Origin: Moringa oleifera
Lineage: Eukaryota > Streptophyta > Magnoliopsida > Brassicales > Moringaceae
Assembly (NCBI GenBank): GCA_021397835.1
Contig: JAJFZO010000287.1
Coordinates: 1,118,501 to 1,182,500, forward strand
Direction: 5' to 3'
Length of the DNA stretch: 64,000 nt
Within the stretch, counting starts at the first letter, position 1, and every line of letters starts with the position of its first letter. The translations under genes were made by a program, and so were the position numbers. Shown one piece after another: positions 1 to 64,000 of this stretch. The notes beneath the pieces were generated by a model. The model worked only from the letters and a program-made list of their open reading frames with translations. It searched no databases and was not told the origin of the DNA.

Positions 1-389
1 TTGATTTGTTATAATAGTTTTCTTTTAAATTAAGGAATTTTATCAATTTTTATATTTTTAACTATAATTTTTTTTGTAGAGGTAATTGCGATTCTCATAC
101 ACTATACATTATAGAGAATTTATTAGCAAAAAAGTCACTTAATCACACTGACGATGATATGGCAAACATCCGACGGCATATGGCCATATATATATTTGCC
201 AACTCAAGTGAGATTGACAAAGGATGACTTTTTTTATTATTACTGTTTGTATTTTGTATATAAAAATATGTACATAACAATTTATTTATCTATCAAAGCA
301 AATGATAATTAATATTGCAGTTCTGTCTGCAAATTTATTTTGGTTCTTATTTGGTACGAATTAGAAACAAATTGCGATTTTGGTCTAAT
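1..389. other. AT-rich intergenic DNA, no gene seen
   Basis: No coding signal, RNA gene or recognisable repeat was seen. The stretch lies outside the proposed left end of the Mutator-like element. Confidence 0.5.
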
Positions 390-429
390 CTTTGCACAGT
401 TTTTATTTTAGTCACGATTTAACGAAAAT

Positions 430-790
430 ACTCTTCATTAAAATCTTCGCAGATTTTTCAATACAAGTAACAAAATTATATTAAGAAATTTAAGTAACAA
501 AATTGGTACACGAATTTGAAAACAAGTTATGATTTCACCATATTATTATACAATTTGCACCATATTAGTGTACGATTCCTATAACAAGTGACAATGTCAC
601 CTACAAGTTACAACAACAAGAAGTTATGATTTCACCATATTATTATACGATTTGCACCATATTAGTGTACGATTTCTGTAACATGGTGACAATGTTACTT
701 GAAAGTTACAATAACAAAAAGTTACGATTTCACCATATTATTATACGATTTGCACCATATTAGTTAAGAATAAGTTATAATTTCATCCAA
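430..790. repeat. Left subterminal repeats of the MULE
   Basis: A block containing 'caccatattattat' followed by 'acgatttgcaccatattag' recurs three times with small changes, separated by variants of 'gtgacaatgtcacc' and 'aagttacaa'. The same 'ttacgatttcac' vocabulary reappears on the other side of the transposase at 3560-4060, which ties both blocks to one element. Confidence 0.6.
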
Positions 791-905
791 AGTACCCCTG
801 CATTGGTTACAGTTATCCCAGTCTCGACATAACAATCAAATAATCCCATATAGATACAAAAATTAAAAATTAAACCAAAAATGAAATCAAAGATCAATGG
901 CATCA

Positions 906-3480
906 TCATCTACTAAAGTTTGTGAAAGAGGACTGAGAGTGGCTTCCACCTTTGTAATAGTACGGGTTTGGACACGTTAACCTGTTATGTCCATATTGGC
1001 CACACTTAGAGCACCTCTTTTGACATGTCCTCTCCTCACCTGATGGTATTCGTTGCTTCCTTAGATGACCTGCTGGCTTCCTATTATTAGGTGGTAAAAC
1101 CACAACCCTTTTGACTTATTCAGGGACATTCCAATCAGATCTATCACCAACCAGATAAATCGGCTCTGCATATGCTGTCAATAGGTACTCATGTTTGTAG
1201 CAGTCAGAGCAAAAGGTTATGAAATCAATGTTACGTTCCCTACGAACAACAAAAATTAGTGAAGTTACAACAACACAAAACCATGAAAAATAAAGGTATT
1301 AGCAGCAAAATAGACAATGTTACCTAGAATCTGCTAGTGCATGTGTATAAGGCAAAAAATCAGCTTGAAACTCCCTACATGTGTAAGTAGGTTCCATGAG
1401 GTTAACAATTGCCTCTTTACCTTTGTGGTTAACCAGAAATATATTCCAGTCAACATTGGAAGCTATCATTTGCAATGAAGTTTTTTGTTTTTCGGTCATC
1501 AATGAGTGGATCCATTTTGTTAGGTGTGATCTCCAAGCTTTGGCTTTCTCGCATCATTCATAAAATCAACGTTGCACCATATCTTTAATGAATTCCAATA
1601 AAACCATGACGGGTAACTCACGAGCAAATCAAAGACATGAATTCAAGCTCTCAGCAACGTTGGTCATCATGAGTTGGTATCGTCTCCGAGGGTGATACAC
1701 ACGTGACCATTTTTTAGGATATTCCTTCATGATATATTCGAAAGCTTTAGGGTAATTAGCTTAGAACTCAATCATCAACTTATTAAAATTTAGATTCCTT
1801 ATATGCCTTAGTAGCATTATAAAAAATCTTAGATACACCTTTTTTTTTTTGAATTAATTTTTTATGTTCTGGGCCATATGCCAAGAACATAATCCATGAC
1901 AAAAATCGGGAAAGACCTTTGCAGTGGCCTTTTGCAATACAACATGACGATCTGATATAATAACCAAGTTCTTCGCCGTACCAATTACTTCTTTCAACTG
2001 CCCTAAGAACCACTATTCTCTGAGTCACCATAACCGAATGCTAGTGGATATATCTGTTCATTTCTATCTTTGCATGCCACTACAAATATTACACCATGGA
2101 ACTTCCTTTTCAAATGAGTAGCATCGATAGCATTGATTGGTCGGATCACTGAATGAAAGCCTCTCAATGATGGATCAAGAGCCACAAAAAAATACTTAAA
2201 TCGATTACTCCGTTCTTCTATGCATATGTGAGCCTTAGTTTCTGGATTAACTGTTTGTAACATATGACAATATGACAGTAATTGTTGGTATGACTCAACT
2301 GGATTACCATATGCAAGAGACAATGCATGCTCTCTAGCCTTTCACGCTTTACTATATAAAATTTGTATGCCATATAATTCTTTCATATCGCCCATGATGT
2401 CTTTTGGCTCAATGATTCTAGCATTAGTAGACAACCTCTGACCCATAATTTCTCCAATAATGGCTGAACTTGCTTGCTGATGCCGTCGATGTAATTCTTC
2501 AACTGTGCAAGTATGTGTCAAATCATATCGTCTAATTTGAAAGAATTGTCCTTGTACAATTCTCACGGCATGAACCTTCCATGCATAATTTTTTTCTCTA
2601 CAAGCAATCTCAAACAATGATTTATTAGACCTAATAAATCTAAATTCAAAATACTCAGTCAATGCATGCACTCCTAAAAATCGTTTTATCTCAGTTTTAT
2701 TTGAAAAAAACTGACTTCTAGTAAGGGAGTGAATCAGAGTCATTGATTTCGTAGTAGGAGTTGGAACAATACTATATAGTTCAACACCCAACACACTATA
2801 CCTTCTACCAAGACCATAACTTGATTTATTATGTACTTTAGGGCATGCAGGCAGGACATAAGGTGGGATATGATGTAAGTTTTCATTAAACTCTTCATTG
2901 TCGAGTTTCACTTTTACAATGGGTTCATATTGATCTTCACTAGTATGCTGACTTTTTTGGATTGGATATTCACATCTAACATCATAATCCATCGGCCCAT
3001 CCGAGTTGATCTCATCAGTATGTTGAGTGTCATAGGGATTCACATTATGGATGAATGGTTATGTGCAAAAATTTTCACCTTCAACAGTTGGATTGCTCCC
3101 AGTACAAGAATTAAAAAAATTAATTCGTCCTACAATTCCATCATCATGTACACTTCGTCTATTCTCAATAAAATTTTCCTCCATTAAATCAACAATTACA
3201 CGGGGAACCATATTGTCATCATACAACATAAACTCAACATCATCGTCATTGACTAACTTAATTTTAACAGCAGTATTTTTAGATCTTACTATGGTGTGTA
3301 GTGCAATATCAGTGTTAGAGAAATCAACCTTCACATAAGATTTAACCAAATTCAACCACTCTACATACGTCAAACCCCTCTGAACAACATACTACTTGGT
3401 TTTGATAGCTTTGCCAGTATACTCAAAACTCCATCTTGACTCAAACTAATCACAATTTCAAGTTACAATGATCTGCATTC
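906..3480 (-). pseudogene. MuDR/MULE transposase, broken
   Basis: This is a cut-and-paste transposase of the plant MuDR class that would act in the nucleus. Reading from 3480 down to 906, the parts come in family order. First is an N-terminal segment (3373-3059). Next is a MuDR DNA-binding region with a C..C..W..H..C arrangement (about 2700-2480). The MULE catalytic domain (2323-2003) contains 'FKYFFVALDPS', 'IDATHLK' and 'ACKDRNEQIYPLAFG'. Its continuation, with 'VIISDRH' and 'GLCSWHMAQN', is in another frame at about 2010-1860. A SWIM-like segment follows (1502-1320), then a CCHC knuckle 'CSKCGQYGHNRLTC' near 1010-960. Damage includes in-frame TAA at 3059-3061, TGA at 2342-2344 (where relatives usually have Trp), a frameshift near 2010, and loss of SWIM zinc ligands ('YTCREFQ', 'PYTHA'). 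It is not functional. Confidence 0.85.
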
Positions 3481-3559
3481 TGTGATGACAACAAAAATAT
3501 TTCGAATGCTAAAAAAGAGGAATTAGTTATTACGGAGAAGAAAAAACAATTTTAGAAAA

Positions 3560-4060
3560 GATTAAATACTGTTTAATAAACATATTATGATTTAGATACC
3601 AACATAATAAAGTCACAATTTGCTGGTTAGAATACGCTTTATTATTCTGACATAGTACGATTTAAATAATATTCAACATTGTTCAGTTTTGGGTTATGAA
3701 ATATACCACAAATCATATTTTTTTAAGTTAACGAATTCCATAATGAAGTTACGATTTACGTTATGAGGTTACGAGTTTTCTGATTAAGACACGATTTCAC
3801 ATTCTAACATTATATGATTTAAATAATATTCAACATTTGAAGTTACGATTTAAATGAAGCTGTTACATTACGATTTCCAAATTAGGATACGAATTCACAT
3901 TCTTACATGATATGATTTTAATAAAATGCAACATTGCCCTCTTTCTTCATTAGTATTGGGTTACGAAATCTACTACATGTCATGATTTGCATTGAAGCAA
4001 ACCAAAACTTCACATTTCAAGCTACATTGGCCACGATTTACTTTGTAACAAATGAAAGCT
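3560..4060. repeat. Right subterminal repeats of the MULE
   Basis: Several copies of 'ttacgattt', 'tacgatttcac' and 'ttaaataatattcaacatt' alternate through this stretch, echoing the left block at 430-790. No coding potential was seen between here and about 4440. Confidence 0.55.
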
Positions 4061-4448
4061 TTACAGTGTCAAGCTATATTGTTATTTAAAAGTATACCTG
4101 CCACCCTCTTAGCCCATTCAAGCATTTTCTTTGTGATTTTGAAGAGACATATGCTGTACAAAATACGAGCTCCATTCTTTGTGTAAGAAAATCAGTCACA
4201 AAATATCAATAACTACCTTCAATTCTTCCTTTCTTTACAAATTTGAAGAGAAAAGAGCAAAAAAAGAGGGTGAAGAGAGAGACAGATCAAAGAGAGATCG
4301 TGATTGAGGAGAGAAAGGTCCAAGAAAGAGAATTCAGATAATACATTATAATTAATTTTTAAGTTCACTTAATTTCTAGGTTATTATTATCTTTTATAAG
4401 GGTATTTTCATCTTCACTATACATTTAAGTGCCAAAAAAACCTAAATT

Positions 4449-7400
4449 ATGAAAAGAAGTTTCTTTTACAATAAAAGGATGGTGGAGTGCCAATTTGGGA
4501 AATTTCCTCCGATAAATATGCTGTATGCACTAGCATTTGTCCAAATAAAGCTCTCAAAGGAAAGATTGAAGAAGAATAATGCAAGTTTGGTGGTTTTTTG
4601 GGGTGAGCCATTATTAGTGGAAGGATTTACCAAACAAGTAAACATCATCATCAAATTTCTAATGGTAAAGGCCTTTTAAGCTTACAACAAAATCCTATGT
4701 AGGCCAAGCCTCAATGCTTTAAAAGTGATCACCTCAAACTATTGTATGTTGATGAGATTCCTAATCTCTAATGGAGTAGGGAAGTTAAAGGAAGTTAACA
4801 GGTGGCCCAGCAATGTTTTTTTCACTACGTTGAGCCAATAGAAGACCCGAAGCATAGAGATATGCCCTTTTGAGGAGGTAAACCACAGAGATGAGGTCAG
4901 GTGTATCTTAGCAAAATAAATAAGGAGCCAGAGGTGGTTAAGATAGGATTAAAGAAAACCATCCAAAGTGGCTTCAGTCTCCTCGGACACTTCAAACAAA
5001 GTCTAGTGCAATTCCTTAAGGAAAACATGGAGGACTTCACTTGAATGGTTAGGGACATGCTCATAATCATCCTAGAAGTGATACAACATTAGTTAAAGGT
5101 GAACCTTAATGTTAAGCTAGTTAAGTAAAAGAAACATAACTTTTTCATAGAAAGACAAGAGCCCATCAGAGCAAAAGTCCAAAAGCCATTTGTAGCCGAA
5201 TTCATTAGGCTTATTTAGTACCCCGAGTGGCTGTCAAATGTGGTGGTGGTTAAAAAGCAAACAAAAAGTGGTGTATGTGTGTGGAATGTGTATTTGGGAT
5301 AGCATTTGGGAAATTTTGGGTTTTTAGGATAATAAACTAAGGAGTCGAAGCCAACCTAGAGAAGGTGAAGGCCATCATCAACATGCCTGCCTCGAAGTCT
5401 ATCTGGAATGTCCAACATTTGAACAAGAAAGTAGTAGCCCTAGATAGGTTCATCTCTAAGGCAGCAGATAGATGCCTCCCCTTCTTTAAAACACTAAAGT
5501 GGACCAAAAATTTGTTTAGAACGAATAATATCAGCATGTTTTTAACAAGCTTACGGAGTATTTCAATTGCCCCCTCTCTTGGATAACCTAGTTCCTAGAT
5601 AAAAGCTTTATATCTATTTATTAGCCTCCGAAGAAGCCATAGCAATTGTACTAACCTGCCAAGTAAATGGATCCCTTGACCTATATATTATGTCAGCATT
5701 ATTTTACATGGTACTGAGGCAAGATATCCAACAATTAAAAAGGCGACTTCATGTTAATCGTTGTAGCCTGCAAGTTAAGACAATATTTTTAGGCTTCCAC
5801 CATAGTAGTCTTAACAAACCAACCCTTGTGGCAAACCTTATAGAAAACAGACACTTTAGAATGAATGATGAAATGGACCATGGAGTTAGGGGAATTGACA
5901 TTGAATACTGACCCCAAACATCGATCATACCCTAAATCCTAGTAGATTTTATTGTTGAATGCTATAGGTTTGAGACTGGATAGGTGCTAAGAACCATTAT
6001 GGCAAAGATATCGACTGCCAAGCCCTTTGATTGGACTTTATAGGTAGAATATGAAACAATGATCGCAAAACTCATGTCGATTGGTAAGATAGGGGTGAAA
6101 CATATTTAGGTCTTTAATAACTTCCTTTTGGTCATAAAATAGGCAGAGGGAAAATATGAGGTAAAGGACGAAAGAATAGGAAGATACCTAGCAAAAATAG
6201 AGGAGCTATTACTTACAATTAAGGAGTCCTTGGTGAAGTACATACCACAAATAAAGTACATATTAGCTAATGCACTCTTTAAGCTTAGAGAAGGTATAGT
6301 CAATTCTCCTCATCATGATGTTTTATAGTGCTAAAGCAGCCAAGCATCAAAGAAATCGAAGCATCCCCGATCACATCTAGGCCATCCTGAATGAATCCTA
6401 TCAAAGAATACTTAGAGTCCAGGCATAACTCCTGAGAACCCAGATGAGGCCCATAAGGTACGAATAAAAGTTATTTCATGCTGCATAATCTAATGGTAGT
6501 TATATCGAAAGTAATTCATATGGCCCATATTAAAATGTTTGGCCCCAAATGAATAGAACTATGTGTTGAAAGAGGTCCATGAAGGCATTTGCAGAAATCA
6601 CGAAGTGGATCCACAGTTGCATAGAAGTTGTTAAGACAAGGATACTTTTCGTATACCTTAAAGGTGAAACAAAACTTTGTGTGCAAATGTGAAAAGTGTC
6701 AATTTTATGCCATTGTGTCATGAATGTTGATGGTTACTTTAACAAGTTTGATTGCTCTTTATCTTTTCATCTAGTGGGGCGTAGACTTAGTTGGACCACC
6801 CTAGTAACCCTCAGATGAAAAAAGTTCGCTATTGTAGAGGTGGACTATTTCACCAAGTGGGTGGAGGTAGAGGGAATGGTACAAATCACTAAACAAAAGG
6901 TATGAGATCTTGTTTAGAAAAATATAGTATGCAGATTTGGCATCATTAGGATCTTAGTGATTGATAATGGAAAATAGTTTAAAAGAGGCCTCTTCATAGG
7001 AAAATGCTTATAGCTTGTGATCGAGCACATGTTCTCATCAGTGGCCCAACCTAAGAGCAATGGCCAGGTGGAGGCCATAAAAAAATGAATTATATTATGT
7101 GCATTGAATATGAGGTTAGGAAAGTCCATAGGAACATGGTTGGAAGATTTACGAGTGGTCCTTTGGGCTTACCAGACTACAAGAAAGAATGTAATAACAG
7201 AAACTTTATTTCAGCTAGCACTCCGGATAAAAGTAGTTATCCTAGTAAAAATAGGGTCTCTTTTTCTAAAAATAGAGCAATTTGATGAGCACATTAACAA
7301 GAAAGGCTTCGAACCAACTTGGACTTATTTACAGGAAGTTTGGGAATAATCTCAAATTTGGGACACCATAATTCGATAGGTAATGGCATGATATTGTAAT

Positions 7401-7620
7401 AAGAAGGTCCACCTTAAAAGTCTCAAAGAAGGACAACCCATCCTAAGGAAATTGGAGACATTCAATCCAAGAGCCGTGAACAAAATGGTCCTAAATTAGG
7501 AAGGTCCTTACAAAGTTTCAAAGGTATTGAAGGCGTGAGGCTATTGATTGACGACATTAGGAGGACAGAAGATCTTAAGATCTTAGAACACAAAAAACTT
7601 AAGGACTTATCACGTGTAAG
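4449..7620 (+). pseudogene. Ty3/gypsy pol (PR-RT-RH-IN), broken
   Basis: This is the polyprotein that would copy and integrate the element. The protease remnant (4449-4800) lacks the D-S/T-G active site and ends with a block resembling 'AYNAILGRP'. The N-terminal RT is seen at 5020-5275 ('RAKVQKPFVAEFI', 'YPEWLSNVV'). The RT palm with the catalytic Y/F-x-D-D is missing: the reading jumps from 'VCVWN' near 5285 to the later 'GKF.GF' and 'GVEAN.EKVKAI' region at 5290-5390. The connection follows ('RFISKAADRCLPFF', 5446-5487), then RNase H-like sequence (5590-6330). Integrase (6530-7360) keeps the 'HEGIC.NH' zinc-finger start, 'YFTKWVEVE', 'VIDNGK.F' and 'NGQVEA', holding the second Asp and the Glu of the D-D-E triad. 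Confidence 0.85.
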
Positions 7621-8399
7621 AGATTTTCAAATGGTTTAATGTACGATTTTGTTACACTATTTAGTATCATCTTGTATGGACTATCACCTTATATTTGATT
7701 TGGTACTTTAATGTCATGGTTTTTTTTAAGATTATGTCTTAGATTGTGCATCTCTTGGGAAAGTAAATTCTCCACATAAAAGACCCTATCAAAACTCAAG
7801 GCTTGTCAACTTAAGACTTAACCACGGCCAAAGCAACCTCGAAAAGGTGAATTCCTCAAATGAAAAACCCTATAAAAACTCAAGGTGTGCCAACTTAAGA
7901 CCTAACCGTAGCCAATGCAACCTCAGAAGACGAAGTTACGGTATAAAAAAAATCATGTGAAACTTAAGGCATGCCAACCTAAGACCTAGCCATGACTAAG
8001 GTAATCTCGAGAAATTTAGATTTGGGCCACCAACGCGAACCAAATCAAAGTGACTATTAATCATGAATGAAAAAAAGAAAATTATTAATCATGAACGAAT
8101 AATAGAAATCCTAAACTTTCAACTTTAAAACCCACAAATTATAACTCATCGAATAATTGAGTTTTGGCTATAAGAAGGGTAATCTTTTTTTTTTTATTTG
8201 AAGCATGGCATGACCTTAATAAATAAGGAACAAAGAAAACAAGAATAAGAACAAAAGTTGAATTAATAAAACATATCATAATTACAAGTTTTTGCCCTTT
8301 AAAAAAAATGAGAGAATAAAAAATAGGGGCTAATATGGTAAAATATGACTAAAGTCCCTTAGTCCTACATCAAGTGGAATCGTAGCACTTGGGGAACCC

Positions 8400-10300
8400 C
8401 CTTCACTGCTTGAATCCTTATCCTCCTCATCCTTATCCTTCCTAATGCCCGAGCTCTCAATTATTTCTATGGGCTTGGGCATCTAGCTCAAGTTAAGTTT
8501 AGCGTATTTCCCTTGAATCTCCTCTTTGGTATGTTCACGAGTAAGTTTATACATCCCTTGGGAATAGTGGTTGGCATCATTCCTTTACTCCTCATAGTCT
8601 TTGTATTCTTTCACTTCTTTCACTCGCCCCTCGTGTTCTACCCTCCATATTTTAGTACATGCTTGGATTTTAACTTGTTCAAAGTAATCTCATGTCCCTT
8701 GGTTATAGCATCTTTAAGGGATGCATTATCACGTTCTAGTGTTTTCACCAATCTTTCAACAAGGCAGCCTTATTAGTTGTCTTGATCCATAGTAAAGTGA
8801 GTTCAGAAATGGATTGTTAGGCATGTGCCATCTCTTCCTTAAACCTTAAAGTCCCGTTAGCAACAAGGATCAAAGCTTGAGTAACCAACATAGTGAAACT
8901 ACAAAATTAAGTAACTAAGAAAAACTATAACACACCACAAAGACAAATGACCTACCATGGCCATAATGGTCATACAATGCTCACGAACTCCTATCTACCT
9001 TCTTCTTGTAATCTTTCTCTATTTTTTAGAAGCGCAGTCTCATGAAGTAATGCCTTGGTCATTGTAGGTTTTAACATCGAATCACTAACTTTGACTTTTT
9101 AATTTTGGACAAAGCATCCGCCATTGCTGGTTTTGATAGAGAAAACACAAATAGCTTTCGAGGAAGCTAGGCAGGGGAGGAACTCATAATCTGACATTAG
9201 TAGGCTTCCCTCATTGGTAGTACCATAGGCTTTGGCACCCTCAATCGATTTCTTGCTCGAAACAGTTGGTCTCGAAGGGCTACCTTTGACCATGCGATGT
9301 CAATTGGGGGCAGCTTTTTGATGCCTTAAACTTCTCATGCTTGGGACCAAAAGTAGAGTCTCGAATAGTTTGGGGATAACATTAACTGCAGATAAAACAT
9401 ACAAAAAGAAGAGTCAAAAAATTAAAGACATACAAAGCATTAAAGTTATAGATATGGGGGAATGGCACATACTTTCAAACTTCTTAGCCATCAAGGCACT
9501 ATAGGACCCATGAGGAGATAGAGACTGTGCATTCCCCCTATGAACCACAGATTGATTATTGTGACTCAAATTTAGCCTTCGTTTGAGTCTATCAGATAAG
9601 GGATATGGGGTCAATGGAGCACCTTAACCCTCAAGGTACTAGACGACCACTTTGCACCACCTCCCAAATAGACCGCTGATCTATGTACTTTTTGAAATCA
9701 ATAAGCCAACAGTTTGAGGATGTGAAGTTAGAATGCAGGTAAAGGTTTTCCTTGAAGAGTTAGGGAACTTGCACGTCACATGTGGGAGGAATTTTCCAAG
9801 AATAAGAGTAGCATCTAGGGTGGGGAAGGAAATGTAAAAGAATTTGTTTTTCCCTAACTCCCTATAATTGAAGGCTTCAGGAACAAGGTGTGCCCAATAT
9901 GCAAATAAAAATAGTACCACTTTGCATCATTGGGATGTTTAAAAAAGTTAACGAACAAATGGAGGGAAAAAAAGGAGGCCTCACAGAAATAAAGACAAAC
10001 ATGAAGCTAATCAATAATAGCCATGAGTTTGGGACTAATTGCGTTAGGGATACCCTATAAGCCTGACATACACCTTAGATAAAAGGATGGGTAGGGAAGT
10101 TAAAGCTGTAAAAAAATGTATCTTAGTAAAGGCATAACATTTCATCGTGGGGAACACAAGCATGAACATTTTCTCGAATGGAGAGTATGATGATCGAGTT
10201 TGGGAAACTAAACTTATGGTGGTAGAACCTTAACTTATTATTTGACATTTTACGGTTTTAGGCAAGGGCTCATCGGGTTCATAGGACACACTCATTTTGC
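8400..10300 (-). pseudogene. Antisense retroelement ORF (gag-like 'plant transposon protein' type)
   Basis: Read on the minus strand from about 10250, fragments resemble the large plant family often labelled 'putative plant transposon protein'. These include an acidic-aromatic block ending 'FNFPTHPFI' (about 10090) and then 'LTQLVPNSWLLL' (about 10050-10010). They match the family pattern in which a 'LPLHPF' motif is followed by 'Q.APNSWR'. Downstream, 9920-9681 and 9293-9099 keep open stretches, with a basic, Ser-rich C-terminal part. Several frame changes and stops show decay. Its position downstream of pol and opposite to it fits the antisense ORF of Tat elements. A separate nested minus-strand element cannot be excluded. 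Confidence 0.5.
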
Positions 10301-10750
10301 GGTCTTAGGCACTAATGGAGTCTTGGCTGAGAGACCATTACAAACAAACATAAAAAAGAGAAAAGAAATGAGAAAGAAGAAGAGAAGTCATGTACTAAGC
10401 AGCAAGCATAGTTGCCTATGATGACCCACCGTTTAAATGGAGTAGGAGCAGTCTGAATCTGGTCAAAATTGAGAATAAAGATTAATGATTATGATAAGCC
10501 TTTGCGCAATACACATGGATGGATAGGGTGTTAAAACTTTTGCAACACATTGTGGGTGAAAGGATGCATGCATTTCCTAAGGTATAGACATGTAACTTGA
10601 ATGCTAGGATGCTTTTGCTAGAACCTTGTGTCCCTAGACTAATCGCAATGGTCAAATGATTCCCTGATGACATAGGAAGAGTAAAGGAGAAGGAGAATTG
10701 ACCCCAAACCACAAGGCACAACAAGTCCCAAATGTCCACAATGTCTTTTG

Positions 10751-10763
10751 AAAAAAAGGGAGA
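10751..10763 (+). other. Polypurine tract of the Tat element
   Basis: An uninterrupted purine run (aaaaaaagggaga) sits directly before a 'TGTTAGG' that would open the 3' LTR. This is the expected primer site for plus-strand DNA synthesis. Confidence 0.55.
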
Positions 10764-11400
10764 TGTTAGGTAAGTAGGCCTAAATATGCATCAAGGGCCA
10801 AACCACTATGAAGATCTTTATGGCCCATTAGTCACTTAGGCCTATGGCTGAATTAACTGACTTGGATGCCAGCTCAGTTAACGTATGGCCTTAGCAAGAA
10901 TTACGTGAGCCATTAGGATGCCATGTTAGGTCTGGCACAAGGATGAAGAGATCATAGAAGATTAGGGAAGAAAGTGGATATAAAAGAGACGGGTGGCCAT
11001 GGGAAGGCAGATGGATAAAATTAAAAAAAGAAAGGAATATAGGAAGGTACATTTCTTTTGTTATTTTTTTTGTAAATCTTATTTTTGTTGCTTCAATATT
11101 TCTTATTTTTAATACTTTTCTTGCATTTGTTTTTGTAGAAGTAGAGATGCCATAAAAATTGAACTTTGATGCTCCATGCGAGGCTTGAAGAGATTATGAT
11201 AGTAAGAGGAAGACGTGCTCCTTTGAAACTACTTCTTCTCCCCTTTCAAAAAGACTTGTTGTTCCATTGGGAGTGTGCCTATGAAGATTTCGTCCACTTC
11301 ATGACGTTCCTTTGACAAATCCAAAAAATCAAAGGAGTTCCTGCACTTTAAACCAAGGCTCCAACCCTTATTTTTTTTTTTTCATGTTTAGCCCTGCAAT
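10764..11400 (+). repeat. Probable 3' LTR of the Tat element
   Basis: It opens with TG immediately after the polypurine tract and carries a TATA-like box at 10977-10987. The 3' boundary is not defined because no second LTR survives for comparison; a CA-type end somewhere near 11380-11400 is a guess. Confidence 0.45.
10977..10987 (+). promoter_or_regulatory. TATA-like box in LTR
   Basis: The sequence 'ggatataaaag' lies about 210 bp inside the putative LTR, in the sense orientation, as expected for the U3 promoter of a plant LTR element. The call rests on motif and position only. Confidence 0.4.
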
Positions 11401-11559
11401 AAGTAGTCAGAGCTAATCTTAAAGGGTTGGGAGATTTATCAATGGGGATTAATTTGATTATGATTAGAAGGTGTCATAACATGTCTAAAATCTTGAGGTG
11501 TTAATTTAATTAAGAAAAATTAGTTTTGTTGGCTTTGTTTTGATTTAATATATTATAAA

Positions 11560-11760
11560 ATAAAAGGAGTCATCACCGATCTTTTTGTGGTGTAATTTAT
11601 TACTAATTAAAATTTATTTTTGAAAAATCTTTTATGAGAGAACAAAAATAACTAAAAGAAAAGGCTATTGGTTTTTCTCCAAGGATATGGATTTAAAGGT
11701 CATTTATATGTGTAGAAGGATTAGAATTCCCGTAACACCTAATAATGATAATAGTTAACC
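11560..11760 (+). repeat. Dispersed leader repeat, copy 1
   Basis: A conserved non-coding block has two parts: 'gagtcatcaccgatctttttgtggtg', then about 110 bp later 'atggatttaa...gtcatttatatgtg...aacacctaata'. Four more copies occur on the + strand near 17090-17300, 29950-30150, 40840-41000 and 51350-51560. Copies 1-4 are each followed 1.7-2.4 kb downstream by a + strand gag-like ORF remnant. It is probably the untranslated leader of one retrotransposon family. Confidence 0.6.
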
Positions 11761-14050
11761 AAGAACATTTTCTATTATTGAAAACTATTCAAAATTTAAG
11801 AATGATTCCCATATTGACAAGATATGCACATCCAACAATGCTTCGAGACGTCGCATATGTTTGGTCTTGAAACTTAAAACATTTTTTTCTAGAGAAAATT
11901 GTTTATGATGGAGCTTTGGAGGCTTCATTTGCTCAAATCCTTGGCTTTAAAACCAAGAATTGTTTTCTTGTAAAACATAAGAGGTTCATACTCACTTCTC
12001 CCCATATTCTTAAAACTCTTTTTAGAAAATCATGGTCATATGTAACAATAGTTATACATATAAACTTGAGAAATTATAGTAAAAGTCAGGCTAATCTACC
12101 AAATAATGAGATCTTACATAATTGAATCAAAACATAAACATAATAATAATGAAGAACAAAATAATCAGAATGATATTATTTGATCAATTTAGTGATGCTT
12201 TCAAAGAAATCAAAGCTTTTACCATTTAGATAGTGAGAGAGATAAAAAAATAAAATAACATGTTTCATTAAACTTTCTATTGCTGTCAAAAGTAAGCTTG
12301 AAGAGCCTATAGAGAAAACTACCAAATTTGCCCAAAAGAAGAAAAAAACAAAGGAAAATTAGCTAAATTTCATTTTACAACTTATGATCCTTTATTTATA
12401 AGAGATTTATGATGAGATGCCGCCAAAAATCCATAAATGACAGGTTGGCAAGGGATCATTGTGTGCAAAATGCTCCTCTTTAGTGACTTATGCAATGGTG
12501 CTTGCTGCTTTTCTTGTATTCTTTGCAACTTTTTAATCTTTCTATAGTATTCTAATATTTTCCTTCCAAAAGCCACTAGGTCCTAGTGGAGCTTCAACTA
12601 ATGACCCAAATGCATGTATGCCACCATTACAGTCATTAACACCCGACCAAAGTTAAAGCGAGCATTATATCTTTTGAATGTGATCAAAGGGGTTAGATTA
12701 TTTTCCATATTGCTCTTCGTGGCATTCCTTTTTTTTTTTTTAAACCATAAGATTAGGTCAATATCTAAATTTGCCCATATTACGGCTACTTTTCCTATCC
12801 CAAAGTTCATGTCTTACTTAAATTGAACTTTGTACCATTTCCTTAACTTTTCTTTACCTAGTGATTGGGCCATTCTTGGATTGACATAGCCTCTTTTGCT
12901 CTCCATTGATCGAGTCATTCTTAGGCCCAAATTGTTAAAGGTATTTAACCTGATATTAAAAGTTGGTATTCTCATTAACCAAATGATGCCACCTTTTACG
13001 ATAATAACTCTGACACATTAATGACCCATTTATTGCATGGCCTTTAGGCTTTAGGCCTATCATTTGATATATTTTCCATTTCCATTTTTCTCTTTTTGTA
13101 TTCTTCCTCATAAGGCAATAAGAACCTTAAACCTTCTCTTTTGTACTTCTTTAGATACGTTTGAATGACCTTTTCTCATAATGAGAATGTGTACAACATT
13201 CTTCCGGTCTAGTCTTGGCATGAAATGAACTTAAAAATCATGGAATTGACTTGATCATCAGATTATAGATTATAAATTCATAACGTTAGCCCATTTTCGT
13301 TTTGAGCAGAGCCAGTATACTACTTCTTTGATTCTAGTTAGTATTAGTAAGAGGGATCTTGATACTTTCCATTTTTCTCTTAGATATTTTTATGCTTTCA
13401 GCTATGCTAGACTTTGGCTTTTCCTGTTACATAGACACCAAACTTCCTTGGTTAGGGAGAAATATTAAATCCTTTTGTCAATTAGGTTATAGGTCCGTTT
13501 TAAAATAGAATGCGCCATGGCTAGGTTTGTGTGTTTGAATACTATCTTAAGGTGGGTTAACATGTTCCTATCCATCCTTATTTCCTTTGCATTTGTGAAC
13601 TTTTTAATATTTCACCATGGCAACATGTACCTAATTCTTTAGTTGCTTTTATAATTAAATGTTTAGAACTTAAATGTAAATGCTTCTTTGTAGCACTCCT
13701 TAATAAATTTTTCAAAATAAAACCAAATAGGGATGAAAAGGAATAGAAAAATTAATTTTAGCACTCTAGTCTTGTGAACCCACCTTTTTCTATTCAAGAC
13801 CTTCATCAATCTAATGAATGTTAGAAAAGATGTTACATTTATGCTTAATGGGATAAGATGAACCCTGATCTTAATGTTTAACTTAAGCCTAAAGGAAGAC
13901 TCGATCAGACCTTGATTATCAGTAATAAGATCTTAGAATTATACAACATCATGAGGGAACATATTGGGAAAAATCATAACTTTGGATACTATACTTGAGT
14001 ACATAGCCTAAGTACACATGTCTAGGGATAGATTTATTAAACAATTCATG
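11760..14050. other. No recognisable gene; retroelement spacer
   Basis: Only short, low-complexity open frames occur on either strand, none with a family match I recognise. The stretch sits between the leader repeat and a gag-like remnant, so it is most simply the non-coding part of that element. Confidence 0.45.
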
Positions 14051-14059
14051 GTGCCTAAC

Positions 14060-15610
14060 CCATTCATCAAGCCTTGTTTACACTTGATCTTGTCCTTTCT
14101 AGTGATAGAATTACCACTACCTCAAATAAACCCGATCAAATCCCCGACCTTGACCCTTTACTGCTGACTGGTCTTAAGTCTATCCTTTGCCATGAAGTTG
14201 ACCACCGTTACCTCGACCATGCCATATATGTGCCTGATCCATCTTCTCTTCCTTTTCCATCACATGCATCTGAAGTTTAACCTAACTAGTTAATATGCTC
14301 TAAGACTGAGAGTGTGTCCACTAATACATCTTCTTCAGGTCTTTTAGATTTGTACTTATTTCCATTTCCATTTTAGTGTTTGTATTACATTATTTATATT
14401 AATCCTTCTTCCTTTGATTTTTGTAAAGATTAATACATTTCTATTGTCGATGATTTGAACCCACTATGGGTTGCAATGGCTAAGGCTTTGGGATAAACCT
14501 CTAATCCAACTCCAAAATGAATCTGACTAATAAAAGGTCAGGACTATAACTAGTTCAATAACTCGACCTTAACCTAAAAGTAAATAATCAAGAAGAGAAA
14601 TAGCTCGATCCTTTCTACATAACAGAAGAATAACATAGCTCTTCACATCTCATTCTATAAGAGGTTGTCGTAATGATAGATGAAGCCCTAAGTTGACCAC
14701 ATGATCAAGTTGCGATCAATACCTTATCATGATCTTTGCCTTCAGTTTCTTCCATCCATGAAGAAGAGAGGTTCACCCATGAATGGAATATAAAGGATAT
14801 TTATAGCTTGGATACATTTGACAAGGTCTTTGAGTTTGTCAGTAAACCCATTCTACCTGTAAATAAAGATAAACTTTTGTTGGAGGATAATGAAAGTCTA
14901 CTTTGTGGTTTGACTAAGTGCTTCAATAAGGTAAGAGCGTAACATTGTTTCTACATTCTTTTCAATTCATTTTTGATGCTTTGTTTAACCTCCCCTTCTA
15001 GGTTTTGTCCTAGCCAATCAAAGGCTTACTTTCATCACTGAGAGGTATAGTAATTGCGACAATGGGTTGCATTAATTTTATGAAGATTGGATGACAACAA
15101 ATGAAGCTTCTAAAGATGTTGTCAATTGAGTTTTTTCATTGATCCTTGAACTCAAAGTTAGATTGTTTAAAGTTAGCTATGAGTAAACAAGAAGAAGAGT
15201 TGGCAACCATAAGATTGAGCTGGCATAGGTCCATAAATATATAAATGCTATGGTTGAGAAGGTCAAGAAAGAGTTAACCATTTAAAACCTGATTGAGTTA
15301 GAGAAAGTTTGGGATTAAGCTTAGGAGCATGATTGGGCCTTAGTAAGAAAAGTTTATAGAAGATTTTGTAATTTATTATTAAGATTAGGAAGAAGCTGCC
15401 ACCTTGTACTACCGAATTCAAGCTATGTTGTTCGATAAAATCAAGGCAAATCACCTATACCTAAATTTGGATCGGGTAAAGTTACCTTATGCCCCTACAT
15501 CGACACTTGTATAGACTTAAACTTTATAAGCTATAACCATCGACCAAGCAGCCGAGGATGATGAGGTTGATCCTAATGCTTTGGATAGCGTAAAACCTTT
15601 CATAAGCCTG
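14060..15610 (+). pseudogene. Retroelement gag-like ORF, module 1
   Basis: Open fragments at 14074-14280 and 14736-14942, and an acidic tail near 15540-15600 ('QAAEDDEVDPNALD'), are arranged like the gag-like ORFs at 18896 and 31933. The shared sign is a 'KPILPVNKDKLLLEDNESLL' stretch followed by 'LTKCFNKVR' (about 14847-14937). It parallels 'IDRDRFLTKWNKGL' and 'VNHFTQV' at the same place in the 31933 copy. It is heavily interrupted and more diverged than the other two. The relation is visible from motif order only. Confidence 0.4.
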
Positions 15611-15619
15611 TCTTTCAAA

Positions 15620-16300
15620 AGTCATTCACCTGAAACCTTGATATATTTTTTTTAAATTTTCATATATTGCACTAGTGTTTCTTTTCTCGTACCTGATTCA
15701 ATCGTTTAACTTTGAATGCATATCAAGTTTTAAATTTTTTGCTTCACTCTCATACAACTTAGACCATTCTCTTTAACTTCTTAATATTCTAGACTTGACT
15801 AACCATCATGCTATGTCCTTTTCTCTTTCAATTACTTTAAGTAGATTGACCTTACATTCAACATAAACCTCGATCATGTGCCCAATTTTTCTCAATTTTC
15901 TCTATCATTGGCCTTGATCATTGACCTTTTTTATTTTCTTGGTGATAAAATTAGGTTTCTATGAAAAGTTTTCCAAATTGATGATGGATAATAAGATGAC
16001 TTTTGAGTTAGCTTGATGTATTTGATTACCTATTGATGATTTAGTTTGCTTGCACAAAGCCCATACTGAAATACTCTTGACAAAATATGCCATATTCAAT
16101 GGGTAAAGTTCAAGTGATCTTGGTATTTTGTGGGCTTTGTTTTTTGATTTGCATTAGTTTTTCTTGTTTGTATGTTGCTTGTTATTGCGAATGTAAAGGT
16201 TAATGTCTTTGAAAGGAATACTTAATCAGTCGATTCTATTGATTGTATGAATGGCAACCTAAGAGGGGGTGAATTGGATATTTTTTTTATTTTTTTTACT
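15620..16300. other. No gene seen; possible copia LTR edge
   Basis: No coding signal was seen. At 16252-16274, 'ggcaacctaagagggggtgaatt' is the reverse complement of the 'ATTCACCCC...GGGTT' type end seen in the copia LTR at about 61320-61345. A minus-oriented LTR fragment may therefore lie here. Confidence 0.3.
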
Positions 16301-16813
16301 TGATTAAGATAGTGAAGATATCGTCAGATTTCGATTAGCTAGGATATCTTTAGATTTCGAATAGCCTTTCTCAAGATCTAACAAAAATATATTTAAATTG
16401 TAATCCACTATATCCTTATGTGAATTTAAAACAAACAAGAACCCATTACGTTTTATAATTCTTAAAGAAAGACCATACAAACCATGCGAGTATATTCCCA
16501 TCTTAAATGCAATCTACAGTTTTTTTTCCACAATGAACTAAACACATGAATCTCTTTTCAGTTTCATCATGATTAACAGATCATTTAATTAGTGACCAAT
16601 TAGTTAGAAGTATTAGAAACAATATGAAAAACTTAATTAGGAATAATAAATCATAATATAAAAAGAAAAGATAGCCCAAAGCTTCATAATTGAAATATAT
16701 GTTAGCCTAAAAAAGAAGAACTAGTTTGGAACATGGTTTTGTTAGAGTTGTCTTTTGCTCCAACTTTCTTTTATTCTCTCTACTTGAAGAGTTCTAATGA
16801 AAAATCTAATAGT

Positions 16814-16814
<1 letters not shown>

Positions 16815-16848
<34 letters not shown>
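16815..16848. repeat. (TA)n(CA)n microsatellite
   Basis: A TA run passes directly into a CA run. The same locus in copy B (29671-29705) is a TA run with a few TG steps, so the CA expansion is specific to copy A. Confidence 0.9.
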
Positions 16849-17089
16849 TTATGGATTACAAGAGTAAAATTGAAAATATATAATTAGGGTTTTAAATTAT
16901 TCTATATCTAGTGCAACCCTACGATCTGACATTGTTATGTTAGACTTTCTATCCTAAACGACATTCTACCTTAGAATCTGGTGTTGCTACTATCATAACG
17001 AGGTTGGAAATTTTCCCAGAGTGAAATAATTGAATCTAAAACTTGTTTTGCTAGTTTCATTAAATGCAAAAATAATTTTTAAAAAAAGA

Positions 17090-17300
17090 AGTTGCAACCA
17101 TCTTTCTTATGGTGTGAATGGTCACCAAGATAAAGTTAGTTTTTTATTTTTTATTACAAAAAGATCTTGAAAGGGAAGATGAAAATAGACAAAGTGGAAA
17201 CCACTAGTTTGAATTCTAGAGAATATGGATTTAAGAGTCAGTTATGTGTGGGCAGGAATTAACACCTCCACAATGTCCAGGTGCTAATTAAATAAAAAGT
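17090..17300 (+). repeat. Dispersed leader repeat, copy 2
   Basis: It contains 'ttatggtgtgaatggtcacc' and, downstream, 'atttaagagtcagttatgtg' followed by 'attaacacctccac'. It matches copy 3 at 29950-30150, its duplication partner, and more distantly copies 1, 4 and 5. Confidence 0.7.
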
Positions 17301-18895
17301 TTTTGTTGTTGAAAATATGGCAAACTTTTGACAGAGATTCCTTTAGGTTGACGTAATTATATGAGCATCACTGAAGAATTTCAAAGTGTACCTACTGTTT
17401 CACCTCTTTATTCAAACATAATTTTTAATAGGATATTGTATCTAAGTATCGCTTTAATACTCAATTCTGTAAAACCTTTTTTTTTTTATGCAGTTTTATG
17501 ATAGAATTCTAGATCAAGCTATTGTTATGATCATTAGTTCAAAATCTAACAAAATTTTATTTTGAAAATGCAAGGATTCAATTATTACTACATCTTTTAT
17601 CTTTATAAAGCAATTTTAAAATATGTCACATGGCACTCATCAATTGTATACCAAGTAAGAGCATGATTTTTAAAAAATCCATATTTAAGTATGAATAAAA
17701 CAAAAAGAAAGATCTTACAAAGAGTTTACCTAATTCTCAATTCACAAAATTGTAGTCACATACATTAATGTCACCATGCTACAAGATAAATAAAGAAAAA
17801 TAAGATTATATATGTTTGTTGTTCTTAAAAGCTTTGCAAATCCATACCTTTTGCTAACAAAAATTCATAAGAAGAAAATAAATGAATAGAATGTTTAGCT
17901 AGAGTTTGAAGTTTCCTAAGAACTTTGTCTTAGAGAAACTAGAGAAAATGAAAGCTAAAGTGCTATCTGTAAATGATAATGGATGAAGGTGCCATTCCTT
18001 TTAAGTATTTATGCTATTTATAGTTGAGTTAACCCACTAAAACTCCTTGAAATGTGGGTTAAAATAGGGACCATTATGTGCCTAACGCTTCTTTGGGTGT
18101 TTCACACTTGGGTTTATACTTCACTCAAGGTATCCTACACATCATTTCATACTCTTCTCATGACTTTTCAAGCATATATTTTACTCTCATCGTCACTTAA
18201 TTTAGCCAAGCATTATGCTTTTGATTTATATCAAGTTTTGATTTCATCTTGATTAGTAAACCCAACTATGGAACCACTTTTATGGTTGAAAATCATTTCT
18301 CCATCAAGATCATGATCATTTTTATTTGATTTGAAAATTACGTCAAGGTCGAGACATCTTTATTAATCTATCTTCATAAAAAGATATGAAGTTTGGATCG
18401 GCATGCCATTGATCTTTACACATCGAGATAAGATTGTCGTTTATGCTCATTAATCTATTTTAAGATTGGGATCTATTACACATATTCTACTTTAAAGGCT
18501 TGAACCTTAAAACATATCTTTATATTAGGATCAACCTTCAAAGAATCATCTTCACTAAGGTTGGCTTGTTTTTATGAACCATTGTGGCTTTACTTTTAAA
18601 CAATTGCCTTTTTTAGACATTTAATGTTAGATGCAATATATCATGCCCATATTTTTTAGACACCATAATGACCCTAGGATAATGCATTACAACCCTTCAG
18701 GATTTGGTCTTTTATCATTCATACCCCTACATCACGTTTATCCTTCCTATTCATTTTTGAAGATCTCCTATTATCTTTTCAAACTATGACACTTTCTCGC
18801 CCTTTTTTGATTCCTTCTTTTTTTTTAATCACATACTCTTCTTCTTAGCTTTTCAGTAAGTTCTTTTCTTTCCAAGTCTCTTTTCATTACCACAC

Positions 18896-20920
18896 ATGGG
18901 CTCTTCTTCTCCTTCTACCGATGCCTTAGAAAGGCTTAAGATAAATGATCAAATCTCTAAGTTTGTTAAGACCTTTATTTCTTCTCTTGATGAATGACAT
19001 GGACTAATCATCCTCGGCCAATTTATGTCTTTGAAGAATCTTTGAAAGGTGGCCTTTGGTTGCCTTCTCACCCTTTTTTTTTGTCATGGTTGGCCTTCAA
19101 TTTTGGGTTTTACCATTTTAACTAGGTTCCTACTGCATGACATTCTTTTGTGACATTCTTGACCTTCTGTTTAGACTTCAACATTCCACCTATCTTAGCT
19201 ACTTTTTTCATAAAATTCTTCAATTTGATTCAAAATTAGTGTAAGCAAAAGAATCTTTGCGTTTTTGGTATTCTTGTTATCTTTTTCAATCATATTTGCT
19301 AAGACTTTACCTATATCAAATAAAGGCCAGAAAGAAAAATACTTCTAGGCTTTCTAGGATGAACCCGACATTTTAGCATAATCCATGCCATGCCTATGTT
19401 CACAACATAAATGTTATCTTTTTTATAAGTGAATTAACAATGTTTATAATGTAGATTTTAATTTTATTAACTGTTCCACATCAGATGTTGATCCTGATCT
19501 TAGGTTATCTTTTTTTGATCACATTTCTTGCTTTATAAATTATCAACATCCCAACACTTTACCCTAAGCAAATCCTTAATAGAACTCTTCCATTCCCTTG
19601 GCTTTCCCACTCTTGTTGTTGGAACATCCAAAACAATGCCCATAAACCTTTTAGTCGCAGTGCTTTGAGCACTTTTTCTTCAACCTCTTCTCCCTAGTAG
19701 ATTTACCTTATATTGCATATTCAATTTTGATACTTATAATTTCTTGAATTTTGATGCATATCTAAATGATTTAATGGTTGACCAAGTTCAAGAGAGACTT
19801 GAGCTCACTAAGGAGCTTCTGAAGAAAAAGGAAACCAGCAAAGCTAGTTAACCTTGACCATTCTTCGATCTCAATCCTAGCCCTTTGTTTCCAATAAATG
19901 CCCGAAAAAAGTGCATTAGATCTTCTTGTGAAATTAGGAAAAGTTTCAGCCTAATACTTAAAGAAAAAAGAGGTCGTCATGGTTGGCTACATTATTGGTC
20001 TTATCTAAGAGCAGGGGTAATTGGTGCCATTGATGGCCTCTTACATAGACCTAACCAGTGCTCTAATAAGTTTTATTTGGAAAAGAATGTGAAGTTGACA
20101 GACAATGTCTCCAATTAGACTATGGCACTAAAGTTGATAAAGAAGTCGATCCTCCGTATGGATTGAGATTGGCTCTTCACCAAGTGGAATGAAGGGTTGA
20201 TTACAAGCATTATCAATCACTTCACCCAAGTATACTTTAATAGTCTTTCAATGCTTATCTTTTCCTTATCTTGTCCTCTATTCCATGCTAATCTTCTTCT
20301 TATAGGTTATGATAAAGTAACTTTTTTTCTCAAAGAAGTATGATTTTTGTGGTAACACTCTAATGGTTGCATTAAAAGAGGTCTATGAGGCAAAATAGTT
20401 TGTTGTTAATGCAGTGGATAAGATCAGGGAATAATTTATGGAGATCGAGTGCCTTAAAATCAAGGTCGGCTAACGAGAAAAGGAACTAATGATGATATCA
20501 ACCTATTAGATGGAAGGTTTGAATCAATCGATGGATTGATTAAGTAAGGTAAAGTATGGTGATCCTTCGTTAGATCGCGACAAGTCAAACCAAAGAAGGT
20601 GCCATGACCAAATTTAACACTAGTTGAGCTTTTACTAAATACATGGCCAACTAAGTGGTTGATCTCTAGCTTGGCCTTCGATAGGATCTAATAAACTAGA
20701 TCAATGGAGTTTACCTTGATCTGATCTTTATTTTTTGGATGAAGGTCTAATCCTTGATGCCAATGCCACCCCAATTGTTGTGATTGTCAACCTAACTATT
20801 AGTTTTATCGATACCCTAACCTTTATTGCTTTTGCTTTTTTTCTTGTTGTTGCTGGTCTCGATCTTTTACCGAATAATCTCAATCCAATCCTTGTCATCA
20901 TTGATGTTACTCTAATTTAG
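18896..20920 (+). pseudogene. Retroelement gag-like ORF, module 2 (copy A)
   Basis: The ATG at 18896 opens a short frame 'MGSSSPSTDALERLKI'. After a stop and a frame change, 'VFEESLKGGLWLPSHPF' (from 19027) matches the 'LRLPLHPF' block of plant retroelement gag-like proteins. Later fragments include 'LMVDQVQERLELTKELLKK' (about 19772-19828), a Lys/Arg-rich segment with 'GAIDGLL' (19885-20118), and 'FTKWNEGLITSIINHF' (about 20178-20225). A hydrophobic C-terminal frame runs to 20920. Many stops and shifts make it non-functional. It lies about 1.7 kb downstream of the leader repeat. I saw no pol domain, so the parent element looks non-autonomous. Confidence 0.55.
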
Positions 20921-20929
20921 GTTGTTTAT

Positions 20930-23230
20930 CTCATTGATAATTCCCAAGATGGTTTCTGATGCAATCATCTTAGCTTAGTGTTGGTTTCTCTCTTTAAGGC
21001 ACTTGTACTTTTTTTCCCCCTTATAACATCTTTTTTGTTAGTGGAAATACTATTTTTCAACCTAATTTTGATCTCACACTGACTTTATTGTTTTCTTTTA
21101 TCACGTCAACATTGAATTTCATATCAAGTTACTTTGATGATCACATCATAAAAACTTATCCTATGCTATCATCAAGAACTAAACAACCGAAACAATAGAC
21201 ATGTAACCTAAGTGTCCCATGCCAATATCGACATTGGGTATTTAGACTGATCTACATTGAACCTCCATATAATCATGATGATGACAAGTACTTTTGGCAA
21301 TTGATACTAGCATGGAGAACTCATTAGATGCTACGTAAGAACCATTCTTTAAGAGGCCACTTTTGTTTTTTACTATTAAACATTATCATCTTGATCTTGA
21401 TCCCAATCAAAATTCAAATAAAATTATTTTGAACTAACTCTAACCACTAGATGACAAAAGATCCAGATGAGATCCATATTTATTTAGAAATGCATAAATT
21501 GATCCTATTCAATAACTTGTTTTACCTTTTTATTATTAATCTCCCTTTAGTCTGACCTTGAAAATCTTTATCATACCAAGATTTCCTTTGTAGCAAATTA
21601 GGTATCTATAGCTATGTTGAATTTTATATTCAAAAATGCATGCTACCTTAGGATCTGGCTCATTATGTTGGAGTTTCTACTCAAAAATCTCTCTTTTTTT
21701 AAAAAAAAAAATTTTCACAACTTTATTTATCCATCAAAGTGTCCTATTCTACATACTCCATATAACAAATATAAAACAAATTGAAAGTTTTGAAAATAAA
21801 GTCTTAAAAACTAACAAAAAACGAAGATAAACATATCAAATTAGTGTTTTAAAACTCATTCATTCACTTACATCATCAATCTATTTGCATTAGAAAATTT
21901 ACTCGTTAGCTCAACAATAGTTCATTGTCAAAAGAGTTTACCCCACTTTGAAGATGTTAAATTTAAAATGCAAATCTTCTTTTTTATCTTGAAAAAAGAT
22001 CTAAATTATCAATTCATGAATAGATTTGGCTTTCTACATTTTCAAATAACTCAAATTTATCCAAAGGAGATTACAAATAGTCTATAATTGAATAGAAACA
22101 TATTATTGATGGGTAATGAATAAAAAAGAAGAATATCAAGTAAAAATAAGAAAAAAAATTGTTAATTATAAGTAAAAAATGTGTTTGTATCTCATAAAAT
22201 AAGATGTAAATCTTTTATTAAAAGACCTTTGATAAAAATTTTTTAAGATTGATATAGATCATTTATATTTCATATACTTTGCGACACAACTTTATACAAC
22301 ATGATGAATCCTTAAAAGAGATACTTTAATAAAATAATTAGTGTAACAAGTTAAACTCGACACTTTGAAAATGCCAATAGTGGGCTAGAATTGACCACCT
22401 CAACTAAAGAGAATGAATCGTGCAAAAACAGAAATACCCATTAATAAAAGGCATAAAGAGTGGAAGGTCCCAACTAGTTTGTTACAATTACCTTAAACTC
22501 CACAAGAAAGAGTCAACTTGATTTCAGGTCCATTCAACACCTTGAAGAGATAAGAATAAACAAGAGTAATCAAATTCATGTAATTTTTGTTGTATAAATC
22601 AAACAAAAAAATAAATCCAAATGGAATATCGATTGAGTGGGAAGACTTTGCGTTATGTATATGAAGGTAAGAATGATCAAGTAAAAGGAACTAAATGTTT
22701 GGTGTCTTGTATTATCACATATCATCCTTCTCTTGACTCTCTTAGTAGATTAATAAAATAAAGATATTCATGAAAATTGAGTTCATTAGTTTAGAAGACT
22801 CATCACATAAATAAATAAAAAAACTAGATAGCCCAAAATTTTATATAGAATATTCAATTCGATTTTATAGTTTTTTAAGTGAATAATATTACAAGGGCTT
22901 GAATGGATTCCTTATATGTATTATAGATTGTTAAGGAATTAAAATTTGAAAAATACATTCTATTATTAATTATATGAGAAGTTAATTATTTCTTCTTATA
23001 AAAAATGTTCAACAAAATATTAAATCTTTATTTGGTAGTCTTCATTCTGACATGACAAATAGATTAACATTTTACCAAAAAAGTATATTTCCATTTCCTT
23101 TTTAAATAAGGATTAATATCATTGCCATCACAAAATAGAGTCAAATTCAAATGGGAGAAAATGGAAAGAAAAAAAAGGAGACAAAAGAAATTCAATAATT
23201 ACATTTAACATGTTTCCATTTTAACAAGGT
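20930..23230. other. Intergenic part of copy A, no gene seen
   Basis: AT-rich DNA with no open frame that I can assign. It aligns with about 33920-36185 in copy B. The last few hundred bases are the upstream region of the IDA-like gene and remain similar between the copies, but I see no motif I would call with confidence. Confidence 0.5.
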
Positions 23231-23234
23231 CGGT

Positions 23235-23546
23235 ATGTCCTCACTTGGTGCTATATATCTAAAGGATCATAGAGGCATGAAGGCAACAATCACCAAGCTA
23301 AACCATCAAACCAAAATGAGAACTTTTTACGTATTGAGTTTTCTTGTTGCTATGGTACTGGTATTTGGGTCGAGCTTATCTGCCCATGCTAGAGTATTGA
23401 ATGACATGAAGACGGGAGTTATGGACTTGTCCAATTCAAAGCTAAACATTGGAATACTACCAAAGGACCCTCTTCCTCCATCGGTACCAAGTTGTGGTGC
23501 ACCAAGACCCTGCACTCCAACTGAATCTCCTGACGGCCTTGCGTGA
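23235..23546 (+). CDS. IDA-like secreted peptide precursor (single core)
   Basis: The 103-codon frame encodes a probable prepropeptide of the IDA-like type: small secreted ligands sensed at the cell surface by HAESA-class receptor kinases and best known for triggering organ abscission. A signal peptide starts at Met28 (23316) and runs 'RTFYVLSFLVAMVLVF...SAHA', with likely cleavage after Ala52. ATGs at codons 1, 15 and 28 are possible; Met28 gives the cleanest signal peptide, though Met1 and Met15 are kept in the duplicated copy. The core 'GILPKDPLPPSVPS' (residues 73-86) matches the IDA pattern G-x-L-P-K-x-x-P-x-P-P-S-x-P-S. It continues with Cys87 and Cys93 and a 10-residue tail. IDA peptides normally end in a basic 'KRHN'-like tail without cysteine, so this tail is unusual. 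There is no intron. Confidence 0.75.
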   Translation: MSSLGAIYLKDHRGMKATITKLNHQTKMRTFYVLSFLVAMVLVFGSSLSAHARVLNDMKTGVMDLSNSKLNIGILPKDPLPPSVPSCGAPRPCTPTESPDGLA

Positions 23547-23549
23547 GCC

Positions 23550-24960
23550 ATTTTTCATCTTTGTCTAAACATTTTTAGCTGATAGGGCAACATTGGCTAG
23601 TACTATGTTTATGGCATTGACCTACAATCTAATAACCATTACTTCATGTAATGCAATAATATCATAATAAAATGCGAAGCAGTTTCTCTTCCTCTTTTTA
23701 TACCTGATTTACAACAATGTTTTGTACTTCTAAGTTATGAATAAGAAGATAGACCGATCTCATTGTTTTAATACAATATCTACTAGTTAATATAATTTAC
23801 TAAATTGTTTATGTAAGGATATATTTACATGGTGTTTTAGCTTACAAAGCTTAAGCAAATGGAAAAAATGAAATTAAAATTTGTTTATCCGTAGTGCATT
23901 GCATACATAGTATAACAAACATATATGTGCATGTTATTAAAACATATGTAATCATTTTAGAGAATATTAAGAAGTAAAAACTTAAAATTATTTGTAATTT
24001 TGGCATTTTTTTTTCTTTTGGACATTGTTGTAAAATTGTTTCAAACATGATAAACGGTAATAAAGTAAAGACATGCTAATAACATTGCCTTTCGAGTGAG
24101 ATTTATTTAGTTGGAAAGCATTTTCTAATGCAAAGCAGTATAATGCTTTAATCTTCAAGAGTTTTGAAAAAGTGCACTATCACTATATAAGTTTTGAATA
24201 ATTAAAAATATACAAGATAATTTTATTTTTTAAAAATAAAATATCTAATTTTATATCCAAAATATAATTAAGTTTTCTTTATATGTCTCTTTCCTTATCT
24301 TATATTGTAGAAATAAAATCGTTGCAAAGGAGATTTTACAAATATATATATATATATATATTATGCCTAATAACACAAGGTTGTTCCAACTTGTGTAATG
24401 CTTTTACTTTTATTCTTCTTTGCATAAAGTTGATGAAATTAAGTTAATAAATATATATTAATAACATATTTTTTTAACTAAATATATTAATCAAAATTAA
24501 TAAAATTTTCCTTTAATTATTGATTCAATATTATTTTCAATACCTTTTAAGATGGCCAAGAAAATTCAAGTGCAACACATAAAGAAATTTGGTTGCTGTT
24601 TCTTTTTAAGCCATATTGATTAATAGAAAAGAAAGAATATTCTAATTCAAATTTGGCTTTTGTCTATGTTGATGATTGATTAGGTGTGTGTAAACATCCA
24701 ATTTTGTCACTAAGGAAATTTAGATGGTTGATGAGTAAAAACAAAAAATGAAGGCTTAGGTGACTAGTTTTAGAGTAAGAAGGTTGAGATCAAATTCAAA
24801 TCAAAAGTCAAGTGAACATGATTAATATATGATAGGGTTAACATGACAATGAGTGAATGTTTAAGTATATGGATATGGTTAAAAGCTTGAAGCTAGAGGT
24901 TTAGGACGACATCAAACGTGTAATTGGGATCAAGTATTGGAAGTGAGACAATAACCCAAG
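23550..24960. other. Downstream flank of the IDA-like gene, no gene seen
   Basis: AT-rich 3' flank, similar to about 36500-37900 in copy B. It holds a short (AT)n run near 24342-24361 and no open frame worth calling. Confidence 0.5.
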
Positions 24961-24964
24961 TGAT

Positions 24965-25343
24965 TATTGGTTTTAATATGACTTTGTTAGGTTTTGAAAG
25001 GAGAGGAAGAATAATAGGCAAAAAGATAAAAATCTTAAAGCTTAAAATTGATTGGAATTACTTTCAATAACTTGCAAATGCTTGCTTTGTTATATTGATG
25101 GGGGTCTTATTTATAAGAGAATATGAATAACCAAAATCTAAGTTTTTACTTATTTAGATATCCTAAAATCTAAATTCCAAATTCAAACTAAGGAATATTC
25201 CTATATAAATTCAAACTAAAGATTATTCCTATCTAAATTCAAACTAAAGGATTATTATTATTTAAAATTCAAATTACTTGATAAAGTAAAAGAATAGGTC
25301 TTTTTTGCTAAGAATATGCAGCAAATAAAGTATTTTATTAAAA
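24965..25343 (-). repeat. 3' LTR of the gag-only copia element
   Basis: It aligns with 27258-27604 from 'ttggttttaatatgactttg' through 'atttataagagaa' to 'gcaaataaagtattttatt'. Differences include small tandem expansions of an 'aattcaaactaaagattattcctat' unit near 25180-25250. The terminal T-G is changed to T-A. Confidence 0.85.
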
Positions 25344-25344
25344 A

Positions 25345-25354
25345 TCCTCCTTGC
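25345..25354 (-). other. Polypurine tract
   Basis: Read on the minus strand, this is GCAAGGAGGA, next to the inner edge of the 3' LTR, the expected site for the plus-strand primer. Confidence 0.6.
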
Positions 25355-25819
25355 GATTTTTGCTGCATATGCCAACTTGTTTCTTTGGGAATTCATATCT
25401 AATCTCTGAAACTATCTTTGTTGGGATGCCGTTATTTCTAATTTTTTTTATATTGCTGTAGATTTGGTTGTATTTCTTTTCTTCTTTGAACTTATTTTTG
25501 GGATTTGAAACTTTAAAAAATTGACATTTTGCCTCCTTGATTTATAGCCATATTGAAATAAAGCCCTTTATTGTAAAGCCTTTATTAGTGTTCTCATCGA
25601 TCTTCTGATATCTGTGTGAACTAGTTGTAGTTTTTATTCAAGCCTTGTTTTGTTGAAAAGTAAGCTTCATTTTCTTCTCATATTGACAATTAACATATTA
25701 GGAAGCTTCTCCTTTAATTTAGGCAAGTGTTCTCTAAGATTGATCTTCTTCATAAATGACAGAACCTTGTGATGAAAGTGCCTTGTATTATTGTTTTTTT
25801 TTTTTTGGTGTACTGCAGC

Positions 25820-26056
25820 TTACTCATCTTCCATCATATTCAAAGTAAATTTTTGACCTTTCATTTGGATTTTAAACACCTCATTGGTTATTGCATTAGT
25901 AATTAAGCAATGATTGTCTTTAAACCATATCTTATAGCTTTTTTTTTTCAAGAGCTGCCTAATACTCAAAAGATTTTGATTAATTTCATGAATATATAAA
26001 ATATTAAAAATTAATTTCAAACCTATGCGACCTTTTATTGCTAGTGTTTCCTTCAC
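25820..26056 (-). pseudogene. Copia post-protease / pre-integrase segment
   Basis: The fragment has the order 'LYIHEINQNLLSIRQLL' followed by 'YKIWFKDNHCLI', which is the usual sequence after the copia aspartic protease and before the integrase zinc finger. It is about 78 residues long, and nothing after it continues into integrase. It lies downstream of gag on the same strand. Confidence 0.7.
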
Positions 26057-26659
26057 CTTTTATTATAAGATATGCTCCATTTCCAATTCTAACTTTAGAA
26101 ATTATAGTTTTATCAAGCTTTTTGAAGAGTTCTTGATCATAAGTCATATGGTTTGTATAATCACTAACTATAAGCTAACTTTCTCGGGAGTTACTAGTAG
26201 AAAAGCATGAGACCCTAAATAGTGCATCATCTTAAGATTGTTCAACAATGTTCTTGGCTTCTCCTTGTTGTTGTTAGGGTTTGCATATTTTTTTTTATCT
26301 GCCCTAATTGATCTTACTCATATTATGTTGCATCTGATCTCTACCAACACTTGGTCTATGCATAATTGATTTTTTTTGCAATAGGAATAAGGTGGAAAGA
26401 CTTGACCATTTTTATTATTGCTTATAGAACTTCCAAATCTCTCTTTGTTTTACCAATTTTTATTACTTTTTGTTACCATTGTCGTTATGTTATTTGGCTT
26501 AAAAAGCACATTCCATATATCCTTCTTACCTTATAAGCCTCATTTGTTTTTGCGTGTGTAATGCATTTAAAAATTCAAACAAGGTAATACTTGAAAAACT
26601 TTTAGAGTTTTCTAAAGATTAGATTGTAGCCTCAAAATTTTCAAGAATTTTCAGTAGGA

Positions 26660-27122
26660 TCTTTAGAACAATTCTAAAATAAAAAAAAAATTACTACTAA
26701 GAAGTCTTACTTTGTTAACTATACTGTAAAGCCTGTCGAAATATTCATTGATTTTTTCTAATTTCTTCATCTTCTGCATCTCAAATTCTCGAATCAAATT
26801 CAGCACTTGCATTCCTTTGACTCTTTCATTCCCTTCATATTCTTGCTTCAAAAAATCCCAAGTTTCTTTGGTTGCTTTCAATGTCATTATTCTAGTAAAT
26901 ACGGTAGATGAGACTATTAAAAATAATTTTGCTCTTACTTTTTATTTTCTTTACTTTCTCTCGTTCTAGTTTTTTGATTTGTGTAAGAGTTGGATTATCC
27001 GATAATTCTAGAACTTCATATACTTGTTCAATGGTTTCCCACATATTATTTTGCATCAAGGTAGGCTTCTGTTCTAAGAACCCATATATGACAGTTTGCT
27101 TCATCAAATACCAAAGGTGCAA
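26660..27122 (-). pseudogene. Copia gag (UBN2-type), broken
   Basis: Two frames cover the copia capsid. One (27122-26892) has 'MWETIEQVYE' and a basic stretch. The second (26887-26663) has 'TKETWDFLKQEYEGNERVKG' and 'LIREFEMQKMKKLEKINEYF', typical of the UBN2 gag domain. A break near 26890 separates them. The gag would form the particle shell; here it is interrupted, so trans-supply would be needed for any mobility. Confidence 0.75.
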
Positions 27123-27242
27123 TTGTTATGAATGAATTTTCTAAATTCATTGTGTATAAGTTTTTAATTTTGGGATGTGTTTAAGAAGTGTTTAGGGATC
27201 GTGTTTGAGATTTTTCAATCTTATAAATCCCCTAAGATAATA

Positions 27243-27254
27243 GCACTAATACCA
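27243..27254 (-). other. Primer-binding site, initiator Met-tRNA type
   Basis: The minus strand reads TGGTATTAGTGC three bases inside the 5' LTR. It is two mismatches from TGGTATCAGAGC, the usual plant copia site complementary to the initiator Met-tRNA. Confidence 0.75.
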
Positions 27255-27257
27255 CTT

Positions 27258-27604
27258 TGTTGGTTTCAATATGACTTTGTTGGGTTTAGAGGAGAGGATG
27301 AATAATAGCCAAAAAGATAGAACTCTTGAAGCTTAAAACTGATTAGAATTGCTTTCAATGACCTGCAAGGGTTTGCTTTATTACATTGATGGAGATCCTA
27401 TTTATAAGAGAAAATAAAAACTAAAACATAAGATTGTACTTATCTAGATATCATATAATCTGATTCAAAATTCAAATTGAAGATTGTTCCTATCTAAATT
27501 TAAATAAAAGATTATTGTTATCTGAAATTCAAACTAACTTAATACAGTAGAAAAATAGTTCTTCTTTGCTAAGGATATGTAGTAAATAAAGCATTTTGCT
27601 AACA
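27258..27604 (-). repeat. 5' LTR of the gag-only copia element
   Basis: It begins TG and ends CA, is 347 bp long, and pairs with 24965-25343. It keeps the intact terminal dinucleotides. Confidence 0.85.
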
Positions 27605-27609
27605 GTAAT

Positions 27610-29124
27610 AAATAGTGGTTAGATATAGTCTAATTACATATTCAAGTTTGATTTTGTTGTGTGATCGGGTTTATTATTGAACGACATGGTTCAGTCATTC
27701 GTTGAGATACTTGAAAAGAATTGATGCTAATTACAAGGGATTAGGATAATAAAATAGAAAAGTTAAAAAACTTAAAAGAAATTATGTAAAATAAATTCAT
27801 CATTACAAGAACAAAAAAGGATCAACATTGTTAGAGTTCAACTACTAGATAATCATAAGAAAATCAACATTGTACTCAAAATCATAAAACCATAGATAAA
27901 TAAGATTGTTCTCAAATTACAAACCATAAGAAAAAAGATTATTGATTAACAATTGGGCTAATGAGGATGAATGATGAAAAAGTTGCTTTATTTGTAACAT
28001 TAAGAACAACAATAATTAGAGTTAAAGTGAGAGTAGGTTTTGAGGCCTCAAAGTCTTAATCGTCGTAAGTATTGAAGATAAGGTAATCAGCTATTGATGG
28101 CTCTAGCTATGACATAAGGGGAGAAAGAATTACATAATAAAGATTGAGGTTGGGATGTTTGCTTTTTACCTCTTAAACTAAGACATATCTGGTCGAGTAG
28201 TTCAAGTGGTGGCTTGTCTTATGATTTCTATAACATCCTTTCACACATTATACCTTGGGCCTAGGTAAGCTGGATTTGAATTTTTGTTTGGGCCTTTTCA
28301 AGCCTCCAAATCATGTGGCTTGATCTTCCATTTCCAATAGCTGAGCTTTTGACCAAATATTAGATTGCTTAATAACTAGGCACTGCTTCACCTTCCCTAT
28401 GGCTATTCTTTAATCTTCTAAAATTAAATTTTTTAGTTCTTAATTAATATGTAACTCATGACATGCACAACATGCAAAAGGTTAGTATAAATGTAGAACT
28501 ATTCAACCAAAAGTTCATTTTCTTGAGAAAAGGTGGTTTTTTTGTTATTAACTTTTTTCTCATATGTCTAATATCTTACATTGGACCCATAATTGAATAC
28601 ATCGTATACTTTCTAGTATATTATTTGAATAAACAACTTGTTTGATAAAAATTTGATCATAATTAGATAAATAATCTCATTAAAGAATGAAGAGCTTTTT
28701 TCTTGGCATAAAGAGCTTAAGTTGATAGTTTATTTGGGAAAGCTAGGCTCAACAATTATCCATGATGATTTGAGCTCATTATTTCATACTATGATTTAGA
28801 CGGTTCAATTTAATAATTCACGTTGAAGAGCTTATGTTATGCATTTTGTGATGCTAGTGCATGCTATTGTAACAAGTAATAAAGTGAAAGTAGCAAATAT
28901 CATTTCATAAGGATTGATTGTTATCTATTATTGAAATTGTGTTAATTATAGTCCTAATTGAATTGTCAATAAAGAGATTGTTGATCAAAAATAAATGGAA
29001 ACAAAATAAAATAAAAACAGGGGTAATTAAGAATAAACCAATTAATTAAAACATTAGAGTTCCAAATTTCACCATAACCAATCCATTATGAATTATATAC
29101 TTTCTTAATCTTAATTTGTTATCC
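27610..29124. other. End of copy A and spacer to copy B, no gene seen
   Basis: 27610-28629 is the rest of copy A, matching about 37906-38898. 28630-29124 is unique spacer between the two duplication copies. No gene or RNA could be supported in either part. Confidence 0.5.
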
Positions 29125-29949
29125 TAATCGATAGTCGAGATATCATCAGGTTTCGATTAGCCTCCCCTAAGGTCTAACGAAACTATCTTTAAATTATAAT
29201 CCACCATATCTCTATGTGAATTTAAAACAAACAAGAATTCATTACATTCTATGATTTTCAAAGAGACTACCCAAATCATTCAATTATATTCTTATCCCAC
29301 ATGCAATCTATAGTTTTTTTTTTTCTATATTGAACTAAACACATGAATCTCTTTAAATTTCATAATGATTAACAAATCATCTAACTACTGACCAATTAAT
29401 TAGAAGCATTAAACGTAATGCAAAAAACTCGACTAGGAATAATAAATCATAAATTAAAAAGAAAAGATGGTCCAAAACTTCATAATTAAAATATATCTTA
29501 GCTTAAAAAAAATGTAGTTCATGCTAAAAATAATAAAATCCTAAGAAAGATATTAAGTATAAAGAAAAGAAGGAAGAAGAACTAGTTTGGAAGATCAATT
29601 TGTAGCTATTTTCATCTTTAACTTTCTTTTATTCATTCTACCTGAAGAGTTCTATTTAAAACTCTAATAGTTATATATATATATATATATGTATGTATAT
29701 ATATACGCATTATGGATAATAAGGGAAAAATTGAAAATGTATGACTAGTTTTTAAAATTATTCTATAACTAGTGTTCTAACCTTAGAACCTAACATCATT
29801 ATATTATAGTTTCTGCTCAAAATGATGTCTCTATCTTGGAATTTAGTGTTGTTGCAATCATAACGAGGTTGAAAATTTGCTTGAGTGAAATTCAAAAAAA
29901 CTTGTTTTGCTAGTTTCATTAAATGTGGAAAAGAATTAAAAGAAAATGA

Positions 29950-30150
29950 AGTAATAACTAATCTTTCTTACAGTGTGATTGGCCATCAAGACAAAGTTAG
30001 TTTTAGGAACGAAAAAATCTTGGAAGGAAAGATAAAAATGAATAAAGTGGTAAACATTGGTTTGATTTCTCCAAAATATGGATTTAAGAGTCAGTTACGT
30101 ATAGGGAAGGACTAGTACCTCCACAATGGTCAAGTATCAGTTAAATAAAA
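29950..30150 (+). repeat. Dispersed leader repeat, copy 3
   Basis: It contains 'acagtgtgattggccatcaa' and 'atttaagagtcagttacgta', followed by 'actagtacctccacaatgg'. It is the duplication partner of copy 2. Confidence 0.7.
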
Positions 30151-31932
30151 AGTTTTTCAATGTTGAAAATATAGCAAAATTTGACAAAGATTCTTTTAGG
30201 TTGATGCAATTATATGAGCATCATAGAAAAATTTCAAGGTGTTACTACTATTTCATCTCTTTATTTGAAAATATTTTTTAATAGGATATTGTATCTAGCT
30301 ACCATTTTAATACTCAATTTTCCAATAACTTTTTTTATGCGATCTTATGATGGAATTCTAGATCAAGCTACTGCTATGATCATCGGTTCCAAAATCCGAA
30401 AAAATTTTATTTTAAAGATGCAAGGATTCAGTTGCTACTGCATCCTTGATTTTCATAAAACAATTTTAAAAATATGTCACATAGCACTCATCAATTGTAA
30501 ATCACCAAGTAGGAGCATGATCTTTCAAAAATTTAAATTTAAGTATGAACAGAACAATAAGAAAGATCTTGCAAAGAGTTTACCCAATTCTATATCAATT
30601 TGATCCAATTTATTCACCAAATTATAATCGCTTACATTTCAATTCACCACGTTACAAGATAAATAAAGAAAAGGAAGATTATACTTATTATTGTTAACCA
30701 AGCTCTGCAAATCCACACCTTTGCTAACAAATGTTCACAAGAAGAAAATAAATGAACAAAGTGTTTGACTAGACTCTAAAGATTTCTTAAGAACTTAGGC
30801 TTAGAGAAACTAGAGAAAATGAAGGCTAAAGTGCCATCCGTAAGTGCTAAATGTTAACCTGCAAAAGTGGATGAAGGTACCTTTCCATTTAAGTGTTTAT
30901 GCTATTTATAGCTCAGTTAACCTGCAAAAGCTCTTGGAATGTGGGTTAAAAAAGAGAACATTATGTGCTTAATGCTTCTTTAGGTGTTATGCACATGGGT
31001 GCGTACTTCACTCAAGGTATCGTACACATCATTCCATACTCTTCTCATGACTTCTCAAGCCTTCATGTTCTTGACTCTTATTATTACTTGATTTGATCAA
31101 GCATTATGTTTTTGGTTTGCATCAATTTTCTATTTAATTTTGAATAGTAGGTCCTAACTTTAAAGCCATTCTCTTGATTGAAAATCATTTCTCTATCGAG
31201 ATCAAGATCATTTTCATTATTTGATTTGAAAAATAGGTCAAGATCAGGACACCTTTACTAATCTATCTTTAATAAAAAGATATGAAGTTTAGATTGAGAT
31301 GCCCTTAATCTTTACACATCAGGGTTAGGATTGTCCTTTAAGCTCATTAATCTACTTTAAGATTAGCATTAGGTCAATTAGACACATTCCACGTCAATAA
31401 CTTAAAGTTTGTGCCTTCGTATAAACATTGGTTCTCAAAGAAAGATACTTAGCAAACTCTTCATATTAGGACCTATCTTTAAAGACTTGAAACTTTAACC
31501 ACTCTCCTGACTTCATTCTTCAATGTCCACTGGTTTAATCGAAAAGGTTCTTGCATTGGGATCAGTCTTTAAATACTTGAACCCTAAAATATATCTTTAC
31601 ATTGGGATCAACCTTTAAAAAATCATCTTCAATAAGGCTAGGCTATTTTTATGAACCATTGTGCCTTTATTTTTAAACAACTACCTTTCTTACACATTCA
31701 ATGCCATATGCCATATATCGTACCCCTATTTCTTCAAAAACCATAACGACCATGGGGTAACGCATTAAAACGCTTCATGCTTCAGTCTTTTATCGTTCAT
31801 ACTCATATATAATTTTTTATCTTTCTTACTCATTTTTGAAGATCTCTTTTCTTTTTTCAAACTCTGACACTCTCAACCATTTTTGAACATCAATAAGTTC
31901 TCTTCTTTTATTATCTCTTTTCATTACTACAC

Positions 31933-33910
31933 ATGGGCTCTTTGTCTCTTTCTACTAAAGCCTTGGAAAGATTTAAGATAGATGATCAAATCTTTAAGTT
32001 TGTTAAGACTTTTATTTCTTCTCCTGACGGACAACATGGACTAATCATTCTAGGCATATATGTGTCTTTGAATAATCTTTGAAAGGTGGCCTTAGGTTGC
32101 CTTCTCACCCCTTCTTTGTCATGATCCATTGTCGATTTTGGATTTTCCTATCTTAACTAGGTTCCTAACGCATGACATTCTTTGCCTGTTGTTTGGATTT
32201 CAGTATTCTAACCATCTCAGCTACTTTTTTCATAAATTTTTTCAAATTGATTCAAAATAAAGGTAAGAAAAAGCAATTTTTGTGTTTTTGGTATTCATGT
32301 TGTGTTTTTTAACCTTATTTGCTGAGAGTTTACCCATATCAAACAAAGGTGGAAAGAACATTCATGAAGTAGATCTTAATTTTATTAACCGTCCCATATC
32401 AAGCATTGATCTTGATCATAGGTTATCTCTTCTTGATCACAATTCCTGAGTCATACAAAATCAACATCCCATAACTTTACCCTAAGCAAATCCATAATAG
32501 ACCTTTTCCACTCCATTGACTCTTCCTACTTTTGATATTGCAATACTTGAAATAAATGCCCACAAACCTCTTGATCGCAATGTCTTAAACTCTGTTTCTT
32601 CAAGCTCTTCTCTTCTAACATGTTTTTACTTTATTCTTGGTCTTATATTGCATATTCAATTTTGATACTTATAATTTCTTGTATTTCAATGCATATCTAA
32701 ATGATCTAATGGCTAAGTAGGTTTAACAGAGACTTGAGCTTACCAAGGAGGTCTTAAAGAAAAAGAAAACCAATAAATCTAGCGCCACCACTACTATTCT
32801 TATCTTAAGGTTTAGATGAAGTTCTCAATTTGCTTGACCATTTCAAAACCTCCATCATAGCCTTTTGTTTCCAATAAATGCCAGTATAAAATGCATTAAA
32901 TTTTGTTATGAAATAAGGAAAAGTTACAAAACAATACTCAAGGAAAGAAAAGTTCATCCTGGTCGACTATACTCCTACTCATATCGAAGATCAAGGGTTA
33001 ATTAATGCTATTGATGGCCTCTTACCTGAACCTAACATATGCTTCATTTTGAAAAAGTTTTACTTGGAAGAAAATATGAAATTGATAAACAACATCACCA
33101 ATATGACTGTGGCATTAGAGCTGATAAAGAAGTTAATCCTCCCTATAGATCGGGATCGGTTCCTCACTAAGTGGAACAAAGGGTTGATGACAACCTTTGT
33201 CAATCACTTCACCCAAGTACACCTTAAAGACCTTTTCTTTCTTATCTTTTCTCGATCTAGTTCTCTATTCCATGCTAATCTTCTTCTTGTAGGTTATGAA
33301 TAAAGCAACTTTTTTTCTTAAAGAAATATGATCTCTATGGTATGGCTCTAATTATTGCATTAAAAAAGTTTAATGAGGTAAAAAAATCAAGGAACATTTT
33401 TGAAGATCGAGTACTTTAAAACCTTAGTCAGCTAACTACTGGATGGAAGGTTTGAACTGATTGACGGATTGATTAAGCAAGGTAGGATATGGCAATCCTT
33501 CATCAGAATGCGACTAGTCAAACTAAAGAAGGTGCCATAATTGAGCTCAAGACTAGTCGACATTTTACTAAATACATGGCTAACTGTGTGGTCGATCTCT
33601 AGCTTGGCCTTAAATAGGACCTAGTAGACTAGATCAAAAGAGTCTACCTTGATCTGGATCTTTATTTTTCAGATAAAAATCCAATCACTGATGCCCATGG
33701 CACCTTAGCGGTTGCAATTGCCGACCCAATTGCTAGGTCTATTAATGGCGTAACCTCTATTTTTTTTTGTTCTATTACTGGCCTTAAACCTTCATCGAAT
33801 AATTTCGATCCAATTCTTGTCATCATTGATGCCATTAAAATTTTGGATGTTTCTTCCATCGATTTTTCAGTTCCTAATATGGTTTCTGATGCAACTATTT
33901 TAGTTTAGTG
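31933..33910 (+). pseudogene. Retroelement gag-like ORF, module 2 (copy B)
   Basis: Partner of 18896-20920. The ATG at 31933 opens the same Ser-rich start. The 'SLKGGLRLPSHP' block follows at about 32067-32105, directly after a TAA that replaces a sense codon of copy A. A clearer late fragment (33049-33303) holds 'KLILPIDRDRFLTKWNKGL' and 'FVNHFTQVHLKDL'. Stops and shifts differ from those in copy A, so the two copies decayed independently at least in part. Confidence 0.55.
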
Positions 33911-36187
33911 TTGTTTTTTTTTTTCTTTAAGGCACTTGTACTTTCTTTTGCCTTGTAACACCTTTTTTTATTAGTGCAGACATGATTTTTCAACCTAATT
34001 TTGATCTCATACTGACTTCATGGTTTTCTTTTATCACGTCAGCATTGAGCTTCATGTCAAGTTGCTGTAATGATCATAACATAAAAGACTTATCCCATGT
34101 CAACATTAAGACCTAAACAATTGAAACAACAGACATGTGATCTAAGTGTCCTATATCGATATCAACATTACATATTTAGATGATCTATAGTGAACCTCTA
34201 TATAATCATGATGATGACAAGTACTACTATAATCATGATGATGACAAGTACTACTAGCAACCGATACCAACATCGAGAACTCATTAAATGCTACATAAGA
34301 ACCATTCTCTAAGAATCCACTTTTATTTCTTACTATTAAACCTTATCATCCCAATCTTGATCTTGATCAAAATTCAAATAAAATTGTTTTGAGCTAACTC
34401 TAACTACTGAATGACAAAAGGTCCAACTGTGATCCATATTTGTTTAGAAGTGCATAAATTGATCTTATTTAACAACCTGTTATTCCTTTCTATGGTTGAT
34501 CTCCTTTTAGTTTAACCTTGAAAATCTTTATCACATCCAGATTTCTTTAATAGTAAAATTAAGTGTCTATAGCTATGCTGAAGTTTTTGTCCAAAAATGA
34601 TGTGCTACTTTGGGATCTAGCTTGCTATGTTGGACTTAGCATCGAATTTCACTTCTTTTTAATTCCAAAACTCTATTTATCCATCCAACTATTGCTTCCT
34701 CTTAATCCATATAACAAACATAAAATGAAGTGAAAGTTTGAAAATGAAGACTTAAAAACTAACAAAAAAAAAAATCATGATACACATATCAAATTAGTGA
34801 GTTTAAAACTCATTCATTAACTTCATCAATCCATTCGCATTAGAAAATTTACTCATTAGCTTAATAAGAGTTCATTTTCAAAAGAGTTTACCTCATTTTG
34901 AAGATGCTAATTTCAAAGTGCACATCTTCGTTTTATCTTAAAAGATCTAAATTATCAATTCATTAATAGATTTTTATTTCTAAATTTTCAAATAACTCAA
35001 ATTTATCTAAGAGAGATTACCAATAGTTTATAATTGAATAAAAACATATTATTGATGGACAATGAATTAAAAAAGAAGAATATAATGCAAAAAAATTAAA
35101 AAAGTGTTAATCATAAGTAAAAAAATGAGTTTATATCTCATAAAATAGGATGTATAATCTTGTTATTAAAAAAATGTCGAGAAAACTCTTTTATAATTGA
35201 TATCGATCATTTATATCTCAAATCATATACTTTACCACACAACTTTGTATTATATGATGAATCCTTAAAAGAGATACTTCAATAAAATAATTGATGTAAG
35301 ACCTCATATTGTCGAACAGATTAGGATTTATAAATTTAAGTTTAATGCTTGCTAAGAAGTTAAATTCGACACTTTGAAAATGCCAACAATGGGTTAGAAT
35401 TGACCACCTCAATTAAAGAAAATGGATCATGTAGAGACAAAAATGCCCATTAATAAAAGCCACAAAGAGTGGGAGGGCCTCAAACCTCATAAGAAAGAGT
35501 CAACTTTATTTCAGGTCCATTTAACACCTTGAAGGGACAAGAATAGATAGAAGTAAACAAATTTGTGCTATTTTCATTGTATAAATCAAAATGAAAAAAT
35601 CGATCCAAATGGAATATTGATTTAGTGGGAAGACATTGAGTTATGTATATAAGGGAAGGTAAACATTGGATGTCTTGTATTATCACATATCATCCTTCTC
35701 TTGACTCTTGTAGTAGATGAAAAAAATAAAGATATTCATGAAAATTAAGTTCATTAGTTTAGAAGAAACATTTCATAAATAAATAAAAAACTAGATAGCC
35801 CAAACTTTTTACATAGAATACTAAATCTGATTTTATGGTTTTTTTAATTGAATAATATTATAAAGGCTTGAATGGATTCCTTCTACGTATTATAAATTTT
35901 TAAGGAACTAAAATTTGAAGAATCCATTCTAATGTTAATTCTATGAGAAGCTTATTATTTCTTCCTAAAAAAATTAAGTCTTTATTTTGTAGTCATCATT
36001 TTAACGTGACAAAGAGATTACAATTTTATGAAAAAAATAGATTTTCATTTCTTTTTTAAATAGGGATTGATATCATTGTCATCACAAAACAGAGTCAAAT
36101 TTAAAGAGAAGAAAATGGAAAGAAAAAAAAAAGATAAAAGTAATTCAAGAATTACATTTAACATGTTTCCATTTTAGTAGGGTCGGT

Positions 36188-36499
36188 ATGTATTCACCTG
36201 GTGCTGTATATCAAGAGGATCATACAAGCATGAAGGTAACAATCACCAAGCTAAACCATCAAACCAAAATAAGAATCTTTTATGTATTGAGTTTTCTTAT
36301 TGTATAGTACTGGTATTTTAGGTTAAGTTTATTTGTCCATGCTGGAGTATTGAATGACATGAAAGCTGGACTTATGGAGTTATCTAATTCAAAGCTAAAC
36401 ATTGGAATACTACCAAAGGTCCCTCTTCCTCCATTAGTACCAAGTTATGGTGCCCCAAGACCTTGCACCCTTATTGAGTCACCTAGTGGCCTTGCATGA
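36188..36499 (+). pseudogene. IDA-like peptide precursor, pseudogene of the 23235 gene
   Basis: It has the same 103-codon length as its partner. A one-base deletion and a nearby one-base insertion scramble the signal peptide and create an in-frame TAG at 36305-36307 (codon 40). The codon-28 Met is Ile. The rest stays in frame and still reads 'GILPKVPLPPLVPS' in the core, but Ser-Val has become Leu-Val and the first Cys is Tyr. Without a signal peptide it cannot be secreted. Reading on from the stop gives no Met with a usable leader. Confidence 0.8.
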
Positions 36500-38898
36500 A
36501 TCCTTCTTCATCTTTGTCTGAACATTTTTAGATGATAGCAAAACATTGGTTATTACTATGTTTATGGCATTGACATGCAATCTAATAATCATTACTCCAT
36601 GTAATGCAAAAATATAGTAATAAAACACTAAGTAGTTTCTCTTCCTCTCTTTTTGCCTAATTTGAAGCAATGTTTTATCCTTTTAAGTGGTTAATAAGAA
36701 GATAAACCAATCTCATTATTTTAATACATATAATTTACTAAATTGTTTACGTAAGAAGACAATTATATGGTGTGTCGGCTTACAAAGCTCAAGCGAATAG
36801 AGATAGTGAAATTAGAATTTGTTTATCCACAATGCATTGCATATGTAGCATAACAGACATACATGTGGCTGTCAATAAAATATATGTAATCATTTTGGGG
36901 AATATGAAGAAGTAAAAAAATTTAAATTATTTATAATTTTAGCTTTTTTTGTTTACTTTTGGACATTGTTGTAAAATTGTTTTAAAAGTGATAAACTATA
37001 AAAAAGTTAGGGTATGCTAATAACATTGTTTCAAAAGTGATAAACTGTGAGATTTGTCCACTTGGAAAATATTTTTTAATGCAAAGTAGGATAATGCTCT
37101 AACCTCTAAAATTTTTGAAAGAGTGCATTATCAACATATAAGTTTTGAATAATTAAAAATATACAAGATAATTTTGTACTTTAAAATAAAATATCTAAAT
37201 TGTATCCAAACTATGATTAAGTTTTTAATATAAGTTTCTTTCCATATATTATACTGTACAAATAAGTTTGTTGCATAAGAGATTTTGCATGTATGTATTT
37301 ACACCTTTGATAACATAAGATTGTTTCAACTAATATAATGCTTTTACTTTTATTCTTCGTTGCATAAAATTAATGAAATTAAGTTAATAAATATATACTA
37401 ATAACTTATTTTTTTACTAGGTATATTAATCAAAATAAATAGAATTATCTATTTTAATACTGGTTCAATATTATTTTTAATCCTTTTTAAGATGGTAAAG
37501 AAAATTCAAGTATAGTGCCAAAAGATATTTGGTTGTTGTCTCCTTTTAAGCCACATTGATTAATAGAAAAGAAAAAAAATTCTAATTCAAATTTGATTTT
37601 TATCAATGTTGACAAATGATTAGGCAACTGTAGACATCTAATTTTATTGCTAAGAAAATTTAGATAATTGTTGAGTAGAAACAAAGCAAGAAGGCTTAGG
37701 TGATTATTTTTAGAAGGAAAAGGTTGATATCAAATTTCAATCAAATATTAAGTGATTATGATTAATATATGATAGGGGTCAACATAACAATGAATATGTT
37801 TAAGCATATGGATATGATTAAAAGCTTGAAGCCAGAAGGTCGAGGTGACATCAAACGTATAATTGGGATCAAGTATTTAAAATGAGATAATAAGCCAAGT
37901 GATAAATAATGGTCGGATCTAGTCTAATTATATGTTCAAGTTTGGTTTTATTATATGGTCAAGTCTGTTATTTGAGACATGGTCGAGTCGTTCTTTAAAA
38001 ATATGATTGGGTTTAAATGGTGAAGATAGTTGATACCAATTACAAGAGATTAGGATAACAAAACAAAAAAGTTAAAGAACTTAAAATAAAATGTGTAAAA
38101 GAAGTTTATGATTACAAGAACAAAAAGGGTCAACATTGTCAGAGTTCAAGTACTAGACAATCATAAGAAAATCAACATTGTACTCAAATCATAACACCAT
38201 AGAAAAATAATGATTGTTCTCGAATTACAAACCATAAAAAAAGATTATTAATTAACAGTTGGGCTAATAAGGATACACGATGAAGAATCTACTTCATTTA
38301 TAGCATTAAAAATGACAATGATTAGAGTTAAAGTAGGAGTAGGTTATAAGGCCTCAAAAGTCTTGATCGTCATAAGTGTCCAAGGTAAGGTATATTTTAA
38401 GGGCTTGGCTATGGGACAAAGAGAGAAACAATTACCCAATGAAGATTGAGGTTGGGATGTTTACCTTTTGCCTCTAAAACTAAGACCTATCGAGTCAGGT
38501 AATTCAAAGTGTGTGGCTTGTCTTGTGAGTTCTACAGCATCCTTTCATAAAATTGCACCTTGGGCTTTGGTTAGCTAGGTTTAGATTTTTGCTTAGGCCT
38601 TCTCGAGCCTCCCAAATCAAGTATCTAGATCTTCTATTTTTGATAACTGAGCTTTTGACCAAGCATTATATTGCTTAACAATTAGATGCTGCTTTGCCTT
38701 CCTTATGGCTATTCTTTGTTCTTCTAAAAATTTTAATATGTAATTCATGACGTGCATCACATGTAAAAGGTTAATAAAAATGCAAAATTGTTAAACAAAA
38801 AGTTCATTTTCTTAAGAAAAGGTGGTAGTGACATGTCTAATATCTCACAGTAGACCCATAGTTGAATGCATCGTATACTTTCTAGTATGTTATTTGAG
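36500..38898. other. 3' part of copy B, no gene seen
   Basis: AT-rich flank equivalent to 23550-24960 plus 27605-28629 in copy A. The empty integration site of the copia element is at about 37898-37905 ('aagtgataaataatgg'). Confidence 0.55.
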
Positions 38899-38939
38899 TC
38901 CTATCTATGAAAGTTACTATTTTTTTCAAAGCATTATTC

Positions 38940-40780
38940 TTTTAGCAAATGTTTGCACATTGTAATCTCGGAGTACATCTCTTTAGCCATATGTATTGCT
39001 TGCTTTACTTTCACTTTTAGAGAATTGTAGTTTTCTTGTACATGGGCATAGGTTTCTTAATCTTTCAACCATTTCATACAAGCTCTGTTTGCTCTATTAT
39101 CTTAAATCTCGATATTAACTGCAACTTTTCCTTATTTCACCCATAGATAATATTGATTTAAAAGTTGTACTAAATGATTCAACTTATAAATGTCTTCTTT
39201 TTCTATTTGCTTATGGTGTTGTCCAATCTTTTCAACCTCCTTCTTATGTTAAATTTGATTAAAAGTGATAATTCTCCAATCTTTTGTCCTCCCTTTCAAT
39301 GTCTTGTAAGGCTTTAACTTTCCTTTAAATTCTCTGTGGTTCTTCTACTTTACTTCTTGTTGCTTCTTCCATGGTTGTAATTCCTAAGTCATTGAGTTAA
39401 TAATTTCTTCTCTTCTCAGGGCAATTGGTAATTTTTCCATTGCTTGTAGAATTCTTTCAACTCCTTTATTTCAATTTCAATTGTTCATTTTTCTCTCTTG
39501 ATCTTTTTAGTGATCTTTTCTTGTACCTAAACTTCATAATACAAATAGTCGAATTTTTGTTGTTATTTTGTTATTTCACTTTTCCATTATGTCTTTCTTT
39601 TTCAAAATGTTCCAATTCAATTTTCAGGGGAACTGACATATATGAAGTTTTGATAAAAGTTAAAAAGGAGGAAGAATTTTATCTTGAATTCTGTCAGATC
39701 TCTAAAACTTGTATTCAGGGGTAATCATGTCGAGCCACTTTTTTTTTTTTTTTTGGTTTTTGGAAATTCTTCTTCCAAGCTACTAAAATTTGATCTATGT
39801 TTGGAAAGGCTTCGTCCAAGCTACTAAAATTTGATCTATCTTTGAGAATGTTATGGAATTTGTATATTTGAATGTTTTGCTTTTCAATTTATAGATAAGT
39901 AGTACAAATTGCTTACCTCTTAATTGTTTATGAGCCATTTTGGTGTATAGTTCACTCTTCCCTGAAGTCCTAGCAATGACATGTTATTGAAATCTCAAAT
40001 CTTGAATAAGATAGAATCATAGCATATCCATGGGACTATCCATTAAATTTTATCTTTTGTTATTATTAATAAGATTCCTAGACATTCGTATATAGTTTTT
40101 GGCTTAATCCTTGATCATTTACAAAATTCTTCTATTGGATTGCAAAGTGCTTTGAAGATCTTCCTTGATTCTAGGAAATGATTTTGGAGCTAGACATATA
40201 ATAACGACGATCCTTAAAGCAAAAATCCTCCTTAAGTACTTCTACAATGTCTTAAGGATCTCTAAGTTTTCGCCAAGATAACAAGAATAAGATCCACCTA
40301 ATGATGAACTGCAACAAAAAATCCATCATTGTGATATTTACTTGCCAATCAATGACCCACATTTCCCAAGTACTAACCCACTTCTTCTTGAGTCTTATGT
40401 TATATGATTTCTATTGATGCAAAATAAGAACTCCTTGGTTATGTAGTTGACATCTCCTCTATGTTTTATTTACCATCTACCTTGCTCTCTTAATAAAATA
40501 ACTAGTTGTTTGATGCCTAATACTAGCTTTCTTATTTTTAGATGTCCTTTGGAAGGCCTTAGAGGTATTACTCCTCATAATGCAGCATACTTCATGATGG
40601 TTAATGTTAAATATGAACTTTCAAAGCTAAAGCATTGATATGATGGATCCTAAAAATACAAGGCCACTCTAATCAAAGGTTATTCCATTATGACATTAAG
40701 GAGATGACTGATGGAGCCATATTCTTGGTCGAACTTATTCCTATTCTCAGTACCTAGTGATTCTGATAGTGAGGTTAATT
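38940..40780 (-). pseudogene. Plant retroelement gag-like protein (DUF7745-like), broken
   Basis: Reading down the minus strand, about 40060-39930 gives a block near 'DSILFKI..FNNMSLLGLQGRVNYTP'. It resembles the family pattern 'ILYRCG.FNWVPLLGLWGAINYAP', and a 'W.DMITPEYKF' segment follows near 39750-39700. The C-terminal part (39380-38960) is a charged, helical stretch with 'KEVEKIGQHHKQIEKEDIYK', consistent with the coiled coil at the end of these proteins. Multiple frames are needed. The family is common in plant retrotransposons; its name is from memory of the pattern, so the label is tentative. Confidence 0.4.
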
Positions 40781-40839
40781 GAGGTCTCGATCAAAAAAAC
40801 TCTTAGTGTGAAAACGAGAAGAGATTTTTTCCTTTAAAA

Positions 40840-41000
40840 ATTTGGAATCACCATTTCATCTTTTTAAGTGCAACTAGCCACTAAAAAAAAAAAAAAAGCA
40901 AACTAGTCATTTTCATCTTTTTTAAAGAGTTATGGGCTTAAGAGTCAGTTACGCGTGGAGAATGATTAACACCTTTACTATACATAAGATTGGTACCAAT
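40840..41000 (+). repeat. Dispersed leader repeat, copy 4
   Basis: It contains 'ttggaatcaccatttcatc' and later 'ggcttaagagtcagttacgc' followed by 'attaacacctttac' and 'ggtaccaattaaa'. A gag-like remnant follows 1.7 kb downstream. Confidence 0.65.
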
Positions 41001-42600
41001 TAAACTAAATTATTTCTTGATTTTGATTTTTTTAAAAAATAATTTCTTTATTTTCCTAGAAAAATTACTTTACGAATATATGGTGATAGTATTTTTGAGA
41101 AAAGGGAGGAATTTTAGTATCGTTCCATCCTCACTGTTTTAAAACATTTTTTGGATGATTAGTAACTTTTACCATCCCTTTGCCTTTTAATCAAATTTAG
41201 GTATTATTTATAAAAAAAATTATTTATAAAGGAATAATTAAAAGAGCAAGCCGAACACTTGCATAATCATCTATATTATGCTTAAGAATCACAATAAAAC
41301 TCTTAAAATCAAGCACATCAAAAATTATGATCCTATAATATTGCTAAAATCCAAGCTTTTTATTCATATTTGAATCCCTTATGCATTTTAACAGTACATT
41401 TAAAGAGTAAATATCATGTAAATAATACCTTATGTGTGACCTTAAGAAAAGAGTTGCTTCATTTCATGTTTTTTGTGAACCTTAAGTAATTCCCTTGCTA
41501 CTCTAAAACAAACTTGTTCTTATTACTAAAATGAGAAGCTTCGAAAAAGCTTTTCTTCTCTACTATTTCATTAGAGAGAATGTTAAACAAAACTTTAAAG
41601 AGATATTATTACCTTTTTTGCTCTTGCTTTCAAAATGAATGCTTTTTCTTTTATTTTTCCATTTTACAAGGTTGCCTCCCTTATTTATAAAAAAAATATA
41701 AGACCCAGTAAAGGTGACAAAGGGCACTGAATCCTAAAGTGATTTGCACCCCCAAGACCTCTACCAGGTCTTCCATGGTGTTTAACTTAAGCTCTAACGA
41801 GCTTTGCTTTGAATGCATTAGAAATTTTGAGATGCAATTGTTGTTTGCCACCTAATTTGGAGTGACCTTCAAATGCTCTCCTTAAAAATCCTAATTAATA
41901 AATTATAAGACTAATTTCACAATGGATTCAAAACTTGAAGGCTTCATCAAGAGCTTTCATTGGTCTTCTTCAAGTTTTCATCCACAAATTACCTTATGCA
42001 CGTGACTCTACTAACCACTCTTTCAGTTTACATAGCAAGTGTCAATGAAAGCTCTTTTAGTTATACATTCTAAGGGCTCTGTTAAGTATTCTTTTGGCTT
42101 TTACATGAGCTTTATCAAGGCTTTTTTGTGTTCAATCCATGACTTTATCAATCAAATATTCTTCTAAGAAATGGGTCTACTAGGTATTTCGAGTCTTTAG
42201 TTAAAATAAAGTGGGCCATTTTTAACTAATTGAGACTTTTGGTAGGTTTAACAAATAACTTAAGCCCATGCTCTAAACAAGCCTTAGAAGTAAGTCAACC
42301 TTTGCTTTATAGGTTTTCTCGTAAGGTCTCTTTGTTCGAGTCTTCTTTTTTGGCTGTTCTCTTTAGTTCACTTATAGATCTTTTAACAACTATTTTAAAA
42401 CAATTCTTTCTTTTTTGAAGAAATATCTATTTATAAATCAAACAGAAATCCTTTTTATCTTAAGTAATCTTGTCATTTTTCTCTTTTACAGTTATCCCAC
42501 TTTGAATTTTCTAGTGCATCTTTGCTTTTTTTAATTGCTTTATGGGTCCGTTAAGTATTCTTGCTATTTACTAGCCCACATCTTGGTAAATCCCTTCTTT
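41000..42600. other. Non-coding retroelement spacer
   Basis: No assignable gene. It occupies the same position, between leader repeat and gag-like remnant, as 17300-18890 and 30150-31930. Confidence 0.4.
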
Positions 42601-42639
42601 TCATTTTGTTCTACTTTAGACCTCGACGGGTGATTTAAA

Positions 42640-43550
42640 ACCAACAACTATCACCACTTAAGACCTACTAAGATTCAAAAAGTCTATGCCATCACTAGGT
42701 TTCTTAGGCTAGTTATCCCCAATGTAGATGAAAGACCTTGGTTTGATCATCGTGGGAAAATTTATGTCTTTGAAAAGTGTTTAAAGAGATGTCAATGTTG
42801 TCGTCTTCACCCATCTTCATAGATGTTTACCAAGCCTTAAACATTTTCCCTTCATAGTTAGTCCCTAACTCTTGGAAGGTGTTGGTTGCCTTCGTGGTTA
42901 AGTGTATAGAAATGAAAGGTCCTTTGCTTTTTCGTAACATTTGCTAGGTTTTATGAGTTGAAAAAGTAAGATACTCCCATTGAAATTACTAAAAACCTTT
43001 GGTACTTTAGCATCAAGAAATGTTATTTATTTTGATCAAGTTTAACCAAATCTTTTAAGTGATGGAGAGTGGTCAATGCTTGGGCTTACTAGAATAGGTT
43101 GCCTTTAATCCTTAATACTTGGTAATTTCATAATAAAAAATATGGAAAAGGTTTTCTTCTTCCCTAGCCCTTGGTTGATATTCATTAACTTTTTTTGAAT
43201 TCTATCGATGACACGTCGATATCTTCCTATTTCACATCCTTGTGGATAACTTAATCAAAAAATTAAACCAGTAAGCCTCTTTATGAAGATATGCTTCTAA
43301 CTAAAACCGTTTCTCACTACTCTTACTACATAATTTTCTAGGCAGAATCCTAGCCTCCCTCTAAAGTCTTCTTTTAAGACAATCACAGACCATATGATCC
43401 TAATCTCGTTACCTCTTTTTCTTTAAGTTTCGATCACAAAAATATTTCTTTTTCCACTTTTGGTTTAGCTTTTTTTGTTGAGCCCTTAGCACATGTTGAG
43501 CTTTTCAAGAATATGCCCTAAGGTTTGGCATTTCTCTATATCTAGATTAC
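42640..43550 (+). pseudogene. Retroelement gag-like ORF, module 3
   Basis: From about 42760 the sequence reads 'IYVFEKCLK' and then a basic 'RLHP' at the place of the family's 'LRLPLHP' block. In shifted frames, 'LVPNSW' and 'VLVAFVVKCIE' follow near 42860-42915, matching the family pattern 'Q.APNSWR.LVAF...C'. It is broken throughout and ends near a poly-T run at 43552. Confidence 0.45.
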
Positions 43551-43719
43551 TTTTTTTTTTTTTTTTATCCTTTAAGATGTTAATTCACTTTGGAGAGTTT
43601 GGATAGATGGTTTGCTAATGCCACTTAATTTTATTTATTTCCACATGCATGGGACGAGCATTTGGTGGGATCAACATCAGAACATCTTCTTTATTATTTC
43701 ATGTTAGAAAGAAGGGTGA

Positions 43720-46650
43720 CAATTTAGGAGTTGGTAGAAAAAGTTTTCCTTTTGAAAATATGTGGGTGCAACACCCTAGTTATGACCAAATTGTTAAAGA
43801 CTAATAGAGAATTGGTGGACTTCATACATTTAAAGACATTATTATGGGTTATTAAGCTACGTGTATGAGGCCTATTAAAGCAAATAATTATTTAGGAATC
43901 TCACCTATTTTATTGCAGTGGAAGAAAAGCAACTTGGGGACCTCCCAATGAATGATAATCCTAGCACTATTTTGCATGATATTGAGGAGTATAGGAGGGA
44001 TCTTAATGAGTTATTACATAGAGATGAGATTATATGGAAACAAAGATCTAAGAGCTTTTAGATCAAAGAGGGAGCCAAAAACACTAAATTCTTTCACTTG
44101 GTTGCCATGATTTTGATCAAGGCATTAAGCAAAAGTTATTCATGTCTTCTAATTCTACTAGAAAGAGCAAGTTGTTTCGACTATTGTGGCTAGGATACCT
44201 AATGAAAAACACCAACTTTAAATAAGGAGTTTACATCACTTTGGAAGTTAAAATCACTTTGGATTTGATGAAGCTACATAAGGCTTTTGTGTCGGATGAT
44301 ATGTCACTTATATAATTTTAGAAATATTTTCATATTTTAGGTCATGATGTTACAAAGGTAATTTTTCATTTTTTGAAAAATGGCTTTTATGATCTTGTGC
44401 ATAAGCCATACCAACATTTTCTTTACATAAAAAATCAAGAACTTCTTTTCCACTAAGAATTTTCAACAAATAAGTCCTTTTTAGTATGATCCACAATTTG
44501 ATTTCTAAAATGTTTATTAATCATATGAAGAGTAGATTAGTAGACCTTGTTAGTGATCCTCGATCGAATGGTTTTGATAATGCCATGATTAACTTTGAAA
44601 TGATTTATTTCTATGAAGAATAAATCCTACGGTAAAAAACGCTGTATAGCCTTAAAGATTGATATGATCAAGGCTTATAATGAAATGGAATGTTGTATTT
44701 GGAGGATGTTTTGCATGCTATGGGTTTTTGAAGAGGTAAGATTGATTGCTTATGACTTATGTTTCTTCAGTATTTGACTCAGTATTGATTAATGGTAGAG
44801 CTCAATGTCACGAGCTGAGAGTTTCACATCATGTATCTTACCCATAAGGTACCTTTAGGCTCATCTTAGCTATTGGTTTAGCCCTACGCTAAATATGTGC
44901 ACTAGTCTTACGCTATTTTCACCTCTTCACAATAGTCGCTTTAGCTCTTATCTCGTTTGGGCATGAGAGGCCTAAATTTATCTTTATAGCTTTGATGTGC
45001 AAGCTAACCCTTGAATTGTGCCGCCACTCCTTCATGTTTAGCACACCAATCATGCCTGTGTTATAGTGCGAGCATGACACACTCCTCACTCAAAATGATA
45101 GATGCCCTCGTGCATGACATAAGATTGAGTAACTTCTCTTAAGATCGATTGATGGCCCATTGAGGCTCTTTTTTAAAGCTGGCCTTCAAACCATGCCATT
45201 ACTTCATGTTTAGCACACCAATCGATCCCATTTACTTGTGTCGTGCCTATTTCATAATGCTAGGTGTGACATAAAGGCAATATTAGGCCTTCGTAAGGAT
45301 TTAGGGGATTGTGGGGTGTTTTATGGAGACATTAAAAGTCTATGAAGATGCCTTTAGTCAATTGGTCAATTTTGATGAATCATGATTGTTCTTTAATGCC
45401 AATACTCTTTTTGAAGGTAAAAAGTTAGTTATTATTGTGCTTGGGACACAAAAGGAAATTGTTAATAAGAAATATTTAGGATTGTTGATAATGGTAAAGA
45501 GAGGTAAGAAGAGGATGTTTCGTGTTGTTAAAGATATATGCTTCTCTATAAGGTTAAAGGAGAAAGCTTTTTTCACGAGTAGGTAAGGCAATATTATACA
45601 ATCTAGTTAGTAGGCTATCCCTCTTTATTTTATGAGCTACATTAAATTGCCTAAATCTTTTTGCATGAGATTAATATGCTTATTGTGGGTTTATAGCACA
45701 AGGATAATGGTGACCATAGGAAGATTCATTAGAAATCCCAAGAGTCTATATGTGTTTCCAAGTTCAAAAGAGGTTTATGCTTTATAGATTTTGAATGTTT
45801 TAACTTAGCTCTCTTAGCTAAGCAATGGTGGCATCTCACACAAAATAATAACTACTTATATTATCGAGTTTTTGAGGCTCATTACTTCATTCTATCCTCT
45901 CCTCACTCAATTATTGAAGGTCCAAATGCTTCATCTCCATTAAAAAATGAGACTTTTAGGTTGAATGAAGCCTCAAAATCTTAAATATTCCCTTAGATAA
46001 GTTACATAGTCTCGACCATTTAATTTGGTTAGAGTCCCTTGTAGGTACTTTTTTTGTTAAATTAGCTTATCATCTAGCATATGGATTGCATGGAAGGGAT
46101 AGGTATGTTACAACGTAGCCTAATATATGGAGATTGATGTGGAATACTACGGTTCGGCATAGAGTTAAATACTTCGAATGGAGAATGGTTTAGAGCAGTC
46201 TGCCTATAACTTCAATTCTGATTTATTAATCCTTGGTAATTATTATATCTATAAACAACATAAAACATTTTTACATATGTTCCTTCTATGTTAAAGAAGT
46301 TTGATGATTTAGGATGGTATTTTTCCAAATCTATTGGATTGGATCTCAAGGCGAGATGATATGGTAAAGCTTTGAAGTTCATTATTTCATGCGACCTTTG
46401 ATGTGGGTACATTGGAGTACTTTTCATTTGCATACTGGATGCTTTGGAGTAATAGACATAAATGCTATTATGAGCATACTTGTTTATTGCACCTGTCAAT
46501 AAGTTATATCATAAGGTTGGGGTCTTCCAAGTTCATAAGGTGCTTCTTTTAACATGATTATGTGGTGATAGTAATGGTAATGGTGCTAACAATAGTGATG
46601 ATCTTGTAGTTAGCGATGGTCCTAGAGTTGACGGTGATAATGGAGTTAGA
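43720..46650 (+). mobile_element. L1-like LINE (non-LTR retrotransposon) remnant
   Basis: Ordered pieces of a plant L1 ORF2 are visible. The end of the endonuclease region has 'FPFENMWVQHPSYDQIV' (about 43750). The pre-RT block 'HRDEIIWKQRSKSF.IKEG' is at about 44017-44073. RT follows with 'CIALKIDMIKAYNEME' (about 44645-44692). The thumb is at 45358-45591 ('KKYLGLLIMVKRGKKRMF'). A post-RT block has 'FNLALLAKQWWHL' (about 45798-45836), and a zf-RVT-like part has 'VKLAYHLA' and 'HRVKYFEWRM' (about 46050-46190). There are many stops and frameshifts. 44800-45290 interrupts the RT. Confidence 0.75.
44800..45290. repeat. Insertion inside the LINE with internal direct repeat
   Basis: RT similarity stops just after 'attaatggtagagctcaatg' and resumes near 45310. 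The intervening DNA contains 'ttcatgtttagcacaccaatc' twice, about 173 bp apart (45031 and 45204), each followed by a 'gtgacat' or 'catgacac' ending. It is more GC-rich than its surroundings. It may be a fragment of another repeat. Confidence 0.45.
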
Positions 46651-47050
46651 GATTATGATGATTAAATGGTCGATACTTAGATTAGGTTGCTTTATTAATA
46701 GTTTACACATTTAATGCAAGTATATTATAAATTTTTATGGTAAATATGATGGTTTATTATCTATTAAGATTTTTATATGATTTCATTTAATTCAAGAGCA
46801 AAGATCTTATAAAATCCTAATGTTTATCTTATGTTACCAATCAACCCTTATGTTTAAAAAGAGACAAATCGAACTTTGATATATCAAGTTTGTCTAAATA
46901 AAATATTATTAAAAAAATTTAAAAATTAAAGGTATTCAAATTAAAAATTTTATCAAACAAAATTTTAACTTAAAATTTTTGAAAGATGTAAAGAAATATT
47001 CAAGCTGTCATTATAAAAATGTAAAAAAAATTCATGAGGCCTATAAAAGA
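46650..47050. other. AT-rich spacer, no gene seen
   Basis: No coding or structural signal between the LINE tail and segmental copy C. Confidence 0.5.
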
Positions 47051-47977
47051 AGAAAAAGCTCTAATTTTGAAGTCAACATTAGTTCTCAAGAAATCAATAA
47101 TACTGAATGATATATGTGCATTTTATTGATGTTTAAAATGATGATCTTGACCTAATAGAAGCATTTATTTTTATAGCAGAGTTTAGAGATATTTATGATT
47201 TCTAAACACATATAATAAGATGTAAGGAATAAGTTCGAAGAAAATCATTTCAATGAGATATTTCACCGTAGGCTAACTAATTAATAGTTGAGCATCTTTA
47301 TGATTTCCTAGCATCTTGTTATACTTGGGTTGAGTTTGACATGGACACATTTATTGGTCTAAGCTCATTATAGTGACCAAGTTGGCCAGTCTAATTTGGT
47401 TCAATAAAATTGATTTTGATGTGGCTTTTTCTGATTGATTGTGAAAGATTTAATTCAAGTGTCAACATACATCAATATTGTATTTTTTAAAATAAATTAT
47501 TTTACATATAGATTAAATCAAAATCTTAATTATTTATTTTATTAAATTATTATGTGTTAATATTTATTTAAAAGTGTAACTCCATTTAAGTTTTTATTTA
47601 TTCTATTGAATTATTATATGTTAATATTTATTCAAAAACTTAAATTAGCAAAAATGGGAATTCATTGGATGGATGCATAAAGCGCCTTAAAATGGCAATT
47701 ACACCTAATGGATATAAATATATAGTAACATATAAAACCAAAAGAGAAAGTCAATTATGAAGAAGGTCAACGAATATCACAATTTACGGAATTAAGACAA
47801 AAGTCTGATCTCACCATAGAGCACAAAGATTTATTACCATTTAAAGAGAAAAAAAATGGAAGTAGAAAACTGGTGAGCATGCATTTTCCTAATACAGCAT
47901 AAACAGGCATTTATGTACCTTCCATAGAATAATATAATATAAAGGAGGATCCCTTGGTATGGAGCACAGACCCCAAA

Positions 47978-48430
47978 ATGGAAGGAAACAGAGGGAAGCG
48001 ATCATGGGTTATGAGCTTTGCTGTTGCAGTAATGGTGTCCTTCTTCTTCAGCTCGTCAGCAGATGCCAGAAAGTTAGCTGATCCCTTGAACTTCGGGATG
48101 CTACTAAAGGGGCCGGTTCCTCCGTCAGGGCCTAGCCATGGTACTCCACCGATGAGGTTTGGGATGCTTCCCAAGTTTACACCACTGCCTCCATCAGGGC
48201 CTAGCCAACGTCAGCCACCGATTATACCGCCACCGCTGCGGTTTGGGATGCTACCTAAGGGAGTGCCGATTCCTCCGTCAGGACCTAGCCAACGTCAGCC
48301 ACCGATTATACCGCCGCCGCTGAGGTTTGGGATGCTACCTAAGGGAGTGCCGATTCCTCCGTCAGGACCTAGCGTCGGGGGTACACCAGATCCACCGCTC
48401 CAACCTCTGAAACAAGGCTTTTCTAATTAA
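47978..48430 (+). CDS. Multi-core IDA-like secreted peptide precursor (four units)
   Basis: The intronless 150-residue precursor starts at the first ATG, 47978. The frame extends upstream only to a non-ATG codon. A signal peptide covers residues 1-30, with hydrophobic 'WVMSFAVAVMVSFFF' and likely cleavage after 'SADA'. Four IDA-like cores follow: 38-53 ('FGMLLKGPVPPSGPS'), 60-76 ('FGMLPKFTPLPPSGPS'), and 88-104 and 116-132 (both 'FGMLPKGVPIPPSGPS'). Units 2 and 3 are each followed by 'QRQPPIIPPPL', which spaces units 2-4 at 28 residues. Arabidopsis IDA carries one such core ending in a basic 'KRHN'; here 'QRQ' takes that place, and the last unit runs into 'VGGTPDPP'. Known family members act in the apoplast on HAESA/HSL receptors; that role here is inferred. 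Processing into several peptides is likewise inference. Codons are intact and the gene looks functional. Confidence 0.85.
   Translation: MEGNRGKRSWVMSFAVAVMVSFFFSSSADARKLADPLNFGMLLKGPVPPSGPSHGTPPMRFGMLPKFTPLPPSGPSQRQPPIIPPPLRFGMLPKGVPIPPSGPSQRQPPIIPPPLRFGMLPKGVPIPPSGPSVGGTPDPPLQPLKQGFSN
48089..48373 (+). repeat. In-frame tandem repeat encoding four peptide cores
   Basis: Units 3 (from 48239) and 4 (from 48323) are in-frame copies 84 bp apart, with nearly identical core DNA from 'ggtttgggatgctacctaag' to 'ccgtcaggacctagc'. Units 1 and 2 are more diverged. The pattern suggests an old array that recently gained one 84-bp unit. Confidence 0.9.
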
Positions 48431-49639
48431 TACAATGTTGTCTCATTCTCACAGGCTTTGTTTTTTCTCTAATAATGTTAGTGCAATAAGTTATGTCATA
48501 AAATATAAGTTCTCTAATATTTTTGGTCTCTCCTTTTGGCTTTGTGGTCTTAATTTACCTAATTGGGTTCTTAACAAAATCAGCTAGCTTTCAATCTCAA
48601 TTTACGTTTAAAATTGGCAGCATGGCCAAGTAATAAAACGAACAAATCTTATTCATAACAGCTTCAGGATATTGTTCAGAAAAAGAGTTCTAAAAAGGAG
48701 ATAAGAATTCTAAAAAGGAGATAAGCTTGGTGCTTCATGAAGTTTTCAGAAATTTAATGCCCAATCTATTTTTTTATTTTTCTAATTGAATGTCAATAAA
48801 ATTATCTTTACGTATTGATTTTATAATATTTATTTTTATAATATTAATGTTTATTCTTTTGAGCCACATTCAAGAATGGAAAGAGAAAAGGAGAGGACCA
48901 ATTTAGATTGTGTTTTTACTTTGTATTATTGTTGATGAACTAATTAGGTAAGTAAATAAAAAGTTAACAAGAATATATTAATTATATAAAAAAATTAATT
49001 GATCTTATATTTATTGTTTTTAAAAAGTATAAAGTTAATTTTTAATTTATCAAATTAGTTAAAAATAAATAAAATAAATTTTAATTATTTATTTATTAAA
49101 TTATCATCTATTAATATTTGTTTAAACATAAATAAAAATTATTTAACAATATATAAAAATTATTTATATAACAACTAAAATCAAGATAATACAAAAAAGC
49201 ATACATATCATTTAAAACATTGAAGAATAAATTTGTGTTTTAAAATTAATCATCAATTTTAAAATATATCTAAATAAACTTTAATTGATCAAAAATAATG
49301 AAATTAAACTCTCTTTCAATAGAAGTTTCATAACGTTATCATAAATTAAGAACTTGACGAAGGCAAAAGTAGCAGTTCAGTAGAATTAATAACAAGCAAA
49401 AGGACAAGGCTCTAGCCAATCAATTTCCACCAATTTCTTTTTCACCCCTTTTCAAAACTCAAATCTTTTTAAATCTTTTTATTCATTTCTCTTGGAGGCA
49501 TAACCAAAGCAAAGCTAAGGGATCCAAAATGTTTAGTCCTTTTACCCTTAAGAACTAAACATATCAAGAAAAAGAGAGCAAGACCTATCTATCTCTTACA
49601 ATGAAGGAAGTGAGATGCATAATTGACATGACTTTCCCT

Positions 49640-51340
49640 TTTATGTTTACATCTCTCTTGTTCTACTTTCGTTCTGTGATCTTCATGCTCTTTCTCAGCC
49701 GTTTAGGTGACATTACCTTTGTTAGCAGGTTATGGCTATTGGGTTCATTAACATTACCGGCTACTCTGTTCTTTCTAGCCCTTTCATGTGAATTGAACCC
49801 ATCTCCGACCAGGCTTATGGTGTTAAAATGTTCAAGTTTCTCGAGCTCACCATGTAAAGAACCATGCTTCTGCTTCTTTTCGCATCACTTTCCTTTGCCT
49901 TTCTTTGGTTCAACATGAAGAAGATCCTTTTTTTTTTGTTGGCTAAGAAAAAGATATCACCAACGAAGCTCAATTCTATATTGTTTGCTCTCTTCTTGAC
50001 CTTATTACTCAATCTTTCTTACACTCATCGCATATATATCTTAGGATTGAATCCATTAACTTTCCTTTGACACAATGCGCATCTCTCCCTATATTTCTTC
50101 ATATTCCCATCAATTATCTTCTTGTCTTTATTCTTAATCTTATAGATAAAGACATTGCTTTAAGTACAATTTGGACTAATTTCATTCGTGTGGGATCACT
50201 CAATTCAACCAATTTTACAAATCCTCTATCTGGCTAGGGAGATTCGCAGAAAGTGATGTACTTTGACTTTGATTCATCTAATTCTATGACTCAATTTTCT
50301 ATTTAGGAAAAAAAAAATAGGCAGACCTAAACATGTGAAAGTGCATTTGTTAACAGGGAAAATTGACATCTTTCATCTCTAAGGTTCAACTTGACTATTC
50401 GGGATCAAGATCTATTTGGATATGCTTTGAAGTTTAAAGTTAATTTAAGAGAGAGTATTTTTCAATCTTTTCAATGATATTTATTTGAAAAATAACTTAA
50501 ATATACGTAACTAATATGGTACCCCACAATTATATATGGAGATTTTCATTTATTACATATATATTTAGATAATATTTTAACCAAATAAAGAAAATTCAGA
50601 TGGATCATATGCTTAATCTTATAATTATGATTTTTTGACAAGAAAATAAGAAGGTTAGCTTTTTTTTTTTTTTTCATTATCATGTTAGGAAGAGAAAAAA
50701 ATGAAGTAAAGCAAGATATATTAGTTTTTGTTAAATTATTACATGATAACAGCTTTTAAAAAGATCAAAAAAAATTTTATTGAAATCAATTGTAGACAAA
50801 GTCGAATATGTGTGTTTTGAAAAGAAAAGTGAATGTACACTATGTACCAATTCAAGAGGCTACCTTTCTCCCACAAGTATGTACACCCAAAAAGAAATTA
50901 GTTTTTATATGGGCACCTTTAATATCCCCATTAATATGCCTAATAATTAACTAAATATATTCCTATACTCTCCCATACAATTAAGAATAAACTCAACCAC
51001 ATGTCCTTTATTTTTTGTACCTTTTCTAGAATAGGCCAACATGATTGGAGGTTTATCATTATCGCTTCCTAAAAGAGACATTTTTTCCTCAAGGTGAAAT
51101 GAAGGAAATTAGCATTAAATGGTGTTATATGGCTTTCAAGAAGCTTCAAAGTACAATAGTCCTTTCTAATTAATCGATGTGCTTCATGTTCATGGGAAAA
51201 ACTTGAGGGACTAGAAGAAATTCTAAGTATTACTACCGACTCAAATGACCATTCAAGGTCAACACCTAAATTAGGAGGCAAGTATTTAATTACAAGTAGT
51301 GGAGGAACCCAAAGCTCATTCGAGTTAAGACACATGAAGA
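49640..51340. other. No assignable gene; hydrophobic frames
   Basis: Overlapping short hydrophobic frames at 49601-49918 and 49864-50070, and a minus-strand frame at 51069-51365, match nothing I recognise. The first two might be remnants of a membrane-protein gene broken by shifts. A poly-T run lies near 50659-50674. Confidence 0.35.
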
Positions 51341-51349
51341 ACACGATGG

Positions 51350-51560
51350 TGTCATTAGCCATCAATCATTTTTTATGGTGTGATTGGCCACCAATTTTGC
51401 TCAAAAACTTCTTTTCCTTTAGAAACAAAAACATAAACTCCATTCAAAAACAAACATTAGTCAACTTTACCAAAAAATTTAGGATAAGGAGTCAGTTATG
51501 TGTCAAAAGGATGTGTATCCTTACTAGCGCTTAAGAATTGGTACCACTTAAATAAGATGA
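51350..51560 (+). repeat. Dispersed leader repeat, copy 5
   Basis: It contains 'tttatggtgtgattggccacc', the clearest match to the shared block, and then 'aggataaggagtcagttatg' and 'ggtaccacttaaataa'. Unlike the other four copies, it is followed by a minisatellite and no gag-like ORF was found behind it. Confidence 0.65.
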
Positions 51561-51602
51561 TCTCATATTTTGGACCATAATAATTTGATGTTGTTCCCTA
51601 AG

Positions 51603-51646
51603 TATAATCAATATATATATATAGACACACACACACACATACAAAC
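51603..51646. repeat. (TA)n / (CA)n microsatellite
   Basis: A TA run followed by 'gacacacacacacacataca'. Simple repeat. Confidence 0.85.
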
Positions 51647-52499
51647 AAGGAGAGATTAACTTTTACTTAATTTCATAATTTTCAGAGAAGCCATATTAGA
51701 CTTAATCAAAATGTTACAAATCTCAAAATAAATTTATTACGTTGTTTTATGCAAGAATTTTAGTCTAATTGATACTAGATCTTTAATTTTGAAAAACAAA
51801 TATGTTTTAATTTAGAGATGAAAATATAAACTTCATCAAATCTTTTATTCTTGAAATAATTTTAGAGAAAATATGAAATGCATCACAAAGTTTACAATAT
51901 CAGATATAATAAATAGTGAACAATAAATGCAAATATGTGGAAGGAAATATTCTTCATTCATTTCTATAAAATAGATACAAAAAAATGAATAATATCTTCA
52001 ACATAATTAATGAGCTATCTATCTGGCGAACAGTGTATTATCTGAAAAACTTTTTAAAGAGAGATTCTAAGCTTTAAGAGGCTAGACTATGTGTTCAAAA
52101 AAAAATTAAGAATGCAGAGCTATAGAGATGTAGCAATGCAGAAGTACCAAAATACAAAAGTGGAGATGCAAAGATTCTATAAAATGTAAAATTGGATAGC
52201 TCCTATCTAAAAAAGATACATCAATTTAGTTCCACTTGCTCTATCAAAGATGGATCTAGTTGTAGAAGAGAAAATAGGGGCAAAACCCACTAGAAATTCA
52301 AAATTTTATTACATGATAAGAGGGAACACAATGTTGGATAGTCCGTTCGGGCTAAAATGCACGCTCTGTGTGTATTCCACTGGTAGTCTTCCACTAACTT
52401 CTTAAGTCTTCTTCTTCTAACTTTGAGAGTTTTTCTTTTAGCTATTCACTTAAAGCCCAGTGAATTCCGCATCTAAAACTCGATGTATCATTAGGAGTT

Positions 52500-53690
52500 G
52501 CATTATAACTGCACTTGAAAATATGTTTTTAGTCAAAGTCAATGATATCTTGATATTGGATTGATCTACTATGAGAACTTGGTCAATTATATTAGGATTA
52601 AGTTTATTTTGATGTGAGATCAAAGTTAATCACATCTGAAGTTCGATTAGTCTAATGTGAGCACTTAGTCAATCATAATAGGATTGAATTAGTTTTAATG
52701 TGAGAACCAAATCAATCACATTTGAAATCAGATTGATCTACTATGAAAACTAAGTCAATCAGATTTGGATCAAATTAAATTTGATGTGAACAAAGTCAAT
52801 CACATCTAATAAAAAAATCAGTGTAAGAACAAAGTCAATCACATCTAGTAAAAGATTGATCTAATGTGGGAACTAAGTCAATCACATTTAGATCAATTTA
52901 AATTTGATGTGAAATCAAAGTTAATCATACTTGGTAAAAAACTAATATAATATAAGAACTTAGTCAATCATATTTATATTAATTTAAATTTGATGTGAGA
53001 TCAAAGTCAATCATATGTTGTATAGGACTGGAGATGAAATTTAATGTGAGATCAAAGTCAAACGCAATTGAAATTATATAAGATTTGTAACTCGATGTGA
53101 GATTGCATGTAATTACATTAAGAATTATACTATACCTATAGCCCAGTGTGAGGTCAAAGTCCACTACCTTGGGAGTCAACACCTATAACTCGACATGAGA
53201 TTGAAGTCCATCACATTAGGAATAAATTGGATCACATTGGGAAGAAAATGATATGAGAGTAGAATCAATCACATCAAAAAGAAAATTACGTAAATATGAT
53301 AGTAGAGTCAATCACATCGAGAACAAAATGATGTGAATGCAAATTCAATCATATCAGGATAAGCATGGGAAGTCTTCAAAAATGTAGTCCTAAGCTGACA
53401 TTGAGATATACTTATGAATTTACTTCTGACCTAACTTCGGAGTATCTTTATTATTCTATTCTCAAGCTTATGTCAAAGTATATTTATCATTCTACTCTCG
53501 ATCTTACATCAGGACGTGCTCATTATTTTTTTCCTAACCTAACGTTGGGAAGTGCTCATCATTCTATTCTTAACCTGACATCAGGGCGTGCTCATCATTT
53601 TACTTTCGACTTGATATCAAGGTATGCTCATCATTCTACTCCTGACCTGACAATGAGTGTGTTCATCATTTTAAGCCTGACCTAATATTG
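52500..53690. repeat. Degenerate minisatellite, two unit types
   Basis: From 52500 to about 53350, variants of 'agtcaatcacat' alternate with 'gatgtgagatcaaag' at roughly 45-65 bp spacing. From about 53390 to 53690 a second unit of about 45 bp, 'ctcatcattctactcttgac' plus 'ctgacatcagggcgtg', repeats about six times. The repetitive 106-codon frame at 53365-53685 is a by-product of this array and not a gene. It lies downstream of leader repeat copy 5, so it may be internal non-coding DNA of that element. Confidence 0.75.
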
Positions 53691-53809
53691 GGGTAAAAAT
53701 ATGATAATGAAACTTGACACATAATCCCGATCTAAAAAGATTTGTTGATATTTAACTTCTTTTTTATTATAGTTTTTTCTTAAATATTAAAGCTAGTTTA
53801 GGTGTCTAC

Positions 53810-56500
53810 ACTTGGAAGCCAAGGATTTGAGATAGTATGGTTAGAGCTACCTTTAGATAACCCTGTCCCAAACCATAAATTGGATATATCTCTAATGTTT
53901 ATGTGTTGTTTACTTCATTTTGGGTAATGCACGAGCCAAGTAGCCCTTAAGTTCTTTAAAGATGGTATCCTGGAAATGGTGCTTCAAGTCCACTATAAGG
54001 ATCATCTATGTGCCATAATTACAATTAAAGAATGATGGAGGGTCTCTACCCTATCCAAGTTGATAGGAAGCAGCATTAATACAAACATAAAATGTGGTAT
54101 TATAGTAATATCTAGCCTAAGAAAACCAACCAACTCCATTTTTTTAAAACTTATCATAGGTAAAGAAACACTAGATATGTTTCCAAGCATCTATTGGTTA
54201 CTTCGCTTAACTGTGGATTTGAGCGTGATAGGCAATGCTTCATTTAAGACATATGCCTAGCAATTTAAATAACTTAGTCCATAAGTGGTTAAAAACACTT
54301 TGTCTCAATAAAAAATCAAGGAATTAGATATAGAGTCACGCCACCTTTTTAATGAAAGTTACTACCACATTTTGAACACTGTAAGGATGATGCAAGCTCA
54401 ACCAATCAATCGCTATTAAAAGAAAACCAAACCCCTCTAATTTCGGTAAACCTTCTACAAAATCTAGTGTAAGATCACCACAAATAAGCTCTGAAAGCAG
54501 TAGAGACTAAAGCAATCGAGTTAAGAATAAAGAAATATGTTTGTTCGATCAACAAACAATTGAATAGCTTTCTTTATTCTAGCCCATTATAACTCAGTTA
54601 GAGATGTTTATACACATGCAAAAACCTTGAGTGACCTCCAATGGACTTATCATTATATGTCTGTAACAATGCATGAATTAAGGCAATAACAGTTGTCCTT
54701 TACATAACATTCTTCCTTACTCCAAAGTGTAATTTAAGTGCTAATATGAATTCATCAATAAATTATATATAATTTGATCAATAACATCGACTTAAGAACC
54801 CATAGCTTGTCTATCTAAAACTTGTGAAAAGATCACAACCATTAATCCTACATTGATTAGCACACTTAAAATAGTGCTAACTACCTTGTTGTCTAAACTT
54901 AATCTATACTAAATTTCAAATCATACCCCAAGAGCTTGTATACCAAATGTTGATGATCTTCATTCACCACTCGTTGTCTAAATAAGAACTTAAGGTCATG
55001 TTGGTCAAAGTTACCATAAATCATTTTCCTAACACATAATGACGCCATTTATGAAAAGCCAAAACCTTTATCATAAGCTCATGTTAATACATTGATTTAG
55101 CTCAAGCTCAAATGAGTTGCATCTGATTGAAATAAGCTATAGGTTGATGAAGTTACATAAGAATAGCTCATAAGCCATATTCCCAAGTATTAATTTCAAT
55201 AATAAATATATAACTGAGTAAAATTTGAAAGAATTAACATAATAGCGAAAAATATAACATGCTTTAACTTATTGAATGCCTTTTTTTACTTCCACATTTC
55301 ACCCAAATGAATCTTTCTTAAGCTATTCAATTAATAACAAAACAATAGCACCATATCCGCCCATAAAACATCAATAATACTGTGTATGGCCCAAGAATCA
55401 CCTTTATTCATGAAGGGATTAAGGTTGGTTTGGTTATGATAGCTGTCACTTTAGTTGCGTTTGTTGAAACCTTTTGTCGCCAACATGTGACTTGAATACT
55501 TTATGTTTGATTGAGCCAAAAAGAATCTCTTCTCATTGGCAAAAACACAGGGTATTCCTAATATCATAAGGACTAAGTCCATGTACATCTAATGTTCCTC
55601 TAAGGTGCAACTATACACCAAGATATCATAAAAATCATAAAGACATATTTATGTGGAAATTCTTCAAATATCATATTCATCATTGACTAAAAAGTGAAAG
55701 GAGTTTTGGTTTGTTCCAACAACATACTAGGAACTCATAATGCCCGTCATGTGTCCTAAAGGCTATTGAGTACTTCCTCTTATTTAACTCTAATCTAGTG
55801 ATACCTTAACCTCAAGTCTAACTTTCTAAACACCATAAGTCCCTGTAATTCATTTTAAAACTCATTAATGACAAGAATTGGGAGTTTATTAGGGATTATA
55901 ACCTTATTGAAAGCATGATAATTCATAAAAAAATCTCTCACTACCATCCTTTTTCTTAACAAAGAATATTGGACACAAAGACAATCGATATTAGGTTGAA
56001 TTATACTTGCTAACAACATCTTTTTAATATGCCTTTCTATCTCTTTTTCTTTCCTTTTTCATTTTTTTCTTAGTGTGGGTAATGATAAGGCGTAGTATTG
56101 AGATGGGGACTCCGTTAATGAGTTGAATAGCATGATTAGCATCACAACTTGGCAAGAGCCCATTTGATTTCTCGAATACCCATTGATGTTACTGCAATAA
56201 TCCTAAATGTTGTTGAAAATTAAATGGAGGCCATAACATTGCTTCCCAACCCATGCTTTCTAATTTTGCCCAAATGTTTTGTCTTTCATATCGAATAACT
56301 TTCATCATTATCTTGAGAGATACTAGAGTCTTACTTGCTCTTGGATCTCCTTCAAAGTCATTATCACATCCCCTACGCAGAAGGTTGTAGTCAATCACTT
56401 CTAATTTGCTCGCATTTCTTGAAGGTTGCTCAACTATTTAAGTTCAAGAATAATGTCGATGCTTCCAAAGTCAAAAGTTAAGAAATCTTCCATTATGACT
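53810..56500 (-). pseudogene. Ty3/gypsy pol remnant, chromovirus-like, minus strand
   Basis: Read from 56500 downward. A post-protease linker contains 'GDPRASKTLVSLKIMMK' (56398-56189). RT has 'RMVVRDFFMNYHAFNKV', 'GLMVFRKLDLRLRYH.IRVK' and the active-site area 'YDILVYS' (about 55970-55590), where the usual F/Y-x-D-D has lost an aspartate. RNase H-like debris follows. Integrase has 'DFVEGLPKLEGFG' and 'LIAID.LS' (about 54480-54420), then 'AYHAQIHS'. The end, near 54190-53880, resembles the post-integrase chromodomain region but is too worn to confirm. It is not functional. Confidence 0.75.
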
Positions 56501-57125
56501 AATCCATGCATTTAGATGACTAGTCCTTTACAAATTCCTTTTTTTTTTTTCAAAATTATTTAGTCCTCATGACCACCCATAATTCATTATAAAATAATCA
56601 GAATAAACAATTATTAGACCAAATCAAGAGAAATAACCCACAATCAACAAGAACTACTACCTCAAATTATCAATCATCCATAATCGATAAGAACCACTAC
56701 CTCAATTTGAAATTAATGAAATATTTTTGAAACCAAAAATTATATCAGCTCATTTATAAAAGTTTTCTTTATTTTCCTTTATTCTCCATCTTTTCTCTTT
56801 TTTTTTTTAATTTCTTGGTTGTATGGCTTTCAATAAAAATGAGTTTGAAAATTTTAGATGTATTATTTTTAATATGAATAAATAACTCTAAAATTTTGAA
56901 AATATACAATGATCTTCACTTGTAAAAGTAATATTATAATTCATAAAATAACATATTTTTCTGTTCTTTTAAAAAAATAAAAAAACAACAAAAAAAAAAC
57001 TTTTTTTTTGAATGGAGGAAGAAATAACTAAATGAAATTTTGAAATGCTTAAGAATAATTTGATATTACTAGAAAATACATCCCACTTATTGGGAGATCA
57101 AAAGCTTAGAAAATCTACAAAGAAG
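56500..57125. other. AT-rich spacer, no gene seen
   Basis: Poly-T and poly-A runs (about 56538, 56798, 56987-57009) and no coding signal. Confidence 0.5.
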
Positions 57126-59985
57126 AGAAAGCTCTAACATTGAAGTCGACATTAGTTCTCAAGAAATCAATAGCATGAGTGATACATTTGCATTTTATAG
57201 ATATTTAAGATGATGATCTTGGCTTGATAGGAGCATTTTTTTTATTTATAATGGAATTTATAGATCTTTATAATTTTTTCTAGCATGCATAATTAAAAAG
57301 ACATAAAGAATAAGCTTAAAGAAAATCATTTTAATGATATATTTCACCATAGTCTAGTTAATTAATAGTTAAGCATCTCGTTATACTTGGGTTAAGTTGA
57401 CATGGAGACATTTATTGATACTTGCTCACTATAGTAACCAAGTTGATCAATCCAACTTGCCCCAATTGATTTTTATGTAACTTTTTCTAATTGATTGGGA
57501 TAATTCACATATCAACATGCATAGATATTATACTTTTTATCATAATATATTTTTTTGAAATAAAATTATTTTATATGTAAAGTAAATTAAAATCTTAAGT
57601 ATTTATTTTACTAAATTGTTAGATGTTAATATCTATTTAAAAATTTAACACAGTTTGGATTTTCATGTATTTTATTAAATTATTATATGTTGATATCTAT
57701 TTGAAAACTAATTAGCAAAAATGGGAATTCATGGGGATGCATGCATAAAGCACATTAATATGTCAATTACACCTAATGGATACAAATATTTAGTAAAATT
57801 TAAAACCAAAAGAGAAAGTCAATTATGAAGAATGTCACGAAGATCACAATTGAAGGAATCAAGACAAATGTCTGATCTCATAATAAACCATAAAGATTTA
57901 TTACCATTTAAAGAGTGAAGAGCGATAATATAACATGAAGAGCGAGGATCCATTGGCATCAAGCACAGACCTCCAAAATGAAAGGAAACAGAGAGAAGCG
58001 ATCATGGGTTTTGAGTCTCGCTGTTGCAGTAATGTTGTCATTCTTCTTCAGCACGTCAGCAAATGCCAGAAAGTTAGCTGATCGTTTGAACTTCCGGATG
58101 CCACCAAAGGGACCGGTTCTTCCATCAGGGCTGCCTAGCCCGGCTACTCCACCGATGAGGTCAGGGATGCTTCCCAAGTTTACGCCACTGCCTCCGTCAG
58201 GGCCTAGCCAACGTCAGCCATCGATTATACCTCCGCCGCTGAGCTTTGGGATGCTACCGACGGGAGTGCCGATTCCTCCTTCAGGACCTGGCCGCGGGAT
58301 AAACCAAATCCACCGCTCCATGCTCTGAGCAGACAGGGCTTTTTCTAATTAATTGTCTCATTCTCACAGACCTTGTTCTTTCTCTAATAATGTTTGTGCA
58401 ATATCTTACGTTATAAATATTATAAATTATTGTTTTTTCTTATGAAAAAGAAATAGGAAATGGATGAGTTTCTCTCCTTTCATTTATGCACGGTGAATAT
58501 ATCCAAGTAATTTAGCAAAAATTTTCTTACGCTAAAGAAAAAAGAAACCCGTTTTCAAGTTTTTTAATTTTTTTCTGGCTTTTTTTCAAAATACCTTTTT
58601 AATTAAATTCACCTGATAACTGTGAATTTCAACCTATATCAGATTTTGGTCTCTCCCTTTGGCTTTGTGGTCTCAATTTACCTACTTTGTCGTTTGCAAT
58701 TTAGCAAAAATTCTCCAAGTTTTGACGATACTTTCTTAACGAAGTCACCTAGCTATGGATCTCAATTTGTATTAGAACTTGGCAGCATGGCTAAGTAATA
58801 ATAAGAACAAGATATCATATTCTACAACAATTTCGGGGGATATTTAAAAAGGATCTAAGCTTATGATCAATATCCTCGTTTGATTTCAATTGGTGTTGGA
58901 TTTTTATTAAAATATTAAAAATATTTTAATAATTTAATATAGTAATATATTAATATAAAATATAAAAAAATTAAATTATTAATTTTATTAAATTATTACG
59001 TGTTATTATTTTATCAAAGATTAATACAGCTCAGATGAATAAAAAAATTTAAGTCAAATCTATAAATTGATATTTCATGAAGTTTTCAAAAATTAATGTC
59101 TATGTTTAATTTTTACGATATCTTCATGATTCAACGTCAATAAATTTATCTTGAATTATTGCTTTTATAATATCTTTATTTCTTCTTTTCAGCCACATTC
59201 AAGAATGGAATGATGAAAAACGAGGACTAATTTAAATTGTGTTTTTACTTTGTAGTAATGGTGATGAACTAATCAAGAGCATACATAAAAAGTTAACAAG
59301 AATATATTAAGTAAATTAAAATATTTTTATGAAATTATGATTTATTTATTTTTAAAACAAAAAAATAATTTTTAATTTATCAAATTAATAAAATAAATAA
59401 TTAAATTTATTTTATTAAATTATCATATATCATTATTTCTTAAATATAAATAAAAATTATTTAACAATATATAAATTTTTTATATAATAACTAAAGTGAA
59501 TATATATATATATATATAATAAAATCAAATACTTTTTACAATATAAACACATCATTTAAGATCATATATGCTCTTCTTAAATCAATCAACAACTTTAAAA
59601 AATATTTAAATAGATCTTAATTTATCGAAAATAGTGAAATTAAATTCTCTGTTAACAAAATTTTCATGATAATATCACAAATTGGAGATTTGATGAGGGT
59701 GAAAATGGCATATTAAGAAAATTTAAAAAAAAAGTAAAAAGAGAAGTCTTTAACCAATTGATTTCCACAAATTTTCACCAACCCCTTTTCAAAACTCTCT
59801 CTTTGCAATTTCTAGAGTGATGTTCCGTACTTTTATCGCCTTCTCTAGGAGGCATATTCAAAGTGAAAGAATCTAACATGTTTAGTCTTTTTATTACTAA
59901 GAACTAGACATATGAAGAAGAATAAAAGAGTCCAAGCAAAGCCCATTTATCTCTAACAATTAAGGAAGCGAGATGCATAGTCAAC
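57125..59985 (+). repeat. Segmental duplication, copy D
   Basis: Direct repeat of copy C (47050-49630). Its right end nearly coincides with the start of a copia LTR at about 60007, so that element may have landed in or next to the duplication and cut the alignment. Confidence 0.85.
57978..58328 (+). CDS. Multi-core IDA-like secreted peptide precursor (three units, altered C-terminus)
   Basis: This is the 116-residue paralogue of the 47978 gene, with the start ATG at the same relative place. The signal peptide (residues 1-30) is nearly identical, ending 'STSANA'. Three cores follow: 38-54, degenerate ('FRMPPKGPVLPSGLPS'); 63-77, intact ('GMLPKFTPLPPSGPS'); and 90-105 ('FGMLPTGVPIPPSGPG'). In the last core Lys is replaced by Thr and the final Ser by Gly. 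One 84-bp unit is absent compared with the paralogue. A one-base deletion just after the last core (near 58298) shifts the frame, giving the tail 'INQIHRSML' and an early stop. The middle core could still give the same peptide as unit 2 of the paralogue. It may be functional or an early pseudogene. Confidence 0.7.
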   Translation: MKGNREKRSWVLSLAVAVMLSFFFSTSANARKLADRLNFRMPPKGPVLPSGLPSPATPPMRSGMLPKFTPLPPSGPSQRQPSIIPPPLSFGMLPTGVPIPPSGPGRGINQIHRSML

Positions 59986-60006
59986 ATTATGAAGCTCATG
60001 GTCTTA

Positions 60007-61356
60007 TGTGGTTGAATATGGAGACTAGTTTTAATGATAACAAATGGTCTTAAGAACTAATCATTTAAATTAGTATTACAACATCTAGAGATGAAAGGAC
60101 CCAAGAGCGCATAATGCGTACATTCAAGTTCTTGCAACAAAAAGAAAATTTGAAGAGTAAATAAGTAGTCTAGGGATTCTAGAAGTTCTAAGAACTTAGA
60201 ATTTTAAGCATATTTGTAAATCTCCTGATTTATGTGCTCAATAGACATCTTAGTGAATGCGCGAGGACAAAAAGTTTTCATCAAAAGAATTTATAGACTT
60301 CAAAGTTTTTTTTCTTTCAACACTTTGTGAATCCTTAGAATTAAAAGAATGCATACTTTTGAATCTTGAAAACTTAAAATATACATAGCACACACAAATG
60401 ACCAAATCTAGTAGCGATCGCAGTACCACCTTGTTGAAACACAATGTCACCTTGCTAAATAGTAGTTGATGTAGTACCACCTTGTTAAAGCACAATGTTA
60501 CCTTGCTAGATAGTAGCTGATGCAATACCACTGTGAATAAGGTGTGGTACTGCAATGCTATAGGTCCACAAAATTACTCCTACGAGAAGTGAAATGGCAC
60601 ATTGCTAGATAGTGGCTAGCATGGGACTGCTGTATTGGACCGTGGTATCACTGCGTTAACAAAATTTAAATTTTGAAATTTGAAATTTATATCTAATGGC
60701 CCTCTATCATGGTACTCCCTAAAAAATCTTAGTACCACTATGTCAAAACCATGTGTGATTTTAAATCTTCTCTTTTTGTGGCTCACGGATCTTTTTTTCA
60801 AAAAAGAGTATAAAAGGATTTCAAAAGGCATTCTCTATAGCTTTTCTGCATTTTAAAAAAGCTTAGGCATTCATATTTTAAAAGATCTTTCATTTTCTCG
60901 ACTAAATCTTCATATCATCTATTGAGCACAAAAGCTTGTGAGATCTAAAGCTTTCAATTGCATTTATGTCTACTCTTTGAGAGAGTTTCATGATTCGTAA
61001 TTACTTTGAAAAAAAATTGTGTTTAAGATTTGTGGTGAAGGGAGTCATCATTTGTAAAGAGATTTGGTTTAGAAAAACCAAGGGTTGATTCCTAAAAGGT
61101 AGTGAAAAATCCTCAAGCAAGTTGCTTAGAGATATAGATGTAGGCTAAGAGAGATGAACCACTTAAAATCTTGTGTTTTCATTCTCTACCCTTCTATTTT
61201 AGTGTACTTGTATTTGTTAATACATTGTCATAGTAGTTAGTTGCAATCAAAACTTTTTAAAAAAAAAAAAGAAAAGAAAGAAAATTTTGCTATATAAGCA
61301 AAAAATTTTAAAATACTTGATTCACCCCTCACTTGGGTTCCATATTTAAGGTCAAA
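60007..61356 (+). repeat. Probable 5' LTR of the copia element
   Basis: The start is taken at 'tgtggttgaatatgg', next to 'ttttaatgataacaaatgg', an LTR opening seen in this class. The end is placed just before the primer site at 61360. No second LTR is in the window for comparison, so both edges are estimates. Confidence 0.5.
60410..60545 (+). repeat. Tandem repeat inside the copia LTR
   Basis: A unit of about 58 bp, 'gtaccaccttgtt.aa.cacaatgt.accttgcta.atagtag.tgatg', is present twice in full with a partial third start ('caataccactgtg'). It lies in the predicted U3 region. Confidence 0.75.
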
Positions 61357-61359
61357 AAG

Positions 61360-61374
61360 TGGCATCAAAGTGAG
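61360..61374 (+). other. Primer-binding site, initiator Met-tRNA type
   Basis: 'TGGCATCAAAGTGAG' is a slightly altered form of TGGTATCAGAGC plus the following bases common in copia elements, placed directly after the LTR. Confidence 0.65.
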
Positions 61375-61421
61375 GTGCTCAAACTTTGTTAAACTTAAGT
61401 GTTTAGAGTTGAAGATTATAG

Positions 61422-62640
61422 ATGGCAACCATAAAAGCTAATCCTATGTAAGGACTCTCTACAATTAGCCTTTACACTTTGATGGAAATGATTATAGTTA
61501 TTGGAAGGCTACGACTAAAATACATTTGAAGTCTATTGACTTTGATTTACGAAAAATTATATAAGAAAGGTCCCTATATCCCTAGTAAACTAGTTAATGG
61601 TAAAGAAATTAGGAAAGAGAAGGATAAATGCAATGAAGATGATAAGAAAAAAGGAAGTCTAAACGCAAGAGTAATGAATATCCTTTATTATCCACTTGAC
61701 AAGGGAGAATTTAATATAATTTGTGTATATAAGTGTGCATACGAAATATGGAGAACTTTATAAGTTACTCATAAGGAACAAATGGAGTGAAAAAGTCTAA
61801 AATTAGTATGCTTGTTAATAATTATGAATTATTTAAAATGAAATCTAAAGAGATAATTATTGAAATGTTTACGAGATTTATAGACATTATAAATACCTTA
61901 AGAACTATGGTAGAGTTTATCCAAATGTAGAAATGATTAAAAAAAAATTCTAATGTGTTTACCTTGTAGCTGGGATCCTAAAATTACAACTATCACGGAA
62001 GCCAAAGATTTAAAGAACTTGCCACTTGAGAAACTCATGAGATCTTTTATGACCCAGAAGATTGTGATGAAAGGAAAAGAACAACTAGAAGAGATTAAAA
62101 AGAAGAAAGTAATTGCACTCAAGTCATTTGTCGATGAGGAAAATGGCTTTAGTGATGAGGAAAGTGATGAGGATGATATAGCTATCATCAATAAGAGATC
62201 CAAAAAATTTTAAAAAAATAAGAATAACTTTAAGAATGGAGGAAAATATGCAAGGAAAGGAAGCAGATCAAGATATTAAAGGAAGAAGAATCCTATCACG
62301 TGATACAAGTGCAAGAACTGAGTCATATAAGAGTTGATTGTTTGTTGAATAAGGGTAAGTAAGCATAAGAAGAAAGCACTTAAGGTGACATGATGGTGAA
62401 GGAAGTTTCACCAAAAATGAAAGTGAGCATGAAGTTACCAACATGTGCTTCATGGCCCATGAAGAAGAAAAAGAGCTAACAACTTCTATACTTGATCCTA
62501 ACATGTCACGTGAAGATTTATTAAATGCATTTAAGGATATATATAAATTACTAGCAATACAAACCTATAGGTTGGAATCACTTAAGAAGAAACATATCCA
62601 TCTTAAAAATAGTTATAAAACTTTTGAATAATGAAAAAGA
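61422..62640 (+). pseudogene. Copia gag, broken
   Basis: The ATG at 61422 opens 'MATIKANPM' and then a stop. In another frame comes the gag start motif 'FDGNDYSYWKA' (61480-61512). Further frames follow: 61536-61763 with 'YIPSKLVNGKEI' and 'YKCAYEIWRTL'; 61953-62213 with 'KITTITEAKDLKNLPLEKLM' and an acidic Ser-rich tail; and a later helical piece at 62443-62631. A zinc-knuckle-like Cys cluster around 62290-62350 is damaged. It would have formed the capsid. Confidence 0.75.
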
Positions 62641-63236
62641 TAAACTAGCATTAAAAGTAGAGAAGAACATAAAAAAAAACATCAAATCAAAGGCCAATTG
62701 ATGAAAATGCTAAGTTCAAGAAAGAAGTAGTCAATCAGAAGTTGCTTCTTAAGAAATTCTCAAAAGGTCAAAGAGCTCTAGATATGTTTATTCATAATCA
62801 AAGATGTAGCTTTGATAAGAGTGACCTCAGGTATAGGCTTTCTAGCTTTCAAAAATGTTATAAAATTTTATTTTATCAAAGTATCTTCATAATAATCATC
62901 TAGATGTACATATTGTTGCAAATTAGGACATATAGCATCTAAGTGTTGGTTAAAAGAAAGCTCTAAACTTAAATGGGTGCCAAAAAGTACTAACACTAAC
63001 TCCCAAGGGCCTTTGAGAAAGTGGGTACCAAAGACCAACGTTTGATATTTTGTTATGTAGGTAAAGAATAAAGTCAAGGATAAATAGTATCTTGATAGCA
63101 ATTGGTCATACCACATGATAGGGGATGGCTCTAAATTCTCAACTTTCACTTGGAAGAAATGATGCTTTGTTACCTTTGAAGACAACAAAAAAGGAAAGAT
63201 CATTGGAATCAGAATATAGTACTTTTTATTTCCATT

Positions 63237-64000
63237 ATGATTGGGAATGTATTATTAATTGATGGATTAAAACATGATTTGCTTAGCATAAGTCAATCAC
63301 ATGATAAAGGCTTTAAAGTTGTTTTTGAGCAAAGTATATGCATCATAGAGGATTGTAAAGGTAATGAGGTTATGTATATAGATGAGATGTGTGCTAATGT
63401 GTACACCATAGAAATTAATAAGTCACCTAATAATGAGTATTTATGTTTAACCACTAGTAATGATGCATAGCCATAGTATAGAAGATTAGGTCACATAAGC
63501 ATGGACTCACTTTCTAAAATATCTAAGGGTGATCTTATGAATGGTCCGTATTCCTAAGCTTGTATTTGAAAAAGATAAAATTTGTGAAACTTGCCAAATA
63601 GAAAAGCAAGTTAGAGGTTTTTTTGAACTTAAAAGCATATATGCACAATTAGGCCACTTCAACTACAACACATTGACTTATTTGATCCATTAAGAACTAA
63701 AAGTTGAGGAGACAAATACTATGCCTTTGTAATAGTGAATGATGAGTCTAAGTTCACTTGGGTGTTATTTCTAGCTAATAAAGATGATACCTTGGAGACT
63801 TTTTCTAAGCTCTCTAAAAAGGTACGAAATGAAAAAAGAAGCATCATTATTTGTATTAGAAGTGACCATGGAAGAGAATTTGATAGTGATAAGTTTGAGA
63901 TATATTGTGATAATCATGGGTATAATCATAATTTTTTCTACTCTTAAGACACCCTAACAAAATAGAGTGGTAAAAAGAAAAAATAAATCAATTCAAGAAA
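63237..64000 (+). pseudogene. Copia pre-integrase and integrase start, broken and truncated
   Basis: 63237-63470 carries the post-protease 'LIDGLKHDLLSISQ' type segment. 63481-63610 has the zinc-finger pattern 'LGHISMDSLSKIS' followed by 'CETCQIEKQ'. The integrase core shows 'QHIDLFDP' (first catalytic Asp, about 63663-63686) and 'IRSDHGREF' (second Asp, about 63859-63885). The frame stops at 63945 and the window ends before the catalytic Glu. At least one frame break separates the segments. Confidence 0.75.

Follow-up and report, generated by a model that had tools for sequence, protein, structure and literature searches.

The Moringa oleifera locus described here raises the question of whether one secreted plant precursor could deliver several peptides resembling IDA, the hormone of organ shedding, and whether such a design is exceptional. 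The window, i.e., the whole stretch of 64,000 nucleotides that was analysed (G000:C24:1118501-1182500 within a 279.5-Mb assembly), contains an open reading frame with its ATG at 47978 and its stop at 48428-48430, and a related gene downstream. The features of both are as follows, with the evidence in brackets.

47978..48430, + strand: four-core precursor gene, 150 amino acids plus stop (open frame and homologues)
47978..48067, + strand: signal-peptide-like region, residues 1-30, then Arg31 (hydropathy; SADA followed by R)
48089..48136, + strand: core 1, NFGMLLKGPVPPSGPS, tail HGTP (27.4 bits; residues 38-53)
48146..48397, + strand: three in-frame 84-nt units, units 2-4 (in-frame repeat)
48155..48205, + strand: core 2, RFGMLPKFTPLPPSGPS, tail QRQP (26.2 bits; residues 60-76)
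48206..48238, + strand: linker QRQPPIIPPPL between cores 2 and 3 (sequence)
48239..48289, + strand: core 3, RFGMLPKGVPIPPSGPS, tail QRQP (39.7 bits; residues 88-104)
48290..48322, + strand: linker QRQPPIIPPPL between cores 3 and 4 (sequence; 24 nt of DNA identical to the preceding linker)
48323..48373, + strand: core 4, RFGMLPKGVPIPPSGPS, tail VGGT (39.7 bits; residues 116-132)
57978..58328, + strand: decaying paralogue of three units (core scores of 6.3, 21.9 and 29.1 bits)

The original prediction of IDA-like cores, four in one frame of 150 residues behind a signal-peptide-like start, was borne out. Hydropathy alone gave a peak at residues 13-24, with SADA before Arg31, and the four cores scored 26-40 bits with a core profile HMM, compared with a best score of 7.1 bits among 1560 shuffled proteins, which rules out a chance origin of the cores. 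The HMM was built from 40 segments, some of them taken from the four-core protein, which raises the scores of that protein slightly. Across the 279.5-Mb genome, a degenerate 20-mer for PxPPSGP found 17 sites versus 3 for its reversed control; of the 17 sites, the four-core ORF contains four and the paralogue two, and multi-core queries of this genome returned these two genes as its multi-core members. Pfam and NCBIfam scans of the four-core protein and selected relatives, with a Pfam set that did not contain PF27884, gave no relevant family, a PDB sequence search with the four-core protein gave no match, and Rfam gave none anywhere in the window. A 40-codon upstream ORF at 47959-48081 (+) overlaps the four-core start out of frame, and its ATG is absent at the equivalent position of the paralogue. 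Judging from the sequence, we hold it slightly more probable than otherwise that the gene encodes a secreted precursor belonging to a class related to IDA, in which an SGPS core is repeated two to five times with proline-rich linkers. Such a four-core precursor could release four different SGPS peptides.

The gene had been taken to be exceptional, a view that its homologues contradict. A protein search with the four-core protein yielded 42 homologues; its own protein is missing from these matches, which we count against the precursor reading. A profile search yielded 232 homologues, the best 120 of which include all 42. With a core cut-off of 8 bits, which exceeds every shuffled protein, at least two cores were present in 96 of the best 120 of 232 (48 proteins with two, 35 with three, 12 with four and one with five, the other 24 having one), a proportion that is evidence of breadth and not of frequency, because the multi-core search profile favours such proteins and the count covers the best 120 of 232. 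All homologues with an organism name come from plants, and multi-core relatives are present in eudicots as well as in the monocot Dioscorea (core counts by genus: Tripterygium, Celastrales, 4; Cinchona, Gentianales, 5; Cardamine, Brassicales, 3; Dioscorea, Dioscoreales, 2), ruling out a multi-core gene peculiar to Moringa oleifera. In the 66 proteins with at least two complete segments, core identity averaged 0.78 within and 0.60 between proteins, and tail identity was 0.55 within versus 0.29 between, the pattern that constraint on the cores and renewed duplication of units would produce. The accession PF27884 is precomputed on IDA-named proteins, on 107 of the best 120 of 232 homologues and on all 31 homologues of a single-core gene (L003), and is unmentioned in the literature searched. 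We conclude that a multi-core class with two to five repeats of the core and proline-rich linkers is widespread and apparently undescribed. The proteome check attached to the original prediction, on whether multi-core precursors are common and already catalogued, thus came out divided: they are common, and they are catalogued solely under automatic or misleading names and PF27884.

Several homologues carry source names such as proline-rich or extensin-like, which brings up an alternative, namely that these are structural proline-rich wall proteins whose repeats form an uncut hydroxyproline-rich rod, the likeness to IDA being due to descent only. SPPPP is an extensin motif, and extensins are defined by SPPPP together with YxY. 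Proline accounts for 30% of the four-core protein after the signal peptide, and SPPPP occurs in 41 of 121 class proteins (the best 120 of 232 homologues plus the four-core protein), which counts against the peptide-precursor reading. However, the four-core protein has no SPPP, let alone SPPPP, and no YxY, 150 residues and four motifs would make for a short wall rod, and the residues held between distant proteins are F, G, M/L, L, K, S and G of the core, not prolines alone. We regard a wall protein as unlikely.

The original prediction also had the gene releasing near-identical IDA ligands, which the tails do not support. Cores 3 and 4 are the sole pair that matches over FGMLPKGVPIPPSGPS; taken as 12-residue stretches from PxPPSGPS onward, the four cores give four different sequences, none of them ending in HN, and plain multiplication of the IDA dose is ruled out by these tails. 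Directly after SGPS, where Arabidopsis IDLs have [RK][RK]HN (PMC4526919; this and the other papers are cited from excerpts of their text), the four-core protein has HGTP, QRQP, QRQP and VGGT, and cores 1 and 4 lack even the Arg at +2. The lead FGxLPKGVPIPPS is the same as that of IDA, and the core kind common to both, FGxLPKGxPIPPS[AG]PS, is present in full in cores 3 and 4 and with changes in cores 1 and 2. The likeness may extend to the start of the protein, where the signal peptide of IDLs is followed by a conserved Arg (PMC4526919) and the signal-peptide-like region here by Arg31. An IDA survey curated its hits to fewer than 120 residues, a C-terminal motif and HN, and states that the short IDA motif does not resolve phylogeny (PMC4627355, in part); the four-core gene departs on each point, with four cores in 150 residues. 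By its sequence, the gene is thus not a canonical IDA/IDL gene, differing in its ending (no HN), in motif placement (not C-terminal) and in length, whereas its kinship to IDA stands, as read from the lead and the Pfam accession common to the homologues.

Single-core ORFs elsewhere in the genome have the tails SKRHN (two), SRRHN and SKRIN, and two weak genomic matches (L004, L006) contain no PPSGPS-like ORF. The homologues of L003 have one core in 31 of 31 cases and all end in xxHN (KRHN in 30, NRHN in one). The 120-protein set yielded 278 cores above 8 bits; tails were scored for the 234 that had an SGPS anchor, the other 44 being set aside. The xxHN ending was found in 15 of the 234 tails, in 14 proteins, three of which (P0097, P0116, P0119) are single-core. 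The tail x[RK]x[ST] was seen in 93 of 234 and an xG start in 54, with GxGH in none, and proline makes up 55-75% of positions +7 to +10. The multi-core and L003 groups have the lead and SGPS in common, and their endings are mostly different. Six proteins (P0059, P0071, P0074, P0080, P0100, P0101; the named ones from Prunus and Malus) have HN endings such as KGHN, GRHN and RTHN, with more than one core in two of the six at 8 bits and in four at 6 bits; they may stand as intermediates between IDA and the class with RTS tails.

The endings matter for receptor binding. Loss of Asn69 or addition of SFVN stops HAESA from binding IDA, and HAESA-SERK1 binding depends on the ending Arg-His-Asn, which SERK1 reads (PMC4848090, in part). 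The C-terminus needed by HAESA is missing in all four cores, which we count against the precursor reading; the mature peptides would either be read otherwise or not act through HAESA. A changed receptor preference has a precedent, as HSL3, a relative of HAESA, reads a different peptide family, with no detectable IDA binding in the published excerpts (PMC9191895).

Other SGPS-type genes were noted alongside. A second small family has the core LPKDPLPPSVPS followed by two cysteines (CGAPRPC) at 23235-23546 (+) and 36191-36499 (+) of the window and at G000:C24:393095-393346 (-); one copy is open and two matches contain a stop, and the cysteine spacing is 5, versus the 9-11 used for CTNIP peptides (PMC9191895, in part). 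An ORF with RGPVPPSGPSGCTNIPGTGGPGC (L013; G000:C2:1394249, -) contains the letters CTNIP and ten residues between its cysteines, and is likely, by sequence, a gene for CTNIP, the HSL3 ligand, with an SGPS lead. Two related ORFs (L028, L029; G000:C583) end in VPPSGPS[PS]C[TS]YIGN...GHGGHC, combining SGPS, GH and two-cysteine features.

The units were compared with those of the paralogue, which starts exactly 10,000 bp downstream of the four-core start, within a duplicated segment. Its first core is degraded (6.3 bits), its third core (29.1 bits) has LPT in place of LPK, and its tail does not share the frame of the four-core gene. Between the two genes (window 52559-52998) lies a repeat array with a spacing of 43 nt, and pieces of a MuDR/MULE transposase lie at 2003-3043 (-), with PF10551 below and PF03108 above the cut-off. 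Over the 60-nt core, unit 2 is nearest to unit 2 of the paralogue (4 differences) and unit 4 differs from the paralogue's last unit at 5 positions; unit 3 differs from unit 4 at 2 and from the paralogue's last unit at 7. The 24-nt linker of unit 3 is identical to that of unit 2, the paralogue's linker differing by 2, so that unit 3 equals the core of unit 4 joined to the linker of unit 2. Of the constant linker in a constant frame claimed originally, the frame was upheld, with units 2-4 recurring every 84 nt. The comparison of units suggests that the constancy of the linker is largely recent DNA duplication, and selection was rejected as its main cause. The decaying three-unit paralogue 10 kb away implies an ancestor that was probably three-core, and in the simplest history a later in-frame unequal exchange, probably recent, added the fourth core; alternatively, a unit may have been lost in the paralogue, with gene conversion between units 3 and 4.

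A recent exchange product beside a decaying paralogue would also suit a relic, i.e., a duplicated, non-expressed or decaying member in which the fourth core is neutral repeat expansion. After the signal peptide, the two genes differ by dS 0.36 and dN 0.17 (small counts), a ratio of about 0.47, which is weak constraint, and the coding region (identity 0.88-0.89) is no more alike than upstream positions 47600-47799 (0.88-0.91); both points count against the precursor reading. In contrast, the frame of the four-core gene is open with all four cores intact, and two or more cores are retained across the best 120 of 232 homologues as described above. Just 2 changes, both synonymous, separate the core of unit 3 from that of unit 4, and units 2 and 3 differ by dS 0.79 and dN 0.18 over 60 nt (small counts); such comparisons within the gene point to a purifying signal on the cores, from few changes. 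A relic appears distinctly improbable to us.

Background on IDA suggests how a secreted IDA-related precursor might work. IDA is cut near the Lys-Gly of LPK-G, and of the 278 scored cores, 158 have K-G and 20 have R-G as the Lys/Arg of LP[KR] and the residue that follows it. By analogy with IDA, the four-core protein would be secreted, its core prolines and probably its linker prolines would be hydroxylated, and proteases of the apoplast, for instance the subtilases SBT4.12, SBT4.13 and SBT5.2, which release IDA (PMC11371470, in part), would cut beside the cores. Several short peptides would then result from one precursor and might be perceived by a HAESA/RLK7-type LRR receptor kinase; as the HN ending is absent, a different receptor preference or C-terminal cut is expected, not simply more IDA. 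That the chain instead stays uncut as one multivalent ligand, its cores acting jointly on clustered receptors, fits cores placed in one chain with short linkers and has a parallel in two-motif PIP precursors, for which two released peptides and a single joint unit were both raised as hypotheses (PMC4526919, in part), but the failure of SFVN-extended IDA to bind HAESA argues against an uncut core for that type of receptor (PMC4848090, in part); we take this option to be very improbable.

It is tempting to take the secreted-precursor reading further, to a tentative proposal with somewhat less than an even chance of being right: that SGPS hormones include, besides IDL and PIP, a third class still without a name, whose multi-core precursors in rosids, asterids and Dioscorea would give several peptides each, and in which a tail with x-R-T-S-D as its commonest residues, followed by prolines, would replace RHN, a new receptor or co-receptor mode would be used and copy number would change through unequal exchange. 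If the class is real, candidate ligands from many plants, including crops, have escaped IDA surveys that filter for HN and for a motif at the C-terminus, and the changed endings provide a natural means of testing how ligand C-termini are read by HAESA-type receptors and SERK co-receptors.

The ligand motifs of CLE and CEP differ from the IDA-like core; to our knowledge, PIP and PIPL precursors lack the FGMLPKG lead, and HypSys has no sequence relation to the four-core precursor. Multi-ligand precursors are described for PIP, CEP, CLE and HypSys, and none was found for IDA-related peptides. As originally predicted, no description of multi-core IDA-like precursors turned up in the literature searched, subscription papers lying mostly outside the search, and the excerpts of PMC12903503, PMC8847575, PMC10704477, PMC13091385 and PMC3624929 contain no multi-core IDA precursor; one of five motif strings gave an exact literature match, to a paper on a nematode IDA mimic within whose text the string was not located. 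Multi-domain CLE, CEP and PIP precursors, which likewise repeat a ligand motif, have been reviewed (PMC9532867, in part); the same excerpts describe two multi-domain wheat proteins assigned by a predictor to IDA and CLE, with motifs that the authors judge CLE-like, and multi-domain CLE (TDIF-like) genes whose heterologous expression did not enhance activity. The SGPS core is shared with PIP/PIPL, and two SGPS motifs occur in Arabidopsis PIP2, PIP3 and PIPL1 (PMC4526919, PMC4154866, in part). PIP/PIPLs, however, end in GxGH (PMC4526919), and membership of the PIP family was rejected, as this ending is absent from the four-core protein as well as from the 234 homologue tails. HypSys precursors resemble the four-core gene in carrying several short peptides each, with six from one sweet-potato precursor (a title cited in PMC11756074, in part). 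If it is cut, the class would by analogy work most like HypSys or the two-motif PIP precursors.
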